Source: Halomarina ordinaria
GTDB taxonomy: Archaea; Halobacteriota; Halobacteria; Halobacteriales; Haloarculaceae
NCBI RefSeq assembly: GCF_030553305.1
Contig: NZ_JARRAH010000001.1
Span: 930,001 to 994,000 of the forward strand
Direction: 5' to 3'
DNA: 64,000 nucleotides
The position numbers and the translations under genes were made by a program. The notes beneath the pieces were generated by a model, which was not told the DNA's origin, did no database searches, and saw nothing but the letters and a program-made list of their open reading frames with translations. Positions 1 through 64,000 of the stretch are shown piece after piece; position 1 is the first letter of the stretch; each line of letters opens with the position of its first letter.

Positions 1-930
1 GAGGCCCGTCTCGGGGGCGGTGCCGGACATGAAGACGGTCCAGGCGTCGACGAACGACTCACCCTGCAGGAGGACGCTCGTCCCGACGCCGGCGAAGACG
101 CCCGAGACGAGCGTCGGGAGCGCCGGGACGCCGTACAGCGCGAGGCCGAAGGTGACCGCGAGCGGGGCGAACGCGAGCGGCGTCACGCTGTAGGTGCCCG
201 TGAGCGTGCCCTGAATCTCGCCGATGCGGCCTGCGGGAATCGCCCCGTCGAACCCGAGGCCGATGACGACGTACGCGAGGAGCGCGAGGCCGAAGGCGAC
301 GGCCGTCCCCGCCCGCATCGCCCGGATGTGCTCGTAGAGGTCGGTGTTGGTGACGGCGGCGGCGAGGTTCGTCGTGTCCGAGAGCGGCGACTGCTTGTCG
401 CCCGCGTAGGCCCCCGACAGGATGGCCCCGACGGTCATCGGTGCGGGGACGCCGAGGCCCGACCCGATGCCGACGAAGGCGACGCCGAGCGTCCCCATCG
501 TGGTCCACGAGGAACCGATGGCGAAGGCGACGACGGCCGCGAGCAGGGCCGTCACGGGCAGGAACGTCCGCGGCGAGAGCAGGTCGAGGCCGTAGTACAT
601 CAGCGACGGGATGGTCCCCGCGCTGATCCACGTCGAGATGAGCCCGTAGATGACGAACAGGATGAGCACCGCCTGCAGGCCCATCCGGAGGCTCCGGGCG
701 ATGCCGTCGTAGAGGTGGTCCCACGACCAGCCGAGGACGTAGCGACCGAGCAGGCCGACGAAGACGATACTCCAGAGCAACGGGACGTGTGGGTCGAGGC
801 CGAGGACGGCCGACCCCACCCCGAGGAACGCGACGAGCGCGACGACCGGCAGCACCGCCACGGCCAGCGAGGGCCGGTGGGCCGGGTCGACGTCGTCGAG
901 TCCGCGCGGTGTGAATCGCTGGTCCTCCAT
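1..930 (-). CDS. nhaC: NhaC family Na+/H+ antiporter (C-terminus cut by window edge)
   Basis: Multi-pass membrane protein expected to exchange Na+ for H+ across the cytoplasmic membrane. The 310 visible residues start at the ATG at 928-930 (MEDQRFTPRG) and contain several hydrophobic helices. The family signature around the discontinuous helix is clear: SGAYAGDKQSPLSDTTNLAA, close to the NhaC consensus. The reading frame is open to base 1, so the C-terminus lies outside the window. A TATA-like ATATAACC lies just upstream, consistent with a nearly leaderless transcript. The gene is divergent from the small protein starting at 1063. Antiporter versus a related amino-acid/H+ exchanger cannot be separated from sequence alone, but NhaC is the best fit. 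Confidence 0.9.
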   Translation of the reverse strand, partial: MEDQRFTPRGLDDVDPAHRPSLAVAVLPVVALVAFLGVGSAVLGLDPHVPLLWSIVFVGLLGRYVLGWSWDHLYDGIARSLRMGLQAVLILFVIYGLISTWISAGTIPSLMYYGLDLLSPRTFLPVTALLAAVVAFAIGSSWTTMGTLGVAFVGIGSGLGVPAPMTVGAILSGAYAGDKQSPLSDTTNLAAAVTNTDLYEHIRAMRAGTAVAFGLALLAYVVIGLGFDGAIPAGRIGEIQGTLTGTYSVTPLAFAPLAVTFGLALYGVPALPTLVSGVFAGVGTSVLLQGESFVDAWTVFMSGTAPETGL

Positions 931-1062
931 TTCGACCCGAGATATAACCTTTGGGCATTAATGAGTTGCGACTTATGCTCGGTAGAAATACGACGCGTGT
1001 GGACACGCCGCGCGCGCCTCGCGTCACGGGGACAACGTGCGTCCACATCTGTTCACGTAATC

Positions 1063-1557
1063 GTGAGTAGCGGCCCCGCGCCCGTGACGGGGACCAGACG
1101 GTCGGCCGCCGACCTCGCGGTCATCCCGCCGGCCGTCGCCCGCGAGGAGGTGCCGAACGACGGTCGCGTCGGCTGCGTCGCCTACCCCTACCGGGTGTTC
1201 GAGGCGACGTCGAGCATGGACCGTCCCGCGCTCGGGCCGCGCGTCGCGCGCTACGTGGTGAGCGTCGACCGGGTGCGCAGGCTGGCGCTCCGTGCCGACA
1301 CCTTCCCGGCGGTGGAGACGCGTCGCGTCGAGGACGTCCTCGTCCTCCCGGCGGCGCTCCACGACGAGTCGACCCGCGAGAAGGCGCGAACGGCGGTCTT
1401 CCAGTGGACGCTCAGAACGTACTCGCCGCTCGGTCCCCCCGACGTCGAGTTCGACGCGCGCGCGGATGCCTACAAACTGTTCTGGCTGGCGGAACGCGAG
1501 ACGGGCGACGTCATCGTCGACAGCGTCCGGGGCGGGGAACGACCGCTCCGGGACTGA
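1063..1557 (+). CDS. Hypothetical haloarchaeal protein (164 aa)
   Basis: I do not recognise the family. The reading frame extends far upstream, but that part is antisense to the NhaC gene, so I take the GTG at 1063 (MSSGPAPVTG) as the start; an internal ATG at 1216 is the alternative. The protein is soluble with mixed alpha/beta character and has no signal peptide or obvious metal motif. Segments such as RVGCVAYPYRVFEA and ADAYKLFWLAER look like ordinary conserved globular sequence. It ends 3 bp before the convergent glycosyltransferase gene. Confidence 0.65.
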   Translation: MSSGPAPVTGTRRSAADLAVIPPAVAREEVPNDGRVGCVAYPYRVFEATSSMDRPALGPRVARYVVSVDRVRRLALRADTFPAVETRRVEDVLVLPAALHDESTREKARTAVFQWTLRTYSPLGPPDVEFDARADAYKLFWLAERETGDVIVDSVRGGERPLRD

Positions 1558-1560
1558 CCC

Positions 1561-2274
1561 TCAGCGTAGCCGCTCTTCGAGGCAGACGCGGAGGATGGAG
1601 CCGGCGATGGCCGCGCCGCCGGCGAGCGGGTCGAGTTTCGTCTCGCCGGCGCGCTCGCGGTAGTCGATGGGTTCCTCGCGCACCCGGTAGTCGCGCATCA
1701 GCGGCCGGACGAGCAGTTCGGCCGAGAGGCCGGTGTTCTCCGTCCAGCGGATGCGCCGGACGACGTCGCGGCGGTAGGCGCGCATCCCGGTGGTGGTGTC
1801 GTGGACGCGCCGGCCCATGAGGGCGCTCGCCAGCAGCGCGAAGGCGTGGTTGCCGAGGCGGTTGAACGCCGGCATCGCCGAGGCCCCGTGGTAGAGGCGG
1901 TCGCCGCTGACCACGTCGTACCCCTCGTTGATTCGCTCGAGGAAGCGCGGGAGCGCCTCCATGGGGTAGGTGTCGTCGCAGTCGGTGGTGACGACGACGG
2001 GCCGCTCGGCGGCGAGGACGGCCTCGCGGACCGCGACACCGTAGCCCTGCGGTTCCTGTTCGATGACGCGCGCGCCGTGCTCGCGGGCGATGTCGGGCGT
2101 CCGGTCAGACGACCCGTCGACGCAGACCACCTCGGCGCGGCCGTCGGTGACGCGTTCGATGTCCGAGAGGACCGTCCCGATGGCCGCTTCCTCGTTGTAC
2201 GTCCCCATGACGACGCTCAGGTCGTCGAAGGTGTACTCGTCCTCACCGTCCTCCGCCGCGGACTCCAGGCTCAT
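1561..2274 (-). CDS. Family 2 glycosyltransferase, dolichyl-phosphate-sugar synthase type
   Basis: A 237-aa GT-A fold glycosyltransferase of the Dpm1/AglD-like group, which transfers a sugar from a nucleotide donor, typically to a polyprenyl phosphate on the cytoplasmic face. The N-terminus carries SVVMGTYNEE, then CVDGSSDRT, and TTDCDDTYPM supplies the metal-binding acidic motif. Later DTTTGMRAYRR and ENTGLSAELL match the acceptor-side motifs of this group. There is no C-terminal membrane domain, unlike AglD. The frame is open a further 33 codons upstream, but the ATG at 2272-2274 (MSLESAAEDG) gives a normal N-terminus. Donor and acceptor cannot be inferred. Confidence 0.85.
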   Translation of the reverse strand: MSLESAAEDGEDEYTFDDLSVVMGTYNEEAAIGTVLSDIERVTDGRAEVVCVDGSSDRTPDIAREHGARVIEQEPQGYGVAVREAVLAAERPVVVTTDCDDTYPMEALPRFLERINEGYDVVSGDRLYHGASAMPAFNRLGNHAFALLASALMGRRVHDTTTGMRAYRRDVVRRIRWTENTGLSAELLVRPLMRDYRVREEPIDYRERAGETKLDPLAGGAAIAGSILRVCLEERLR

Positions 2275-2468
2275 CGAACGCACCTCGCACCCACCGCGGT
2301 TTAGGTCTACCGAAAACAAATGGATTCGACGGTTGTCGCTCCTCGCGGCGGGGTATCGTCGGACGAATGGCAAGAACGGACCCTGCAGAAACCTTTATGA
2401 TAAACCATGAAGAATAGGCGAAGTGCAGACGACCGACGCGGGGACGGTCCCCTCGTCGACAGACCACT

Positions 2469-2699
2469 ATGACCGACCACCACGACACCCAGGACATGGA
2501 CGACGCGCCGCTCGTTCCCGAGCTCCCCCGCGAAATCGCCACCGCCCACACCGACGGCGGCCGCCGCGCGACCGGGGTGCGCCGGAGCCGACGCATCGCG
2601 ACCCGTCCGGCCGACACCACGTACGCCAGTGAGCGAACGCGCGACACCGAGGAGATAGCCCCGCTCGTCGCGGACCTCACCGGCCGCGACGTGGAGTGA
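2469..2699 (+). CDS. Small hypothetical protein (76 aa)
   Basis: A short polar protein, MTDHHDTQDMDD to GRDVE, with no recognised domain. It reads like a small cytosolic haloarchaeal protein, rich in Asp and Arg. A TATA-like CTTTATGA lies at about 2392-2400, so transcription would begin near 2425 and leave a leader of about 45 nt. An overlapping +2 frame (2423-2632) is Arg/Pro/His-rich and looks like a shadow. The assignment rests only on promoter position and composition. Confidence 0.5.
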   Translation: MTDHHDTQDMDDAPLVPELPREIATAHTDGGRRATGVRRSRRIATRPADTTYASERTRDTEEIAPLVADLTGRDVE

Positions 2700-2786
2700 C
2701 GGTGTAGCGGCCCTTCTCGACGCTCGTGACCGTCGTCGAATCGAGAGTGTAAACGCTCTTGTGACCACGCGCCCCCCCTTGCTGGC

Positions 2787-3443
2787 ATGCACGCCATCAC
2801 CAACAGCGGGTGGGTCGAGGTCATCACCGGCTGTATGTTCTCCGGGAAGACCGAGGAGCTGTTGCGCCGGCTCCGCCGGGCGGAGATAGCGGGCCAGGAG
2901 GCCGCCGTCTTCACCCCGGCGGTCGACGACCGCTACGGCGAGACCACCATCGGCTCGCACGACGGCCACTCGTGGGCTGCGACCGTCGTCGACGACGGTC
3001 CCGACGCGAGCGACGAGCGACCCACGACCGACGGAGGCGTCGGGGCCGTCCGGTCGACCCCGGACGGTCGCGACGGCGCCTGGGGCATCCTCGACCACCT
3101 GAACGGCGAGCACGTGGTCGCCATCGACGAGGCGAACTTCTTCTCGACCGACCTCGTCGCGGTCTGTGAACACCTCGCGAGCGACGGCCGGCGCGTCATC
3201 GTCTCCGGCACCGACCAGACCTTCCGGGGCGAGCCGTTCGACCCCCTCCCGCAACTCGTCGCCGTCGCCGAGTACGTCGACAAGCTTCAGGCCATCTGCT
3301 CGGTCTGTGGCGAACCCGCCTCGCGCAACCAGCGACTCATCGACGGCGAACCCGCCCACGCCGACGACCCCACCATCCTCGTCGGCGCCGAGGAGAGCTA
3401 CGAGGCGCGCTGTCGGAGCTGTCACGTCCTGCGGACCGACTGA
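2787..3443 (+). CDS. tdk: Thymidine kinase (type II)
   Basis: Salvage enzyme phosphorylating thymidine with ATP. The Walker A motif GCMFSGKTEE is at residues 15-24, the metal-binding DEAN at 114-117, and the zinc-lasso cysteine pairs at 171/174 (CSVC) and 209/212 (CRSC). The thymidine-binding region includes SGTDQTFRG near residue 140. At 218 aa it is longer than the usual 190-195 aa. The excess is an acidic, Gly/Asp-rich insertion at about residues 69-98, between the nucleotide-binding strand and the DEAN strand. The ATG at 2787 is the only plausible start. It stands alone, downstream of the small 76-aa protein. Confidence 0.95.
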   Translation: MHAITNSGWVEVITGCMFSGKTEELLRRLRRAEIAGQEAAVFTPAVDDRYGETTIGSHDGHSWAATVVDDGPDASDERPTTDGGVGAVRSTPDGRDGAWGILDHLNGEHVVAIDEANFFSTDLVAVCEHLASDGRRVIVSGTDQTFRGEPFDPLPQLVAVAEYVDKLQAICSVCGEPASRNQRLIDGEPAHADDPTILVGAEESYEARCRSCHVLRTD

Positions 3444-3670
3444 AAGTCTCCGTTCGTGGGCGATACCCTCGCAGCATCGACGAACCGTTCGTTCCCGGTC
3501 GGACCGTCTCCTACGCTGGCGCGAGTCGCTTCGCCGTCGGTCCGTACGGACACGCGTTCATTGGCGTCGTGAGGGAGGCTGCCCTCGTCTACCGGTAGTT
3601 GATGAGACGGAGCGAACCGAACGACGGGCACTGCCCAACGAATTAGTGGAACGCTTATAGAGTAGTTGCC

Positions 3671-3766
3671 ATGGAATCGAAAGATTACGTGATGCTGTTC
3701 GTGCTCGACGTACTCGCGACCGTCGTCGGGATTTTTGTGTACATCGGTATCGGGGGTTCGTTCTGA
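3671..3766 (+). CDS. 31-aa single-span membrane microprotein
   Basis: An open frame of 31 codons plus TGA: a short charged head (MESKDY), then a continuous hydrophobic stretch from VMLFVLDVLATVVG to the C-terminal GGSF, long enough for one membrane helix. AATTAGT at about 3641-3648 sits 24-30 nt before the ATG, the expected distance for a leaderless haloarchaeal gene, and a second TATA-like element (CTTATAG, 3654-3660) is closer. Function unknown. It lies between the thymidine kinase and hydrolase genes, in a stretch otherwise empty of genes (3444-3823). Confidence 0.5.
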   Translation: MESKDYVMLFVLDVLATVVGIFVYIGIGGSF

Positions 3767-3823
3767 CGACAGGGTATACAGACCGGGCCGAGACGTGCAC
3801 CTACTGCGACGCGCCGCTCTGAG

Positions 3824-4762
3824 TCACCCCGACAGCGTCGCCGCCACCCAGTCCGCGACGCCGTCCATCGCCTCGTCCGCGACGTCCACCGCCCCCGTGA
3901 GGCTCAGGAACCCGTGGACCATGCTCGGGTAGTGGTCGTGGTCGGCGGGCACGCCCGCCTCCGCCAGCCGGCGAGCGTAGGCCACTCCCTCGTCCCGCAA
4001 GGGGTCGAACCCGGCGGTGACGACGAGTGCCGGCGGGAGGCCCGAGAGGTCGCGTGCGCGAAGCGGCGCCGCGAAGGGGTTGTGCGCGTCGACGGGGCTC
4101 CGGAGGTACTGCTCCCAGAACCACGCGACGTCGCGACGGGTGAGCAGCGGGCCGTCGGCGTTCTCGTGGGTGGAGTCGGTGTCCTCGCGGTCGGCCATCG
4201 GATAACAGAGCAGCTGGCCGGCGAGCGTCGCGTCGAGGGACTCCTCGCGCGCACGCAGGGCGGTGACGGCCGCGAGGTTCCCGCCGGCGCTCGTCCCGCC
4301 CACGACGAGCCGAGCGGGGTCGCCCCCGAGGCTCGCCGCGTTCGCCCACACCCACTCGACGGCGGCGAAGGCGTCGTCGACCGCGGCGGGGAAGGGGCGT
4401 TCGGGCGCGAGGCGGTAGTCGACGCTCACGACGACACAACCGGCGCGCGTCGCGAGGTCCCGGCAGACGCCGTCGACGGAGTCGAGCGTCCCGAGCACCC
4501 AGCCGCCGCCGTGGTAGAAGACGAGGACGGGCCGCGGTTCGTCGAGCGTCGGTCGGTAGACGCGGACCGGAACCGACCCACCGGGGCCGTCGAACGCGAG
4601 GTCCCGGACCAGCGGCAGGTCGACGCGCACCTCGCCGCCGAAGACGTCGTCCTCGACACGGCGGGCGCAGTCGACGCTCATCGCGTGCCACTCGGGGACG
4701 CCGGTCCGGACGAGTTCGTCGACGACGGCGCTCACCTGCGGGTCGGGGGCGTCGGCGCGCAT
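3824..4762 (-). CDS. Alpha/beta hydrolase, HSL (hormone-sensitive lipase) family
   Basis: A 312-aa esterase/lipase-like hydrolase. It has the HSL oxyanion motif HGGG at residues 84-87, the nucleophile elbow GTSAG with Ser158, a catalytic Asp in GFDPLRDEG (about 253) and His283 in MVHGF, so the triad is complete. SVDYRLAPERPFPAA between the oxyanion motif and the nucleophile is typical of the family. The start at 4762 (MRADAPDPQV) is preferred over an upstream extension. It is divergent from kynureninase with only 81 bp between the starts. Arylformamidases of the kynurenine pathway belong to related HGGxW-type hydrolases, so a formamidase role is possible but unproven. A paralog is at 35398-36339. 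Confidence 0.85.
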   Translation of the reverse strand: MRADAPDPQVSAVVDELVRTGVPEWHAMSVDCARRVEDDVFGGEVRVDLPLVRDLAFDGPGGSVPVRVYRPTLDEPRPVLVFYHGGGWVLGTLDSVDGVCRDLATRAGCVVVSVDYRLAPERPFPAAVDDAFAAVEWVWANAASLGGDPARLVVGGTSAGGNLAAVTALRAREESLDATLAGQLLCYPMADREDTDSTHENADGPLLTRRDVAWFWEQYLRSPVDAHNPFAAPLRARDLSGLPPALVVTAGFDPLRDEGVAYARRLAEAGVPADHDHYPSMVHGFLSLTGAVDVADEAMDGVADWVAATLSG

Positions 4763-4843
4763 GGACGGAGGGCGTGTCGAGCCCTCATGAACGCTCCGAG
4801 AGCGGAGGAGAACACACAACCTCCCGCGGCGCCGAGCGGGGGC

Positions 4844-6130
4844 ATGGTCACCGACACGGACCTCGCGGCGGCCCGCGAGGAGGCCCGCCGACGCGACGAG
4901 GCGGACTCACTCGCGGCGCTCCGCGAGCGCTTTCACGTCCCCGACGGCGCGCTCTACCTCGACGGCAACTCGCTCGGCCCGCTCTCCGCGGACGCCGAGC
5001 GGACGCTCACGCGCGTCGTCGAGGAGTGGCGCGAGCGGGGAATCCGCGGGTGGACCGACGCCGACCCGCCGTGGTTCGGCTACGCCGAGCACCTCGGCGA
5101 GCGCCTCGCGCCGCTGGTCGGCGCCGACCCCGAAGAGGTGGTCGGCGCCAACTCGACGACGGTGAACATCCACACCCTCGTCGGCACGTTCTACGACGAG
5201 TGCGAGGGGACGCCCTCGATACTCGTCGACGACCTCGACTTCCCCACCGACCACTACGCCATCCGCGCGCAACTCCGTCACCGAGGACTCGACCCGGACG
5301 ACCACCTCGTCGTCGTCGAGAGCCGCGACGGGCGCACGATAGCCGAGGCCGACATCGAGCGCGCGCTCGACGAGCACGACGTCGGCCTCGTGTTCCTCCC
5401 GAGCGTGCTCTACCGAAGCGGGCAGTTGCTCGACCTCCCGCGCATCACCCGCGCGGCCCACGAGCACGGGTCGCTCTTCGGGTTCGACCTCGCGCACTCC
5501 GTCGGCGTCGTCCCGCACGACCTCTCGGCGTACGGCGTCGACTTCGCCGTCTGGTGCAGCTACAAGTACCTCAACGCGGGGCCGGGCGCCGTCGCGGGGC
5601 TCTACGTGAACCGCGAGCACTTCGGGACGACGCCCGCGCTCGCCGGCTGGTGGGGCCACGAGAAGGAGACGCAGTTCGACATGGCGATGACCTACACCCC
5701 GGCGCACGGCGCCGGCGCGTGGCAGACCGGCACGGTCCCGATGCTCAGCGCCGCCCCGCTGGAGGGCGCCCTCGACGTCCTCGAGGACGCCGGCATCGAA
5801 GCCGTCCGCGAGAAGTCCGTCGCCCTCACCGACTTCCTCGTCGACCTCGTCGACGAACACCTCCCCGAGTGCGACGTCGGGACGCCGCGCGACCCGGCAC
5901 GCCGCGGCGGACACGTCGCCGTCGAGCACCCGGACGCCGCGCGGGTGAGCCGCGCGCTGAAGGCGCGGAACGTCGTCGTCGACTTCCGTCGCCCGAACGT
6001 CGTCCGGGTCTGTCCCGCGCCGCTGTACGTCGGCTACGAGGAGTGCGTCGAGTTCGTCGCTCACCTCCGGGCGGTCCTCGACGACCGCGAGTACGAGCGC
6101 GTCGACGCACGGGACGGTCGCGTGACCTGA
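4844..6130 (+). CDS. kynU: Kynureninase
   Basis: PLP-dependent hydrolase converting L-kynurenine to anthranilate and alanine (or 3-hydroxykynurenine to 3-hydroxyanthranilate). The 428-aa protein matches the usual family length. It shows YLDGNSLGPL near residue 38, the cofactor Asp region FDLAHSVG at about 214-221, and the Schiff-base lysine K241 in WCSYKYLNAGPG. The later GWWGHEKETQFDM motif is characteristic of kynureninase rather than cysteine desulfurase. The open frame extends 310 codons upstream, but this is antisense to the hydrolase gene; ATG 4844 (MVTDTDLAAA) is the natural start. No tryptophan dioxygenase gene is visible in the window. Confidence 0.93.
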   Translation: MVTDTDLAAAREEARRRDEADSLAALRERFHVPDGALYLDGNSLGPLSADAERTLTRVVEEWRERGIRGWTDADPPWFGYAEHLGERLAPLVGADPEEVVGANSTTVNIHTLVGTFYDECEGTPSILVDDLDFPTDHYAIRAQLRHRGLDPDDHLVVVESRDGRTIAEADIERALDEHDVGLVFLPSVLYRSGQLLDLPRITRAAHEHGSLFGFDLAHSVGVVPHDLSAYGVDFAVWCSYKYLNAGPGAVAGLYVNREHFGTTPALAGWWGHEKETQFDMAMTYTPAHGAGAWQTGTVPMLSAAPLEGALDVLEDAGIEAVREKSVALTDFLVDLVDEHLPECDVGTPRDPARRGGHVAVEHPDAARVSRALKARNVVVDFRRPNVVRVCPAPLYVGYEECVEFVAHLRAVLDDREYERVDARDGRVT

Positions 6131-6436
6131 CCGGTCGTGAAACGGCAAGCAATCGTGAGCGGACGAGTTACTGTCCCGATTCCGTACCCGGATGCGTCTC
6201 GCTAACACGGCTTCGAACGCACCGCCGGCCGTCGATTCTCGTCGGGAGGGCCCCCGCTTGCGTACGGCACCGTACGTTCACTGATGCAACACGGAATACC
6301 CCCCCGTAAAAGGCGACGTTACAGGCCGACCGTCGGCGAACGGGACGAGCAGTGTGGATAAGCTGAAGATTAGCTAAACGCGGGTCCGTCGAACCGTGGA
6401 AAGACGGAGCAGCACTATCGGAGGGGTTCACAGAGC
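6131..6436. other. Intergenic region upstream of the polysaccharide locus
   Basis: No convincing gene in this stretch between kynureninase and the first locus gene. It contains a run of C residues followed by GTAAAAGG near 6310 and an AT-richer GATTAGCTAAAC at 6368-6379 that could act as a TATA box for the downstream transcript. No clear hairpin was seen. Confidence 0.5.
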
Positions 6437-6529
6437 ATGTCCACCACACCCACGCACGTCGACCCGGACGAACCGAAGGAGCCCTCTCGACGAGCGAGCG
6501 TGACCGAGCCGGAACCGCCCACTCGCTGA
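6437..6529 (+). CDS. Possible 30-aa leader cistron overlapping the glycosyltransferase start
   Basis: A 30-codon frame (MSTTPTHVDP to EPPTR) whose TGA overlaps the first base of the next ATG (TGATG, 6527-6531). Translation could be coupled to the downstream gene. The peptide is polar and Pro/Glu-rich with no domain. A TATA-like GATTAGC at about 6368 would leave it in the transcript. Such overlaps arise easily by chance in GC-rich DNA, so this is tentative. Confidence 0.3.
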   Translation: MSTTPTHVDPDEPKEPSRRASVTEPEPPTR

Positions 6530-8331
6530 TGAGCGACCGAATCACGGTCTGGAGCGGTTCGGTACGCGTCGAGAAGACCCTCGAGTCGGACGTGGAGGGC
6601 GGGTACGCCGTCGACGTCCGCGTCCGGTCGACGTACGACACGACGCTCGCGGTGCGCGTCCTCGACGCCCTCCCGGACGACGCCGACCCTGCGGCGGTCA
6701 GTCCGGCGAGCACGAGCGACGGCGACGTCACCGTCACCGACGGGGGGACGGTCAGGATCGAGGGCCGCGTCGCCCCCGACGCGAGCGTCCACTACCGGTA
6801 CACGGTCGCGGGCGCGGAGGTGCCGGGGGTCGTCGGGGCACCGGTCGTCGACAGCGCGCTCCCGGTGGCGACGGAGCGCGGCGGGTCGCCCACCCCGGCC
6901 GCTCGACCCGTCCGGCCGGTGGTCGGCGGTGGGATGGATTCCGTCGCGTCGCTCCCTCGGACGAACGCCGACACGGGGACGGCCGAGGAACACCCGGCCG
7001 TCGGTATCGTCGCGACGGTCGACGAGGCCGAGGCGGCCGTCGAGGCCACCCGGCGGGCCGTCGCTGCCGACCGCGACGTGTTCGTCGCTGCCGACCGTCG
7101 TGCGCGCGACGTGGCGCGACTGGTTGGGGCCCTCGGCGCGACCGTCGTCACCCCGCCGGTCCCGGACGCCTCCGTCGGGGTGCTCCGGGCGGCGCTCGTC
7201 GAAACCGCGCGCGCCCGGTCGTACCCCGGTATCGCCCTCTGGCCGCCGACCGAGTCCGTCCCGACGGAACGCTACGCCGCGTTCGCCGACGGCGGGTTCG
7301 AGGTGGAGCCCCTCGACGTGAACGAGTCGACACTCACGGTAACGCTGCCCGACAGGTGGCGCGACCGACCCGCGTCGACGGTGTGCGCGGTACCGGCGTA
7401 CAACGAGGCGGAGACGGTCGGCGACGTCGTTCGCAGGGCGGCGCGCCACGTCGACGAGGTGCTCGTGGTCGACGACGGGAGTCGCGACGACACGGCCGAG
7501 CGCGCCCGGAACGCCGGCGCGACGGTCGTCCGCCACGAGTCGAACTACGGCTACGGCGGCGCACTCGGGACCGCGCTCGCGGAGGCCGACCGCCGCGGCG
7601 ACGACCGGTTGGTCGTCGTCGACGGCGACGGTCAGCACGACCCCGACGACATCCCGCGACTCCTCGACGCCCAGCGCGAGGAGGCGGCCGACATCGTCAT
7701 CGGGAGCCGGTTCGCCGACGGTGCGGAGACGTCCCTGCCGCGGTACCGGCGGGTGGGCCTCTCGGTCGTCAACGGACTGACCAACCTCAGCATGGGTGCG
7801 CTCCGCCCGCGCTCGTGGGTCCGCGACACCCAGAGCGGCTTTCGCGTGTACGGGCGGCGCGCCATCCGGACGCTGGCGGCAGACACCACCATCGGCGACC
7901 ACATGGACGCCAGCACGGACATCATCTACCACGCCCACCGCCACGACTACCACATCGCCGAGGTCGGGACGACGATGAACTACGACGTGGACAACGCCAA
8001 CAGTTTCAACCCGGTGTACCACGGCTACGTCCTCCTGCGGAACCTGCTTCGCATCATCGAGCGCGACCGACCCGTCGTCACCCTCGGTCTCCCCGGGACC
8101 GTCGCGGTCGTCTCGGGGGCCGTCCTCGCGTACCACGCCGCCTACCGGACCGCCGCCGGCGCGTTCGTCCCCGAACTCGTCGTCGCGTCGGCCCTCCTCC
8201 TCGTCTGTGGCGGGTTCGTCCTCGCTGTCGCCGCCGTCGGCCACGCCACGAACGTCCAGCGGTCGTCCCCGGACGCCCCGCACCACCCGCCCCGTCCGAG
8301 GGACGACGAGTCGCCCGAGCGGGGACGATGA
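6529..8331 (+). CDS. Family 2 glycosyltransferase with extra N-terminal domains and C-terminal membrane helices
   Basis: A 600-aa multidomain protein, probably acting on a lipid-linked glycan at the membrane. Residues 1-105 look like a beta-rich domain, and about 150-275 like a Rossmann-type alpha/beta module (AVGIVATVDEAEAAVEAT). The GT2 catalytic domain follows at about 288-500, with CAVPAYNEAETVG, VVDDGSRDDT, VDGDGQHDPDD and DTQSGFRVYGRRA. Two hydrophobic helices lie at about 520-575 (LGLPGTVAVVSGAVLA and VVASALLLVCGGFVLA). The arrangement resembles DPMS-like glycosyltransferases with a C-terminal anchor, but the N-terminal 280 residues are unusual. It overlaps the next gene by ATGA, indicating translational coupling. 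Confidence 0.85.
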   Translation: MSDRITVWSGSVRVEKTLESDVEGGYAVDVRVRSTYDTTLAVRVLDALPDDADPAAVSPASTSDGDVTVTDGGTVRIEGRVAPDASVHYRYTVAGAEVPGVVGAPVVDSALPVATERGGSPTPAARPVRPVVGGGMDSVASLPRTNADTGTAEEHPAVGIVATVDEAEAAVEATRRAVAADRDVFVAADRRARDVARLVGALGATVVTPPVPDASVGVLRAALVETARARSYPGIALWPPTESVPTERYAAFADGGFEVEPLDVNESTLTVTLPDRWRDRPASTVCAVPAYNEAETVGDVVRRAARHVDEVLVVDDGSRDDTAERARNAGATVVRHESNYGYGGALGTALAEADRRGDDRLVVVDGDGQHDPDDIPRLLDAQREEAADIVIGSRFADGAETSLPRYRRVGLSVVNGLTNLSMGALRPRSWVRDTQSGFRVYGRRAIRTLAADTTIGDHMDASTDIIYHAHRHDYHIAEVGTTMNYDVDNANSFNPVYHGYVLLRNLLRIIERDRPVVTLGLPGTVAVVSGAVLAYHAAYRTAAGAFVPELVVASALLLVCGGFVLAVAAVGHATNVQRSSPDAPHHPPRPRDDESPERGR

Positions 8332-10301
8332 GCGACGCCGGACGCGGACGCAGGCGACGCGGCCGGCGCGACCGTCCGCCGTCGACCGGCGACGGCGTCG
8401 ACGTCGGGTCAGTCCTCTTCGTCGTCGGGGCCGTCGCGCTCACGTCCTGCGTGGTCCTGTTCGCCCGCGACCCCGTCGCGACCGGGTACGAACGCACCGT
8501 CTACGAGAGCCTCCCGGTCGGCTACTGGGTGACGCTGGTGACCGGCCTCGTCGTCGGGCAGGTGCTCGTCCTCCGGAGCGCGTTCGCCGACCGGCCGACG
8601 ACCGACTGGGCGAAGGGGGCGGTGCTGCTCGGCGTCGCCCTCTGTCTGCTGGTGTTCCTCCCGACGCTCCGCTTCGAGCAGTACGCGCTCGGCCGGGCCG
8701 ACAGCCTGACGTTCGTCGGGATGACGCGCCACATCGTCGAGACGGGCGGCGTCGCCGCGGACAACTACTACCCGGCCGTCCACCTGCTCGCGGCGACGCT
8801 GTCCTACGCCACCGGCCTCCCCGTCACGCGGGTCGCCTCGTTCGTGCCGGCGTTCCTCTCGCTGTTCTACGTCGCCACGACGCTCGCGCTCTGCGCGCTC
8901 CTCTTCGAGGAGCGCCGGGTGGTGCTGTTCGTCCTCCCGACCATCGCGCTGCCCCTCCTCGCCTACGAGCACCTCATGTTCGCGCCGAGCGTCGCCGGCT
9001 TCCTCCTGACGCCGTTCCTCCTCGTGGCGCTCTACCGCGCGCGGGACCCCGCCTACCACCCGTGGGCGACGGGCCTGTTGCTCGGCGCGCTCTGCACCCT
9101 CGTCTTCTTCCACCCGCTGACGACGGCGTTCCTCCTCGTCCTGTTCGCCGCGCTCCGTCTGCCGGACTACCTCGCAGGCGGGGTGCGTGGCGACGAACGC
9201 GGAGGGCGTGACCTGCCCGGCGGGCGTGACGGACGTGGGGGGCACGACCACGCCCCGCCGGGGCGGCCCGTCTGGGGGTTCGTCGCCATCGGGTTCGTGC
9301 TCTTCTACACCTGGTACTTCTCGTTCGCCTCCATCGTCGGCAGTACGGTGTCGCTGCTCGCACGGCTGGTCACCACCGGGGGGGTGGCCTCCTCCGAGTA
9401 CAGCACCGCGAGCGGCGTCTTCGGACGGACGACGCCGCGCCTCGCGGACGTGCTCCTCACCGGCGTGTTCACCTACGGCGAGTTGCTCCTCCTGCTCGGC
9501 CTCGGTGGCGTGAGCGGTGCCTACCTCCTCGTGCGCTGGCGCCGGACGCCGTCGGCCGTCCCGGCGGTCGGACCGGCGCTCGTCGGGGTCTTCGCGCTGT
9601 TCGCCGCCCTCTCGGTCGCGTCGTACTTCGTCGACCTCACGGTGGGGGTCAACCGCCTCTCGCGGTACGTCCGCCTCACCGTCCCCGTCGTCCTCGGCCT
9701 CGCGCTGTTCGTGCTGGCGCGCGACGCCGCCCCGGAGCGCCGGCGACTCGTCCACGCCGTCGCCATCTGTGTCGTCGCGGTGCTCGCCTTCCAGTCGGTG
9801 TTCGTCCTCTACGCCTCGCCGCTGTCGAACAGCGCGAGCGGGGGGATACCCGACGGCGAGGTCGCCGGCGCGCAGTGGGTGCTCGACGAACGGGGCGAGG
9901 AGACCGCCATCGACGAGCTCGGGACGAAACACCAGCGCTTCCACGAGTTCTTCGAGCGCGGCGAGGCCTACACCGGTCCCGGAGCGGGCGTCGAGACGCG
10001 CCCGCCGCCGCCGCAGTTCGACTACTGGGGTGGAGGGCCACCCACCGAGGCGGTCGGGGGGGAGGGAGGCGACCAGCGCTACCTCGTCCTCACGGACCTC
10101 GGACGCGCCGAGTACCCGTCGTTCTACCCCGGCTACGAGGAGGAGTGGACCTACGCGCCGGAGGACGCCGAGCGCGTCGCGGACGCACGCGAGACCGCCC
10201 ACGTCTACGACAACGGCGGGTTCGACGTCTACCTCGTCGACGACGTCCGCCCGGTGACGGCGCTCTGTCAGCCCTCCGAACCGTCCGAGAACCGCCGGTA
10301 G
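8328..10301 (+). CDS. Large polytopic membrane protein (657 aa), glycan-locus associated
   Basis: Starts at ATG 8328 inside the ATGA overlap with the preceding glycosyltransferase. After a basic head (RGRRRRGRRDRP) it has roughly a dozen hydrophobic segments between residues 28 and about 510, followed by a soluble C-terminal domain of about 140 residues (VAGAQWVLDERGEETAIDEL, YLVLTDLGRAEYPSF). The topology, with a GRADSLTFVGMTRHIVETG loop and an outside C-terminal domain, resembles the GT-C/ArnT-like or O-antigen-polymerase-like proteins of archaeal surface-glycan loci, but I see no diagnostic catalytic motif. A polar Gly/Arg/His linker at about 286-310 interrupts the membrane part. Its 3' end overlaps the convergent acyltransferase-like gene by 34 bp. 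Confidence 0.75.
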   Translation: MSDAGRGRRRRGRRDRPPSTGDGVDVGSVLFVVGAVALTSCVVLFARDPVATGYERTVYESLPVGYWVTLVTGLVVGQVLVLRSAFADRPTTDWAKGAVLLGVALCLLVFLPTLRFEQYALGRADSLTFVGMTRHIVETGGVAADNYYPAVHLLAATLSYATGLPVTRVASFVPAFLSLFYVATTLALCALLFEERRVVLFVLPTIALPLLAYEHLMFAPSVAGFLLTPFLLVALYRARDPAYHPWATGLLLGALCTLVFFHPLTTAFLLVLFAALRLPDYLAGGVRGDERGGRDLPGGRDGRGGHDHAPPGRPVWGFVAIGFVLFYTWYFSFASIVGSTVSLLARLVTTGGVASSEYSTASGVFGRTTPRLADVLLTGVFTYGELLLLLGLGGVSGAYLLVRWRRTPSAVPAVGPALVGVFALFAALSVASYFVDLTVGVNRLSRYVRLTVPVVLGLALFVLARDAAPERRRLVHAVAICVVAVLAFQSVFVLYASPLSNSASGGIPDGEVAGAQWVLDERGEETAIDELGTKHQRFHEFFERGEAYTGPGAGVETRPPPPQFDYWGGGPPTEAVGGEGGDQRYLVLTDLGRAEYPSFYPGYEEEWTYAPEDAERVADARETAHVYDNGGFDVYLVDDVRPVTALCQPSEPSENRR

Positions 10302-11320
10302 AGCGCCCGCCCCACGCGGAAGGCGGGCCAGCGCACCGGGTCGCAGCCGCGCTCCCACGTGAGCGTCGGGACGACCCGTCCGCCGAACCCCGCCTTGAAC
10401 CCGAACAGCCCGTCGCGGAAGTCGGCGCGCGTCTCCCCGAAGTCGTAGTCGTCGAACCCGTTCTCGATACCCCGGCGCATCGCGTGGGCGTGGAGCAGTT
10501 CCGAGGCGTTCACGTCGAAGTGCTCGCGCTCGACGGCCGAGAAGAGGTAGTGGACCGTCGACTGCTCCTCGTCGAGCAGGCAGAGCAGCGCGCCGGCGTG
10601 GTCCCCGTCGACGGTCAGGAAGGGCAGGAACACGCGGTCCGCGACGGCGGTGAGCCCCCGGAAGAACGACCGCGGCTGTGCCGTCCCACCCACCCGGTCG
10701 ATGACGCGCCGGTAGCCGGCGTAGAACTCGTCGAGCGCCTCGCGCGTGGGGGCGCGCTCGGTCACCTCGAACGAGCGGTCGAGGCCCGTCCGGACCGCGC
10801 GTCGGCGCGAGCGACTCATGCCGTCGAGGACCGCCTCCCACCCCTGCCGGAGGTCGACGACGGGACGACAGCCGCTGACCGTCGAGCGATAGCCCCGCTC
10901 GGCGAGCGCGCGTTCGTACCGAGTCGTCCCCGGGTCGAGGGCGGTGAACTGGTGGCCGACGGCGTCGGTGTCCTCACAGGCGCGTTCGACGCCGTCGAGC
11001 AGGGCCTCGGTCACTTGCTCCTCGTCCGAGAGGACGAGGAGGCCGCCGTAACCGGGGCGTGGCGTCCCGAGTCGGCGGAACGAACCGGGGAGCGCGTCGA
11101 CCACGGCCGGGAGGACGCCGAGCGGCGCGCCCGACTTCGTGACGACGACGTGGCGGACCCCCTCGACGCCGGCGCCCTCGATGGCCGAGAGCCAGCCGTG
11201 GCGCTGGAACACCGACCCGAGGGGCGACCGTTCGACGACGGCGTTCCACTGCGCCGGGTCGACCTTCGAGACGGCGTCGTACACCCGGACCTCGTACTCG
11301 CCGCGCTGCTGGACCGACAT
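10268..11320 (-). CDS. FemAB/GNAT-like transferase (BioF2-like acyltransferase fold)
   Basis: A 350-aa protein of the FemAB-like acetyltransferase superfamily (two tandem GNAT folds). Family-like features are NAVVERSPLGSVFQRHGWL near the N-terminus, MSRSRRRAVRTGLDRSFEV in the middle, and a C-terminal DYDFGETRADFRDGLFGFKAGFGG that resembles the substrate-loop region. Members transfer acyl or aminoacyl groups to cell-surface polymers; the substrate here is unknown. The start is the ATG giving MSVQQRGEYE; a GTG start at 11419 is the alternative. Two further FemAB-like genes lie at 12514-14564, so this locus carries three. Confidence 0.75.
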   Translation of the reverse strand: MSVQQRGEYEVRVYDAVSKVDPAQWNAVVERSPLGSVFQRHGWLSAIEGAGVEGVRHVVVTKSGAPLGVLPAVVDALPGSFRRLGTPRPGYGGLLVLSDEEQVTEALLDGVERACEDTDAVGHQFTALDPGTTRYERALAERGYRSTVSGCRPVVDLRQGWEAVLDGMSRSRRRAVRTGLDRSFEVTERAPTREALDEFYAGYRRVIDRVGGTAQPRSFFRGLTAVADRVFLPFLTVDGDHAGALLCLLDEEQSTVHYLFSAVEREHFDVNASELLHAHAMRRGIENGFDDYDFGETRADFRDGLFGFKAGFGGRVVPTLTWERGCDPVRWPAFRVGRALYRRFSDGSEG

Positions 11321-11421
11321 TGGTCGTCCCAGACCGGCCACCGGCTTATGTGTTGTTGCGCTATCAGTTCTGCCGGCGACGGTAGTTATTTGAGCGCGTA
11401 CGTCGGAGTACCGGCCCACCC

Positions 11422-12504
11422 GTGACCCGCCCGCTCCGCGCCCGGCTGACCGGTTCCGAGACGGCGACCCGGGCCGCGTGGACGGCCGGCGAACTCCTCC
11501 ACCGGCGACTGCCCGCGTTCGCGGCCCGCGCGAGGGGGCGAGGGGACGACGACGCCCCGCGACCGTTCGACCCGCGGCGCGCGACCGGACCGCCCCACGC
11601 GGTCGACCCGCCGACCCACCCCGAACCCGTCGCCGGCGTCGAGAACCCCGTCCTGACCGCCGGCGACGTCACCGACTTCGGCCGGCCGGGCTTCGTCGCC
11701 GACCCGTTCCTCCTGCCGGGCGAGGACCGCTGGCACCTCTTCTTCGAGGTGTTCGACCGCCACCGCACGCCGACGGCGGCCATCGCCCACGCGACGAGTC
11801 CCGACGGCCTGACCTGGCGCTACGACGGCGTCGTCCTCGCCACCGACGACCACATCGCCTTCCCCTACGTCTTCACGCACGACGGGCGCTACTACATGCT
11901 CCCCGAGCGGTGGAACCGCGAGACGCCGGCGCCCGTGACGCTGTTCGAGGCGACCGACTTCCCCCGCGGCTGGGAACCGTGCGTCGACGTCGTCCGCCCG
12001 GAGCGCTTCCTGAGCGACTGCGTCGTCTTCCCCCACGAGGGACGGTGGTGGGCGCTCGCCGGGAGCGACGACGGCCGCCACGACCTGCTCGCCTACCACA
12101 GCGAGACGCTCCTCGCCGAGGAGTGGACGCCCCACGCGGCGAACCCCGTCGTCGAGGGGCGCCCGCGCGGGGCGCGTCCGGGGGGACGGCCGCTCGTCTT
12201 CGAGGACGGCGTCACGCTCGTCGTCCAGGACTGTCGCGCGCGCTACGGCCACGCCGTCAGGGCGTACGACATCGAGCGGTTGAGTCCTGCCGAGTACGCC
12301 GACCGACAGCGTCCCGACTCGCCGCTGGTGCGACCGACGGACGACGCGCTCGGGTGGAACTCGGGCGCGATGCACCATCTCGACGCCTGGCCCGTGGGCG
12401 ACCGCTGGCTCTGTGCCGTCGACGGCAACGTCGGCCTCGGTCGGCGGCTGGTCGGGGCGGACCACTGGGCGCTCGGGGTGTCCGAGGCGCCGACGGGTCG
12501 GTGA
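11422..12504 (+). CDS. Beta-propeller glycosyl-hydrolase/transferase-like protein
   Basis: A 360-aa soluble protein starting with GTG 11422. After a low-complexity N-terminal segment, it shows repeated beta-sheet blade motifs: FVADPFLLPGEDRWHLFFEV, AIAHATSPDGLTWRYDGVVL, HIAFPYVFTHDGRYYMLPE, and CVVFPHEGRWWALAGSDDG. This is the five-bladed beta-propeller pattern of GH43/GH62-like domains and of the glucosamine inositolphosphorylceramide transferase-like family often fused to formyltransferases. The setting among glycosyltransferases suggests sugar transfer or trimming. It is divergent from the FemAB-like gene, with about 100 bp between starts. No export signal is seen, which argues for a cytosolic biosynthetic role. 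Confidence 0.65.
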   Translation: MTRPLRARLTGSETATRAAWTAGELLHRRLPAFAARARGRGDDDAPRPFDPRRATGPPHAVDPPTHPEPVAGVENPVLTAGDVTDFGRPGFVADPFLLPGEDRWHLFFEVFDRHRTPTAAIAHATSPDGLTWRYDGVVLATDDHIAFPYVFTHDGRYYMLPERWNRETPAPVTLFEATDFPRGWEPCVDVVRPERFLSDCVVFPHEGRWWALAGSDDGRHDLLAYHSETLLAEEWTPHAANPVVEGRPRGARPGGRPLVFEDGVTLVVQDCRARYGHAVRAYDIERLSPAEYADRQRPDSPLVRPTDDALGWNSGAMHHLDAWPVGDRWLCAVDGNVGLGRRLVGADHWALGVSEAPTGR

Positions 12505-12513
12505 CGTGGCCGG

Positions 12514-13536
12514 TCAGACCACGGCGCGGAGGCCCCGCGGGAGGTGGTCGTACACCGACGCGGCGGCCTCGAACCGCCGCGACGTCCGGCGGACGAGGGG
12601 GACGACCGCCGGCCGCGGGCCGAACTTCGCCTTGTACTCGCAGAGGTGCGGTTCCATCGCGCCGACGAGTTCGTAGCGGTCGTAGCCGTCGGCGACCGCT
12701 TCCTCGAGACAGTGCCAGTCGAGGACGTCGTTGACCGGGACGTCGACGTCCGGGCGCGCCCCGCCCTGCCACGCGGCGACCGTGTCGCCGTACCGGACGG
12801 TCAGCAGGCCGCCCGCGAACTCCCCCTCGACGGTGCAGACGTAGGGCGTGAGACAGCCCTCGGGGAGCGCGTCCCCGAGGTCGAGTGCCGCCTCGACGCT
12901 CAGCCCGTAGGACAGTCCCTGTCGTTCGAAGCGGCGGGCGACCTGCTCGACGACGCGCTGGACGTCCTCGCGCCCGCCGACGCGCACCTCGTGGGCGACC
13001 TCGTCGGCGCTGCGGACGTTCGTCCGGAGGTCGCCGCTGGCGGCCGACCACAGCGCGTCGACGCCCGGGTCGAGGTCGACGACGTACGTGTAGGACGGTT
13101 CGACGTCGAACCCGAGCCAGTCGAACGGGCGGGTGTCGACGTAGCGGTCGACGGCCCGAACGTCCAGCAAGTCCGGGTCGACGCGCTCGTCGACCCAGTC
13201 GAGCGACGACTCGACGAGTGCGCGGTTGCGGTGTTCGGCCTTCCGCTGCGAGCAGTCGACGTGGTCGAGGCGGAGCGGCCCGAGCGCCGGGACTTCGAGG
13301 CTCGTCGGCGGCGAGACAACCGTCGTGAAGGGGCCGAGCGACCCGACGAACAGGGGGAACGCGCCGACCGGCTCGGTCCCCTCGCGGGCGACCAGCGCGA
13401 GCAGTCGCGTCCCCGAGTGGTCGGCCAGCGCGCGGAGGGCGTCGTAGCGGTGGAACGCCGTCGCGTAGGAGGTGCGGTCGACGCAGCGGTCCCACGCCTC
13501 GGGGTCCGAACAGGCCGTCACCTCGACGTCTACCAT
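12514..13536 (-). CDS. FemAB/GNAT-like transferase, second gene of tandem pair
   Basis: A 340-aa FemAB-like protein. It shares with its upstream neighbour the segments WQGGARP, DVPVNDVLDWHCLEEA and LCEYKAKFGPRPAVVPLVRR, so the two are paralogs. The start ATG overlaps the previous gene's stop (ATGGTAG, 13530-13536), which places the two in one translationally coupled unit. The predicted role is attachment of an acyl or amino-acid group to a surface glycan or lipid intermediate; the substrate cannot be inferred. No membrane helix or signal peptide. The open frame upstream of 13536 is antisense-like and not used. Confidence 0.78.
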   Translation of the reverse strand: MVDVEVTACSDPEAWDRCVDRTSYATAFHRYDALRALADHSGTRLLALVAREGTEPVGAFPLFVGSLGPFTTVVSPPTSLEVPALGPLRLDHVDCSQRKAEHRNRALVESSLDWVDERVDPDLLDVRAVDRYVDTRPFDWLGFDVEPSYTYVVDLDPGVDALWSAASGDLRTNVRSADEVAHEVRVGGREDVQRVVEQVARRFERQGLSYGLSVEAALDLGDALPEGCLTPYVCTVEGEFAGGLLTVRYGDTVAAWQGGARPDVDVPVNDVLDWHCLEEAVADGYDRYELVGAMEPHLCEYKAKFGPRPAVVPLVRRTSRRFEAAASVYDHLPRGLRAVV

Positions 13537-14564
13537 CCGACCACCCCGAGCGCCCGGGTCGGGACGCGACCGTACAGTTCCTCGGCCGCGCGGTACGGTC
13601 CGCTCGTCCGCCGGAGGTTGAACACCCGGTCGATTCGCGGCCCGAACTGCGACTTGTAGTCGGCGGTGCGGGGCGAACCCGCGCCGAAGAGGTCGTAGCG
13701 CGTGTAGCCGCGGTCGCGGGCGTCCCGGACGACGTGCCAGGTGACGAGGTCGTTGACGGGGATGGAGACGGCCGGCTTCGCGCCGCCCTGCCACCAGGTG
13801 ACCGTCTCGTCGTGTTCGAACGTCACGAGGCCTCCCTCGACCCGCCCGTCGACCGTGCAGGCGTAGGCCCGGACGCTCCCCGCCGGCGCCGCCCGGTAGA
13901 GGTCCGCCACCAGCGACGGGGACGCGCCGTAGTACGGCTCCCCGAGGTCGGCGTAGCGCTCGACGGCGTGTCGCACGATGCGCCTCGCGGCGGGTCGCCC
14001 CCCTTCGTGTATCTCGCAGTCGAACTCGTCGGCGTCGCGCAGGGTCCGCCGGAGGCTCCGGCTCATCCCCCCGAGCAGCGCCTCGTCGTCCCGGTCGATG
14101 TCGAGCAGGTAGGTGTAGTCGAGTGTCGCCTCGAACCCCGCCCAGACGAACGGCCGAACGTCGTCGTACCCCGTCGTCGTCCGGACGGTCACCGCGTCGG
14201 GTGAGACGTGGTCGTCGAGCCAGTCGAGACACCCACCGACGAACTCTCGGTGTCGGTGCTCGCGGGTGCGCTGTTTGGTCGTCCCGCCGGGGAGCAGCAC
14301 CGGACCGAGCGCCGCGACGCCGTGCCCTTCCGGTGGCGAGGTGACGTGCGCGAGTGGCCCGCGACGGGTGACGAACGCCGGGAAGAGCCCGACGGGTTCC
14401 TCGCCGCGGTAGCCGACGAGCGGGTAGAGGGTCGCTCCGGTGGCGCGTTCGAGCACCCGCAGCGGCCCGAGGTAGTGAAGCGGCATGGCGGCGGCGGCGC
14501 GCGCGACCCAGTCGTCCCACCGACGGCGCGCTCCCGGGCCGGCCGCTTCGACGCGGATGCTCAT
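13530..14564 (-). CDS. FemAB/GNAT-like transferase, first gene of tandem pair
   Basis: A 344-aa member of the FemAB-like superfamily. Diagnostic stretches are GMSRSLRRTLRDADEFDCE, VTWWQGGAKPAVSIPVNDL and RYDLFGAGSPRTADYKSQFGP, matching the downstream paralog. It starts at ATG 14562-14564 (MSIRVEAAGP), overlapping by ATGA the small membrane protein gene before it. The three-gene run 14788 to 12514 is therefore likely a single operon of a small membrane protein and two transferases. Location in a polysaccharide locus supports modification of a surface polymer. Confidence 0.78.
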   Translation of the reverse strand: MSIRVEAAGPGARRRWDDWVARAAAAMPLHYLGPLRVLERATGATLYPLVGYRGEEPVGLFPAFVTRRGPLAHVTSPPEGHGVAALGPVLLPGGTTKQRTREHRHREFVGGCLDWLDDHVSPDAVTVRTTTGYDDVRPFVWAGFEATLDYTYLLDIDRDDEALLGGMSRSLRRTLRDADEFDCEIHEGGRPAARRIVRHAVERYADLGEPYYGASPSLVADLYRAAPAGSVRAYACTVDGRVEGGLVTFEHDETVTWWQGGAKPAVSIPVNDLVTWHVVRDARDRGYTRYDLFGAGSPRTADYKSQFGPRIDRVFNLRRTSGPYRAAEELYGRVPTRALGVVGW

Positions 14565-14788
14565 CGCCAGGTACCCCCGCGCCTCGAGCGCCCCCCGATG
14601 CCGACGAGGACGACGGCGCACCCGACGAGGACAAGCAGTACCGCCCAGGCGACCCGGACCGTCTCGAGCGTCCCCGCCCCGTAGGCGACCGCGAGCGAGT
14701 ACGTCACGAGGAGGGCGAACCCGACCACGCCGCCGAACAACAGCGCGAGCGCGAGCGTCCCGACCGAGCGTGTGGTCTCTTCGTGCAC
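14561..14788 (-). CDS. Small two-helix membrane protein (75 aa)
   Basis: GTG start at 14786-14788 gives MHEETTRSVG, followed by two hydrophobic helices (LALALLFGGVVGFALLVTY and VAWAVLLVLVGCAVVLVGI) and a basic tail RSRRGGTWR. A TATA-like TATATGA lies about 40 nt upstream on this strand. A 101-aa version starting at 14866 is possible, but its extra N-terminus crosses the AT-rich promoter, so I prefer the short form. The stop overlaps the FemAB-like start (ATGA), suggesting that this protein anchors or assists those transferases. Function unknown. Confidence 0.6.
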   Translation of the reverse strand: MHEETTRSVGTLALALLFGGVVGFALLVTYSLAVAYGAGTLETVRVAWAVLLVLVGCAVVLVGIGGRSRRGGTWR

Positions 14789-14893
14789 ACCGAGAGCATA
14801 CCGGAGACGACAATAAATCAAATCATATACATGAACGGCGGTACGTTTCGGAGCGGAGACGGTCACGTTCCGAGAGCGAAAGGGGAGCGCGTC

Positions 14894-15862
14894 TCAGTCG
14901 GCGGTGCGTTCGAGGTCGAGGTCGCCGCCCGCGGCGACCTGGAGCGCCTCGCCGCCGTTGTCGGAGAGCGTCGGGTCGACGACGACCGCGCGGGCGTCCT
15001 TCAGGAAGATGCCGGCCCGGCCGTTGTCGGTCGCCGTCTGGTCGGCGACGACGTGTTCGACGGTCGCGGCGCTGGCCTCGCCGCCGTCGAGCGTGAGGCC
15101 GTTCTCGCCGTTGTCCCGGCAGGTACAGCGCAGGTACTCGTTGCGCACGACGCCGTCGGGGACCGTCGTGCCGCGGTCGTTGATGCCGTCGACGCCGTTT
15201 CCGGTACAGACACAGGCCACGAGGCGGTTGCCGGTCCCCCAGTCGGCGGTGTCGGTCCCGGGGTGGATACCGTGGCGGACGTTGTCGCTGGCGTCGACGT
15301 CGTAGAGGAGGCAGTCGTTCGACTCGTAGAGGTTGAGCCCGTAGTAGCCGCCGTTCCTGACCGTCGTGCCGGCGACGGTGAGTCGCTCGGCCCGGTTGAC
15401 CGCGAGGACGGCGCGGAACCGTTCGCCCTCGCGCTGGTCGCCGCCGTCGAGGGTCCCCCCGAGGACCGTCACGTCCGACACCTCGCGCACCGAGAGCAGG
15501 TCGTAGCTCCCCTCGACTGCGAGCGTCGCCCCCGTCAGGTCGAAGGTGAGGCCCGCGGGGAGTCCCACCGTCTCCTCGAGGGTGAACCGTCCGCGGAGCG
15601 CGACCGTCGGGCGTCCACTTCCCGACGCGCTCGCCTCGAGCGCGTCGCGCAACACCGCGGCGTGGGGTTCGTCGACGACGGACGTCTCGTCGCCGCGCTC
15701 GACGCGGACGCGGCCGTCGTCGAGCGCGGCGAGCCGGACGTCCGGCGTCGTCTCCTCGGGGCCGCTGTCGCGCTCGCCGTCGAGCGCGCCACAGCCGGCG
15801 AGCGCCGCCGTCCCCGCCACCGTCGCCGTCGCGAGCAGGAACGACCGCCTCGACGAGGTCAT
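14894..15862 (-). CDS. Tat-exported lipoprotein with right-handed beta-helix
   Basis: A 322-aa protein beginning MTSSRRSFLL (twin arginines at 5-6), a hydrophobic core and the lipobox LAGC with Cys24: a Tat lipoprotein anchored on the outer face of the membrane. The mature part is a parallel beta-helix with recurring TVRNGGYYGLNLYESNDCLL, VDASDNVRHGIH, GNGVDGINDRG and CRDNGENGLTLDGG turns, as in pectate-lyase-like/NosD proteins. Such proteins bind or cleave polysaccharide; no catalytic set is identifiable. An acidic linker follows the Cys. It lies beside another exported polysaccharide-active candidate (16034-17011). Confidence 0.82.
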   Translation of the reverse strand: MTSSRRSFLLATATVAGTAALAGCGALDGERDSGPEETTPDVRLAALDDGRVRVERGDETSVVDEPHAAVLRDALEASASGSGRPTVALRGRFTLEETVGLPAGLTFDLTGATLAVEGSYDLLSVREVSDVTVLGGTLDGGDQREGERFRAVLAVNRAERLTVAGTTVRNGGYYGLNLYESNDCLLYDVDASDNVRHGIHPGTDTADWGTGNRLVACVCTGNGVDGINDRGTTVPDGVVRNEYLRCTCRDNGENGLTLDGGEASAATVEHVVADQTATDNGRAGIFLKDARAVVVDPTLSDNGGEALQVAAGGDLDLERTAD

Positions 15863-16033
15863 CGACGGCGACGGCCCCCGTCGAGCATCACGCGCCCCTC
15901 GAGTGCGAACCGACCGACACCCCCCCTACCGTTCGACCGACGTCCGTCGTAGTCGCGGGAACCGTTCATCCAGCTATCGTGTAGGTCGGCTCGGGTCTAA
16001 AACGCACCGACGGAACCACCTCGAACGACCGAC

Positions 16034-17011
16034 TTACTCGCTCTCGACGGTGATTCGGAGGTCGTCGAAGCGGATGGAACTGTCGCTCGGGGCGGTCTCG
16101 CCGCCGCCGTGGTAGACGTTGAACCAGTAGTCCTCGACGGCGATGTCCTCGGTGTCGCGAAAGCGCAGGTCGGTGCGCTCGAACGCCAGGTCGCCGTCGA
16201 CCCACCCGCGCAGGACGCCGTCGTTCTGGCCGGGCGTGTTCAACTCGACGTACTGCTCGATGCGGTGCCAGGTGCCCGCCTGGAGGCGGGCGGTGCTCCC
16301 CCCCTCGTCCCACGCCATCCAGTCGCCGTACTGACCGCTCATGTCGGCGTGGTAGGTGTAGTACGAGAGGTCGATGGGGGCGCTCGCGTCGCCCGTCGGG
16401 TAGAACGACATCCGGGCGGACCAGCCGTCGCTCCCGGTCGCGGGGCGCCCGCCCCAGCCGGCGCTGTCGTAGGTGCCGGCGGGACCGGGGAGCTTCCCCC
16501 CGTCGCCGGTCGCCTCGAAGCCCTCCTCGACGAGGACGTCGTAGGAGACGCGGATGGCCGTCGGTTCGCTCCCCTGCTCGTCGGCGAAGCGATACCGCAT
16601 GTCCGTCCCGTAGTGACTCCCCTGCTGGAGCGTCACCCGGAGAGCGCTCCCGCCGGAGGCGTCGCCGTCGTCGACGATGGCGTTCGAGTCGGTCCGGTAG
16701 GTCTCCGTGAACGAGTCGGCGTAGCCGCTCCCGTCGAATGGAACGACCAGGTCCGCGTCCGCCGGCTCCTCGGACACGGGTTCCCCTTCGTCCTCCTCGG
16801 TCGTCTCGTTTTCTGCCCCCTCCGGTTCCACGTCGGTCGTGTTCTCGGCGGCGTCCTCCTCGTCCTCCGCCGCCTCGACCCGGCCGACCCAGTCGTCGCC
16901 GAAGACCTCGAAGAAGGCGGCGAGCGCACCGCCTCCGACCGCGAGGTACGACCGTCGGCTCAGTTCCGCGTCGTGAATCGTGTCGTCCGTGCGCCTGGTG
17001 TCGCGAGACAT
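16034..17011 (-). CDS. Tat-exported polysaccharide lyase family 14-like protein
   Basis: A 325-aa protein with a Tat signal (SRRSYLAVGGGALAAFF, RR at 19-20) but no lipobox Cys, so it is probably secreted. A Glu/Asp/Thr-rich linker spans about residues 48-85. The globular domain has the jelly-roll features of PL14/alginate-lyase-like proteins: ALRVTLQQGSHYGTDMRYRF, ISYDVL-type strand RVSYDVLVEEGF, GGKLPGPAGTY, WSARMSFYPTG and RIEQYVELNTPGQNDGVLRGW. The expected action is cleavage of a uronic-acid polysaccharide, possibly the cell's own exopolymer. Activity is inferred from fold motifs only. Confidence 0.75.
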   Translation of the reverse strand: MSRDTRRTDDTIHDAELSRRSYLAVGGGALAAFFEVFGDDWVGRVEAAEDEEDAAENTTDVEPEGAENETTEEDEGEPVSEEPADADLVVPFDGSGYADSFTETYRTDSNAIVDDGDASGGSALRVTLQQGSHYGTDMRYRFADEQGSEPTAIRVSYDVLVEEGFEATGDGGKLPGPAGTYDSAGWGGRPATGSDGWSARMSFYPTGDASAPIDLSYYTYHADMSGQYGDWMAWDEGGSTARLQAGTWHRIEQYVELNTPGQNDGVLRGWVDGDLAFERTDLRFRDTEDIAVEDYWFNVYHGGGETAPSDSSIRFDDLRITVESE

Positions 17012-17252
17012 TCGCTTCGAGGGAACTTCCGGATTGGAACAAGTACTGTGACCACATACTGTGCCCCCCTCCTGATGGTCGGCTACGTGTGTAGTCGGTA
17101 TTTAGTAATATCGGCCGAACGAGTTACTCATCTAGTACGATAAAACGCCGTCGAGACGGTCGTAGTCCGGTGATTAAACGGTCACGCGAAAACAACTATC
17201 AATATGTACTGAAGTCATAGTTAAGTGAAGAGGCGTCCACCGAACGGGTCGT
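17012..17252. promoter_or_regulatory. Divergent promoter region of PL14-like and DUF1616 genes
   Basis: AT-richer 241-bp gap between two divergently transcribed genes. AGTTAAGTG at 17218-17226 lies about 27 nt before the ATG at 17253, as expected for the DUF1616 TATA box. The middle part (TATTTAGTAATATC near 17100) is a further AT-rich patch that could carry regulatory sites. No perfect inverted repeat was seen. Confidence 0.5.
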
Positions 17253-18188
17253 ATGGCCCGCAGTGACGGACGCGAGCGACGACTACCGACCGACCTGGCG
17301 GTGGTCGTCGCCGCGCTCGTCGCCTACGCGGCGCTCGCGCCGCTCGGCCTCCGGGAGACGCCTCTCGGGGTCGTCCTCGGCCTCCCGTTCGTGCTGTTGC
17401 TCCCCGGCTACGTCGTCGTCGCGGCGCTGTTCCCGACGGCGACGGGCGGGGAGGCGTACGCCGACCGGAGCGCGCCCCGACTCGGGTTCGGCGAGCGACT
17501 CCTCCTCTCGGTCGGGACGAGCGTCCTCCTCACCGTGGCGCTCGCCCTCGCGCTGGCGTTCTCGCGGGTCGACGTCACGCCCCTGTCGACGCTGACCGCG
17601 CTCGGCCTCGCGACGCTCCTCGGGACCGTCGTCGCCGCCGTCAGGCGCGCACGGGTGCGTCCGGCCCACCGCTTCTCGCCCGACGGCCGCCGGGTCGTCG
17701 CCGCCGTCGCGGCACCCCTCCGCGCCCGCGGGCGCGGCGCGCTGGCGCTGAACGTCGTCCTCGTGGGCTGTGCGGTCGTCGCGCTCGCCGGCGCCGGCTA
17801 CGCGCTCGCCACCGTCGACGAGTCGGGCGGGGAGGCGTTCACCGAACTCAGCCTGGAGGACGGCGACGGCACCCGCCTCGCGGACGACACCGTCGCGCCC
17901 GGGGAGGCGGTGACCGTCGGCGTCACCAACCAGGAGGGCGAGCGGACGCGCTACACGCTCGTCGTCAGCTACGTCCCCGAGGACGGCGGACCGGCGGTCG
18001 AGGGTGACCGCCGGTCGCTCTCGCTCGCCGACGGCGAGTCGGCGTCGAGGACCATCGCGCCGACGCCACCCGGCGAGGGGAGCTATCGCGCCGAGTTCCT
18101 CCTCTATCGGGGCGACGCACCCGAGCGACCGGTCGACGAGGCCGACGAGGCCGTCCACGTCTGGGTGGCCGGGGAGGGTGGGCCGTGA
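17253..18188 (+). CDS. DUF1616 family membrane protein
   Basis: A 311-aa protein with four helices in the N-terminal half (LAVVVAALVAYAALA, PLGVVLGLPFVLLLPGYVVV, LLLSVGTSVLLTVALALALAF, TLTALGLATLLGTVVAAV), a further helix near residue 170, and a C-terminal beta-sandwich-like outside domain (VTVGVTNQEGERTRYTLVVSY). The LPFVLLLPGYVVVAALFP segment is typical of DUF1616 proteins, which occur in archaeal surface-glycan loci. The role is unknown. It is the first gene of an operon-like run to 20966 and overlaps the next by GTGA. Confidence 0.8.
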   Translation: MARSDGRERRLPTDLAVVVAALVAYAALAPLGLRETPLGVVLGLPFVLLLPGYVVVAALFPTATGGEAYADRSAPRLGFGERLLLSVGTSVLLTVALALALAFSRVDVTPLSTLTALGLATLLGTVVAAVRRARVRPAHRFSPDGRRVVAAVAAPLRARGRGALALNVVLVGCAVVALAGAGYALATVDESGGEAFTELSLEDGDGTRLADDTVAPGEAVTVGVTNQEGERTRYTLVVSYVPEDGGPAVEGDRRSLSLADGESASRTIAPTPPGEGSYRAEFLLYRGDAPERPVDEADEAVHVWVAGEGGP

Positions 18189-18466
18189 ACCGCGTCTCGA
18201 CGTCGGGGTGGCCCGTCGCGCTCGGCCTGGAGGCCGCCGCCGTGGCCACGTCCGTCCTTATCCTCGCCTCGCTCGGGCGTCTCTCCCCGCGGACGCTGTT
18301 CGTGAGCGTCCTCCTCGCGACGCTCGTCACGACCGAACTGACCCGTCCCGCCGTCGACCCGCCCCGGTGGTGGATGTGGCTCCGGGGGGCCGCGCTCGTC
18401 GGCACGCTGGGGTTCGCCCTGCTCGTGGCGTGGGACCTGCTCTCGCTCGTCGCCGTCGCGCTCTGA
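18185..18466 (+). CDS. Small membrane protein (93 aa)
   Basis: GTG start at 18185 inside a GTGA overlap with the DUF1616 gene. It contains about three hydrophobic segments (PVALGLEAAAVATSVLILAS, TLFVSVLLATLVTTEL, GAALVGTLGFALLVAWDLLS) and almost no soluble part. Such small proteins commonly accompany DUF1616 in haloarchaeal glycan loci. Function unknown. Confidence 0.7.
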   Translation: MNRVSTSGWPVALGLEAAAVATSVLILASLGRLSPRTLFVSVLLATLVTTELTRPAVDPPRWWMWLRGAALVGTLGFALLVAWDLLSLVAVAL

Positions 18467-18555
18467 CGCTTCTCTCGTCGCCGTCCAGTACCGAAGAAAG
18501 AGTCACAGCGCCCCGTGAAAAAGTGACTTTCCCTGACACGTCGTGGGGCGGGAGT

Positions 18556-19719
18556 GTGAACGACGAAGTACACGCCGGCGCGGGGGGGCGACGCCGGGAG
18601 CGACTGTCCGTCCTCGGGTTCACCGAACTCCGGCCCGAGGAGTTGCGCGACCCGTTGCTCGCGGCCGACGCGCGCGCCACCGTCGTCGAACTCGACCCCG
18701 ACCGGGGCGTCCCCTCGCGGTGTTACCGGCAGGCCGTCGACGGGGTCCGGGCGCTCCGGGGGGACCGCTACGACGCGGTCCTCGTCTACAACGGGGCGGG
18801 GCCGATGGGCCTCGTCGCGGCCGGCCTCGCGCGCGCCTTCGGCGTCCCGCTGGTCGTCCGCGCGAACGGCGACCTCCTCCGCCAGCACCGCGAGCGCGCC
18901 GCCGCCTTCCGACGCGAGAGGGTGTGGACGCGCGCCGTCGCCTACGCCGCCTACGCGTTCGCGACGTGGCTCACCTACCGCCTCGCCGCCGGGGTCGTCC
19001 CCGTGGCGACGTCGCTCGAACCGGTCCTCGCGCGCCAGAGCGGACTCCCTCCCGAGCGGGTCAGGGCGGTCCCCGGACCGCTCCGACCGGGGCGGACCCC
19101 GCGAGCGAGCGACGGGGGAGACGGCGAGACGCTGTCGGTACTCAGCGTGACGAACCTCGGCTACGAGGGGAAGTACCGCGGCGCGCGGGCCGTCCTGACC
19201 GCGCTGGCGCCGGTCCTCCGCGCCCGCGAGGAGGTCGAACTCGTCGTCGCGGGCGACGGGCGCTACCTCGAGGACCTGTGCCGCGACCGCGACCGACTGT
19301 TCGAGGGGGGGGTCCGCGAGCGCGTCCGCCTGCCCGGGTTCGTCGACGACGTGGCCGCGTGCTACGCCGCGGCCGACGTCTTCTGCTACGCCTCGGACAT
19401 CGACGGCTATCCGAACGTCGTCCTCGAGGCGCAGGCGGCCGGCCTGCCGGTGGTCGCCACGCCGACCTACGGCGTCACGGAGCAGGTCACCGACGGCGAG
19501 ACGGGCGTGCTCGTGCCCGCGACGGACCGCGCGGCGATGCGCGAGGCGGTCGAACGCCTGCTCGCCGACCCCGACGAGCGCGAGCGCCTCGGCCGGAACG
19601 GGGCCGAGCGGGTCGCCCGGGAGAACGACCCGGCCGTCGTCGGCGAGCGACTGGTCGCCGCCGTCGCGGCACTCGTCGGGGCGTCGCTCACCGAGGGAGA
19701 GGCGGAGGGACCGTCGTGA
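18556..19719 (+). CDS. Family 4 glycosyltransferase
   Basis: A 387-aa GT-B retaining glycosyltransferase. I take GTG 18556 (MNDEVHAGAG) as the start because the upstream frame overlaps the small membrane gene. The N-terminal donor/acceptor half contains AVLVYNGAGPMGLVAAGLA and PLVVRANGDLLRQ. The C-terminal half has ELVVAGDGRYLEDL, VRLPGFVDDVAACYAAADVF, and the E-x7-E motif region DGYPNVVLEAQAAGLPVVAT, characteristic of GT4. It is linked by a GTGA overlap to a second GT4 gene, so the two probably add successive sugars to one oligosaccharide. Confidence 0.88.
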   Translation: MNDEVHAGAGGRRRERLSVLGFTELRPEELRDPLLAADARATVVELDPDRGVPSRCYRQAVDGVRALRGDRYDAVLVYNGAGPMGLVAAGLARAFGVPLVVRANGDLLRQHRERAAAFRRERVWTRAVAYAAYAFATWLTYRLAAGVVPVATSLEPVLARQSGLPPERVRAVPGPLRPGRTPRASDGGDGETLSVLSVTNLGYEGKYRGARAVLTALAPVLRAREEVELVVAGDGRYLEDLCRDRDRLFEGGVRERVRLPGFVDDVAACYAAADVFCYASDIDGYPNVVLEAQAAGLPVVATPTYGVTEQVTDGETGVLVPATDRAAMREAVERLLADPDERERLGRNGAERVARENDPAVVGERLVAAVAALVGASLTEGEAEGPS

Positions 19720-20966
19720 GCGCTCCCCCGTCGACGTCGCCGCCGGACGACCGCCGTCTCCTCCAGCTCCATCGCGGTCCCGTCTACCCCCCGTCGAACG
19801 GCGAGGAGGTGCGCATCTGGCGGACCGCGGCGTGGTTCCGGCGCTACGGCGACGTGACGCTCGCACACCCCTGTGAGGGAGGTCGGACGGTCGAGGGGGT
19901 GCGGTTCCTCGACGTCGCGAACCCGGCGCTCGACCGGAAGGCGACGCGCATCTACCTCTGGAACGCCCTGCTCGCGGCGGGCGCCGACAACCCCTTCGAC
20001 CGCCTCCAGACGCGGCAGACGGTCCGGACGCTCCGTCGCGAGGGTCCGTTCGACGTCGTCTGCTGTGAGTCGCCGCAGGTGCTCCGCGCGGGCGTCGCCC
20101 TCGCCCGGCACTTCGACGCGCACCTCCTGTTGAACAAGCACAACGCGATGTTCGAGCTGCTCGACCAGCAACTCGGCTCGCGGCCGATACCGGGGACGGT
20201 TCGACGACGGGCGGTGCGACAGCTCCGGGAACTCGAACAGCGCGGCATCGACTGTGCCGACGCCGTCGTCTTCCAGTCGCGGCGCGACCGCGAACGGTTC
20301 GCCGTCCCCGACGAGACGGCGTCGGCGGTCGTCGAGAACGGGACGGACGTCGCCGGCATCCGCGAGGGGGGCGACCCGGCGGCGGTCCGCGAGTCGCTGG
20401 GCATCGACCCGGCGGCGTTCGTCTGTGTGTTCGTCGGCGCGTACGACTACGAGCCGAATGCCGCCGCGGCGCACGTCGTCGTCGACCGCCTCGCCCCCGC
20501 GTTGCCCGACGTCGAGTTCGTCCTCGTCGGTCGGAACCCGCCGGCGACCGACCGCGAGAACGTCCACGCCCCGGGGTTCGTCGACGACCTCCCCGGCGCG
20601 CTCGGGATGGCGGACGTGGCGCTCTGCCCGCTGACGATGGGGTCGGGGACGAAACTGAAGCTGATGGACTACCTCGCCGCCGGTCTCCCCGTCGTGACGA
20701 CGTCCGTGGGCGCACAGGGCGTCGACCTCGTCGACGGGGAACACGCGCTCGTCCGGGAGACGCCCGAATCGATGGTCGAGGCGGTTCGGACGCTCCGGGC
20801 TGACCCCGGTCGTCGACGGCGCCTCGCCGACGCGGCGGCGGCGCTGGGTTCGACGTTCGGCTGGGAGACGCTCCTCCGGGGGTACGACGAGGTGTTCGCG
20901 GCGCTGACGGACCGTCCGCCGCGCCGGCCGAAGTCGCTCTCGCTCACCGGGACGCCTCGCTCGTAG
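19716..20966 (+). CDS. Family 4 glycosyltransferase
   Basis: A 416-aa GT-B protein starting with GTG 19716 within the GTGA overlap. HRGPVYPPSNGEEVRIWR is the N-terminal glycine-rich-loop region, VFVGAYDYEPNAAAAH opens the C-terminal Rossmann half, and LCPLTMGSGTKLKLMDYLAAGLPVVTT is the nucleotide-sugar-binding segment, where GSGTK-KLMDYLA is typical of WecB/GT4-type Gmd-locus enzymes. It ends with a 23-bp tail-to-tail overlap with the GT2 gene on the other strand. Confidence 0.88.
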   Translation: MSAPPSTSPPDDRRLLQLHRGPVYPPSNGEEVRIWRTAAWFRRYGDVTLAHPCEGGRTVEGVRFLDVANPALDRKATRIYLWNALLAAGADNPFDRLQTRQTVRTLRREGPFDVVCCESPQVLRAGVALARHFDAHLLLNKHNAMFELLDQQLGSRPIPGTVRRRAVRQLRELEQRGIDCADAVVFQSRRDRERFAVPDETASAVVENGTDVAGIREGGDPAAVRESLGIDPAAFVCVFVGAYDYEPNAAAAHVVVDRLAPALPDVEFVLVGRNPPATDRENVHAPGFVDDLPGALGMADVALCPLTMGSGTKLKLMDYLAAGLPVVTTSVGAQGVDLVDGEHALVRETPESMVEAVRTLRADPGRRRRLADAAAALGSTFGWETLLRGYDEVFAALTDRPPRRPKSLSLTGTPRS

Positions 20967-22131
20967 CGTCCGCCCGCTCGCGCCCCGTCTCCCAGACGAC
21001 GACGCGCTCGCCGCGGGCGTACCGGACGAACCCCGCGACGATGGCGTAGTTGCCGACGAGGAAGTAGTGCGCGAGGTGACAGACGGTCGGGGCGGGTCGG
21101 TCGAGACGCTCGCCGAGCGCCCCGACGGCGGCGAGGGCGAGGCCTCCCGCACCCGCGAGGGCGACGGCGACCCCGGCGCGCGACCCGCGTCGGAGCGCGA
21201 GGAGCGTCCCGCTGGCGAGCGAGAGCGCGCCGAACAGCGGCGTCGTCCACCAGAGGACGGTGTCGGTGAGGAACGCCACCGAGAAGCCGCCGTAGCGCCG
21301 CGGGTCGAGCAGGTCGAGGTACGACCCCACCGTCTGCCAGGAGCGCGCCATGATGCGCACCTTCCGGGTCCGCTCGCCGGCGACGTCGGGCGCGGTGTGC
21401 TCGCGGGCGACCGCCCCCGGTCGGTAGACGACGCGCCACCCCGCCCGGCGGACCGAGAGCGGTTCGGCGAAGTCGCTCATCGCCTCCGGCGGGAGCGGGA
21501 CGTACGCCTCGCGCCGGACCGCGTAGATGGCGCCGTTCCCCTTCACCGTCGACCCGAGGCGTGACTCGGCGCGCTTGAGGAAGCGTGCGTAGCGCCAGTA
21601 GAGCGACTCGCCATCGACGCCGCCCGCCGCCTCGTACCGGAGTTCGCCGACGACACACCCCACACCGTCGTCGAAGCCCGCGACGAGTTCGCGCAGGGCG
21701 TCCGGGTCGTACAGGGAGTTGGCGTCCGAGAAGACGACGAGGTCGGTCTCCAGGTCGGCGACGACGCGGTTCTGACACGCCGTCTTCCCGACGCGCCCCT
21801 CGACCCGGACGAGGTCGACGCCGCGGTCGGCGTACGACCGCACGACCCGGTCGGTCCCGTCGGAGGAGGCATCCGAGAAGACGACGACGTCGAGGCGGTC
21901 CTCGGGGTACGAGAGCGCGAGGCAGTTCTCCAGTTTCGCCGCGATGACGTCGACCTCGTTGTACGCCGCGACGACGAGCGTCACCGAGGGGAGGTCGTCG
22001 GTCGAACGGGTCGGGGACCCGACGAGCGCGGCGGCGACGGCGAGGGTGACGGGGTAGAGCGCGTACACCCAGGCGACGACGGCGCTCGAGACGAGAAAGA
22101 CGCCGCGCAGGGCGGCGGTCGCGACTGACAT
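20944..22131 (-). CDS. Membrane-anchored family 2 glycosyltransferase
   Basis: A 395-aa GT2 enzyme with an N-terminal helix (GVFLVSSAVVAWVYALYPVTL), a catalytic domain (VTLVVAAYNEVDVIAAKLEN, VVFSDASSDGTD, VVFSDANSLYDPD, TVKGNGAIYAVRREAY) and C-terminal helices (PLFGALSLASGTLLAL, GVAVALAGAGGLALAAVGAL). This is the layout of processive or polyprenyl-linked GT2 enzymes. The ATG at 22131 is preferred over one at 22158 because the TATA-like ATAAAT (22171-22176, this strand reading ATTTAT) would start transcription between them. Confidence 0.85.
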   Translation of the reverse strand: MSVATAALRGVFLVSSAVVAWVYALYPVTLAVAAALVGSPTRSTDDLPSVTLVVAAYNEVDVIAAKLENCLALSYPEDRLDVVVFSDASSDGTDRVVRSYADRGVDLVRVEGRVGKTACQNRVVADLETDLVVFSDANSLYDPDALRELVAGFDDGVGCVVGELRYEAAGGVDGESLYWRYARFLKRAESRLGSTVKGNGAIYAVRREAYVPLPPEAMSDFAEPLSVRRAGWRVVYRPGAVAREHTAPDVAGERTRKVRIMARSWQTVGSYLDLLDPRRYGGFSVAFLTDTVLWWTTPLFGALSLASGTLLALRRGSRAGVAVALAGAGGLALAAVGALGERLDRPAPTVCHLAHYFLVGNYAIVAGFVRYARGERVVVWETGRERADATSEASR

Positions 22132-22371
22132 GCCCGCATCCCCGACCGGACCCCCCATAGGTATGCGATGATAAATCCGGAACTGACCGTTCCGTACCGA
22201 TGAGGCTCACCGTTCGACGCACGTACCGGGCGAACGGTCGGCCGTGAGAACGACGACAGTCACCGCAACGTCGAGGTCGTCGTTCGCGTACACTCTTTGT
22301 TGCGTCCGGGTATCGACACGAGCGAGAGAGGGTGGCGACACGGCTTTCCGGGCATCCGTCGATTGAGTGTC

Positions 22372-23853
22372 GTGTCCCGCAGCATCGTTCGTGGGTTCCT
22401 GTCGGTGTTGAGCACCGACGTCCTCGTGCTCCTGCTGTCGCTCGTCATCACGCCGCTGCTGGTCCGCATCCTCACCCCCGGCCAGTACGGGGAGTACGCG
22501 TTCGTGATGACGGTGCTCACGTTCACGATGATATTCGTCAACGCGGGGTTGTTCGACGGTATCCGGAAGTACCTCGCCGAGGAGACGCGCGCCCCCGAGT
22601 GGCAGGGGCAGGTGTTCGGCTACTACACGCGGGTCGGGACGGTCGTCGCGCTGGTCGCGGCCCTCCTCGTCCTCGCGAGCGTCTGGACGGGAGCCATCGC
22701 CCGCCTGTTCGGCACCGAGTTCGAGCGCTACTTCCTCCTGCTCGCGGCGCTCGTGGTCATCCGGCAGTTCTGGGCCATCGGGCGGGCGACGCTGATGGGC
22801 CTCGGCCTCGAACACCTCTCGGAACCGGTGAAGGTCGCCCGGTGGGTCGTCTTCGCGCTGGTCGGCCTCCCGCTGGCGGCCATCGGTCTCGACGTCGTCG
22901 GCCTGCTGCTCGGGCGCATCGTCGCCCGGTTCGTCGTGCTGCTCGTCGCCTTCGGTCTCGTCTTTCGGTACCTCTCGCCGACGTCCCTCCTGACCCCCGC
23001 CCCCGAGGGGTTCCCTCGCCGGGAACTGCTCTCGTACAACGCCTTCAGCGTCGTCCTCGTCTTCCTGCTGAACTCGCTGTACAGCGTCGACGTGCTCCTG
23101 CTCACGTACTTCACCGAGAGCGCGCAGGTCGGCTACTACAACGCCGCGCTCGTCGTCGCGGAGTTCCTCTGGTTCGTCCCGCTCGCGCTCCAGACCGTCC
23201 TGCTGCAGTCGACCTCCGGGCTCTGGTCCCGCGCCGAACACGACGCGGTCACCGAGGTGGCCAGTCGGGCGACGCGCTACTGCCTGCTCCTGACGACGCT
23301 GATGTGCCTCGGCCTCCTCGCGCTGGCGGACACGTTCGTCCCCCTCTACTTCGGCGCGGAGTACACCGCGGCCATCCTCCCGCTGCTCCTCTTGCTCCCG
23401 GGGTCGCTCGGGTTCGCGCTCGCGCGCCCCATCTTCGCCATCGGTCAGGGGAAGGGGGCGCTCCGGTTGCTCGCCGTCGCCACCGGCGCCGCCGCCCTCC
23501 TCAACCTCCTGCTCAACCTGGTACTCATCCCCCGGTACGGCACGGCGGGCGCTGCGGTCTCGACGAGTATCGGCTACGGGTCGATGCTCGCGTTCCACGT
23601 CTGGTGCGCGGGTCGCATCGGCTTCGACCCGCTCTCGGACCTCCGCCTCCTCCGAGTGACTGCGACCGCCGCCCTCTCCGCGCCGGTCATCTTCGGCCTC
23701 GACGCCCTCCTCGCGAACGACTGGGCCGCCCTCGCCGTCGTGCCCCCCGCAGGCTTCCTCGTCTACGCCGCCCTCGCCGTCGGAACCGGCGCCATCGACG
23801 GGGCGGAACTGACCGAACTCCGCCGGTACCTCCCCGCGCCACTGACCTCGTGA
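22372..23853 (+). CDS. Wzx-type polysaccharide flippase (MOP superfamily)
   Basis: A polytopic protein of about 493 aa with some 12-14 helices. It opens with VRGFLSVLSTDVLVLLLSLVITPLLVRILTPGQYGEYAF, the signature start of oligosaccharide flippases (tract quoted in parts: STDVLVLLLS and LTPGQYGEYAF). Later features include LPLLLLLPGSLGF, IFAIGQGKGALRL and LVLIPRYGTAGAAVSTSIGYG, the repeat-two helix pair of Wzx/MurJ-like proteins. It would flip the lipid-linked oligosaccharide built by this locus. I chose GTG 22372; TTG codons at 22297 and 22363 are in-frame alternatives. Confidence 0.87.
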   Translation: MSRSIVRGFLSVLSTDVLVLLLSLVITPLLVRILTPGQYGEYAFVMTVLTFTMIFVNAGLFDGIRKYLAEETRAPEWQGQVFGYYTRVGTVVALVAALLVLASVWTGAIARLFGTEFERYFLLLAALVVIRQFWAIGRATLMGLGLEHLSEPVKVARWVVFALVGLPLAAIGLDVVGLLLGRIVARFVVLLVAFGLVFRYLSPTSLLTPAPEGFPRRELLSYNAFSVVLVFLLNSLYSVDVLLLTYFTESAQVGYYNAALVVAEFLWFVPLALQTVLLQSTSGLWSRAEHDAVTEVASRATRYCLLLTTLMCLGLLALADTFVPLYFGAEYTAAILPLLLLLPGSLGFALARPIFAIGQGKGALRLLAVATGAAALLNLLLNLVLIPRYGTAGAAVSTSIGYGSMLAFHVWCAGRIGFDPLSDLRLLRVTATAALSAPVIFGLDALLANDWAALAVVPPAGFLVYAALAVGTGAIDGAELTELRRYLPAPLTS

Positions 23854-23870
23854 CCCCCTCAGGCGCGAGA

Positions 23871-23893
23871 TTGTATATAGCTACATAGAATTT
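23871..23893 (+). repeat. Left copy of an imperfect AT-rich repeat flanking the integrase segment
   Basis: GTATATAGCTA followed by CATAGAATTT, 20 bp after the flippase stop. It matches a second copy at 26741-26763 at 19 of 23 positions in the same orientation. The core TATATAGCTA is nearly palindromic. It could be an attachment site, a TATA element or a binding site. Confidence 0.4.
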
Positions 23894-23992
23894 ACGAGTC
23901 GTACACCCGGCACAGAAACGTCAGAGAATAGTGTTCGAATGCCTATACTAACGAGGACGTAGTCCCGGTTCCGCCGGAACGACCGGGAACTG

Positions 23993-24703
23993 TCAATCGG
24001 ACTGTTTCCACTCGCCGGCGTCCTCGCCGTGGAACTCCCCCCTGGCCTCGCGGCTGTACGGCCAGTACGCGAGTGCGAACGCGGCGAGGTACGCGGCGGC
24101 GACGAGCGCCGCGACGACCGTTCCCGGAACACCCGGCACCGACGCAGTGGCCGTCCAGGCCTCCCCGGGGACGTAGACGGTGATGCGGTACAGCCACGCG
24201 ACGACGAGGACCGTCAACAGCGGGAGGTAGACCCGTCGGAGACGGCGTCCGGCGGCCTCCTGGACGGAGACCTTCAGCGTCGGTCGACGCAGGTCGGCGC
24301 TCAACTCCGCGCGCCACCCCTCGTGCTCGGCACCCTCGGGACTGAAGGCGTTCGCGAAGACGTTCTCCTCCAGCATCCGTACCCGGGCCCGCGTCGCGTC
24401 GAACGTGCGGTAGCGACGGACGTCGAACACGAGGAACATCACCAGCGCGGCCATCGCGATGAGCAACAGGTACGGCGGCCGGTCGGTCGCGTTGAACGAC
24501 AGCGCGAGCAGCGCGACGATGACCGCGATGGCCCAGTCGACGGTGAGGTCGATCCGGTCGAGCAGCGCCGACATCCGGGCGGTCTCCCCCCGGTAGTAGT
24601 GGGGCAACAGCGAGAGGAACTCCTCGCGGTCGGCAGCGGCGTCGCTCGCCACGTCCCGCGCCTCGGGGTCGTTCGGGTCGAAGTCGGTCGTCTCCGGGGT
24701 CAT
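23993..24703 (-). CDS. DUF2270 integral membrane protein
   Basis: A 236-aa membrane protein. The ATG at 24703 (MTPETTDFDP) is preferred to one 15 nt upstream. After a polar N-terminus come helix pairs at about 60-110 (WAIAVIVALLALSF, LLLIAMAALVMFLVF) and 165-225 (YLPLLTVLVVAWLYRITVYV, VVAALVAAAYLAAFALAY). The cytoplasmic loop has RARVRMLEENVFANAFSPEG, a strong match to what I know of DUF2270. Function unknown. Confidence 0.78.
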   Translation of the reverse strand: MTPETTDFDPNDPEARDVASDAAADREEFLSLLPHYYRGETARMSALLDRIDLTVDWAIAVIVALLALSFNATDRPPYLLLIAMAALVMFLVFDVRRYRTFDATRARVRMLEENVFANAFSPEGAEHEGWRAELSADLRRPTLKVSVQEAAGRRLRRVYLPLLTVLVVAWLYRITVYVPGEAWTATASVPGVPGTVVAALVAAAYLAAFALAYWPYSREARGEFHGEDAGEWKQSD

Positions 24704-25062
24704 GTGTCGAAGTGGCACGCCCGGCGGATAACGTCGCGCTCACGACCGGCGAACCGTCCGGACGGAGAGGGTATCAGAAGCGTGGCCGGCGGACGTCGCG
24801 GGGCGAGAGGACCGACGTCGACGGGAGTCGGTCGGGTGGCGGAGCACAAGCGCCATCCGAGAGGCGACCGTAAGAACGCGAGCGAATCGTTTCGTCGTGT
24901 TTGACTCGACGATACTACTCCCGCTCCATAGCACTACCAGGTAGAAATATCTGTATTTGTAGGACTACGCTGTACGCCAGTCGAGTGCTTCGAATAGAGA
25001 TAAGACTCGTTATCGGGTTCTGTGGGACAAGGCTGATGTACAGTCACCGAGATGGATAGGTC
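24704..25062. other. Gene-poor intergenic stretch before the DUF5805/integrase pair
   Basis: About 360 bp without a credible gene; a 64-aa minus-strand frame here is Arg/Ser-rich and shadow-like. The part from 24900 to 25020 is AT-richer (AGAAATATCTGTATTT, GATAAGACTCGTTATC) and probably holds the promoters for the DUF2270 gene (minus) and the DUF5805-like gene (plus). Confidence 0.5.
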
Positions 25063-25659
25063 GTGACTCGTGACGACCGAACCGTGGTGAAGACGTACGT
25101 GCCCCGGTACCAGAAAGACGAGTGGGTGGACCACGCCGATGCCCTCGACATGAGCCAGAGCGAGTTCCTCCGGACGATGGTGCAGGCGGGTCGGCGGGGG
25201 TTCGACGTCGAGGCCGAGGAACCCCCTTCTGCGGACGCAACCCCCAGGGGTCACGGGCTGGAAGACCGGGTCCTCGAACTGCTCCGCCGGGAGGGCTATC
25301 TGAACTGGGAGGAACTGCTCTCCGCGCTCACGGGCGGCCTCGAGGACCGACTGGACGACGCGCTCGGCCGCCTCCAGGAGGAGGGACGGGTCAGATACAG
25401 CGGCCGCCACGACGGTTACGCCGTGGTCGGCGAGCCCCCCGACCAGTCCGAGCGACCCAGCGACCGAGGGGGTGAGCGCGAGGGCCGGACCGCCCAGCAC
25501 GAGGACCGTCGCTACCGCGAGCGCGGTCGACGGAGGGACGGGGCGACCGACCGCCGTCGCGACGACCCGCCCGGACGGCGGACGCCGCCGTCGCAGGGCG
25601 ACGAGTGGGACGGGAACGGAGACGTCCGGAATCGTCGGGGCGAGTACCGTGAGCGGTGA
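25063..25659 (+). CDS. DUF5805-like protein encoded next to the integrase
   Basis: GTG 25063 gives MTRDDRTVVKTYVPRYQKDE, then ADALDMSQSEFLRTMVQAGR. This resembles a ribbon-helix-helix-type opening, and I associate the pattern with haloarchaeal DUF5805 proteins. A winged-helix-like segment follows (LEDRVLELLRREGYLNWEEL to LQEEGRVRYSGRHDGYAVV). The last 75 residues are a run of Arg, Asp and Gly (RRDGATDRRRDDPPGRRTP), unlike the rest; the ancestral protein may have ended near residue 125. The gene overlaps the integrase start by 11 bp. A DNA-binding or accessory role for the recombinase is likely from context. Confidence 0.65.
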   Translation: MTRDDRTVVKTYVPRYQKDEWVDHADALDMSQSEFLRTMVQAGRRGFDVEAEEPPSADATPRGHGLEDRVLELLRREGYLNWEELLSALTGGLEDRLDDALGRLQEEGRVRYSGRHDGYAVVGEPPDQSERPSDRGGEREGRTAQHEDRRYRERGRRRDGATDRRRDDPPGRRTPPSQGDEWDGNGDVRNRRGEYRER

Positions 25660-26680
25660 ACGCCCGGTCGAGGAGGTTCCCGACCCGGTCGAGTACTTCC
25701 TCGAGGACCTCACCTACCACGGACGCTCCGAGCGGACGCGCACCGCCTACGAGCGCGTCCTCCGTCGGTTCGAGGCGTTCCTGGCGGAGCGGGGGACCAC
25801 GCCGGCGGACGCCGACCGTCGCGTGTGTCTGGCGTGGGTCCACGGCGTCCGCGCGGACCACGCTCCGAGCACGGTGGCGACCTACGCGACGTACGTCCAC
25901 CGGTTCTACGGCTACATGACGCAGGCCGGCGTCTTCGACGCCAATCCGATGGCGCTCGTGATGGCGGAGATGGACGAATCGGTCGACACGGACCCCGAGC
26001 GTCGGGAACTCGGCGTGAGCGCGATGCGGACGTTCGTCGCGAGCGTCACCCACCCGCTCGAACGCGCCGTGATCCTCACGCTGTTGAAGACCGGCATGCG
26101 CGTCGGCGAGGCGTGCAACCTCGACCTCCGGGACGTCCACCTCTCGCCGGCGGTCCACGACGCCTTCGACGTCCCACCCCGACCGCAGCTCGACAACCGT
26201 CCGGACTCGGTGTACGTCGCCAGCGACGTCGCCCGCGGGCAGGTCGTCGACGGCGAGGAGCGTACCGCCTCCAACAAGCGAAAACGGGCGACGGTCGTGC
26301 CGGTCGACGCCGAACTCCGGCGCGCGCTCGTCCGGTGGTTGACCATCCGGCCCGACGCGCGCTCGCCCGCCGAACCGCTGTTCGTCAGTACCGGCGAGGA
26401 GTGGGGCGAGCGTCTCACGACGGGGCAGGTCCGAACGGTCGTCCGACGCCACGCGGAAGCCCACGGCTGGTACCGGACGGGCGGCGGCGCGACGGAGAAC
26501 GTCACGCCACACTACTTCCGGCACTTCTTCACGACCCACCTCCGGGACCGGACGGGCGACCGCGGCATCGTGAAGTATCTCCGAGGGGACGTGGCGACGG
26601 ACATCATCGACACCTACACCCACAACTGGGGCGACCGCGTGCGCGAGGTGTACGAGGCGAACATCTACGCGCTGGAGTGA
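25649..26680 (+). CDS. Tyrosine recombinase / integrase (XerC/D type)
   Basis: A 343-aa site-specific recombinase starting at GTG 25649 (MSGERPVEEV). The N-terminal SAM-like core-binding domain covers about 12-110 (YFLEDLTYHGRSERTRTAY). The catalytic set is complete: Arg151 in TGMRVGEACNL, a lysine in SNKRKRATVVPV (about 209-211), His287 and Arg290 in HYFRHFF, His324 in YTHNW and the Tyr334 nucleophile in REVYEANIY. Chromosomal Xer-like proteins and integrases of mobile elements both look like this. The adjacent DUF5805-like gene and flanking AT-rich repeats leave both options open. Confidence 0.9.
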   Translation: MSGERPVEEVPDPVEYFLEDLTYHGRSERTRTAYERVLRRFEAFLAERGTTPADADRRVCLAWVHGVRADHAPSTVATYATYVHRFYGYMTQAGVFDANPMALVMAEMDESVDTDPERRELGVSAMRTFVASVTHPLERAVILTLLKTGMRVGEACNLDLRDVHLSPAVHDAFDVPPRPQLDNRPDSVYVASDVARGQVVDGEERTASNKRKRATVVPVDAELRRALVRWLTIRPDARSPAEPLFVSTGEEWGERLTTGQVRTVVRRHAEAHGWYRTGGGATENVTPHYFRHFFTTHLRDRTGDRGIVKYLRGDVATDIIDTYTHNWGDRVREVYEANIYALE

Positions 26681-26740
26681 GTATACGATTCTGTGTCACG
26701 ATTCCGGTCCTGAGATGGCGTCGGACGTCCGACGTGTAAA

Positions 26741-26763
26741 TCGTATATAGCTATATCGAATAT
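26741..26763 (+). repeat. Right copy of imperfect AT-rich repeat, downstream of integrase
   Basis: GTATATAGCTATATCGAAT, 60 bp after the integrase stop, matching 23871-23893 at 19 of 23 positions. Its core ATATAGCTATAT is a perfect 12-bp palindrome. Position relative to the integrase would suit an attachment site, but a TATA-rich regulatory element is equally possible. Confidence 0.4.
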
Positions 26764-26948
26764 CGCCGGCCGGGGTTCCAGAGGTTCGGCGTTCGAAATC
26801 CTACAATCCTCACGGACAGGAGGGAGTAATCGGGTCGGGCCAGTCAGTGTATGTTTCTCCAGTTGGGTAGTAACTGACCGACGCCACAGGGTGTTCCCAT
26901 TCAGAGTGGGCCTATCGGACGGCAGGAACGTCGTGGTCCCGAAGAGAG

Positions 26949-27173
26949 TTACTCCGTCGTCTCGTGCGGGAGCGTCGGCATGAGCCGTCGCGCAACCGAC
27001 AGGAACGGTTTCAACAGGAGGCCAGCAGCGACGAGGAAGACCAGAACCGCCACACCTGCTGACGCACCCATCTCATGTGCTCCAACCGCAACGGCTCCCG
27101 CGAGTCCGACGTAGACCCAGAACACCACGACGACGGGGAAGAACCCGTGTGTTGGCGCGGGAGTTTCGTACAT
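26949..27173 (-). CDS. Small two-helix membrane protein (74 aa)
   Basis: ATG at 27173 (MYETPAPTHG), then two hydrophobic stretches: FFPVVVVFWVYVGLAGAVAVG and AGVAVLVFLVAAGLLLKPFL, with a charged tail. AT-rich sequence (CTATAGGGACATTATAG) directly upstream would provide a TATA box for a leaderless mRNA. Unknown function; similar short membrane proteins are common in haloarchaeal accessory regions. Confidence 0.6.
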   Translation of the reverse strand: MYETPAPTHGFFPVVVVFWVYVGLAGAVAVGAHEMGASAGVAVLVFLVAAGLLLKPFLSVARRLMPTLPHETTE

Positions 27174-27219
27174 ACTATAATGTCCCTATAGCTGAACATA
27201 GCTTTTGTGTAGGAACGGT

Positions 27220-27553
27220 TCAGCTGAACCGTCCGCGTACCGACTCACAGAGACGCACTCGCGGAACACCTCGAACAACGAGTGACCCCGGGCCGAGCCG
27301 GAGCGAACCGGCGTGTCGGTTGCCGCTATCGGGAGCCGCTGAGCGTCGGTCTACCATCCGTTCAGGTGGAGGGTCGTCGGCTATTCCGACGAGAAACCAG
27401 ACGACGGAGAGGCCAGCCAGCGGGGAGGTCGCGCCAGCGATCCCGAGGAACGACTGTGTCGTCGACAGCGAGCGCGAAGAACAGTGCGACCAGCGCGAGC
27501 AGCCACGCTCCGACCAGCAGCCACTCGGTCGTCGTCGACTGTTCGCGTTCCAT
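27220..27553 (-). pseudogene. Frameshifted small membrane protein gene
   Basis: From ATG 27551-27553 the frame reads MEREQSTTTEWLLVGAWLLA, continuing through a hydrophobic helix to AVDDTVV, then degenerates into PRDRWRDLPAGWPLRR. The adjacent frame at the same place reads LGIAGATSPLAGLSVVWFLV, a second helix followed by GIADDPPPERMVDRR. Removing one T near 27446-27452 would join them into DDTVVLGIAGATSP, a normal two-helix protein. It is either a true frameshift or a sequence error. Length when joined is about 110 aa; function unknown. Confidence 0.55.
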
Positions 27554-27871
27554 ATCTGTTCCCCATCTCGTAGCGGTACAACCCTTTCTTCGATGGAGAC
27601 ACGCGCCTCCACGGGGAGAACCCGTAACCGTCGAGACACGCACAGCACACCGACTGGCGCCGTTACGCGTCAAACGGGACCGACAGCGTTCGCTGTGTTT
27701 GACCGGTAGCTTCGGAGAAACTGTCGTTCGGACGACCGAGTTCCGGACGCGGTACCCGCGGTTCGACGGCACCGCGCGGATTTCGACGGTACAGCGTCGG
27801 AGGTGACCGAGAAGCGGTGCTGTCCGACCGGTCCCCGAGTGGGGACGACGAAGGGCGGTGCGGGACGGTCG
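27554..27871. other. Intergenic stretch with no supported gene
   Basis: About 320 bp between the frameshifted membrane gene and the end of the MOSC gene. Open frames here are Arg/Ser-rich, lack conserved-looking motifs and overlap in several phases. I see no clear promoter apart from weak AT content just upstream of 27553. Confidence 0.4.
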
Positions 27872-28396
27872 CTACCGGCCGTCCACCGTCTCGCCGGACC
27901 TGGTGGCGCGTCCGTCGATGGGGTCGGCGACGACGTGCCCACCGACGGCCACCGTTCCGCTCTGGACGATGCGGGCGCGGAGGCCGCCGCGGTGGACGAG
28001 GGCGTCGTGGACGCCCTCGCGTTCGAGGAGTCGTTCGAGATAGGAACAGGGTGCGCACAGTTCGACGCCCTCACACACCGCGCCGTCGACCCGGAACCGC
28101 GCGCCGACGAGGTGGTTGAGCGCGACGCCACGGGTCGTCACGTTCCGCCGGTGTTCGCCGGGGGCGAGTTCGATGTCGTAGTCGCGTCGGACGGCATCGA
28201 GCGTCTCGGCCTCGATGAGGGTGACGTCGCGGGGGGTGTCGCGGGCGGAATCGGAGTACGTCCCGGTCGCCTCGAAGTAGCGGTCGCCCCGGAGTCCCCG
28301 GCCGGCGACCGCCTCCACCCGTTCGCGCGGCTCCATCGGTGCACGTGCCTCGGGAGCGACGTGAATCGCGTGAACGGTCCCCGTCGCTCCGGTCAT
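27872..28396 (-). CDS. MOSC domain protein
   Basis: A 174-aa MOSC (molybdenum cofactor sulfurase C-terminal) domain protein. Features are VHAIHVAPEARAPMEPRERVEA, GLRGDRYFEATGTYSD, RDVTLIEAETLDAVRRDYDI, EHRRNVTTRGVALNHLVG and the conserved cysteine in LCAPCSYLERL. MOSC proteins bind a cofactor-linked persulfide and act in sulfur transfer or as small molybdoenzymes. The start at 28396 (MTGATGTVHA) overlaps a 28-aa mini-cistron by ATGA. The same frame stays open upstream into an orphan lipoprotein signal (28690), so a fused 272-aa product is formally possible but less likely. Confidence 0.85.
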   Translation of the reverse strand: MTGATGTVHAIHVAPEARAPMEPRERVEAVAGRGLRGDRYFEATGTYSDSARDTPRDVTLIEAETLDAVRRDYDIELAPGEHRRNVTTRGVALNHLVGARFRVDGAVCEGVELCAPCSYLERLLEREGVHDALVHRGGLRARIVQSGTVAVGGHVVADPIDGRATRSGETVDGR

Positions 28397-28479
28397 CGCT
28401 TCGTTCCCCCGGGCGTCCGCGAACGGCGTTCGAGCGTTCGACGGGCGGTAGGGTCGCTCGGCGTGGTGGGTGCGGACAT
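28393..28479 (-). CDS. Possible 28-aa leaderless mini-cistron upstream of MOSC gene
   Basis: ATG at 28477-28479 to TGA at 28393-28395: MSAPTTPSDP to TPGGTKR. The stop overlaps the MOSC start as ATGA. A TATA-like ACTTATGC (28508-28515, read on this strand) lies about 30 nt upstream of its ATG, the leaderless spacing, so the ribosome would meet this frame first. The peptide is basic and disordered-looking. It may serve only to deliver ribosomes to the MOSC start. Confidence 0.4.
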   Translation of the reverse strand: MSAPTTPSDPTARRTLERRSRTPGGTKR

Positions 28480-28504
28480 GTCGGTAGCTGACCTGTGGAC
28501 TACC

Positions 28505-28690
28505 GGAGCATAAGTCGTGCAGTCCGCCCCGACACCTCGGCAGGGAGTCCGTCCCGTTCCCGCCGTCACCTCCCCCAGCGCCGGGGCCGCCCGCACACCC
28601 CCACAGCAGGCCGCCAGCGACGACCGCCCCGCCGTACCTCACGTACTCCCGTCGCGTCGGTGCTCCCCGCGGACGTTCCTCTGCCATCAT
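28505..28690 (-). pseudogene. Orphan Tat-lipoprotein signal sequence (remnant)
   Basis: The frame starts MMAEERPRGAPTRREYVRYG, continues GAVVAGGLLWGC and a Gly-rich linker (AGGPGAGGGDGGNG). This is a typical haloarchaeal Tat signal with lipobox (LWGC), as found on substrate-binding lipoproteins of ABC transporters. After about 47 residues the sequence loses any folded-protein character. It reads in frame into the MOSC gene. I interpret it as the 5' remnant of a deleted lipoprotein gene. Confidence 0.5.
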
Positions 28691-28740
28691 TTTTTACAAC
28701 GCGTCTAACTCGGTGGAGTCGCTCCGACTCCTGGGCCGGT

Positions 28741-29754
28741 CTAAGTTCTGGGTCGCGGGGAGCCACATCGGGGGCACGTCGGCGGGCCGTGCGCCGGTAG
28801 TGCGAGTCCACAGGACGGACACTCGCCGCCGTCGGGTGCCGTCATCGCCGCGGCGGCCTCCTCGACCGTTCCGCGGACGGCCTCGGTCGTCCCGACGTCG
28901 GCGGGCCACTCCTCTCCGGACGCATCCGCCCGCGCGGCGAGCGCGAAGCGCGCGCGTTCGGCCGCGAACGCCTCCTCGTGGTCGGTCAGCGTCTCGAGGA
29001 GGGAGACGGGGAGCCAGTCGTCGGCTCCCTCGGCCCGGGCGGCCAGTCCGAGCGCCTCCGCCGCCCGCCCGCGAACGAACGGGTCTCCGTCGTCGAGCCG
29101 GTCGACGAGGACGTCGCGGCGGGCGACGAGGCCGCCCGGATGGTCACACCCGACGGCCACGAGGGCCGTACAGAGGTAGTACCGGACGAGGGCGGCGTCG
29201 TCGTCCAGGTGGGCGGCGAGGCTCCCCGTCAGGTGCCGGAGGCGTCGGGGGTTCCCGAGCGCGACGTACGCCAGCGCCTTCGCCAGTTTCTCCTTGACCT
29301 CGGGCTCGTCGAACGACAGCCCCACCCGGAGGTCGGCGAGCACGTCCGGGGTGGCGGCCTCCGCGGGACACTCGACGGCGACGTAGCCGAGCGCCTCGGC
29401 CGAGCGAGCGCGGACGTAGTAGAACTCCCCGTCGTCCGCGAGCCGTCCCGCGAGCGTCGGGACGGCGTCGACGCAGCGCTCGGGGAACACCTCGGCGAGC
29501 ACGACGAACAGTTTGACCGCCGTCAGTCGAACCGAGCGTTCCTCGTCCGTGAGGAACGGCGTGAGAGGCGAGACGAGCGGCGCGAGCGACGCCGGACGCT
29601 CGGCCGCGACCCGCCGGAGCGTCCGGAGCGTCTCCGTCCGGACGCCGGCGTCGGCGGTACGACAGCGGTCGAGACACGCGCTCGCTCCGTCGACATCGCC
29701 GTCGTCGAGGAGCGTCAGGAGGTCGTCGGGGAGGGGGGGAGCGGCATCGTCCAT
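28741..29754 (-). CDS. HEAT-repeat protein with C-terminal zinc ribbon
   Basis: A 337-aa alpha-solenoid. Repeats recur from about residue 12 to 280: SVRLTAVKLFVVLAEVFP, YVRARSAEALGYVAVECP, EVKEKLAKALAYVALGNP, LVRYYLCTALVAVGCDHP, FVRGRAAEALGLAAR. The last 25 residues hold CPSCGLALPAHGPPTCPRCG, a four-cysteine zinc ribbon. Such proteins are protein-protein scaffolds; the partner is unknown. Start ATG 29754 (MDDAAPPLPD) is chosen over an upstream extension. Confidence 0.82.
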   Translation of the reverse strand: MDDAAPPLPDDLLTLLDDGDVDGASACLDRCRTADAGVRTETLRTLRRVAAERPASLAPLVSPLTPFLTDEERSVRLTAVKLFVVLAEVFPERCVDAVPTLAGRLADDGEFYYVRARSAEALGYVAVECPAEAATPDVLADLRVGLSFDEPEVKEKLAKALAYVALGNPRRLRHLTGSLAAHLDDDAALVRYYLCTALVAVGCDHPGGLVARRDVLVDRLDDGDPFVRGRAAEALGLAARAEGADDWLPVSLLETLTDHEEAFAAERARFALAARADASGEEWPADVGTTEAVRGTVEEAAAAMTAPDGGECPSCGLALPAHGPPTCPRCGSPRPRT

Positions 29755-29820
29755 CAGCGACGGTGGCGAAGCGTCGGGACGGACGCACAAAAACGCCAGG
29801 GGGCGGGGTGCGCCGGGGAG

Positions 29821-30708
29821 CTACTGGCCGGCCGGCAGTTCGGTCGCCGCCACGTCGAACAGCGCTTTCACCTGCGCCTCGGCGTCGGTGACCTCGTTCC
29901 TGTTCTCGAGGAGCACCGTCTCGCTCGGGAAGAGCCGTTGCCCGAGGACGAGTCCGTGGTCGCGCGCGGTCGACCCGGTGACGGTGACGTACACGCCGAG
30001 GCCGGCGTCGGCGATGGCCTCCTCCTCGGTCTCGGCGTCGGCAGGGTAACAGAACTCGACGCCCTCGGCCGCGCGCGTCCCGAGGACGGCCTCGACGAGG
30101 CGCTCGTAGCGAGGGGAGATACACAGCGGCCCCTCGTAGTCGGCCACGAACGACCGGTCGAGGGGGCCGTCCGCGAGTTCGGGGGTGGCGAGCAGCGTGT
30201 GGTACACCGTATCCCCTAGGCCCGTGACGACGCGGACGTCCGTGTCGTGGGGGTCGATGCGGTCGTTCACGTCGGCGATGTCCGTCAGCGCGTCGGCCTC
30301 CAGTCCGACGACCTCCTCCAGGACGAGGTCGGCGCTGTCGAAGCCGAGGGCGAACTCGTGCTTCCGGAGGGCGCGAAACGGCTCCTCGCGGCCGACGAGG
30401 TGGACGTCGTGGTCGCCCGCCCGGACCGTCACCGAGTCGAAGACGATGCGTCGCGGGAGGCCACCCCGGGAGTCGCGGAGGAGCGTGTACTCCGGTTCGG
30501 TCGGGTCGCGGTGGTCGCTGTAGTCGGCCAGCCGCTCGTAGACCGGCCGGTCCGGCTGCTGGCTCCCCTTCGTTATCGCCTTCTCGTAGCGGAGCGTCGA
30601 GATGATGTCGTCGGCGAGCGCCTGCGCCCCCGTCCGGGCGGCGAGGCGTTCGAGCACCGCCTCGAGCGGCCGTCCCTTCCGCGGAACGGCGACGCTGATA
30701 GTAGCCAT
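29821..30708 (-). CDS. HisG-like (ATP phosphoribosyltransferase-fold) protein of unknown role
   Basis: A 295-aa protein starting MATISVAVPRKGRPLEAVLE, reminiscent of the HisG opening (VPNKGR). KHEFALGFDSADLVLEEVVG and the late GVYVTVTGSTARDHGLVLGQ, with SETVLLENRNEV, resemble the periplasmic-binding-like fold and the TGxTLRxNGL loop of HisG. Overall it diverges from true histidine-pathway HisG, and no other his gene is nearby. It may be a paralog with another substrate. The ATG at 30708 is the only good start. Confidence 0.5.
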   Translation of the reverse strand: MATISVAVPRKGRPLEAVLERLAARTGAQALADDIISTLRYEKAITKGSQQPDRPVYERLADYSDHRDPTEPEYTLLRDSRGGLPRRIVFDSVTVRAGDHDVHLVGREEPFRALRKHEFALGFDSADLVLEEVVGLEADALTDIADVNDRIDPHDTDVRVVTGLGDTVYHTLLATPELADGPLDRSFVADYEGPLCISPRYERLVEAVLGTRAAEGVEFCYPADAETEEEAIADAGLGVYVTVTGSTARDHGLVLGQRLFPSETVLLENRNEVTDAEAQVKALFDVAATELPAGQ

Positions 30709-30796
30709 TACCGGACGAACTCGCCGCGGAGATAAAACGAATCCGGTCCTTCCGTGCGACCGATACGCACGGCGAGTACGAGGGGGAACGCGCCGT

Positions 30797-31633
30797 TCAG
30801 ACGTCGGTCCGGTCGCCGATCTGGTGGACCTCGACGCGTCGCGGGGCGTCGAAACTCCGGGCGTGTTCGAACAGCGCCGTCGGGTCCGCGGTGAGCCCCT
30901 TCCACATGTCCCAGTGCGTGGGGAGGAGACGGTCGAGGTCGAGTTGCGCCGCCGCCTCGACGACCATGTTCTCGTCGGAGTACCACCGCGTGCGCGTCGG
31001 TTCGCCCGTCTCCTTGTCGGGAATCCGCCCGACGCTGCCGAAGGCGAGGACGCCGAGGTCGATGTCGAAGCGCTCGCCGACGCGCTCGAAGGCCTCCCCC
31101 GGGCGGGCGTCCCCGCCGTGGAAGAACGTCCGGCCGGCGTGTTCGAACACGTAGGAGACGGGGTGGTCGGCGTCCGGGTCGTTCGCCGCCGCGACGTGGA
31201 CCGTCACGCCGCCCACCTCGAACGTGTCGCCCTCACCAACCTCGACGAGTTGCTCGCGCGCGACGTCCCACTCGCCGGTCCAGTCCTCCTCCTCGACGAC
31301 GTCGAGGCCCGCGTCCGGCGCGTAGAAGTCCGCCCCCGTGCCCGCGAGGATGGGTGCCTGACTCGGCCCGTGGACGTGGTCGGTGTGCTCGTGCGTGGCG
31401 AGGACGGCGTCCGCCTCGCGCACGTCCGTCGGGTCGAACGGAACGGGTATCATGCGGACGGTCCGGGGCGGGTCGCCGGTACCGAGGTAAGGGTCGACGA
31501 ACAGCGTCGTCCCGTCGCTCGCCTTCACGACGAACCCGTTGCAACCGAGATACCAGACCGCGAGGCCGTCGGGGTCCGCTTCCTCGACTGCGCGGAGGAG
31601 CCAGTCGCCCCAGTCGGAGTGCACGTCGTCCAT
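30797..31633 (-). CDS. Metallo-beta-lactamase-fold hydrolase, UlaG-like
   Basis: A 278-aa metal-dependent hydrolase. DGLAVWYLGCNGFVVKASDG opens the fold, FVDPYLGTGDPP follows, and THEHTDHVHGPS carries the HxHxDH metal motif. HGGDARPGEAFERVG and LPTHWDMWKG supply the further ligands. This resembles the UlaG/L-ascorbate-6-phosphate lactonase group, but a sugar-phosphate substrate is not established. The ATG at 31633 (MDDVHSDWGD) is chosen; GATAAAAG at about 31668-31676 is the likely TATA box. Confidence 0.82.
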   Translation of the reverse strand: MDDVHSDWGDWLLRAVEEADPDGLAVWYLGCNGFVVKASDGTTLFVDPYLGTGDPPRTVRMIPVPFDPTDVREADAVLATHEHTDHVHGPSQAPILAGTGADFYAPDAGLDVVEEEDWTGEWDVAREQLVEVGEGDTFEVGGVTVHVAAANDPDADHPVSYVFEHAGRTFFHGGDARPGEAFERVGERFDIDLGVLAFGSVGRIPDKETGEPTRTRWYSDENMVVEAAAQLDLDRLLPTHWDMWKGLTADPTALFEHARSFDAPRRVEVHQIGDRTDV

Positions 31634-31722
31634 ATCGGGGCCAGTCGCGCCAGGCACGTCAATCCACCTTTTATCCACGACCGGGGGCCGAAGACCCCCG
31701 GAGGGTAAAATCTGGACCAAAA
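31634..31722. promoter_or_regulatory. Promoter and GC hairpin upstream of UlaG-like gene
   Basis: On the minus strand GGATAAAAGG sits about 35-45 nt upstream of the ATG at 31633 and serves as the TATA candidate. Next to it, 31681-31701 forms a GC hairpin (CCGGGGG / CCCCCGG arms, short CGAAGA-type loop). The hairpin lies between the gene and the left arm of the 77-bp inverted repeat. Confidence 0.5.
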
Positions 31723-31799
31723 GGCTTCCCTCACCCCCTCAGTCGCGTCGCTCCTTCGAGGGTTCGGTCACCCCGCTCGGCGCGTGCGCGCCTCGCGGT
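31723..31799 (+). repeat. Left arm of 77-bp inverted repeat
   Basis: From GGCTTCCCTCACCCCCTCAG to GCGCCTCGCGGT. It is the reverse complement of 32720-32796 with two substitutions (75 of 77 positions). The arm ends sharply on both sides: flanking bases do not match. It encloses, with its partner, an AT-richer 920-bp segment. Confidence 0.85.
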
Positions 31800-32015
31800 A
31801 CGACACGCAGTATCACCGCACTGCAGTGGTTGTCGGTATTGGTAGACTGGTGCCGCGAGTGTATCGACCAGCAACTCGCCGAGTCTCAGGTTCCACCCTG
31901 TTCGGGTGGCGATCAAGTCGGATCATCTCATATTTTTCCGGGGCTACTCGGCGGTGGCGTGGGTGGGCGTCTGGTGTGACGACAGATATAGGACGATATA
32001 TCTGAACATCGGGAA
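31800..32015. other. Non-coding stretch inside the inverted-repeat island
   Basis: No gene supported. Composition becomes AT-richer than the chromosome average after about 31920 (CATATTTTTCCGG). CAGATATA (31983-31990) and TATATCTG (31997-32004) form a perfect 8-bp inverted repeat with a 6-bp spacer, just beyond the stop codon of the 66-aa membrane protein gene, where it could act in termination or as a protein-binding site. Confidence 0.5.
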
Positions 32016-32216
32016 TTAAAGCCCAGTTCGTTCAGACAGTACTATCCAGACTGCGAGTCCGAGAAAGATCCCCATACCGGCCCCCATGGGACCGATAAGA
32101 GGATTTCCGGTGATGAATCCGGTTGAAAAACCGAGCATCATCCCGATAATAATACCGAAGGCTATGCAATAGGCGAGTAGCTCATCGTCGCTTAATCCTT
32201 CGGCGAATTTGACCAT
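32016..32216 (-). CDS. 66-aa two-helix membrane protein inside the inverted-repeat island
   Basis: ATG 32216 gives MVKFAEGLSDDELLAYCIAF, then two hydrophobic stretches (AYCIAFGIIIGMMLGFSTGF and GPMGAGMGIFLGLAVWIVLS) joined by ITGNPLI, ending ERTGL. Codon use is AT-richer than in neighbouring genes, which suggests recent arrival. A TATA-like GATATTC lies near 32240 on this strand. I do not recognise the family. It is the only convincing gene between the two repeat arms. Confidence 0.65.
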   Translation of the reverse strand: MVKFAEGLSDDELLAYCIAFGIIIGMMLGFSTGFITGNPLIGPMGAGMGIFLGLAVWIVLSERTGL

Positions 32217-32525
32217 GCCTCTGAGTGGAAAACAAGCAGAATATCTCTTCCTGTAAGTGATCTCTGTTGAATCGGCTCTCCGGTGTGGTCCACCTTCTCA
32301 TCTCCATCGACGAATTCAGGACGAGAAGTACAGAACAGAATCAGTAGTGAAACACGCACGCTCTCTGTCTACCAAACGCGGCAATCGATGCACTGGCTCG
32401 TTCCCCGGAAAGAAGTAGCGATTCGACAGTAGCTTCGTCGCTCGTGTGACGGTACAGTGGACACTCCGGGTTCCACTTCAGTGTGAGAGCGCAGTCGCTC
32501 TTCGAGTGTAGAGATAGACGGGGTA
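32217..32525. other. AT-richer stretch, no supported gene
   Basis: Part of the inverted-repeat island. A minus-strand frame of 66 codons at 32341-32541 has no recognisable domain and enters the hairpin region, so I do not call it. The composition and short-range repeats (GTGAGAG, GAGTGTAGAG) differ from the flanking chromosome. Confidence 0.4.
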
Positions 32526-32584
32526 GGTCAGGCAGCGGCAACTACACGTGGAAACCACGTGAGTCGAAAGGTGGCTGCCTGACC
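32526..32584 (+). ncRNA. Nested hairpin, possible structured RNA or element end
   Basis: Outer arms GGTCAGGCAGC (32526-32536) and GCTGCCTGACC (32574-32584) are perfectly complementary over 11 bp. Inside, CACGTGG (32545-32551) and CCACGTG (32555-32561) pair with an AAA loop, extended by ACT/AGT across one bulged A. The two stems are joined by an internal loop (GGCA on one side, CGAAAGGTG on the other). The order is too regular for chance, but whether it is transcribed is unknown. Confidence 0.45.
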
Positions 32585-32719
32585 GTGCCGTCTCTCACCT
32601 CCTACCAGCTATCGACGTAAAGCCTCTGCGGTACGCCGCGATGGCGGGTACGGTGTGTGTCAAGTGTACTCGGGTATTCCACTGCGTGGCGTCCGCGCGA
32701 GTGCAAACGAACGCGGTTC

Positions 32720-32796
32720 ACCGCGAGGCGCGCACGCGTCGAGCGGGGCGACCGAACCCTCGAAGGAGCGACGCGACTGAGGGGGTGAGGGAAGCC
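32720..32796 (-). repeat. Right arm of 77-bp inverted repeat
   Basis: Begins ACCGCGAGGCGCGCACGCG and ends GAGGGAAGCC. Its reverse complement equals 31723-31799 except at two positions. No coding sequence crosses it convincingly, although both arms translate to similar Pro/Arg/Ser-rich peptides in one frame. Confidence 0.85.
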
Positions 32797-32809
32797 GTTC
32801 AGTCCCATT

Positions 32810-32859
32810 GTGAGACGCTTCGCGTCTCACAGGCTCCCAGCAAGCGAAGCTTCTGGGAG
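32810..32859. terminator. Two tandem hairpins downstream of the YlbF gene
   Basis: First stem GTGAGACGC-TTC-GCGTCTCAC (32810-32830) is perfect over 9 bp. The second (32834-32859) pairs CTCCCAG with CTGGGAG and AAGC with GCTT around GAA, with one bulged C. They lie just past the stop of the YlbF family gene and just outside the right repeat arm. They may stop transcription or be remnants of the repeat element. Confidence 0.45.
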
Positions 32860-32879
32860 AGCGTTTACCCGGTGGGTGG

Positions 32880-33287
32880 CTAGTCCTGACAGCAGCCGCC
32901 GGCCTTCTCGCCGAAGTCGACGCCGAGGGGCGCGGAGACCATCTCGTTGAGTTCCTGGAGCGTCAGTTCGAGGTCGGACTGCGCGCGGAGGTACTCGTTC
33001 ATGACGGGGAGTTCGTGGAGTTCCTGCTGTGCGCGCTGGAGTTCGCGCAGGTCGTCGTTGGTCGCGGAGCCGGCCTGGCGGGCGAGCATGAAGTCCTCGC
33101 GCAGCCCCTCGAACTCCTGGATGCGCTCCTGGGCTTCGTCGTCGCTCTCGACTGCCGCCTTCGCCTCCGCGAAGTCCTGGTACGCCGGCAGGCGCTCGAT
33201 GGCCTGGCCGAGTTCGCTCGCGAGTCGCGTCGCTTCCGCTTCGGGTGACGGTTCGCTCTCGGCGTCCGGCGTGGTTTCGATGCTCAT
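32880..33287 (-). CDS. YlbF family protein
   Basis: A 135-aa mostly helical protein. RLASELGQAIERLPAYQDFA, AKAAVESDDEAQERIQEFEG and LRAQSDLELTLQELNEMVSA fit the coiled-coil YlbF/YmcA fold. The C-terminus GEKAGGCCQD carries a Cys pair, as in many haloarchaeal members. In Bacillus, YlbF/YmcA complexes influence RNA processing and development; the archaeal role is unknown. ATG 33287 (MSIETTPDAE) is the start. It may share a transcript with the flavodoxin gene 25 bp upstream. Confidence 0.8.
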   Translation of the reverse strand: MSIETTPDAESEPSPEAEATRLASELGQAIERLPAYQDFAEAKAAVESDDEAQERIQEFEGLREDFMLARQAGSATNDDLRELQRAQQELHELPVMNEYLRAQSDLELTLQELNEMVSAPLGVDFGEKAGGCCQD

Positions 33288-33311
33288 ACCACCGCTTAGG
33301 ACCGGGCGTGT

Positions 33312-33866
33312 TTAGGTGTGGCGAACGTCGTCCAGGTCGGCCGCGACCGCCTCCGCGAACGCCGTCACCTCGCCCCAGTCGGTGTACTCGTAGTCCCGCG
33401 CGGTGTCCGTGTCGCCCCCCTCGCGCCCCGCGATACGCTTCAGCACGAAGCGCTGTACCGGGCCGTACTGCGAGTAGACGAGCGCCCCGCCGAAGTCGCC
33501 GACGTGGTCGGGCGACCAGTCCGCGCCCTCCAGAAACTCGTCGACGAGGGCACGGGAGGCCGCGACGCTCTCGCTTCGCTCGCTGGCCGCCGAGAGGCTC
33601 ACCTGGAAGAACCCCGAGGGTCGCGACGCGAGTACGTCCCGGTTGGCCTCGACCCACCGCCTGACGTACGCGTGGTGGCGTCCCCCGTGGACGGAGTCGC
33701 CGACGACGACGGCGTCGTAGCGCGCCGGGGCGAGCGACTCGGGGAGGTGTCTGCCGTGGACGAGTTCGACCTCGTGGCCGCGGCCGACGAGGACGCCCGC
33801 GACGTGGTGCGCTATCTTCTCGGTCTGTCCCTCCGACGTGCCGTAGACGAGCAGGACGGACGCCAT
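33312..33866 (-). CDS. Flavodoxin-domain protein, HemG-like
   Basis: A 184-aa FMN-binding flavodoxin fold. LVYGTSEGQTEKIAHHVAGV is the phosphate-binding loop, DAVVVGDSVHGGRHHAYVRR the second loop, and GFFQVSLSAASE with GGALVYSQYGPVQRFVLKRI matches the menaquinone-dependent protoporphyrinogen dehydrogenase (HemG) group. The role could be heme synthesis or general flavin redox work. The ATG at 33866 (MASVLLVYGT) replaces an upstream alternative at 33911. Confidence 0.8.
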   Translation of the reverse strand: MASVLLVYGTSEGQTEKIAHHVAGVLVGRGHEVELVHGRHLPESLAPARYDAVVVGDSVHGGRHHAYVRRWVEANRDVLASRPSGFFQVSLSAASERSESVAASRALVDEFLEGADWSPDHVGDFGGALVYSQYGPVQRFVLKRIAGREGGDTDTARDYEYTDWGEVTAFAEAVAADLDDVRHT

Positions 33867-33952
33867 GTCGAGGCTACACCGCCGGGTCGGATAGGTCGTG
33901 TGGCGTGTCATCGGACAGCACTTTGATGCCCTCGGAGCGCGCTACACCATGT

Positions 33953-34249
33953 ATGGCCAGTGAACCGACCGACCTCGTTGTGAAGCCCGGACAGCCGGTC
34001 TTCGACGAGGAGGGGAACGAACTGGGTATCATCAGGGGACTGACCGAGGAGGGGTTCCAGGTGCGGACCGGCGAGGCCGTCGGGCACGTCGACCTCGAAC
34101 ACGACCCCGGACAGGGGTTCGGCGAGGGCTACCTCGTCTGGCGCTGTGCGGAGTGTGGCGAGGTCGGCGACCTCGAGGACGGTCTGCCCGAGACGTGTCC
34201 GAACTGCGGCGCCCCGAAGGAGGACCTCTACGCCTGGACGGAGGACTGA
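33953..34249 (+). CDS. Small zinc-ribbon protein, rubredoxin-like (DUF7130-type)
   Basis: A 98-aa protein. The N-terminal half is a small beta-barrel (VVKPGQPVFDEEGNELGIIR) and the C-terminal half is a rubredoxin-like four-cysteine site: WRCAECGEVGDLEDGLPETC then PNCGAPKEDLYAW. This arrangement fits the haloarchaeal family I know as DUF7130. It could bind zinc or iron. ATG 33953 is preferred over an earlier in-frame ATG at 33905 because that extension has no conserved character. Confidence 0.75.
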   Translation: MASEPTDLVVKPGQPVFDEEGNELGIIRGLTEEGFQVRTGEAVGHVDLEHDPGQGFGEGYLVWRCAECGEVGDLEDGLPETCPNCGAPKEDLYAWTED

Positions 34250-34318
34250 GCGTGTCACTCGTCCTGACGGGTCGGACGAATCACACACGTTAACCGCGCG
34301 GAGCCATTGCTCACGGCA

Positions 34319-35368
34319 ATGAGTCAGGAGTCGGAGTTCTCCGAGGGCGACCTCCGGAACACGGGGCTGTCGCTCAAACACGACCGCGAGTGGGACTACG
34401 AACTCGAGCGCATCGTCGAGGCCGTCGAGGAGCGCGACGCGACGAAGGTCGGCCTGCAGTTCCCCGAGGGCCTGAAGCGCCGCGGGTCGGCCGTCGCCGA
34501 CGACCTGCGCGAACTGCTCGGCGAGGAGGTGCGCGTGCTCATCTCGGGCCAGCCCTGTTACGGCGCCTGCGACCTCGACACCTACCTGATGCGCCGGACG
34601 GACGTGTTCGTCCACTTCGGCCACTCCCCGATGAAGGAGTCCGAGAAGATCATCTACGTCCCGCTGTTCTCGAACGTCGAGGTGACGCCCATCGTCGAGG
34701 AGTCGCTCGCGGAACTCGCGGACCCCGCAGACGACCCCGACGTCGGCCTCGTGACGACCGCCCAGCACATGAACAAGTTCGACGAGATGCGGACCTTCCT
34801 CGAGGAACGGGGCTACGAGGTCCACACCCGCCGCGGCGACGAGCGTCTCACGAACGAGGGACAGGTCCTCGGCTGTAACTACGCCAGCGCGGACGTCGGC
34901 GCCGACCAGGTGCTCTACGTCGGCGGCGGGAAGTTCCACCCGCTCGGCCTGGCGATGGAACACCCCGAGAAGAAGGTGATCATCGCCGACCCCGTCAACA
35001 ACGTCGTCACGGTCGCCGACACCGAGACGTTCCTCAAGCAGCGCTTCGCGTCGGTCCACAAGGCGATGGACGCCGAGCGCTGGGGCGTCATCTTCTGTAC
35101 GAAGATCGGCCAGGGGCGCTGGGACGTCGCCACGGACATCGTCGAGGAGAACGAGAACGCCTACCTGCTGACGATGGACGAGGTGACGCCCGACCGCCTG
35201 CGGAACTTCGACTTCGACGCCTTCGTCAACACCGGATGCCCGCGCATCACGACCGACGACGGCCCGCGCTTCCACAAACCGATGCTCACCCCCGGCGAGT
35301 ACGAGATCGCCGTCGGCAACGAACCGCTCGACTCCCTCTCGTTCGACACCTTCCACGGAACGTGGTAG
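34319..35368 (+). CDS. dph2: Diphthamide biosynthesis protein Dph2 (2-(3-amino-3-carboxypropyl)histidine synthase)
   Basis: Non-classical radical SAM enzyme that starts diphthamide formation on a histidine of elongation factor 2. The 349-aa protein has the three separated cluster cysteines: SGQPCYGACDLDTY (Cys80/Cys84), LGCNYASAD, and NTGCPRITTDDG. VGLQFPEGLKRR near residue 44 and DVFVHFGHSPM are typical. As in other archaea, one polypeptide would act as a homodimer. The start MSQESEFSEG at 34319 is favoured over an in-frame ATG four codons upstream. Monocistronic, downstream of the zinc-ribbon gene. Confidence 0.95.
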   Translation: MSQESEFSEGDLRNTGLSLKHDREWDYELERIVEAVEERDATKVGLQFPEGLKRRGSAVADDLRELLGEEVRVLISGQPCYGACDLDTYLMRRTDVFVHFGHSPMKESEKIIYVPLFSNVEVTPIVEESLAELADPADDPDVGLVTTAQHMNKFDEMRTFLEERGYEVHTRRGDERLTNEGQVLGCNYASADVGADQVLYVGGGKFHPLGLAMEHPEKKVIIADPVNNVVTVADTETFLKQRFASVHKAMDAERWGVIFCTKIGQGRWDVATDIVEENENAYLLTMDEVTPDRLRNFDFDAFVNTGCPRITTDDGPRFHKPMLTPGEYEIAVGNEPLDSLSFDTFHGTW

Positions 35369-35397
35369 GCGAGCGTGGCGGGCGCTGAGTTCGGCAC

Positions 35398-36339
35398 CTA
35401 CGACGAGAACGTCTCCTGCAGGTCGTTCGCCACGTCGTCGAGCGACTCGCCCGCCGCGTCGACGAACTCCTCCATGCTGGAGAAGCCGTGAATCATCCCG
35501 TCGTAGTGGTGGTGCGTCACCGGGACGCCGGCGTCTCCTAACCGGTCGCCGTACTCGCGGCCCTCGTCGCGCAGCGGGTCGAACTCGGCGGTGACGACCG
35601 TCGCCGGCGGGAGGCCCGAGAGGTCGGCGGCGAGCAGCGGCGCGGCGTACTCGTTTCGCTGGTCGGTCGCCCGGGTGATGTAGCGCTCGTAGAACCAGCG
35701 CATGCTCTCGGTCTCGAGGAAGTAGCCCTCGCCGTTCTCCTCGTAGCTCTCGAAGTCGTGGACCAGCGGCGAGGCGACGGCCGGGTAGAGGAGCACCTGG
35801 TGGGCGACGTCGGGGCCGCCGTGGTCGCGGGCCATGAGCGTGACGCCGGCGGTGAGGTTGCCGCCGGCGCTGTCGCCGCCGACGGCGACGCGGTCCGTGT
35901 CGATGTCGACGCGCTCGCCGTTCTCGACGGTCCACTCGACGGCCGCGTAGGAGTCCTCCAGCGCCGCCGGGAAGGGGTGTTCGGGCGCGAGGCGGTAGTC
36001 GACGCTGAGGACAGCGCAGTCGGCGCGGGTGACGATGCCCCGGCACGTCGCGTCGTGGGTGTCGAGGCCGCCGAGCACCCACCCCCCGCCGTGGAGGTAG
36101 ACGAGCGCGGGGTGGGGGCCCTCGGCCTCGGGGAGGTAGAGCCGAACCGGGATGTCCGTCTCCGGGCCGGGAATCGAGAAGTCGGCCACGTCGCCGACGG
36201 GGTCGGGGTCCTCGTCGGTGAAGAACTCCTCCAGCGCCGACCGGGCGCTCGTCACCGACAGCGCGTGCGTCGGCGGGCGGGGGACGGAGTCGAGGAGGTC
36301 GAGGACGGCCTGTGCCTGTGGGTCGAGTTCACGAGCCAT
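35398..36339 (-). CDS. Alpha/beta hydrolase, HSL family (second copy)
   Basis: A 313-aa paralog of the hydrolase at 3824-4762. HGGGWVLGGLDTHD (HGGG at 83-86), SVDYRLAPEHPFPAALEDS, the nucleophile elbow GGDSAGGN (Ser157), EFDPLRDEG and MIHGF with the catalytic His are all present. Likely a carboxylesterase acting on short acyl esters; the natural substrate is unknown. ATG 36339 (MARELDPQAQ) is chosen over one five codons upstream. It converges on dph2. Confidence 0.87.
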   Translation of the reverse strand: MARELDPQAQAVLDLLDSVPRPPTHALSVTSARSALEEFFTDEDPDPVGDVADFSIPGPETDIPVRLYLPEAEGPHPALVYLHGGGWVLGGLDTHDATCRGIVTRADCAVLSVDYRLAPEHPFPAALEDSYAAVEWTVENGERVDIDTDRVAVGGDSAGGNLTAGVTLMARDHGGPDVAHQVLLYPAVASPLVHDFESYEENGEGYFLETESMRWFYERYITRATDQRNEYAAPLLAADLSGLPPATVVTAEFDPLRDEGREYGDRLGDAGVPVTHHHYDGMIHGFSSMEEFVDAAGESLDDVANDLQETFSS

Positions 36340-36399
36340 GCGGTGAGATGGCACACGGTCGACTTAACAGCTGAGGGTGATTCCGGTTACACGAAAGGT

Positions 36400-36409
36400 C
36401 TTATAGTTA
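36400..36409 (+). promoter_or_regulatory. TATA box of the CdpA-like gene
   Basis: CTTATAGTTA lies 19-28 nt before the ATG at 36428, the usual spacing for a leaderless haloarchaeal mRNA. Confidence 0.6.
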
Positions 36410-36427
36410 GATACGTATTGTCGTGCA

Positions 36428-37303
36428 ATGATTGGCGACGAGACGACCGACCGCCTCGTGGCGTGGTACAGGCGACACATCGGCGAACCCGAACGGCGCG
36501 TGGACGTCTACCTCGGGTTCGCGCTGTTCTTCGGCGGCCTCGGCCTCGGCCTCGCCGGACTGACGGTGTTCGTCTACGAGCAGACCCTGACCGCCCCCGG
36601 GAAGGTCTACTGGCTCCGCGAGATCGCCTTCGCCGTGGGCGCGACCGGCCTCCCGACGCTCCTGCTCGGCGTGACGGTCCTCCTGCCGGTCGAACGCCGC
36701 GCGCGCTACGGCGCGCTCGTCGGCGAGGCCATCTGCCTCGGCGCGGTCGCGTTCTTCCTCCGCGTCTACCCCTACCAGTGGGACGTCTCGACGGGGGCGG
36801 ACTACAGCATGGAGGGCGTCGCCCTCTACGCCGTCGGCCTGGTGACGGTGCTCGCGGCGACGGCGGCCGCGCTCGTCGGCTACCACATCGACCGGGCCCA
36901 GCCCCGGAACGTGGACGAGGGCGAGCGAGACGACGACCCGACGGTCACCGACGAACAGGTCCGACGCGACATCGACGACGCGCTCGCGTCGACCGAACTC
37001 AACTGGGGTGGCGTCCGGAAAGTCGAGACGCGGTCGGTCAGATTCAGTGCGTCCGTCGACGACGAGTCCATCGACCGCTCGGGGTTCGACTCGGTGACGC
37101 CCAGCACGCACCGGGCGGCGGGCGTCGACGGCGCCGTCGCGGGCCTCCAGGGACTCCGGGGGAACGAGGACCGGAGCGAACGCGGGAGCGGGACCGACGA
37201 CCAGGCGGCGGCGTTACGCGAACTCCGCGAGCGACAGGCGGCGACGCCCGACTCGAAACCGACGCTCCGGGAGCGGCTCGCGCGCCGCCTCGGACTGGAC
37301 TGA
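36428..37303 (+). CDS. CdpA-like membrane protein (putative cell-division protein)
   Basis: A 291-aa protein with four N-terminal helices at about 28-50, 61-85, 95-115 and 127-152 (VYLGFALFFGGLGLGLAGLT, EIAFAVGATGLPTLLLGVTV, GEAICLGAVAFFLRVY, ALYAVGLVTVLAATAAALV). A long, acidic cytoplasmic tail ends in KPTLRERLARRLGLD. This four-helix-plus-disordered-tail plan matches what I recall of CdpA, a haloarchaeal membrane protein linking FtsZ rings to the envelope. Identity is by architecture, not by a search. It is directly followed by a salactin-type actin gene on the same strand. Confidence 0.6.
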   Translation: MIGDETTDRLVAWYRRHIGEPERRVDVYLGFALFFGGLGLGLAGLTVFVYEQTLTAPGKVYWLREIAFAVGATGLPTLLLGVTVLLPVERRARYGALVGEAICLGAVAFFLRVYPYQWDVSTGADYSMEGVALYAVGLVTVLAATAAALVGYHIDRAQPRNVDEGERDDDPTVTDEQVRRDIDDALASTELNWGGVRKVETRSVRFSASVDDESIDRSGFDSVTPSTHRAAGVDGAVAGLQGLRGNEDRSERGSGTDDQAAALRELRERQAATPDSKPTLRERLARRLGLD

Positions 37304-37349
37304 TTCGGAGAACGACTTTTATTCTTATGTTATAACAGTACGCAGTAAA

Positions 37350-37359
37350 CTTATTACAC
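37350..37359 (+). promoter_or_regulatory. TATA box of the actin-like gene
   Basis: CTTATTACAC, 20-29 nt upstream of the ATG at 37379, inside a 75-bp AT-rich spacer. It indicates that the actin-like gene has its own promoter and is not only read through from the CdpA-like gene. Confidence 0.6.
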
Positions 37360-37378
37360 AGTAGTGATAGGAACGGAC

Positions 37379-38458
37379 ATGGCAAAGGGCATAGACGTTG
37401 GCACGATGAACATCATCTCCGGTCGCCAGGAGGGCGACGAGACGGTGTTCGTACAGCAGCGCAACTCGTTCGTCGAGATAGAGCACTCCGACATGGCCGA
37501 GCAGATGCTCTCGCGGAGCGACGTCCTCCACATCCGGAAGGACGACGCGGTGTACGTCGTCGGCGACGACGCGCTCAACTTCGCGAACATCTTCAAACAG
37601 GAGACGCGCCGGCCCATGCAGCGGGGCATCCTCTCGAACGACGAGAAGAGCGCCATCCCGATGATGAAGCTCATCATCGAACAGGTCGCGGGCGAGCCGT
37701 CCCACCACCAGGAGCGCATCCACTACTCGGTGCCCGCGGACCCCATCGACTCGAACCTCTCGGTGCTCTACCACCAGAAGACCCTGGAGTCGTTCCTGCA
37801 GGACGCCGGCTACGACCCCGAACCCATCAACGAGGGGATGGCGGTCATCTACTCCGAACTGGCGGAGAACAACTTCACCGGCCTCGGCGTCAGTTTCGGC
37901 GCGGGCATGACGAACGTCTGTCTCGCCTACTACGCCGTCCCCGTGATGACGTTCTCCATCGCCCGCGGGGGCGACTGGATCGACGAGCAGGCCGCGCAGG
38001 CGACCGGCAAGCCCATCGACAAGGTCACCTCAATCAAGGAGGACGACTTCGAACTCGACTTCCGGACGGACGTCGGGGGCGTCGAGGGTGCGCTCGCCAT
38101 CTACTACGAGAACCTGCTCGACTACGTCGTCGAGAACATCGCCCGCGAGGTGGACGAGGAGGACATCGAGGAGGGTCTCGACGTCCCCGTCGTCGTCACC
38201 GGCGGCACGTCGAGTCCCCGCGGGTTCGAGGCGCTGTTCGCCGACCACCTGAAGGACGCGAACATCCCGTTCTCCATCAGCGACGTCCACAGCGTCGACG
38301 ACCCGCTCTACAGCGTCGCCCGCGGCGCGCTCGTCGCGGCGCGCAGCGAGGAGGGCGAGGACCAGGGTCGACCGAACCGCAGCGAACCCGTCGAGTCGTC
38401 CGTCTCGGACGAGGACGACGCGGAGGCCGAGGAAGCCGAAGCCTCCGCCGAGAACTGA
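37379..38458 (+). CDS. Salactin-type archaeal actin homolog
   Basis: A 359-aa actin/Hsp70-fold ATPase. Phosphate-1 loop [14 protein letters not shown] is at the N-terminus, phosphate-2 [20 protein letters not shown] is in the middle, and the adenosine motif [17 protein letters not shown] comes near residue 275. [20 protein letters not shown] and [20 protein letters not shown] are strongly conserved haloarchaeal stretches. Halobacterium salactin, which forms dynamic filaments and affects chromosome partition, belongs to this group. The last 35 residues form an acidic, Ala/Glu-rich tail. The start MAKGIDVG at 37379 fits the upstream TATA spacing. Confidence 0.82.
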
Positions 38459-38462
38459 CCTC

Positions 38463-38645
38463 TCACTCCTTCCCGTAGAAACGCTCGAACGCCGCCGTCC
38501 AACTCTCGGGCGCCCGGCGTTCGCTCGTGTGGTCGACCGACACGCCGAGGTAGCCACAGCGCCGACAGGAGTGGGTCGCCCCGCCGCCGAGCGCGTAGCG
38601 CTCCAGCCTCGAATCACATCTCGGACAGGTCACTCTTTTAGACAC
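38463..38645 (-). CDS. Small zinc-ribbon protein (60 aa)
   Basis: GTG 38645 gives MSKRVTCPRCDSRLERYALG, followed by GGATHSCRRCGYLGVSV: two CxxC pairs for one zinc. The rest is a short helix (ESWTAAFERFYGKE). A downstream GTG (38633) would cut the first three residues only. It is divergent from the METTL5-like gene, with 69 bp between starts, and ends 4 bp after the actin stop. DNA, RNA or protein binding is possible; unknown function. Confidence 0.7.
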   Translation of the reverse strand: MSKRVTCPRCDSRLERYALGGGATHSCRRCGYLGVSVDHTSERRAPESWTAAFERFYGKE

Positions 38646-38714
38646 GTCTGCTCCCGTGTGCGTCTGCCCGGCACGATGAAAAGCCTTCTGTCGACGACGC
38701 CTCTCTCCCACGCT

Positions 38715-39326
38715 ATGGGACGGCGCACGCTCGAACGCGCGCTCGAAGCCGTCGCGGGGTTCGACGACCCGCGCGTCGAGCTGGAGCAGTACCCGACGCC
38801 CGCGCCGCTGGCCGCCCACCTCGTCCACCTCGCAGGGCTCCGCGGCGACCTCGACACGGTCCTCGACCTCGGCTGCGGGACGGGGATGCTCGCGTTCGGC
38901 GCGGCGCTCGCGGGCGCGCACCGCGTGGTCGGCGTCGACTGCGACCCCGAGGCGCTCGCCGTCGCCCGCGACAACGCGACGCGCCTCGATTGTGGGTCGG
39001 TCGCGTGGGTTCTCGGCGACGCGACACGTCCCCCCTGCTGTCCCGGCGACGCCGTGACGGTCCTCACGAACCCACCCTTCGGCGCACAGCGCGGCAACCG
39101 CCACGCTGACCGGGCCTTCCTCGCGAGCGCGAGCGACCTGGCGACGGTCTCCTACTCGATACACAACGCCGGGAGCCGCGCGTTCGTCGAGTCGTTCGTC
39201 GCCGACGCGGGCGGGACCGTGACCGACGCCTTCGCCGCCGAGTTCGACCTCGACCGCCAGTTCGACTTCCACACCGAGGCGCGCCGGACCATCGAGACGG
39301 AGGTCTACCGCGTCGAGTGGCGGTAG
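38715..39326 (+). CDS. METTL5-like SAM-dependent methyltransferase
   Basis: A 203-aa class I methyltransferase. RVELEQYPTPAPLAAHLVHL is the family's N-terminal motif, VLDLGCGTGMLAFGAALAGA the SAM loop, GVDCDPEALAVARDN the ribose-binding acid, and TNPPFGAQRGNRHADRAF carries the NPPF catalytic motif for base-N methylation. METTL5 modifies 18S rRNA in eukaryotes; archaeal homologs are presumed rRNA methyltransferases. ATG 38715 is chosen; an upstream in-frame ATG at 38676 adds 13 residues. Confidence 0.85.
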   Translation: MGRRTLERALEAVAGFDDPRVELEQYPTPAPLAAHLVHLAGLRGDLDTVLDLGCGTGMLAFGAALAGAHRVVGVDCDPEALAVARDNATRLDCGSVAWVLGDATRPPCCPGDAVTVLTNPPFGAQRGNRHADRAFLASASDLATVSYSIHNAGSRAFVESFVADAGGTVTDAFAAEFDLDRQFDFHTEARRTIETEVYRVEWR

Positions 39327-39327
39327 G

Positions 39328-40956
39328 TCACTCCCTGGTCGCGATGCGGACGCGCGTGTCGGACGTCTCCGCGTACAGCCGGGAGCCCGAGCGCGTGAAC
39401 GTCAGGCCGGCGGTCGACGTCGACTGCTCGGCGGTAGGGAGGGCAGCGGTCCCGAGGGGTTCGCCGCCGTTCGACACCCGGAGCGTGAAGCGCTCGCCGG
39501 GGACGACCGTCACGTTCCGCCCGGCGACGGTCGGTTCCGCCCGGAGGGGGTCGTCGGTGTGCGCCAGCGTGCGCCGGTCCTCGTGTTCGAGGTGGACGGT
39601 CGCCGCGGTGTCGTTGCCGACGACCTCCCAGCCCGTCCGGTTGACCGACACCGTCTCGCGCCAGCCGAGGCCGCCGACGTGCACCTCGGAGGTGCCGTCG
39701 AAGGCGAGGCGGTCGGTCGACACCACCTCCCACCAGATGTGGCGCTCCTCGTTGACGACGATGACGCCGCTCGCGTTCACCGCCGCGGCGCTGGTCAGCG
39801 AGCCGACCTCGACCGTGGAGACGTACTGGTTGGCGACGCTCTCGGTGTAGAAGACGGTGTAGTCGCCGACCTCGAGGCTGTTGTCCTCGCCGACGCCCGC
39901 CTCCGCGTCGGCCACCACGAAGAAGTTGAACGGGACGGCGACCACCGAGAGCGCGAGGACCACGGCGAGGACGGTGCCGAACGACGCCTCCCGGTCGCTC
40001 AGGTCGAGACGGTCGACGAGCGTGCGGTCGCTCGCGCGCGACGCGCTCGCGAGCAGGACGGCGATGGCGAACGCGAGGCCGACGCCGACGGCGCGATAGA
40101 GCGTGAACACGCTCCCCGACCGCGGGAGGTACACCGCCCACAGCCCCTGGGAGACGACGAACAGGAGCGCGCCGCCCCAGACCCGGGCGGCGGGCGGGCG
40201 CTCGTCACGTGCGGCGAACAGGACCGCCCCGAGGAGCGCGCCGAGGAACAGACCGAGGGCGTGGCCCTGGATGGCGATGTCCGCCCACCACGGCGTGAGG
40301 TAGCCCGGACGCCCACCCTGCGTGAGCAGCGGTCGCCGGAGCGCGTCGTAACCCAGCGAGAGGAGGTCGCCGACGTACAGCGCGACGAGCGTCCCGACGG
40401 GGTAGCGCAGGAGCGCGAAGCCGGCGTAGGCGAAGACGACGCCCGAGAACCCGACCGACGGGCCGAGGGCGAACGCCCCGGTCAGGACGGCGACGAACAG
40501 CGACGCGCCGACGAACGCGCCGACGCGGGCGAACGGGTCCGTCCGGAGGGTCCTGAACGTCTGGACGCCCCGTTCGCGGGGGAAGTGCCCCCATGCGTAC
40601 TCCGCGAGCGCCCCGAGCGTCAGCGTCGCGACGAGGTTGCCGAGCAGGTGGCCGAGGTCGGCGTGGGCGAACGACGAGACGAGCACGCCGAGGGGGTAGA
40701 AGTACGACCACGACCGGTAGGGGACGACCGTCGGCGACCGGGGATGTGCGAGGCCGTTCTGGACGAAGAGGTAGACGCAGACGACGACGCCGGCGACGAC
40801 GAGCGTCCCCCACGGGACGCCGAGGAAGAGGCGGCCCCGAACCCGGCGTTTCGTCTCGTCGTCGAGGAAGCGCACGAACACGCCGAGCGAGACGGCGACC
40901 GCACCGAGGAGGAAGAACCGATGGAGGGAGAGCCAGTAGCCGTCGATGACCGCCAT
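39328..40956 (-). CDS. Rhomboid family intramembrane serine protease with extracytoplasmic C-terminal domain
   Basis: A 542-aa membrane protein. FAHADLGHLLGNLVATLTLG contains the HxxxN-type helix-2 motif (His103, Asn107). The catalytic serine is Ser171 in SVGFSGVVFAYAGF and the catalytic His is His232 in IQGHALGLFLGALLGA, so the Ser-His dyad is intact. A further helix follows at about 335-355, then a soluble beta-rich domain of about 180 residues (VGDYTVFYTESVANQYVSTV, AGRNVTVVPGERFTLRVSN). The extra domain makes it much longer than simple rhomboids. It probably cleaves membrane-anchored substrates. Confidence 0.87.
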   Translation of the reverse strand: MAVIDGYWLSLHRFFLLGAVAVSLGVFVRFLDDETKRRVRGRLFLGVPWGTLVVAGVVVCVYLFVQNGLAHPRSPTVVPYRSWSYFYPLGVLVSSFAHADLGHLLGNLVATLTLGALAEYAWGHFPRERGVQTFRTLRTDPFARVGAFVGASLFVAVLTGAFALGPSVGFSGVVFAYAGFALLRYPVGTLVALYVGDLLSLGYDALRRPLLTQGGRPGYLTPWWADIAIQGHALGLFLGALLGAVLFAARDERPPAARVWGGALLFVVSQGLWAVYLPRSGSVFTLYRAVGVGLAFAIAVLLASASRASDRTLVDRLDLSDREASFGTVLAVVLALSVVAVPFNFFVVADAEAGVGEDNSLEVGDYTVFYTESVANQYVSTVEVGSLTSAAAVNASGVIVVNEERHIWWEVVSTDRLAFDGTSEVHVGGLGWRETVSVNRTGWEVVGNDTAATVHLEHEDRRTLAHTDDPLRAEPTVAGRNVTVVPGERFTLRVSNGGEPLGTAALPTAEQSTSTAGLTFTRSGSRLYAETSDTRVRIATRE

Positions 40957-41003
40957 TACGATACGTGCGCCGTCGAGTGCCTTATAGCGTTACCTTCGAC
41001 GGG

Positions 41004-42086
41004 TCAGAGCGGTTCCTCGCCGTCGATGATGCGCTGTGCGCGTGCCGCGAGTTGCGGGACGCCGTCGCGCATCCGGGGGTACATCGGGTCGTCGGAGTTC
41101 CCCTCCAGGTAGCGCCGGAAGAACATCTCGCCCAGCCCGGCGAGTTTGTACACCGCGAGCGTCCGGTAGAAGCGGTCGGCCTCCTCGTCGTAGGTGAAGC
41201 CGGTCCGCTCCTCGTAGCGCTCGACGAGGTCGCGTCGGGTGGGGTAGCCCTCGCGCGTCATGAAGTTCGTCGTGAGCGTGTCGGTGGCCGCCGGCGGGTC
41301 CGGGTCGCCCTCGTCCCACCAGTAGCTGAGCATCCAGCCGAGGTCGGTCAGCGGGTCGCCGAGCGTGCTCATCTCCCAGTCGAAGACGGCGGCGACCTCG
41401 GGGTCGTCGCCGGGCGCGTACATCACGTTGTCCAGTTTGTAGTCGCCGTGGACGAGCGCCGTCGGCGTCCCCTCGGGGACGTTCTCGGTGAGCCACTCCA
41501 TCACGTCGTACAGCGTCGGTACCTCCCGTTCCTCGGCCGTGACGTCGAACGCCCACGTGAGCTGTTCGGACCAGCGTTTCACCTGCCGCTCGGTGAACCC
41601 CGGCGGGTAGCCCAGGTCGCCGAGGCCGACGGCCTCGTAGTCGACGGCGTGGATGCGCGCGAGCGTGTCCACGAGTTCCTCCCCGACGCGACGGCGCGCC
41701 TCGGGGGTGGCGAAACGCTCGGGTTCGCCCCCTCGGAGGACGTCGCCCTCGACGCGCTCCATCACGTAGAAGTCGCTGCCCATGACCGAGTGGTCCTCGC
41801 AGGCGAGCACGGTCGGCGGGAGCGGGACGTCCGTCCCCTGCAGGGCGTCGACGACGCGGTGTTCGCGGAGGACGTCGTGGGCGTTGTCCGCCACCTCGCC
41901 CGGCGGCGGCCGGCGGATGACGAGGTCGCGCTCCCCCCAGGTGACGAACAGCGTCTCGTTCGAGTGACCTTCCTGGTGGTGTTCGACGTGGTACTCCTCG
42001 GCGGGGCCGAGTTCGTCCTCGAGATAGTCGGCGAGTCGGTCCGTGTCGACGATGCGCTCGAAGTACTCCTCACTTCCCTCGCTCAT
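41004..42086 (-). CDS. APH-like kinase of the ACAD10/ACAD11 type
   Basis: A 360-aa aminoglycoside-phosphotransferase-fold protein. The catalytic loop LVHGDYKLDNVMY has His213-Gly-Asp215, and the metal-binding FDWEMSTLGDPLTDLGW lies at 235-251. These exact segments characterise the kinase domain of human ACAD10/11 and bacterial LvaA-like proteins, which phosphorylate 4-hydroxyacyl-CoA so that a dehydrogenase-like partner can eliminate phosphate. It is divergent from an acyl-CoA dehydrogenase of the matching subfamily, supporting the same role. A possible 8-aa leader overlaps its start. Confidence 0.82.
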   Translation of the reverse strand: MSEGSEEYFERIVDTDRLADYLEDELGPAEEYHVEHHQEGHSNETLFVTWGERDLVIRRPPPGEVADNAHDVLREHRVVDALQGTDVPLPPTVLACEDHSVMGSDFYVMERVEGDVLRGGEPERFATPEARRRVGEELVDTLARIHAVDYEAVGLGDLGYPPGFTERQVKRWSEQLTWAFDVTAEEREVPTLYDVMEWLTENVPEGTPTALVHGDYKLDNVMYAPGDDPEVAAVFDWEMSTLGDPLTDLGWMLSYWWDEGDPDPPAATDTLTTNFMTREGYPTRRDLVERYEERTGFTYDEEADRFYRTLAVYKLAGLGEMFFRRYLEGNSDDPMYPRMRDGVPQLAARAQRIIDGEEPL

Positions 42087-42109
42087 GTGACGTACCTCCC
42101 ATTGTTCAC
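42083..42109 (-). CDS. Possible 8-aa leaderless mini-cistron before the kinase gene
   Basis: GTG at 42107-42109, VNNGRYVT, stop TGA at 42083-42085 overlapping the kinase ATG as ATGA. ACTTATTC (minus strand; plus 42129-42137) is about 27 nt upstream of this GTG, while the kinase ATG would have a 23-nt leader. Very short, so purely tentative. Confidence 0.35.
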   Translation of the reverse strand: MNNGRYVT

Positions 42110-42218
42110 GCTGTCGCGGTCCGAGTACGAATAAGTTTGCGCACGCCGCGATTCGACCGAACGGTGTTCGGTCCGTCGCGCCCTATGAATTTACAATGGT
42201 GTGCTCGTAGGTTCGAAC

Positions 42219-43427
42219 ATGGAGTATCACGACTCACCCGAGGCGCGGGAACTCAGGGACCGCGCGCGAGCGTTCATGGACGAGGTCGTCATCCCGACCG
42301 AGCGGGAGCACCAGCAGGAGGGGGACGTCCCCTCGTCGGTGGTGGCCGACCTGCGCGAGGAGGCCCGCGAGTACGAGGTGTTCTGCCCACAGATAGACGA
42401 GGAGTGGGGCGGCATGGGCGTCGCCTTCCGCGACGTCCTCCCCCTGTTCGAGGAGGCGGGACGCTCCGTCCTCGGCGCGCCCGCGATGCGCGTCGACGCG
42501 CCCGACGAGGGGAACATGCACACCATCGAACTGGTGGGGACCGAGGAGCAGAAAGAGGAGTACCTGCGGCCGCTGGTCGCCGGCGACATCAACTCCGCGT
42601 TCTCGATGACCGAACCCAAGCAGGGGGCGGGGTCGGACCCGAAGATGATGCAGACGAAAGCGGAGAAGGACGGCGACGAGTGGGTCCTCGACGGCCACAA
42701 GTGGTGGACCACGCAGGGCAGCGAGGCGGACGTGTTCATCGTGATGGCCCGCACCGACATGGACGCCCACCCCTACGCCGGGACGTCGCTGTTCCTCGTG
42801 CCCGCCGACGCCGACGGCGTGACCATCGTCCGCGACATCCCCCACCTCAGCCAAGGGCTCATCCACAGCAGCCACGCCGAAATCGAGTACGACGGCGTCC
42901 GCATCCCCGAGGAGAACCTCCTCGGTACGCTGAACGAGGGGTTCACCCACGCCCAGCAGCGCCTCGGCCCCGCCCGTCTCACCCACTGCATGCGCTTCAC
43001 CGGGATGGCGACGCGCGCGCTCGACATCGCGAAGGCGTACATGGCCGACCGCGAGGCGTTCGGGTCGACGCTCGACGAGAAGCAGGCCCAGCGCTTCGAG
43101 GTGGCCGACTTCGAGACCGAACTCCACGCCTCGCGCACGATGGTCCGCCACGCGGCCCGCGAGATAACCGAGGGCGGGGAAGCGCGCATCCCCGTCTCGA
43201 TGTGCAAGGTGTTCGCGGCCAAGACCGCCCAAGGGGCCATCGACTTCTCGCTACAGGCCTGCGGCGGCGCGGGCATCAGCCGCGACCTCCCCATCTCGGA
43301 CTTTTACCAGGCCGTCCGCGCCTTCCGTATCGTCGACGGCGCCGACGAGGTCCACAAGCGCGTCATCGCCCGCGATGCCTTCGAGGAGGTCGACGAGGGC
43401 GAACTGGCGAACCTCCCCGAGTTCTGA
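42219..43427 (+). CDS. Acyl-CoA dehydrogenase (ACAD10/11-like)
   Basis: A 402-aa FAD enzyme. FSMTEPKQGAGSDPKMMQTK is the flavin/substrate loop, DGHKWWTTQGSEADVFIVMA follows, and the C-terminal helix bundle has CGGAGISRDLPISDFYQAVR and AFRIVDGADEVHKRVIARDA. The DG-DEVH ending is the pattern of the ACAD10/11 and LvaC-like branch rather than of short-chain ACADs. With the adjacent kinase it would convert 4-hydroxyacyl-CoA via a phosphorylated intermediate to an enoyl-CoA. ATG 42219 (MEYHDSPEAR) is preferred. Confidence 0.88.
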   Translation: MEYHDSPEARELRDRARAFMDEVVIPTEREHQQEGDVPSSVVADLREEAREYEVFCPQIDEEWGGMGVAFRDVLPLFEEAGRSVLGAPAMRVDAPDEGNMHTIELVGTEEQKEEYLRPLVAGDINSAFSMTEPKQGAGSDPKMMQTKAEKDGDEWVLDGHKWWTTQGSEADVFIVMARTDMDAHPYAGTSLFLVPADADGVTIVRDIPHLSQGLIHSSHAEIEYDGVRIPEENLLGTLNEGFTHAQQRLGPARLTHCMRFTGMATRALDIAKAYMADREAFGSTLDEKQAQRFEVADFETELHASRTMVRHAAREITEGGEARIPVSMCKVFAAKTAQGAIDFSLQACGGAGISRDLPISDFYQAVRAFRIVDGADEVHKRVIARDAFEEVDEGELANLPEF

Positions 43428-43542
43428 GTCCCTCCCCCTCCTCTCGCCGTCGCCGCCGCGAGCGACGCGTCCCTCCGGGTGACAGTGCGCGCCCGGACAC
43501 CGTGGCCCGCGGGCTTTTGCGCCTGCATCGACTGTCACTCAC

Positions 43543-44307
43543 ATGGACGAGGACGCGAGTATCGACGACCGGACGCTCCGGTTCGCGGCGGGTGCGCTCG
43601 CGGACGCCGGGTCGGCCGTGGCGATGACGGGTGCGGGCGTGAGCACGGCGTCGGGTATCCCCGACTTCCGCGGTCCGGACGGCGTCTGGGCGCGGTACGA
43701 CGCGGAAGACTTCCACATCAGCCGTTTCGAGGCCGACCCGGCGGGCTTCTGGGCCGACCGCCTCGACCTCGTCGACGACCTCCTCGGGGAGGGGCGCGAG
43801 CCGAACGCGGCCCACGAGGCGCTCGCCGCGCTGGAGCGCGAGGGCGTCCTCGAAGGGGTCGTCACGCAGAACGTCGACGGCCTCCACCAGGCCGCCGGGA
43901 GCGAGTCGGTCGTCGAACTCCACGGCAACGGCGAGCACGTCGTCTGCGTCGACTGCGGCGCTCGCGACGCCCTCGACGCCGTCCGCGACGGCGACCTCCC
44001 GCCGCGCTGTCCGGCGTGCGACGGCCTCTACAAGCCCGACGTCGTCCTCTTCGGGGAGCAACTGCCCGAGTACGCCTGGTACCGCGCCCACGCGATGGCG
44101 CAGAACGCCGGGGCGTTCCTCGTCGCCGGGTCGTCGCTCTCGGTCGAACCGGCCGCCAGCCTCCCCCGCGAGGCCGCCGCGAGAGGGACGACGCTCCTCC
44201 TCGTCAACCACGAACGCACCGCGCTGTCGGGGCGCGCCGAGTACGACTTCCGAGCGGACGTCACCGAGGCGCTCCCGGCGCTGGTCGACGCCGTCCGGGA
44301 CTACTAG
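43543..44307 (+). CDS. Sir2 family NAD-dependent protein deacylase
   Basis: A 254-aa sirtuin. NAD-binding TGAGVSTASGIPDFRGPDGV begins at residue 29, TQNVDGLHQAAGS at 108, and the catalytic His127 is in VELHGNG. A zinc ribbon has Cys135, 138, 156 and 159. SSLSVEPAASLPREAAARG completes the Rossmann fold. It likely removes acyl groups from lysines, for example on acyl-CoA-metabolising enzymes; acyl-CoA synthetases are classical sirtuin targets and several are encoded nearby. Start ATG 43543. Confidence 0.92.
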   Translation: MDEDASIDDRTLRFAAGALADAGSAVAMTGAGVSTASGIPDFRGPDGVWARYDAEDFHISRFEADPAGFWADRLDLVDDLLGEGREPNAAHEALAALEREGVLEGVVTQNVDGLHQAAGSESVVELHGNGEHVVCVDCGARDALDAVRDGDLPPRCPACDGLYKPDVVLFGEQLPEYAWYRAHAMAQNAGAFLVAGSSLSVEPAASLPREAAARGTTLLLVNHERTALSGRAEYDFRADVTEALPALVDAVRDY

Positions 44308-44341
44308 CTATTTACACACCCCGTCCGTGGGTGGTGCTGCC

Positions 44342-44743
44342 ATGGGCTATCGAATCGTCCACACCGACGACGTACCGGTCACCGACCTCTCCGACATCGA
44401 GGAGATACCGCCGGACCTCGACATCCGTGCGGTCGACGAGGCGCTAGAGGCGGAGAACCTGAAGGTGAAACTCTGGTACTTCGACCCCGGTGAGGAGATA
44501 CAGTACCACGCCCACGCCGAGCAGGAGGAACTGTACTACATCGTGCAGGGGACGTTCTCGCTCAAGGTGGGAGAGTCAGGAGAGGAGGAGTTCGTCGAGG
44601 CGGGGCCGGGGACGTTCTACGTCGCCGGCCCGATGACCGGCCACGGTCACCGGAACGTCGGCGAGGAGGAAGGGGTCATCCTCGCGCTCGGGGCGCCGGC
44701 CGTCGACGACCCGGGCCTCGACCCCCACAGCCTCGACGAGTAG
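44342..44743 (+). CDS. Cupin domain protein
   Basis: A 133-aa single-domain cupin. Motif 1 is EEIQYHAHAEQEELYYIVQG (His-x-His and Glu metal ligands) and motif 2 is GPGTFYVAGPMTGHGHRNVG (His). It probably binds a metal, with an unknown small substrate. The start MGYRIVHTDD at 44342 is preferred to one five codons upstream. It follows the sirtuin gene by 34 bp on the same strand and may be cotranscribed. Confidence 0.85.
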   Translation: MGYRIVHTDDVPVTDLSDIEEIPPDLDIRAVDEALEAENLKVKLWYFDPGEEIQYHAHAEQEELYYIVQGTFSLKVGESGEEEFVEAGPGTFYVAGPMTGHGHRNVGEEEGVILALGAPAVDDPGLDPHSLDE

Positions 44744-44752
44744 GCCGGACAG

Positions 44753-44911
44753 TCAGTTCCCGCGCGAGGACCGCGCCTGTCGGATCTCCGCCCCGTCTCT
44801 CAGTTTGTCTTCGCACCGAGGGCACACCCGGACCGACTCCATCCCCTGGGGGGCGAACACTCGCACGTACGCTTCAGTCACAAACGAATCGCAGTTTTGG
44901 CAACTAGGCAT
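44753..44911 (-). CDS. 52-aa zinc-finger microprotein
   Basis: ATG 44909-44911 gives MPSCQNCDSFVTEAYVRVFA, then VRVCPRCEDKLRDGAEIRQA and stop. The two CxxC pairs (Cys4/7 and Cys30/33) define a one-zinc ribbon, in the style of haloarchaeal DUF7563 microproteins. A palindromic TATA (ACATATATATGT, 44938-44949) lies 27-38 nt upstream, so the mRNA would be leaderless. It ends 10 bp from the convergent cupin stop. Function unknown. Confidence 0.75.
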   Translation of the reverse strand: MPSCQNCDSFVTEAYVRVFAPQGMESVRVCPRCEDKLRDGAEIRQARSSRGN

Positions 44912-44937
44912 CCTCGGCTACGTCGTTTCTCACAGGG

Positions 44938-44949
44938 ACATATATATGT
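44938..44949 (-). promoter_or_regulatory. Palindromic TATA box of the zinc-finger microprotein
   Basis: ACATATATATGT is a perfect 12-bp palindrome at the right distance from the 44911 start. It also lies just downstream of the glutaredoxin-like stop at 44992. Confidence 0.6.
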
Positions 44950-44991
44950 GTGTCACTCGGACTGAAATAACACGGCCTCGGACCCCGACGC

Positions 44992-45237
44992 TCAGTTCTC
45001 GCCGGAGGAGCGCTGGAGGTAGTCGACGATGTTCGCGCTCTCGGACATGGTGATGCCCCGCTCGTCGTCGACGAGGACGGGGACCGCGCGCTGGCCGGAG
45101 ACGCGCTTGACCTCGTCGCGCTTCGAGTGGAGCCCTTCGACCCAGACGCTCTCGAAGTCGAGGTCCATCTCCTCCAGTTCGTCGACGACCAGTTCGCAGT
45201 ACGGACAGCCCTCGAGTCGGTAGAGCGTGCGTGTCAT
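44992..45237 (-). CDS. Glutaredoxin-like protein
   Basis: An 81-aa thioredoxin-fold protein. LYRLEGCPYCELVVDELEEM carries the CPYC redox motif, and SGQRAVPVLVDDERGITMSE the cis-Pro loop. This resembles the glutaredoxin-like N-terminal domain of glutathione transferases. Haloarchaea use gamma-glutamylcysteine rather than glutathione, so its partner is uncertain. ATG 45237 (MTRTLYRLEG). It is divergent from the redoxin gene, with 75 bp between. Confidence 0.85.
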   Translation of the reverse strand: MTRTLYRLEGCPYCELVVDELEEMDLDFESVWVEGLHSKRDEVKRVSGQRAVPVLVDDERGITMSESANIVDYLQRSSGEN

Positions 45238-45312
45238 ACGCCCGGTGACGGCCGCCGGGGGCAAAAGCGCTCCGGGGCGTGGAGTTTTCCTCCCCGGGGA
45301 CGAGTGGTGACC

Positions 45313-45783
45313 ATGCCACCGACCGTTGGCGAGCGCGCCCCCGACTTCGAGTCGCTGCTCTGTACCGGCGAGACGTTCCGCTCGACGCGCCTCGACGAGG
45401 CGCTCGACGGCGGGTGCGTCCTCGTGTTCTCGGCGTTCTCCTTCTCCGCCATCGCGGAGAACTGGTGGAAGCGCTACGAGCGCGCCGGCTGGGCCGACTT
45501 CGACGTGCCCGTCCTCGGCGTCACCCGCGACGGCCCCTACGCACAGAACGCCTTCCTCCGGTATCTGGAGAGTCCGTTTCGTCTGTTCTCGGACGTCGAC
45601 GGACGGGTCGGGGAGGCGTACGACCTCCTCGTCGAACGCGAGGGGATGGCGAACACGACGACGTCGTGGCGCGCCGTCTTCGTCCTCGACGCCGACCGCA
45701 CCGTGACCTACGCGTGGGTCGCCGACGACTGGATCTCACCCGTCCCGCGCGAGGAGGTGGAGGAGGCGGTCGCTCAACTGTAA
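45313..45783 (+). CDS. Redoxin/AhpC-TSA-like protein lacking the peroxidatic cysteine
   Basis: A 156-aa thioredoxin-fold protein. VGERAPDFESLLCTGETFRS is the canonical peroxiredoxin start, but where the Pxx(T/S)xxC motif should be, it reads FSAFSFSAIAENWWKRYERA without Cys. LGVTRDGPYAQNAFLRYLES, FRLFSDVDGRVGEAYDLL and AVFVLDADRTVTYAWVADDW keep the fold. Only Cys17 and Cys35 are present, neither at the usual site. So it may not be a thiol peroxidase. ATG 45313. Confidence 0.8.
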   Translation: MPPTVGERAPDFESLLCTGETFRSTRLDEALDGGCVLVFSAFSFSAIAENWWKRYERAGWADFDVPVLGVTRDGPYAQNAFLRYLESPFRLFSDVDGRVGEAYDLLVEREGMANTTTSWRAVFVLDADRTVTYAWVADDWISPVPREEVEEAVAQL

Positions 45784-47007
45784 CTACAGCACGCCCATCT
45801 GCTTGGCGATGGTGTTGAGCTGAATCTCGTCGGTCCCCTCGACGACCCGGAGGATGCGCGCGTAGTGGAGCACGTCCATGAACGGGTTGTCCTCCGAGAG
45901 GCCGCTCGCGCCGTGGACCTGGACCGTGGCGTCGGCCACCTCCCAGAGCGCCTGCGTCGAGAGCCACTTGAAGATGGAGGAGTCTTCTACCGTCTGCTGC
46001 CCGTCGTCCATCTTCCAGGCGAGTTTGTGCCCCGCCGCGTCGGCGGCGTAGACCTTCGCGCGCCCCGCCGCGAGTTCGTGCGAGACGCCCTGGAACGTCC
46101 CGATGGGCTCGCCGAACGCCTCGCGCTCGCGGGCGTACTCGGCCCCGCGGTCGAGGAGGAACTCGGCGTTGCCGACCGCCTCCGCGCCGAGTTCCATCCG
46201 CCCGAGCGAGAGGAACGCCATCGCGTCGTAGAACGCCTCGTCGACCCCGCCGAGTACCCGGTCGTCGGGGACGCGGACGTCGTCGAGGTGGACTTCGGCC
46301 TGCGTCCCGACCGACCCCACCGCGTTGTTGAAGCTCCCGACCTCGTACTCGTCGGCCTCGACGACGAAGCAGGTGATGCCGCCGTAGCGCCCCGCCTCCT
46401 CCTGTGGGGTCGTCCGGGCGAACACCTGCAGGAAGTCGGCGTCGGGGGCGTTCGTTATCCACTGCTTCGTCCCGTTGATGACCCACTCGTCGCCGTCGCG
46501 CTCGGCGCGCGTCGCCATGTTGGGCGAGTCCGACCCCGCGCCCGGTTCGGTCTGGGCGAACCCGGTCGACGTCTCGGCGCGCACCGTCGGCAGGAGGTAC
46601 GCCTCTCGCTGCGCCTCGTCGGCCCCCAGCAGGAGCGGTTTCGGTCCCTCCGGGCCGGCGAGGACGTGCCGCGAGAGCCCCGGTCCGTGGCTCGCGACGT
46701 GCTTCTTCGCGCGGTACCACGTCACGTTCGAGACGCCCTCGCCGCCGACCTCCTCGGGCAGGTTCATGGCGTAGAAGCCCGCCTCGGCGCTCTTCTTCCG
46801 TATCGTCTCGATGGCCTCGCGCACCTCGGGGACGACCCGGCCGTCGGCCTCGTGGCGGCGGCGTGGGTTCGACCACGTCTCGCCCAGTTCCTCCTCGAGT
46901 GGGTCGACCTCCCGCTCGACGAAGTCGTCGAGGCTCTGTTCGATGAGCCGCCACTCCTCGGTGGTCTCGAAGCTCACGCCGGAGGAGGACGCGTCCTGTG
47001 TTGCCAT
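45784..47007 (-). CDS. Acyl-CoA dehydrogenase
   Basis: A 407-aa FAD-dependent dehydrogenase. FAQTEPGAGSDSPNMATRAE and GDEWVINGTKQWITNAPDAD form the flavin region, LGRMELGAEAVGNAEFLLDR and VQVHGASGLSEDNPFMDVLH the C-terminal bundle, and ARILRVVEGTDEIQLNTIAK the end. An extra N-terminal 30 residues (SNPRRRHEADGRVV) is typical of the long-chain branch. It is followed, in reverse order, by an acyl-CoA ligase gene on the same strand, an obvious partner. ATG 47007. Confidence 0.9.
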   Translation of the reverse strand: MATQDASSSGVSFETTEEWRLIEQSLDDFVEREVDPLEEELGETWSNPRRRHEADGRVVPEVREAIETIRKKSAEAGFYAMNLPEEVGGEGVSNVTWYRAKKHVASHGPGLSRHVLAGPEGPKPLLLGADEAQREAYLLPTVRAETSTGFAQTEPGAGSDSPNMATRAERDGDEWVINGTKQWITNAPDADFLQVFARTTPQEEAGRYGGITCFVVEADEYEVGSFNNAVGSVGTQAEVHLDDVRVPDDRVLGGVDEAFYDAMAFLSLGRMELGAEAVGNAEFLLDRGAEYAREREAFGEPIGTFQGVSHELAAGRAKVYAADAAGHKLAWKMDDGQQTVEDSSIFKWLSTQALWEVADATVQVHGASGLSEDNPFMDVLHYARILRVVEGTDEIQLNTIAKQMGVL

Positions 47008-47046
47008 ACGACGACCTGCGGGCGGAGCGACTTAATCCTGTGTGAG

Positions 47047-48672
47047 CTACACGTCCCCCTCCTCCAGGACGACGTCGCCGTAGCGCTCGCGCAGGGTGCG
47101 CTTGTCGAACTTCCCGGTCGAGGTGCGGGGAATCTCGTCGACGAACTCGACGACGTCGGGGAGCCACCACGACGGGAAGCGGTCGGCGAGGTGGTCGCGG
47201 AGGGCCGCCTCGGAGGCGTCGTGCCCCTCCCGGAGGACGACGCAGGCGAGCGGGCGCTCCTGCCACTTCTCGTGGTCGACGGCGACGACGGTGGCCTCGG
47301 CGACGGCCTCGTGGGCCATCAGTTCGTTCTCCAGTTCGACGCTCGATATCCACTCGCCGCCCGACTTGATGACGTCCTTCGTGCGGTCCTTGACGTCGAC
47401 GTAGCCCATCTCGTCCATCGTGGCGATGTCGCCGGTCCGCAGGAAGCCGTCCTCGGTGAACCCCGAGCGGGTGGCCTCGGGACGGTTGTGGTACTCGCCG
47501 ACGACCCACGGCCCGCGGACCTGTAATTCGCCCATCGACTCCCCGTCGCGGGGGACGTCCTCGTCCTCGCCCTCGGCCCGGATACGGACCTCGACGCCGG
47601 GGACGGGCAGCCCCGCCATCGCACGGTAGCGGTACTGCTCCTCTTTCGGCCGGTCGCGCAGTTCCGTTCGCAGGGTGCTGAGCGTCCCGAGCGGGGTGGT
47701 CTCGGTCATCCCCCACCCCTGGATGATGGGGGCGTCGTAGCGCTCGTCGTACTTCCGGATGAGCGACTCGGGCGGGGCGCTCCCCCCGACGGTGAGGCGG
47801 TCGATGTTCGAGATGTCGACCTCGGGGTGCTCGTCGAGGTAGTCCGCCATCTCCAGCCAGATGGTGGGGACGGCTGCCGAGAGGGTGACCGCCTCCTCGT
47901 CGATGAGTTCGGCGACCGACCCCGGGTCGGTGTGGACGCCGGGGAGGACCTGCTTCGCGCCGACGAGCGTGGCCGCGTAGGGGAGGCCCCAGCCGTTGGC
48001 GTGGAACATCGGGACGACCGGGAGGACGACGTCGGACTCGCTGACGCCGTTGGCGTCGACGTGTCCGCACATGAGGCTGTGGAGGTAGACCCCCCGGTGG
48101 GTGTAGGCGACCCCCTTCGGCTTGCCCGTCGTCCCCGAGGTGTAGCACATGCCGCACTCCGCGTCCTCGTCGAGGTCGGGCCAGTCGTACTCGGTGGGGC
48201 GCCCCTCGATGAGGTCCTCGTAGGCGACGGCGTCGAGCGACGTCTCGGGCACCTCGTCGGCGAGGACGACGAACCGCTCGACCGTCTCGAAGGCGTCGGC
48301 GTTCGCCTCCACCTTCTCGATGAAGGCGGGGTCGACGAACAGCACCTCGTCCTCGGCGTCGTTGACGATGTACTGGAAGTGGGCGTCGGGCAGGCGCATG
48401 TTGCACATGTGTATCGACCGGCCCGAACACGGCGGCGCGAAGTACAGTTCGAGGTGGCGGAAGTGGTTCACCGCCACCGTCGCCACCCGACCCCCCTCGG
48501 AGACGCCGAGGTCGTCGAGCGCGTGGGCGAGCTGGCAGGTGCGGGCGTAGGCGTCCGCGTACGTGTAGCGGTGGACGCTCCCGTCGGGGCGCTTCGTGAC
48601 TATCTCGCGGTCGGAAAAGAGGTCGACCGCACGGTCGAGGATACCCGTGAGCGTGAGCTGGACGTCCATCAT
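47047..48672 (-). CDS. Long-chain acyl-CoA ligase (AMP-forming)
   Basis: A 541-aa adenylate-forming enzyme. CYTSGTTGKPKGVAYTHRGV is the AMP-binding core, IIQGWGMTETTPLGTLS the adenine motif, and FLRTGDIATMDEMGYVDVKD with RTKDVIKSGGEWISSVELEN the hinge and A8 loop. RTSTGKFDKRTLRERYG provides the catalytic lysine. It activates a carboxylic acid with CoA for the adjacent dehydrogenase. ATG 48672 is preferred (TATA ACTATAC upstream). Confidence 0.9.
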   Translation of the reverse strand: MMDVQLTLTGILDRAVDLFSDREIVTKRPDGSVHRYTYADAYARTCQLAHALDDLGVSEGGRVATVAVNHFRHLELYFAPPCSGRSIHMCNMRLPDAHFQYIVNDAEDEVLFVDPAFIEKVEANADAFETVERFVVLADEVPETSLDAVAYEDLIEGRPTEYDWPDLDEDAECGMCYTSGTTGKPKGVAYTHRGVYLHSLMCGHVDANGVSESDVVLPVVPMFHANGWGLPYAATLVGAKQVLPGVHTDPGSVAELIDEEAVTLSAAVPTIWLEMADYLDEHPEVDISNIDRLTVGGSAPPESLIRKYDERYDAPIIQGWGMTETTPLGTLSTLRTELRDRPKEEQYRYRAMAGLPVPGVEVRIRAEGEDEDVPRDGESMGELQVRGPWVVGEYHNRPEATRSGFTEDGFLRTGDIATMDEMGYVDVKDRTKDVIKSGGEWISSVELENELMAHEAVAEATVVAVDHEKWQERPLACVVLREGHDASEAALRDHLADRFPSWWLPDVVEFVDEIPRTSTGKFDKRTLRERYGDVVLEEGDV

Positions 48673-48796
48673 GGCGTGGGTTGTGATTGCACACCAACAG
48701 TATAGTCGTTCCCCCCGGTCCCGAGCGTCGCCCGTCACCCCCCTCATCCCTCGCCCCCTGCCCGAACGTTAAGTCACAGGGGGCAGTCGCCGTCGT

Positions 48797-49954
48797 ATGG
48801 ACCTCCGTGGTATCCGCGTCCTCGACCTGACCCGACTGCTCCCCGGCCCGTACGCGACCCAGCTGTTCGCCGACCTGGGCGCCGACGTGGTGAAAGTCGA
48901 GGACGCGGGGACGGGCGACTACGCGCGACACATGCCACCACGGACCGACGAGGGGGTCGGTGCCGTCTTCGACGCCGTCAACAGGGGCAAGCGGAGCGTC
49001 GGTCTCGACCTCAAGAGCGAGGGGGGCCGCGAGGCGCTCGCCGCGCTGGTCGAGGAGGCCGACGTGGTCTTCGAGCAGTTCCGCCCGGGCGTCGCCGAGC
49101 GCCTCGGCGCGGACTACGAGACCGTGCGCGAGCACAACCCCGAGGTCGTCTACTGTTCGCTCACCGGCTACGGGCAGACGGGGCCGGAGGCCCAGCGCGC
49201 CGGCCACGACCTCAACTACGTCGGGCGGGCGGGCCTCCTCGACATGACCCGCCCGGAGACGCACGCCCCGCCGGTGATGCCCGGCTATCAGGTCGCGGAC
49301 CTCGCGGGCGGCCTGTTCGCCGCCTTCGCCATCGCGAGCGCGCTTCTCGCGCGCGAGCACACCGGCGAGGGGACGTACGTCGACGTGGGGATGACCGACG
49401 TGGTGCTGTCGTTCTCGCAGGCGCTCGCACCGCAGGCACTGGCGGGCGACGACCCCCGTCCCCGGGAGACGCCGTTGACCGGCGCGTACCCGTGGTACGA
49501 CGTCTACGAGGCGAAGGACGGGAACTACGTCACCTTCGCCGCGCTCGAACCGCCGTTCTGGGCGGCGTTCTGCGAGGCGGTCGAACGCGAGGACCTCCGC
49601 TCGCTCCACGGCACCGAGGACGAGGCGGAACTGGCGGCGCTGCGCGAGGCGCTCGCGGACACCTTCCTGACGCGGACGCGCGAGGAGTGGGTCGAGGCGT
49701 TCCGCGACGTCGACGGCACCGTCGACGGCGTCTACACCCCCGGCGAGGCCGTCGAGCACCCGCAGTTCGTCGAGCGCGGGATGGTCGAGCGCGGCGACGG
49801 GTCGCCCCGACTGGGCTTCCCCGCCGTCGTCGACCGCCCCGGGAGCGGGGAGTGGGTGCCGGGCCACGGCGAACACACCGACGAGGTGCTGTCCGAGGCC
49901 GGCCTCTCGGCGGAGCGACTCGCGGCCCTGCGCGATGCTGGCGCGATTCGCTGA
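48797..49954 (+). CDS. CaiB/BaiF family CoA-transferase or alpha-methylacyl-CoA racemase
   Basis: A 385-aa class III CoA-transferase fold. LRGIRVLDLTRLLPGPYATQ and FADLGADVVKVEDAGTGDYA open the Rossmann domain; GYGQTGPEAQRAGHDLNYVG holds the family's catalytic Asp context (HDLNY), which is close to the alpha-methylacyl-CoA racemase pattern. Racemase and transferase cannot be separated from sequence alone. It is followed 36 bp downstream by an LLM oxidoreductase gene on the same strand. Start ATG 48797. Confidence 0.85.
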   Translation: MDLRGIRVLDLTRLLPGPYATQLFADLGADVVKVEDAGTGDYARHMPPRTDEGVGAVFDAVNRGKRSVGLDLKSEGGREALAALVEEADVVFEQFRPGVAERLGADYETVREHNPEVVYCSLTGYGQTGPEAQRAGHDLNYVGRAGLLDMTRPETHAPPVMPGYQVADLAGGLFAAFAIASALLAREHTGEGTYVDVGMTDVVLSFSQALAPQALAGDDPRPRETPLTGAYPWYDVYEAKDGNYVTFAALEPPFWAAFCEAVEREDLRSLHGTEDEAELAALREALADTFLTRTREEWVEAFRDVDGTVDGVYTPGEAVEHPQFVERGMVERGDGSPRLGFPAVVDRPGSGEWVPGHGEHTDEVLSEAGLSAERLAALRDAGAIR

Positions 49955-49990
49955 GCGGGATTTATACCGTAGGCCGCGGTGGGTGGGCGC

Positions 49991-50971
49991 ATGCAACACG
50001 GCATCCTCGTCCCGCCGTTCGTCGACGACCCGACCGGGTTCGCGGTCCGCGCGGAGGAACTGGGCTACGAGTCGGCGTGGGTGGCCGAACTCTGGCACGA
50101 GAGCTCCGTCGTCAGGCTGGCCGACGTGGCCGCCCGCACCGACCGCATCGAACTGGGGACGGCCATCCTCAACGTCTACTCGCGCACCCCGGCGGTGCTC
50201 GCCATGACGGCGGCGACGCTCGACCGCGTCTCCGACGGCCGGTTCACCCTCGGTGTCGGCACGAGCACGCAGAAGGCCGTCGAGGACCTCCACGGCCAGA
50301 CGTGGGAGGACCCGAACCCCATCCGCCACGCCCACGAGTGCATCGAACTCACGAAGGAGTTCCTCACCGGCGAGGGGCGCGTCGAGTACGACGGCGAGAC
50401 GTTCCACGCCGCCGACTTCCCCGCCCTCGGCGTGGACGTCCCCGTCTACCACGCGGCGCTCGGCGAGGCGAACCGCCGGGTCGTCGCCCGCCTCTGCGAC
50501 GGCTGGATCCCCCACAACGTCCCCTTCCGCGACCTCTCCGACGCCTTCGACTACATCGCCGACCACGCCGAGGAGGCGGGGCGGGACCCCGACGACATCA
50601 CCGTCGCGCCGTACCTGCCGGCGTGCGTCAGCGACGACGAGGCGGAGGCGAAGCGGATGGTCAGGAAACACCTCGCGTACTACGTCGGCAACGGGAAGGG
50701 GTACGAACGGGCCGTCGCCGAACGGTTCCCCGAGGGGGGGGAGCGGGTCGCCTCCCACTGGCGGTCGGGCGACCGGGAGGCGGCCGCCGACGCGGTCACC
50801 GACGAGATGGTGCGCGCACTCGGCGTCGCCGGGACGCCCGAGACGGCGCGGGAACAGTTGCGCGAGGTGGTGGCCCTCGACGCCGTCGACCGGCCGATGG
50901 TCACCGTCCCGAACAGTGCCGGCCACCTCGCCGAGCGCACGCTGGAGGAACTCGCCCCCGACCGGCTATAG
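49991..50971 (+). CDS. LLM-class (luciferase-like, probably F420-dependent) oxidoreductase
   Basis: A 326-aa TIM-barrel protein. MQHGILVPPFVDDPTGFAVR, LGYESAWVAELWHESSVVRL, IELGTAILNVYSRTPAVLAM and RFTLGVGTSTQKAVEDLHG match F420-dependent enzymes of the mer/5,10-methylene-reductase-like group. Later GDREAAADAVTDEMVRALGV and VAGTPETAREQLREVV close the barrel. Substrate unknown. The start MQHGILVP follows TTTATACC by 27 nt. It overlaps the convergent oxidase gene by 6 bp. Confidence 0.87.
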   Translation: MQHGILVPPFVDDPTGFAVRAEELGYESAWVAELWHESSVVRLADVAARTDRIELGTAILNVYSRTPAVLAMTAATLDRVSDGRFTLGVGTSTQKAVEDLHGQTWEDPNPIRHAHECIELTKEFLTGEGRVEYDGETFHAADFPALGVDVPVYHAALGEANRRVVARLCDGWIPHNVPFRDLSDAFDYIADHAEEAGRDPDDITVAPYLPACVSDDEAEAKRMVRKHLAYYVGNGKGYERAVAERFPEGGERVASHWRSGDREAAADAVTDEMVRALGVAGTPETAREQLREVVALDAVDRPMVTVPNSAGHLAERTLEELAPDRL

Positions 50972-52156
50972 ACGGTCGGCGCGGACGACCAGCGACTCGT
51001 CGACCTCGGCGACGCTCGGTCGCCCGACGTTGGCCAGCGTGAGGTCGAGGTCGGCGCGCAGGTTCTCGAGCACCGCCTCGACGCCGGACTGTCCGCCGAG
51101 CGCGAGGCCGTAGACGTAGGGCCGGCCGACCATCACCGCGTCCGCACCGAGCGCCAGGGCCGTGACCACGTCCGCGCCGCGGCGCACCCCGCCGTCGACG
51201 GTGACGGGGACGCGGCCCATGACCTGCTCGACGATGCCCGGCAGTGCTTCGAGCGCGCCGACGGCGGTGTCGACCTGTCGGCCGCCGTGGTTCGAGACGG
51301 CGACGGCGTCGACGCCGCACTCGACGGCTCGCTCCGCGTCGTCGGGGTGGAGCAGTCCCTTCACCACCACCGGGAGGTCCGTCATCGCGCAGAGGTCCTC
51401 CAGGTCGGTCCAGTCGAGCGCCGGGTTGCCGAACACGTCGAGGAACCGCTGGGTCGCCAGTTCGGGGTTCTCCTCGGGGTCGACGTCGAGCAGCGCGCGG
51501 AAGGCGGGGTCGGAGAAGTAGTTCGCCATCCCCTCGCCGGCGAGCATGGGGAGGTAGCCCCGCTCGATGTCGCGCTCGCGCCACCCGAGGATGGGGACGT
51601 CGACGGTGAGGACGACGGCGTCGAACCCCGCGTCCTCGGCGCGCCCGACGAAGCTCTCCATGATGGCGGGTTCCGACGACCAGTAGAGTTGGAACCACTT
51701 CGGCGTCTCGCCCAGTTCCTCCGCGACGGCCTCCATCGGCTGTGAGGCGACCGAACTCAGACACATCGGGACGTCCGTCTCGTGGGCGGCGCGGGCCGTC
51801 GCCAGTTCCCCCTCCTCGTGGACGATGGTCTGGATGCCGACCGGCGCGAGCGCGAACGGCACGTCCAGCGTCCGGCCGAGGAGGTCGACGTGGAGGTCGC
51901 GTTCCGAGACGTCCCGGAGGAGTCGAGGGAGGAGCCGCCAGTCCGCGAACGACCGTCGGTTAGCGTCCATCGTCCGCTCGCCGCCCGCGCCGCCGCCGAC
52001 GTAGGCGGCCGCCTCGTCGCTCATCGCCTCCAGGGCGGCCTCGCGCAGTCGTTCGTACCGGACCGGGTACTCGGGCGGCTGGTCAGCGAGCATCCCCGTC
52101 GCGTAGACGTCTCGCTGGCGGTCCTGTCCGTACGGCTCGGAGGGACGGTCGACCAT
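50966..52156 (-). CDS. FMN-dependent alpha-hydroxy-acid oxidase/dehydrogenase (LldD or lactate monooxygenase-like)
   Basis: A 396-aa FMN TIM barrel. PFALAPVGIQTIVHEEGELA, PKWFQLYWSSEPAIMESFV, VVLTVDVPILGWRERDIERG, LPVVVKGLLHPDDAERAVEC, AVSNHGGRQVDTAVGALEAL and TVDGGVRRGADVVTALALGA are all present; the catalytic His is in SNHGGRQ. The IERGYLPM segment and domain length point toward lactate 2-monooxygenase-like members, but lactate or glycolate oxidation is equally possible. Start ATG 52156. Confidence 0.88.
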   Translation of the reverse strand: MVDRPSEPYGQDRQRDVYATGMLADQPPEYPVRYERLREAALEAMSDEAAAYVGGGAGGERTMDANRRSFADWRLLPRLLRDVSERDLHVDLLGRTLDVPFALAPVGIQTIVHEEGELATARAAHETDVPMCLSSVASQPMEAVAEELGETPKWFQLYWSSEPAIMESFVGRAEDAGFDAVVLTVDVPILGWRERDIERGYLPMLAGEGMANYFSDPAFRALLDVDPEENPELATQRFLDVFGNPALDWTDLEDLCAMTDLPVVVKGLLHPDDAERAVECGVDAVAVSNHGGRQVDTAVGALEALPGIVEQVMGRVPVTVDGGVRRGADVVTALALGADAVMVGRPYVYGLALGGQSGVEAVLENLRADLDLTLANVGRPSVAEVDESLVVRADRL

Positions 52157-52586
52157 GCCCCGGGCTGTGCGGGCGGGCGTAATAAGTGTGCGAGGTGCTG
52201 TCAGTCACCGGTTCGAGAGGGACGCCGGCACGAACGCGTTCGTCGGTCGGACGTTAACACCGGCTTTCAGGTCGGCGACGGGGACCGTCCTGACAGCACC
52301 GCATTGGTCCGTCTCGACGACTTGCCTCCCCCCGTGATTGTACCGCGGGCGGAGGGGCGGCGCGACGGGGGCGACTTATCCGGCGGGTAAACCGGACTCC
52401 CCGCGTGACCCTCACCCGATGCGTCTGGAGCGTTCGCCCGGAGTGACAGTTCGTGTGCGGCGACTGACCGGGCGGTACGACCGAACGTCGTTCGAAAGCG
52501 GCTGATTGTTTCCCGTTTCTGACTGTACCGTTCCGGTTTTGTTTACTCGTCGTATAGTTATAGCGCCCTGTGAGGTAGTCGCGCGT
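52157..52586. promoter_or_regulatory. 430-bp divergent intergenic region with TATA of the asparagine-synthase-like gene
   Basis: No supported gene. TATAGTTATAG at 52553-52563 lies 24-34 nt before the ATG at 52587, a textbook leaderless promoter. On the other strand CTTATTACG near 52180 serves the hydroxy-acid oxidase gene. The middle holds a second AT-richer patch (ACTTATCCGGC near 52375) that could be another promoter, and GC-rich sequence without clear function. Confidence 0.55.
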
Positions 52587-54434
52587 ATGGTTGGAGTCTG
52601 TGCGAGTCTCGGTGCCGACGCCGGGTTCGTCGACGAACTCGCCGAGCGCCTCGAACTGTTCGGGTCCGAGTCGACCGCCCGAGTACTGGACGGCGACGTC
52701 GGGGTCGCGAGCGTCACCCACACGCCCGCCACCGGGGGGAGACCGGTTCGGACGGCGCACGGGACCGTCCTCGCGTGGGGCGACGTCGCCGGCCTCGACC
52801 ACCCCCACGGCTACGTTCCGCGCGCGGATTGCGAGACGGAGTCGCTCTCGGCGTACTGCGCGGCGCTCTACGAGTGCTACGGCCTCGACTTCGTCCGCTG
52901 GCTCAACGGCCGGTTCGCGCTCGCCGTCGTCGACGACGCGGCCGATCGTGTGACGTTCGCGACGGACCGCTTCGGGACGATGCCGCTCCACTACGCCCGG
53001 GCCGGCGAGACGGTGCTCGTCTCGACGGCGGTCCAGAGCCTCACGACCCACCCCGACTGGACCCCCGGGTTCGACGAGAACGCCCTCGGGACGTACTTCA
53101 CCTATCAGACGACACCGGGGACCCGCACGCCGTTCGCCGGTGTGGAGCGGATGGCACCGGGGGCGGTGCTGACGGTCGACCTCGACGGGTTGGAGGTGGG
53201 ACAGCGGTCCTACTGGACGCCGACGTACCGGCCGGTCGACCGCCCGGTGTCGTACTTCACGCGCCGCCTCGCCACGGTGCTGTCGCGGGCGGTCGACGAG
53301 CGCACGGCCCACCCCGGCGAGTACGGCCTCTTCCAGAGCGGGGGCGGCGGTTCGCGACTCGTCCTCGCCGCGATGGAGCGCGACCCGACGACGTACCACC
53401 TCGACGGCCGGACGAACCGCGAGGCACGCACCGCGGGGCGAATCGCACGGACCGCCGACGTCCCCTTCGAACGGCTCGCACCCGACCGGGAGTACTCCCT
53501 CGACCTGCTCGCGGGACCCGCTCGGCTCACGAACCTCGTCGGGACGTTCCACGAGGGACGCGCGATGGGGTTCGCCGAACGGCTCAGAGAGGACGTCGAC
53601 ACGCTCGTCAGCGGTCACACGTTCGACCTGCTGTTCTCCGGCCGCCACCTCCCCTCGCGCTCGTGTCGGCTCGGTCCGCTCGGGACGCTCCCGCTCCCGT
53701 TCGCGGACGTCCCCGACACCGTCGAGGAGTACGTCGCGGAGAACCGACGGCCCGTCCCGCCGTACTTCGCCGGCGCGAGCGACGGCACGAACCTCCTCCG
53801 GGAGAACCTCACCCCGACCCGCGACGGGGTTCGCTCCTACGGCGTCGAGTACGACTCCCTCGACGCGCTCGTCCGGTTCGGGTCGTACTACCCGCACGCG
53901 AACGCCCGCGCCTTCTGCCAGCAGGCGCTCGACCAGGTGCTCCCCCACCACGACCCGTTCCTGGACACGCGGGTCGTCGACCTCCACCTGACGGTGCCGA
54001 CGCGGGTCCGCCTCCGACGGAACCTCGTCGGGGGGACGCTGGAGCGACTCGACCCGCGGTTGGCGGCAGTGCCGGACGCCGAACGGCAGGTCCCCCTCTC
54101 GGCGTCGTTCCCGCGCCAGTACCTCGGTACCCTGGCGGCGGCGGTGCTCGAGGACCGAAACGTACTCGACCCGCCAGCGTCCCGCACGACGGACGGACCG
54201 TGGCCGGACCACGCCGAACCCGTCCGCTCGACCGACGTCGTCGCCGAGGCCATCGAGGAGCACGCGGACCTCGTCGAGGCCATCCCGTTCCTCGACGAAT
54301 CGGGCGTGCAGCACTCGTTCGCTGGGCACCATGGGAGGGTCAGGCGAACCGAACTCGACGCGCTCCTCACGTTCCTCGCGATGCCGGCCACGCGGCGCGT
54401 CGTCGAGAAGCGCCGCCAGCGCCCGCAGGCCTGA
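52587..54434 (+). CDS. Asparagine-synthase-like protein with altered active-site motifs
   Basis: A 615-aa protein with the two-domain layout of asparagine synthetase B. The N-terminal Ntn-hydrolase-like domain (FVRWLNGRFALAVVDDAADR, FATDRFGTMPLHYARAGETV, GTYFTYQTTPGTRTPFAGVE) lacks the Cys2 nucleophile: it starts MVGVC. In the C-terminal domain the PP-loop usually reading SGGxDS is QSGGGGSRLVLAAM, with Ser251, so the Asp is gone. Ammonia-releasing and adenylating activities are therefore doubtful. Similar degenerate proteins occur in haloarchaeal genomes; a carbohydrate-locus or regulatory role is possible. Confidence 0.75.
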   Translation: MVGVCASLGADAGFVDELAERLELFGSESTARVLDGDVGVASVTHTPATGGRPVRTAHGTVLAWGDVAGLDHPHGYVPRADCETESLSAYCAALYECYGLDFVRWLNGRFALAVVDDAADRVTFATDRFGTMPLHYARAGETVLVSTAVQSLTTHPDWTPGFDENALGTYFTYQTTPGTRTPFAGVERMAPGAVLTVDLDGLEVGQRSYWTPTYRPVDRPVSYFTRRLATVLSRAVDERTAHPGEYGLFQSGGGGSRLVLAAMERDPTTYHLDGRTNREARTAGRIARTADVPFERLAPDREYSLDLLAGPARLTNLVGTFHEGRAMGFAERLREDVDTLVSGHTFDLLFSGRHLPSRSCRLGPLGTLPLPFADVPDTVEEYVAENRRPVPPYFAGASDGTNLLRENLTPTRDGVRSYGVEYDSLDALVRFGSYYPHANARAFCQQALDQVLPHHDPFLDTRVVDLHLTVPTRVRLRRNLVGGTLERLDPRLAAVPDAERQVPLSASFPRQYLGTLAAAVLEDRNVLDPPASRTTDGPWPDHAEPVRSTDVVAEAIEEHADLVEAIPFLDESGVQHSFAGHHGRVRRTELDALLTFLAMPATRRVVEKRRQRPQA

Positions 54435-54563
54435 GGCTCCTCTCGCGGGCGTGCTGTGCCGGGAGGCGTGAGGCCGTCGCAGGAGTGGACGCGCGAACAA
54501 CCGGTCGTCCGCGGCGAGCAGTTCACGTGGAATGATAACGGATGAACGTGTAAGAGGCCGTCA

Positions 54564-54602
54564 ATGACCGACCAGAACGACCGCGACGAGGTGGGGAGAT
54601 GA
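54564..54602 (+). CDS. Possible 12-aa mini-cistron before the acyl-CoA ligase gene
   Basis: MTDQNDRDEVGR, stop TGA overlapping the ligase ATG as ATGA (54599-54602). AATGATAACGG at 54531-54541 is a weak TATA candidate 23-33 nt before its ATG. Same layout as the case at 59249; support is weaker here. Confidence 0.3.
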   Translation: MTDQNDRDEVGR

Positions 54603-56572
54603 GCGACGACCGAGCGGCGGCGGAGGCGCGCTACGAGGACGAGGTCATCGGTGACGACACCATCCCGAACCTCTTCGAGGCGAGCGCGAGGCGGAACGCG
54701 AACCGGCCGGCCCAGCGCTACAAGGGCGGCGTCTACGAGCGCTCGCTGGTCGCGAGCGGTGTCGTGGAGGCGGCTCCGGCGGGCGACTACGCGACGCTCA
54801 CCTACCGGGAGATGCGCGACGTCGTCCGTCACCTCGCGGCGGGCTTTCGGGACCTCGGCGTCGAGACCGGCGACCGCGTCGGTATCCTCGCGAACACCCG
54901 CATGGAGTGGGCCCAGAGCGACTTCGCGCTGCTCGCCGCCGGGGGCGTCGTCACGACGGTGTACGTCGAGTCGACGCCCGAGCAGGTGCGCTACCTCCTC
55001 TCGGACCCGGGCGCGTCGGGCGTCGTCGTCGAGAACGCCGACCTGCTCGAGGTGGAGGACGACCTCGACCTCTCGTTCGTCGTCGTGCTGGACGAGGTCG
55101 AGGGGTACGACGACCGCGAGGACGTCCACACGCTCGGCGAGGTCCACGAGCGCGGCCGCGAGGCCTTCGACGAGGAGGCCTACCGCTCCTGGCTCGACGC
55201 GCGCGACCTCGACGACCTCGCCAGCCTCATCTACACCTCGGGGACCACGGGGGAACCGAAGGGCGTCCAGCTCACGCACGGCAACTTCCGCGCGAACGTC
55301 AACCAGGTCCGCCGGCGCTTCGGCCCGCGCCCGGACCGCCCGCCGGAGGTGCCGACCATCGACAGCGACTCGACGACGCTGTCGTTCCTCCCGCTCGCGC
55401 ACGTCTTCGAGCGCACGGCGGGGCACTTCGTCCCGTTCGCCAGCGGGACGTGTGTCGCCTACGCCGAGAGCACCGACACCGTCGCCGACGACATCGCGCT
55501 CGTGAAACCGACGGGCGCGACGAGCGTCCCGCGCATCTACGAGCGCATCTTCAGGGGGATGCGCGAACAGGCGAGCGAGTCCGACGCCAAGGCCCGTATC
55601 TTCGAGTGGGCCGTCGGCGTCGCCCGGCAGCGAGCGCAGACCGACGACCCCGGCCTCGCGCTGCGCGCACAGCACGCGCTCGCCGACCGCCTCGTCTACA
55701 GCACCGTCCGCGAGAACCTCGGCGGCGAGATCGAACTGTTCATCAGCGGGGGAGGGAGCCTCTCGAAGGACCTCGCACGCCTGTTCATCGGCATGGGGCT
55801 GACCGTCTGTGAGGGGTACGGCCTCACCGAGACGGCACCCGTCGTCTCCTGCAACCCGCCGGAGGACATCCGGGCGGGGACGCTCGGCCCGGCGCTCACC
55901 GACATCGAGGTCCGCATCGACGGGGAGGCCGTCCCCGAGGAGCAGCGCGCCCAGACCGTCGCCGGCGGCGAGGTGGGCGAGTTGCTCGTCCGTGGACCGA
56001 ACGTGACCGACGGCTACTGGAACCGCCCGGAGGAGACCGAGGCGGCGTTCACGGAGGACGGCTTCTTCCGGACGGGCGACATCGTCGAGCGCACCGACGA
56101 CGACTACCTCGTCTTCCTCGACCGCCTGAAACAGCTCATCGTCCTCTCGACGGGCAAGAACGTCGCGCCCGGTCCCATCGAGGACCGGTTCGCCACCGTC
56201 GAGCGCGTCGAGCAGGTGATGCTCCTCGGCGACGACCGGAAGTTCGTCGGCGCGCTGGTCGTCCCGAACGTCGAGGCGGTCCGCTCGTGGGCCGAGCGCG
56301 AGGGGGTCGACCTGCCCGCCGACCGCGAGGCGCTCTGCGACGACGAGCGCGTCCGCGCCTACGTCGGCGAGGCCATCGAACGGGTCAACGAGGGGCTGGG
56401 GAAGGCGGAGCGAATCAAGCAGTTCGAACTCGTCCCCGAGGAGTGGACGCCGGAGAACGACCTGCTCACCCCGTCGCTGAAGCTCAAGCGACGCAACATC
56501 CGCGCGCGGTACGCCGACCGCGTCGAGGCCGTCTACGACCGCCCGAAGCAGGAGACGGCCGCCGACGACTAG
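54599..56572 (+). CDS. Long-chain acyl-CoA synthetase (FadD15/FAA-type)
   Basis: A 657-aa adenylate-forming ligase of the eukaryote-like long-chain branch. YTSGTTGEPKGVQLTHGNFR is the AMP-binding core, TLSFLPLAHVFERTAGHFVP and IFRGMREQASESDAKARIFE are characteristic of this branch, with ELFISGGGSLSKDLARLFIG and YGLTETAPVVSCNPPED as the adenine region. FFRTGDIVERTDDDYLVFLD and LKQLIVLSTGKNVAPGPIED complete the set. It loads fatty acids onto CoA. ATG 54599 sits in an ATGA overlap with a tiny frame. Confidence 0.92.
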   Translation: MSDDRAAAEARYEDEVIGDDTIPNLFEASARRNANRPAQRYKGGVYERSLVASGVVEAAPAGDYATLTYREMRDVVRHLAAGFRDLGVETGDRVGILANTRMEWAQSDFALLAAGGVVTTVYVESTPEQVRYLLSDPGASGVVVENADLLEVEDDLDLSFVVVLDEVEGYDDREDVHTLGEVHERGREAFDEEAYRSWLDARDLDDLASLIYTSGTTGEPKGVQLTHGNFRANVNQVRRRFGPRPDRPPEVPTIDSDSTTLSFLPLAHVFERTAGHFVPFASGTCVAYAESTDTVADDIALVKPTGATSVPRIYERIFRGMREQASESDAKARIFEWAVGVARQRAQTDDPGLALRAQHALADRLVYSTVRENLGGEIELFISGGGSLSKDLARLFIGMGLTVCEGYGLTETAPVVSCNPPEDIRAGTLGPALTDIEVRIDGEAVPEEQRAQTVAGGEVGELLVRGPNVTDGYWNRPEETEAAFTEDGFFRTGDIVERTDDDYLVFLDRLKQLIVLSTGKNVAPGPIEDRFATVERVEQVMLLGDDRKFVGALVVPNVEAVRSWAEREGVDLPADREALCDDERVRAYVGEAIERVNEGLGKAERIKQFELVPEEWTPENDLLTPSLKLKRRNIRARYADRVEAVYDRPKQETAADD

Positions 56573-56573
56573 C

Positions 56574-57350
56574 TCAGAAACTGAAGAGGTCGATGCCGCC
56601 GGTGACGCCGACGACCTGCCCGGTGACGTAGCCCGCCTGCTCGGAACAGAGGTAGGCGACGAGGTTCGCCACGTCCGCCTCGCGCCCGAGCGAGCGCATC
56701 GGCGTCGCCTTCGCGATGCGCGCGAAGTAGGAGTCGAACGCCTCCAGCTCCTCGATGGACATGTCGGCGAACTCGTCGACGACGATGTTCGGCGCGATGA
56801 CGTTGCTCGTGACGCCCTTGCGCGCGCCCTCGAGCGCGAGCGTCTTGCCGAAGCCGATGAGCGCCGCCTTCGTCGCGGCGTACGACACCTGACCGAACCC
56901 ACCCTGCCACCCCGCCATCGAGGACATGTTCACGACGCGACCCCACTCGCGGTCCAGCATGTGGGGGAACACCTCGCGGGTGACGTTGTACGCCCCGGTG
57001 AGGTTGATGGCGACGTCGCGGTCCCACACCTCGTCGTCGTAGTCCTTCACCTGCGAGCGGGCGTCGACCATCGCCGCGTTGTTGACGAGGATGTCGATGC
57101 CGCCGGTCTCCTCCTCCAGAGCGGCGACGGTGTCGCGGACGTCCTCGCGGTCGGTCAGGTCGCAGGCGACGGCGTGGGCCGTCCCGCCGGCGCTCTCCAC
57201 GTCGTCGACGACGGCCTCGGCCGCGTCCAGGTTCACGTCGAGGGCGACCACCTCGGCGCCCTCCGCGGCCAGTACGCGGCAGTCCTCGCTCCCGATGCGC
57301 CCGCCGCCCCCGGTCACGAGGGCGGTCCTGTCGTCCAGTCCGAAGTCCAT
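56574..57350 (-). CDS. SDR family oxidoreductase (FabG-like)
   Basis: A 258-aa short-chain dehydrogenase. TALVTGGGGRIGSEDCRVLA is the nucleotide loop, ILVNNAAMVDARSQVKDYDD the NNAx motif, VVNMSSMAGWQGGFGQVSYA with YAATKAALIGFGKTLALEGA the Ser-Tyr-Lys triad. Acidic ALDVNLDAAEAV after strand 2 suggests NAD preference. The likely substrate is a 3-hydroxyacyl or sugar-like alcohol. It converges with the acyl-CoA synthetase gene, 1 bp between the stops. Confidence 0.9.
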   Translation of the reverse strand: MDFGLDDRTALVTGGGGRIGSEDCRVLAAEGAEVVALDVNLDAAEAVVDDVESAGGTAHAVACDLTDREDVRDTVAALEEETGGIDILVNNAAMVDARSQVKDYDDEVWDRDVAINLTGAYNVTREVFPHMLDREWGRVVNMSSMAGWQGGFGQVSYAATKAALIGFGKTLALEGARKGVTSNVIAPNIVVDEFADMSIEELEAFDSYFARIAKATPMRSLGREADVANLVAYLCSEQAGYVTGQVVGVTGGIDLFSF

Positions 57351-57395
57351 TGCGTCCGAAACGATGGCAACGTTCGTGATATACTTACCCCGCGG

Positions 57396-58109
57396 TCAGC
57401 GCCGCGCGCCGGCGAGGTCGAGGAGGCCGCGCAGGTCGGCGACGACGTGGTCGACGGCGTCGTCGGGGTCGGTCGCGGCGCGCTCGGCGGCGCTCCCCCC
57501 GTGGGCGACCGTCACGAACCCCGCCCGACTCCCGCCGCGCATGTCGTGGTCGTAGCGGTCGCCGACGTAGAGCGACCGGGTGGGTGCGAGCGCGTCGGGT
57601 GCCTTCCCGAGCGCCGTCTCGAACATCGCGGGGTCGGGTTTCGTCCGGCCGACCTCCTCGCTGGTCGTCACGTGGTCGACGTGTCGGAGGACGCCGAACT
57701 TCCCGAGGATGCGTTCGGCCTCCCAGGTGTCGATGTCGCTGATGACGCCGAGGTAGTGGCCCGTCTCCGCGAGCGTCGAGACCACCTCCTCCGCCCCGTC
57801 GGCTGGCTGGACGCTCTCGAGGGTCGTCGCCGCGAACAGCGGGAACCACTCCTCCTCGGGCACCTCGCGGCCGACGGCCTCGTCGAGCGCCCGCTGGTAG
57901 CCGGGGCGGGCGGTCCGGTAGGTCGTCCCCTCGCGCCCGGAGAAGTACGACCCGAGGGCGTCGCGCCAGTCGGCGACGAGGCGGTCGGTGTCGTCGATGC
58001 CCTGTTCGGCGGCGAAGCGTTCGAGGAAGGTGACGTAGCCCGTCCGGACCGACGGGAGGTCGAGCAGGACGCCCCCGATGTCGAAGAAGACGCCGTCGTA
58101 GTCAGCCAT
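57396..58109 (-). CDS. HAD family hydrolase
   Basis: A 237-aa haloacid-dehalogenase-fold phosphatase. Motif I is DGVFFDIGGVLLDLPSVRTG (first DxG context FFDIGG, where the second acid is replaced by Gly). Motif II lies in GVISDIDTWEAERI, motif III in VGRTKPDPAMFETALG, and motif IV in YVGDRYDHDMRGGSRAGF. The DIGG in place of DxD is a feature of the epoxide-hydrolase-N-like/ACAD10-type subgroup, so classical phosphatase activity is not assured. ATG 58109. Confidence 0.85.
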   Translation of the reverse strand: MADYDGVFFDIGGVLLDLPSVRTGYVTFLERFAAEQGIDDTDRLVADWRDALGSYFSGREGTTYRTARPGYQRALDEAVGREVPEEEWFPLFAATTLESVQPADGAEEVVSTLAETGHYLGVISDIDTWEAERILGKFGVLRHVDHVTTSEEVGRTKPDPAMFETALGKAPDALAPTRSLYVGDRYDHDMRGGSRAGFVTVAHGGSAAERAATDPDDAVDHVVADLRGLLDLAGARR

Positions 58110-58139
58110 ACTCGAAGGGAGGGCGGGGGCTACTGAGGC

Positions 58140-59114
58140 TTATCGGTAGCGGCGGACGCCGTCCACGACGGACGCGGCCACGCGCCCCTCGCGTTCGAGG
58201 TGGTGCAGCGCGCCCACCACCTCCGCGATGATGTAGGCGATGTCGCGGTCGCCGGCGCGGGCCTCGGCCACCTCGACGGCCGTCTCCATCCCCGAGGCGA
58301 CCTGCGACTCGGTGCGGTCGAGCATCCGGTCGAGGGAGGACCGGTCGCGGGCGACGGCCCCCGCGAGGTCGGCGTGGACGGGGCCGTGGCCGGGGTAGAC
58401 GCGCTCGACCTCGGATTCGAGCGTCGAGAGCGTGTCGAGCGCGCCGTAGAACGCCCCGATGGCCTCGGCGACCCCGTCGTCGAGGCCGGCGTGGATGGCG
58501 ACGGGGCGGAACGGCTCGATACCCATGTCGCCGGAGACGAGCGCCGGGTCGCCGAGGTCGACGCGGAGACAGCAGTGGTCTGCCTGGTGGCCGGGCGTGT
58601 GGACGACGTCGACGGGCGTCCCCCCTATCTCGAGGCGGTCGCCGTCCTCGAACCAGACGTCGACCGCGTCGGGGGGCAGGAGCGTGCGGTTGCGCTCCAG
58701 CGACTCGACGGCCATCGAGACGGCTCGCTCCAGTTCGTCGCCGGTGAGACCCGCGGCCGTCGCGTTCTCGCGGACGGTCGCTTCGAGGTCCTCGGTGTCC
58801 CGGTCGAAGCGCTCGCGGACCCCGGCGGGGGCGTAGACGGTCGGGTCCGCGCCGTCGAGGACGGCCCCCACCTGCCCGATGTGGTCGACGTGCGGGTGGG
58901 TGAGCACGAGGTGGTCGACATCGGCGAGGTCGCAGTCGACGGCCGCGAGCGACTCGCGGAGGACGTCCTCGCCGTCGGGGCCGGGCATCCCGGCGTCGAC
59001 CAGGGTGGGTTCCTCGCAGTCGACGAGGTAGCTGGCGACGTGTCCCGGCGGCCAGTCGACGGCGAACTCGACGCGGTGGACGGCGGAAAGGGCCTCGCTC
59101 CGGCGGTCGGTCAT
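58140..59114 (-). CDS. Metallo-beta-lactamase-fold hydrolase, glyoxalase II/LACTB2-like
   Basis: A 324-aa metal hydrolase. LVLTHPHVDHIGQVGAVLDG carries HxHxDH, VVHTPGHQADHCCLRVDLGD and LVSGDMGIEPFRPVAIHAGL the later ligands, and VERVYPGHGPVHADLAGAVA the last His. A C-terminal winged-helix-like tail (AYIIAEVVGALHHLEREGRV) is seen in LACTB2-like members. The substrate is probably a thioester or ester of the neighbouring acyl-CoA pathways. ATG 59114 (MTDRRSEALS). Confidence 0.85.
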   Translation of the reverse strand: MTDRRSEALSAVHRVEFAVDWPPGHVASYLVDCEEPTLVDAGMPGPDGEDVLRESLAAVDCDLADVDHLVLTHPHVDHIGQVGAVLDGADPTVYAPAGVRERFDRDTEDLEATVRENATAAGLTGDELERAVSMAVESLERNRTLLPPDAVDVWFEDGDRLEIGGTPVDVVHTPGHQADHCCLRVDLGDPALVSGDMGIEPFRPVAIHAGLDDGVAEAIGAFYGALDTLSTLESEVERVYPGHGPVHADLAGAVARDRSSLDRMLDRTESQVASGMETAVEVAEARAGDRDIAYIIAEVVGALHHLEREGRVAASVVDGVRRYR

Positions 59115-59248
59115 CACCGGGAAGACCGGACGGCGAGCGATAAGGGTGGTGTTTCCGTCGGCGTTCGCGGCGACTCGACTGGTGAACTGGAAAGTGAGCA
59201 GTGCAACCGCCGCACTAATGTTATCCCGCACGGTTGGTATCGCGAACA

Positions 59249-59281
59249 ATGGTAATCCAGAGCCAGGGTGAGAGCCGATGA
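59249..59281 (+). CDS. Possible 10-aa leaderless mini-cistron before the SDR gene
   Basis: MVIQSQGESR, stop TGA at 59279-59281 overlapping the SDR ATG (59278) as ATGA. TAATGTTAT at 59216-59224 is 25-33 nt before this ATG, so transcription would start on it and the SDR gene would carry a 29-nt leader. The best-supported of several such cases here. Confidence 0.45.
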   Translation: MVIQSQGESR

Positions 59282-60057
59282 GCACGGACCAGTTCAGCGT
59301 GGCGGGGAAGACCGTCGTCGTCACCGGGTCCTCCCAGGGCATCGGACGGGCCATCGCCGAGCGGTTCGCCGAGGACGGCGCGGACGTCGTCGTCTCCTCG
59401 CGCTCCCAGGAGTCGGTCGACGAGGTGGCCGACGGCATCAGCGAGTCCGGGGCGACGGGCGACGCGCTGGCCGTCGAGTGCGACGTGCGCGAGCGCGAGG
59501 CGGTCGAGGCGCTGGTGGCGGCGACCGTCGACGAGTTCGGCGCGCTCGACGTGCTCGTGAACAACGCGGGCGCGTCGTTCATGGCCGGCTTCGGCGACAT
59601 CAGCGAGAACGGCTGGAAGACCATCGTCGACATCAACCTCCACGGCACCTACCACTGCTCGCAGGTGGCCGGCGCGTACATGCGCGAGCACGGCGGGGGG
59701 ACTATCGTCAACCTCGCCAGCGTCGCCGGGACCGACGGCTCGCCGTACATGAGCCACTACGGCGCGGCGAAGGCCGGCGTCGTGAACCTGACGACGACGC
59801 TCGCGACCGAGTGGGCCGAGGACGGTATCCGCGTCAACTGCATCGCCCCGGGCTTCGTCGCCACGCCGGGCGTCGCCAGCCAGATGGGCGTCACGGCCGA
59901 CGACGTCGACCGCGAGGAGGTGAACCGCCGGATGGGACTGAGCGAGGAGATAGCCGACCTCGCGCAGTTCCTCGCCAGCGAGGCCTCCTCGTACGTCGTC
60001 GGTGAGACTATCGTCGCGCGGGGCGTCCCGCGAATCGAGGAGACCCCCGAACTATGA
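59278..60057 (+). CDS. SDR family oxidoreductase
   Basis: A 259-aa short-chain dehydrogenase: TVVVTGSSQGIGRAIAERFA (nucleotide loop), DVLVNNAGASFMAGFGDISE, IVNLASVAGTDGSPYMSHYG and YGAAKAGVVNLTTTLATEWA (Ser-Tyr-Lys triad), NCIAPGFVATPGVASQ. SSRSQESVD after strand 2 would accept NADP. It ends ATGA-overlapped with an LLM oxidoreductase gene, suggesting two consecutive redox steps. ATG 59278. Confidence 0.92.
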   Translation: MSTDQFSVAGKTVVVTGSSQGIGRAIAERFAEDGADVVVSSRSQESVDEVADGISESGATGDALAVECDVREREAVEALVAATVDEFGALDVLVNNAGASFMAGFGDISENGWKTIVDINLHGTYHCSQVAGAYMREHGGGTIVNLASVAGTDGSPYMSHYGAAKAGVVNLTTTLATEWAEDGIRVNCIAPGFVATPGVASQMGVTADDVDREEVNRRMGLSEEIADLAQFLASEASSYVVGETIVARGVPRIEETPEL

Positions 60058-61055
60058 CCGACCGCGACACCTTCCTGCCCGTCTCGGCGCAGTCGAGCGT
60101 GGGGACGTTCGTCGAGCAGGCCAGACGATCCGAGGAACTGGGCTACGACGCCGTGTGGCTCCCCGAGACGTGGGGACGAAACGCCGCCGTCACGCTGACG
60201 AGCATCGCCGAGCACACCGAGACCGTCGACCTCGGGACGAGCATCATGCCCATCTACTCGCGCTCGCCCGCGCTCGTCGGCCAGACCGCCGCTACCCTCC
60301 AGGAGGTCTCGGACGGACGGTTCCGCCTCGGCCTCGGGCCGAGCGGCCCCATCGTCATCGAGAACTGGCACGGCGTGGAGTACGGCAACCCGCTCAAGCG
60401 GACGCGAGAGACGGTCGACGTCGTCAAGCAGGTGCTCACCGGCGAGGAAGTCGAGTACGAGGGCGAGTACTTCGACCTCTCGGGCTTCCGCCTGCGCTGT
60501 GCGCCGCCCGACCCCGTCCCACCGGTGGAGGTGGCGGGGATGGGGCCGAAGGCGGTCGAACTGGCGGGGCGCTTCGCCGACGGCTGGCACGCCCTCCTGT
60601 TCACGGAGGAGGGACTCGAGGAGCGCCTCGCAGACCTCCACCGCGGCGTCGACCTCGGGGAGCGCGACCCCGATGACGTCCGGGTGACCCTCTCGCTGAC
60701 CTGCTGCGCGCTGGCGGACAGCGAACGGGCGCGCGAACTGGTCCGCCAGCACACGGCGTTCTACGTCGGCGGGATGGGGACGTTCTACCGCGACTCGCTC
60801 GCCCGACAGGGCCACGAGGAGACCGCGAACGACGTGTACGACGCCTGGCAGGCGGGCGACCGCGAGGCCGCGATGGACGCCATCGACGACGACCTGCTCG
60901 ACGCGCTGGCGGTCGCCGGCACGCCCGAGGAGGCCCGCGAGGCCATCGCGCGCTTCGAGGCCGTCCCCGGCGTCGACGCCGTCTCCGTCTCGTTCCCGCG
61001 GGGGGCCGACAGCGAGGACGTGACGGCGACCATCGACGCGCTGGCGCCGAACTGA
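60054..61055 (+). CDS. LLM-class (probably F420-dependent) oxidoreductase
   Basis: A 333-aa luciferase-like TIM barrel. LGYDAVWLPETWGRNAAVTL, VDLGTSIMPIYSRSPALVGQ, GRFRLGLGPSGPIVIENWHG and PPVEVAGMGPKAVELAGRFA resemble F420-dependent dehydrogenases. It is a paralog of the protein at 49991. Overlapping ATGA with the SDR gene indicates a two-gene operon. The physiological substrate is unknown; context suggests organic-acid or terpenoid-like catabolism. Confidence 0.88.
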   Translation: MTDRDTFLPVSAQSSVGTFVEQARRSEELGYDAVWLPETWGRNAAVTLTSIAEHTETVDLGTSIMPIYSRSPALVGQTAATLQEVSDGRFRLGLGPSGPIVIENWHGVEYGNPLKRTRETVDVVKQVLTGEEVEYEGEYFDLSGFRLRCAPPDPVPPVEVAGMGPKAVELAGRFADGWHALLFTEEGLEERLADLHRGVDLGERDPDDVRVTLSLTCCALADSERARELVRQHTAFYVGGMGTFYRDSLARQGHEETANDVYDAWQAGDREAAMDAIDDDLLDALAVAGTPEEAREAIARFEAVPGVDAVSVSFPRGADSEDVTATIDALAPN

Positions 61056-61150
61056 GGAATCCAGAAGACAGTCTTCTGATATTATACAATTTCTCCTACA
61101 GCTGGTAACTGATACCAATTCCCTCCCGAACGATGTGAGATATACGAAGA

Positions 61151-61159
61151 ATTATAAGG
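61151..61159 (+). promoter_or_regulatory. TATA box of the TAXI-TRAP operon
   Basis: ATTATAAGG, 23-31 nt before the ATG at 61182. The 60 bp before it are AT-rich (GATATTATACAATTT), in contrast with the coding regions. Confidence 0.65.
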
Positions 61160-61181
61160 ATAAACTGTTAGCCTTTGGAGT

Positions 61182-62249
61182 ATGGTTGCTTCACGTGAAC
61201 GGAGCTCACGGCGGACGTTTCTCAAGACGACACTCGGCGCAGGGGGGGCCCTGACGCTCGCCGGGTGTCTGGAGGGGGACGGCGGCAGTGGCGGCGGGAA
61301 CAGCACGCAGAACGGGTCGGGTGGGTCCGGCGCGTCCGGTGACCTGGTCATGCTCACGTCGACGGAGACGACGTCCGCCTACGCGATGAGTCAGGGAATC
61401 AGCGCGGTGGTGTCGGAGAACGCCGACGAGGTGAGCGTCGACGCCCGCCCGAGCGAGGGGACCAACGCGAACATCGGGGCGCTCGACCGCAACGAGGCCG
61501 ACATCGTCTACATCCAGAACTGGACGGCGAACAAGGTGATGGAGGGCGAGGACCCGTTCGGCGACATCTCGTTCACCCCGAACCAGGTCCACCACCTCTA
61601 CGACCTCGGCTGGTTCCTCTGTACGCCCAACGAGGGCTGGGAGACCGTCGCCGACATCGAGTCCGGCAGCCGCGTCTCGCCCACTCCCCGGGGCTCGGGG
61701 ACGGCGGAGATGCTCGAACAGGCGCTGAGTTACGTCACCGAGGACTACGAGCGCGTCAGTACGGACTACGGGAGTCAGGGCAGCGCGATGAACGAGGGGC
61801 GCCTCGACGTCGGGGCGGGGACGTTCGTCAACTTCTCCGTCGAGCCGAGCTGGCTCCAGGAGATGAAGTCCACGACCGACCTCCGGGTGCTCGACTTCCC
61901 GGACGAGGTCATCGGCGAACTGGAGGACGACCCGGCCATCGTCATCAGCGAGATCGAGACGGGGGAGCTCGACGGGTACGCCTATCTCCCCGAGCCCCTC
62001 CGGACGCCCGCGCTGTCGTACAACTTCGTCGTCCGCAACGACGCCGACTACGACACCATCTACACCTACCTGGAGACCGTCTACGGGAACCGCGAGGCGC
62101 TCCAGGAGCGCAACCAGCTGATGGCGCCGCTCGCCGAGGGCGAACAGTTCCTCGCGAACCCCTACGAGATGCCGTTCCACCCCGCCGCCGCTGACTTCTA
62201 CGAGGAGCAAGGGGTCTGGAGCGACGAGTACGAACGCGGCGATGAGTGA
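61182..62249 (+). CDS. TAXI family TRAP transporter solute-binding lipoprotein
   Basis: A 355-aa Tat lipoprotein: RRTFLK (RR at 10-11) and lipobox LAGC with Cys29, then a Gly/Ser/Asn-rich linker. The mature domain reads VMLTSTETTSAYAMSQGISA, IGALDRNEADIVYIQNWTAN, VSPTPRGSGTAEMLEQALSY and VDVGAGTFVNFS-like segments of the TAXI (TRAP-associated extracytoplasmic immunogenic) family. It captures a small carboxylate-type solute outside the cell for the fused permease. It overlaps the permease gene by 8 bp. Confidence 0.9.
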   Translation: MVASRERSSRRTFLKTTLGAGGALTLAGCLEGDGGSGGGNSTQNGSGGSGASGDLVMLTSTETTSAYAMSQGISAVVSENADEVSVDARPSEGTNANIGALDRNEADIVYIQNWTANKVMEGEDPFGDISFTPNQVHHLYDLGWFLCTPNEGWETVADIESGSRVSPTPRGSGTAEMLEQALSYVTEDYERVSTDYGSQGSAMNEGRLDVGAGTFVNFSVEPSWLQEMKSTTDLRVLDFPDEVIGELEDDPAIVISEIETGELDGYAYLPEPLRTPALSYNFVVRNDADYDTIYTYLETVYGNREALQERNQLMAPLAEGEQFLANPYEMPFHPAAADFYEEQGVWSDEYERGDE

Positions 62250-64000
62250 GACGGCCCACGCCGGCGGGATGGCGCGCGTACGGGCGACGTTCCGCGGCGT
62301 CGTGGAGGGCCGGAGCGCCGGCGAGTTGGCCCTGTGGCTGCTCATCGGCCTCCTCGGCGTCGGCCTCACGGTCTACACCCTGTACCACGCGCGGTTCCAG
62401 ACGCTCGTCAGGACGCGCCACTCGAACGTCTTCCTCGGCGTCGGCCTCGCGCTGTTCTACCTCTACGAGACCCAGAAACACCTGTACGGGACCGAGGACG
62501 TGACGGCCTACCGCGAACGCGACCCGACGCCCGAGGGGAGCGCCCTCTCGGGGCTGCGGAGCGTCGGGCGCTTCGACTGGCTGCTGACGCTCGTCTCGGC
62601 CGTCGTCACCCTGCTCGCGGCGGCGTACGTCGAGACGAACTTCGACCGCCTGCTGGAGGACGCCGTCGTCGTGGGGTACACCCAGATGGACCACCTCGTG
62701 GGGCTGGTCATCGTCGCGCTCGTCGTCGACGCCACCCGGCGCGCCTACGGATGGGCCATCACATCGGTGGTGCTCGCCGCCATCGCCTACGCGCTGGTCG
62801 GCCCCTGGCTCCCGGGCTTTCTCGGCCACACCGGCATGGACCTGACCGACGTCGCCCGGTACGGGGCCATCGGGCTGTCCGGCACCTACGGGTTCATCCT
62901 CGGCGTCGGGACGACCTGGGTGGCCGTCTTCATCATGTTCGCCGGCCTCGCGCAGGCGTACGGCGCGCTCGATTACGTCCTCGACGTGGGCGAGGAGGCC
63001 GGCTCCAGACTCAAGACCGGCGTCGTCCAGATGGCCGTCGTCTCCAGCATGGCGATGGGCTCCATCACGGGGAGCGCGGCGGCCAACACCGCGACGACGG
63101 GGAGTTTCACCATCCCGATGATGCAGCGCCAGGGCGTCCGCGACGACTTCGCGGCCGCCATCGAGAGCGTCGCCTCCTCGGGCGGCCAGATGATGCCGCC
63201 CGTGATGGGCGTCGCGGCGTTCCTGATGGCCGACCTGCTCGGCATCAGCTACGTCGACGTGCTGCAGGCGGCGCTGATACCCGCGATACTGTTCTACTTC
63301 AGCGTCGGCGTCGCCGTCCAGTTCGCCGTCCTCCGGTACGGCTGGACCACCGAGCGGACGGGGTCGTTCGACCCGCGGGTCCTCCTGAAGGGCGTCCACT
63401 TCGCGGTCCCGCTGGCTGTACTGGTGGTGACGCTCGTCTACTACCGGTTGACGCCGCTGAGCGCCGGGCTCTACACGACGCTGGTGATGGTACCGACGGT
63501 CTTCGTCCGCGACCTCGCGGTCGAGGGCGCGAGCCTCGGGACGCTCTGGGGGACGCTGGTGGACACGGTCGCCGGGTTGCGCGACGGCGCGCTCGACATG
63601 GCGCCGCTGGTGGGCGTGCTCGCGGCGATGGGTATCATCATCGAGATGCTCACCCAGACGGGGTTGGCGAACAAGGTGAGCTTCCGGATGGTCGGGCTGG
63701 CCGGCGGGGTGTTCGTCGCCGTCCTGCTGATGGCGATGGTGCTCAGCATCGTCTTCGGGCTGGGGATGCCGACGCCCGCGGCGTACATCCTCGTCGTCAT
63801 CCTCGTCGCGCCGGGCATCATCGAGGTGGGCGTCCCGGAACTCGTCGCCCACCTGTTCGTGTTCTACTTCGCGATGCTGTCGGCCATCACCCCGCCCGTG
63901 GCGGTGGCGGTGGCCGTCGGCGCGCGCATCGCCGACGCGGACTTCCTCCGGACGGGGAAGCAGGCGATGCGCCTCGGCGCGGCGGGGTTCTTCATCCCCT
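62242..64000 (+). CDS. TRAP transporter fused (DctQM-type) permease, truncated by window end
   Basis: The frame from ATG 62242 (MSETAHAGGM) runs to the last base. N-terminal helices correspond to the small DctQ-like part (LALWLLIGLLGVGLTVYTLY, VFLGVGLALFYLYETQ), then the large DctM-like part with SSMAMGSITGSAAANTATTG, TIPMMQRQGVRDDFAAAIES, VASSGGQMMPPVMGVAAFLM and IVFGLGMPTPAAYILVVILV. These are the fused-permease signatures of TAXI-type TRAP systems. It uses an ion gradient to import the bound solute. At least 586 residues are visible. Confidence 0.92.
   Translation, partial: MSETAHAGGMARVRATFRGVVEGRSAGELALWLLIGLLGVGLTVYTLYHARFQTLVRTRHSNVFLGVGLALFYLYETQKHLYGTEDVTAYRERDPTPEGSALSGLRSVGRFDWLLTLVSAVVTLLAAAYVETNFDRLLEDAVVVGYTQMDHLVGLVIVALVVDATRRAYGWAITSVVLAAIAYALVGPWLPGFLGHTGMDLTDVARYGAIGLSGTYGFILGVGTTWVAVFIMFAGLAQAYGALDYVLDVGEEAGSRLKTGVVQMAVVSSMAMGSITGSAAANTATTGSFTIPMMQRQGVRDDFAAAIESVASSGGQMMPPVMGVAAFLMADLLGISYVDVLQAALIPAILFYFSVGVAVQFAVLRYGWTTERTGSFDPRVLLKGVHFAVPLAVLVVTLVYYRLTPLSAGLYTTLVMVPTVFVRDLAVEGASLGTLWGTLVDTVAGLRDGALDMAPLVGVLAAMGIIIEMLTQTGLANKVSFRMVGLAGGVFVAVLLMAMVLSIVFGLGMPTPAAYILVVILVAPGIIEVGVPELVAHLFVFYFAMLSAITPPVAVAVAVGARIADADFLRTGKQAMRLGAAGFFIP

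Follow-up and report, generated by a model that had tools for sequence, protein, structure and literature searches.

A 1.07-kb AT-rich island of Halomarina ordinaria (31723-32796 of the window, the whole 64,000-nucleotide stretch analyzed here) is likely a composite with a mobile core, a single-gene cassette (31841-32373) that belongs to an integron-like haloarchaeal system. No natural gene-capture machine is better known than the integron, and, to our knowledge, integrons have been described with IntI integrases only. On balance, the evidence tips toward a haloarchaeal gene-capture system of an origin independent of IntI integrons, in which a small non-IntI tyrosine recombinase with half-sites on either side would assemble and exchange cassette arrays by way of long palindromic sites, and, separately, toward an undescribed ncRNA family of the Halobacteriales.

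Architecture of the island

The island is flanked by a metallo-beta-lactamase-type gene on one side and a YlbF-type gene on the other. The YlbF gene is present in 8/8 Halomarina genomes, and within the fetched stretches the lactamase gene stands beside it in 7/8. The interval separating the two genes is hypervariable: it measures ~130 bp in G004, holds other small genes in most of the remaining Halomarina, and in H. oriensis contains a lipoprotein gene whose two bordering ends are similar to inner sequences of our island. A cassette of this system consists of one small AT-rich gene between two unlike ends, LE and RE. The island and its right-hand neighbor contain the following features:

31723..31799, plus strand: left 77-bp arm, a copy of a dispersed Halomarina extragenic repeat
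31812..31840, plus strand: outer half of the left cassette end, LE-type outer sequence TTGTCGGTATT
31841..31866, plus strand: left cassette end, box GGTAGAC and RE-type inner repeat
31841..32373, minus strand: single-gene cassette, box to box (533 bp)
32016..32216, minus strand: 66-aa two-helix membrane protein, the cassette cargo
32348..32395, minus strand: right cassette end, with LE inner repeat, box GGTAGAC (32367-32373), and LE outer sequence
32491..32595, minus strand: conserved structured ncRNA gene, supported by covariation
32608..32634, minus strand: ncRNA upstream element, consensus gtACCGGAGGnGTTTTgta, TATA-like at ~-27
32720..32796, minus strand: right 77-bp arm, an inverted copy of the left-arm repeat
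~32805-32862: second hairpin repeat, after the right arm, TGTGAGACG..CGTCTCACA, CTCCCAG..CTGGGAG

A first-pass annotation of this DNA had singled out the two arms as the apparent boundaries of a non-autonomous mobile unit or a small defense/toxin-type cassette. The arms are reverse complements at 75/77 positions, as described, and a weaker pairing extends to 81/86. Exact inverted matches within the 5-kb region reach 47 nt, whereas 30 first-order Markov simulations produced none longer than 15. The sharp loss of identity reported for both ends of the arms holds at the inner end, but the outer end decays over ~9 nt, and the left arm is part of a composite beginning near 31665. Copies of the arm occur elsewhere in the window's genome and tens of times in Halomarina relatives, singly and in direct or inverted order, at many intergenic sites and always with degenerate sequence.

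It is very unlikely that the 1.07-kb segment is a mobile unit with a small gene and with the arms as its terminal repeats. The 97% complementarity of the arms would suit such a unit, and the cassette at L309/L319 also lies within inverted arms; however, copies of the arm family stand single and direct at many intergenic sites, and at L309/L319 (downstream of aIF2-beta in H. oriensis and H. rubra) the flanks including the arms are conserved with 85.8% identity, the homology ends at the LE and RE ends, and only the inner cassettes differ. Judged by this distribution, the arms represent a family of dispersed intergenic repeats with its own hairpins, are not mobile-unit ends, and would be static repeats surrounding a cassette landing site. 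They behave like REP-like extragenic palindromic repeats, with the difference that here a cassette and an ncRNA gene happen to lie between two inverted copies. The island nevertheless does contain a non-autonomous mobile unit, the ends of which are short inner sites rather than the 77-bp arms, namely the repeats at 31841-31866 and 32348-32373 that the first-pass annotation had missed. The second hairpin repeat is itself dispersed in Halomarina and also adjoins an arm copy at L003 1447-1501.

The 920-bp interior is comparatively AT-rich, as previously noted (GC down to ~0.51-0.58 vs 0.70 for the window), and the cassette interior (31871-32346) has 50.6% GC. The 66-aa two-helix membrane protein was confirmed as an ORF at 32016-32216; it belongs to no Pfam family and has no relative in 146 genomes of the host's taxonomic family. 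No defense or toxin family matches the window cassette or nine other proteins tested. The left end of the cassette is a hybrid, with LE outer and RE inner sequence. At the right end, the site match reaches 32438 (E 2e-11), the RE portion being only partly conserved.

The window contains a second, degenerate site:

27253..27357, plus strand: degenerate cassette site (E 6e-7)

A 74-aa two-helix ORF (26949-27173, minus strand) adjoins this site, and the two probably constitute a remnant cassette. The window's XerA-like recombinase (25472-26680, plus strand), which is encoded near a cassette site, was considered as the integrase and rejected: the gene occurs in 8/8 Halomarina, including cassette-free ones, and is thus probably housekeeping.

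Cassettes, sites, and arrays

The inner parts of LE and RE are imperfect inverted repeats beside a 7-bp box, GTTAGAC. Where cassettes abut, RE and LE together form a ~107-bp palindromic, attC-like site; in H. rubra, complete sites of this kind separate single small genes in tandem, and the half-sites to which we give the names LE and RE are carried at array ends. Folding three versions of the site as a single strand gave z values of -5.1, -3.2, and -1.8, and the RE-LE site may fold as single-stranded DNA in the fashion of an integron attC. A site-family profile yielded 138 matches at E<0.01 in Halomarina loci and 110 matches at >=20 bits in these loci (~190 kb), whereas no score exceeded 11.2 bits in shuffled sequence or 9.3 bits in 1.15 Mb of further haloarchaeal sequence.

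As many as 6-7 sites occur in one array, and the cargo includes lipoproteins, membrane proteins, VapBC, and others. We scored 61 cassettes in the Halomarina loci examined (~58 distinct, as at least three were counted on both strands), with a median interior of 557 bp and a GC content of 0.555. Outside the window, genes were called by open frame and composition. Typical cargoes are twin-arginine lipoproteins and two-helix membrane proteins of 49-96 aa, like that of the window, and one cassette elsewhere encodes a VapB-type antitoxin together with a PIN-domain protein. Many of the cargo genes encode lipoproteins that begin alike, which would suit ends that serve as conserved promoters or terminators of a small-protein gene family instead of mobile ends. 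We regard this reading as highly implausible, however, given that the proteins carried are not related to one another, that with respect to the ends both orientations are found (27 vs 15), and that homology between species stops at the ends.

Outside the genus, sites were sought by covariance searches in which at most 9-10 candidates per genome were scored for each model, so that true numbers may be higher than those counted and a missing hit is weak evidence of absence. Only three non-Halomarina genomes with cassette sites were found among these candidates, G442 being one; Halocatena salina is another site-bearing genome outside Halomarina. The sites of G442 form a separate family and are arrayed in fours or fives. 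In this haloarchaeon of another family, loci L425, L426, and L430 display their own ~120-bp cassette-site subtype in arrays. No cassette sites were detected in phages and viral contigs. A 10.8-kb Halomarina plasmid (NZ_CP100453.1, L358) carries one cassette at 1370-2129 and is a possible vector for transfer between strains.

Evidence for movement

Genome comparisons suggest that these cassettes move. The pattern seen at L309/L319, in which one site holds different cargo and homology breaks at the ends, recurs at L313/L329 (orc-type locus), at L320/L323/L312 (DNA-binding-protein locus), and at L320/L311, on both sides of a recombinase. One cassette was also encountered in two places, as the YlbF-site cassette of H. 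oriensis and an array cassette of H. rubra (L171 vs L315) share 88.5% identity over 504/504 bp. On two BCD28 plasmids, the cassette starts right at the box within an unrelated flank. A search for an exact empty site was negative.

The ends themselves provide a finer record. Alongside 53 and 46 parental ends, we counted 10 ends joining LE outer to RE inner sequence and 7 with the reverse combination (REo-LEi). All told, 17 hybrid vs 99 parental ends were observed, and the switch at the 7-bp box GTTAGAC places the crossover there. A tyrosine recombinase would cut at or near this box and would move cassettes, probably as circles, into target sites.

Ordinary homologous recombination between dispersed repeats, with no dedicated recombination, could also yield pairs with the same site and different cargo, since all cassettes have common ends. 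Yet the shared homology amounts to only ~45-60 nt at ~75% identity, and tandem arrays with regular sites, hybrid ends at a 7-bp box, and a linked integrase would all be left unexplained. We consider this explanation improbable.

A linked tyrosine recombinase

A Pfam tyrosine-recombinase scan of Halomarina identified one such enzyme encoded in the segment between two facing RE half-sites. The candidate integrase genes are:

L320 3007-3822: integrase; RE ends at 3002 and begins again at 3826
L311 705-1520: integrase copy with one stop
L295 1299-2156: integrase copy

Gaps between an RE half-site and the recombinase are 2-45 bp in Halomarina and the haloarchaeon of another family. The integrase has ~270 aa, and its catalytic residues R91, K158, HxxR 217-220, W243, and Y252 are invariant in five homologues. 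In a comparison of 392 genomes, G442 (family f4) has the closest non-Halomarina homologue (76% over 240 aa), followed by one at 57%; the G442 integrase is likewise bordered by RE half-sites. Decayed integrase copies are found beside RE ends in H. rubra and H. oriensis. Inverted flanking sites surround the integrase in four cassette-bearing genomes, with scores of 40-57 vs shuffle maxima of 25-32, and are absent around 26 more distant homologues, except for an unrelated 24-nt repeat in L421. Integrase and cassettes co-occur with P ~7e-8, a value that overstates independence because three of the four integrase genomes belong to one genus. The window's genome and BCD28 contain cassettes and no integrase at E<=1e-20. 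With no close integrase copy, the cassettes of the window's genome would be relics or mobilizable only in trans.

This linkage bears on a further alternative, that a DDE or other transposase acting in trans mobilizes the cassettes as non-autonomous, MITE-like transposons, with arrays arising by adjacent insertion. The units do have terminal, partly inverted ends and lack a transposase of their own, and no transposase or recombinase appears among the cassette-protein families listed (25/69). However, we found no transposase-bearing element with the same ends, no target-site duplication is evident by eye at array ends (an exact empty site for comparison being absent), and a tyrosine recombinase has half-sites immediately beside it in two haloarchaeal families. 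A DDE gene is present in L313, outside any cassette. We judge a MITE-like origin to be unlikely.

Two further observations concern facing half-sites and integrase homologues. At L313 978-2227 and L329 1660-2860, the gene between the facing RE half-sites is orc1/cdc6-like, not an integrase, and array orientation may therefore relate to replication direction; origin-like repeats in the segment between the facing arrays were not convincing. In G047, a weak RE-like sequence (GCTGTTAGC..TATCA) was noticed by eye downstream of a 57%-identical integrase (L436, ~5341-5500). No significant inverted flanks were detected around this integrase (L399).

The recombinase is not recognizable as IntI. NCBIfam models returned only weak XerA/XerC/XerD-like matches (27 bits vs a cut-off of 220), and a PDB search of the integrase at E<=1 retrieved XerD only and no IntI. 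With its cassettes, palindromic sites, linked tyrosine recombinase, and exchange at fixed ends, the system would function like an integron. Because the integrase is not IntI-like and the box consensus is seen only in Halomarina, we term it an integron-like system.

A conserved structured RNA

A nested hairpin previously noted in the island (32529-32590) is real (folding z = -3.4) and proved to be part of a conserved ncRNA that had gone unrecognized. The RNA combines a GACGG/CCGUC stem, GGUC..GACC, a conserved ACCUUUC bulge, an CGUGGUUUCCACG apical hairpin, and a conserved 3' tail. Positions 32483-32640 of the window are conserved in other genera, and the conserved upstream element is likely the ncRNA's own promoter.

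Using a covariance model built from 12 copies, we detected the ncRNA in at least 120 of 392 haloarchaeal genomes (~31%) and at least 34 of 95 genera, nearly always as a single copy and with a clear gap before weaker matches. Carriers include Haloferax, Natrinema, Halorussus, Natronococcus, and Haloarcula species. The 101 copies examined are intergenic, except for a few overlaps with automatically called frames, and have no conserved neighbor gene, context being common only within small groups; five Halomarina genomes carry the ncRNA at five different sites. None was found on viruses, and outside chromosomes the ncRNA occurs on four megaplasmids only. Across 98 distinct sequences, 94% of cells pair, 11/25 pairs change on both sides, and every measure lies above all 500 shuffles and slid controls. 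The excess of G-U over A-C (216 vs 52) fixes the strand, and placement on the opposite strand was also rejected by RNAalifold (-10.5 vs -3.6). A search of Rfam 15 gave only an unrelated sub-threshold match at other coordinates. According to published reports, sRNA132 and s194 occur only in Haloferax, and both were rejected as identities for an ncRNA found in 34 genera. From the presence of its own promoter and the lack of a fixed neighbor, we infer that the ncRNA acts in trans. As an order-wide RNA family that includes the genus of the model Haloferax volcanii, its function is directly testable there.

Relation to known systems

Like bacterial integrons and CALINs, the haloarchaeal arrays are composed of tandem, small, single-gene cassettes with ~100-bp palindromic sites that may fold on one strand. 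The Halomarina boxes GTCTAAC/GTTAGAC fit the attC R boxes RYYYAAC/GTTRRRY, a tyrosine recombinase borders the arrays, sites are alike within a genome, and arrays without an integrase also exist, as in CALINs. The haloarchaeal integrase differs in being short and not recognized as IntI. The conserved inverted sequence extends beyond the boxes, array ends are often half-sites and the integrase has a half-site on either side, cargo is found in both orientations, and the G442 sites lack a box reading GTTRRRY. The RE half-sites 2-45 bp from the integrase gene are comparable with attI in position.

The pdif modules of Acinetobacter plasmids are Xer-dependent cassettes with 28-bp Xer sites. They too are small gene modules with inverted flanking recombination sites that are exchanged by a tyrosine recombinase, whereas the haloarchaeal sites measure ~107 bp and the window's Xer-like gene is found in every Halomarina genome, with or without cassettes.

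Archaeal integrons have been reported from metagenome-assembled genomes of nine phyla, with IntI-type integrases and attC-like cassette arrays that mostly lack an integrase (PMC9668308); the main text of that study does not mention Halobacteria or haloarchaea. Our arrays resemble those in being attC-like, archaeal, and mostly integrase-free, and differ in their recombinase, which is not of the IntI type.

If this interpretation is correct, the integron design would have evolved more than once, with a different integrase in haloarchaea. Much of the hypervariable small-protein content of haloarchaeal genomes would thereby be explained, and haloarchaea would offer a cultivable, genetically tractable archaeal model for gene capture.
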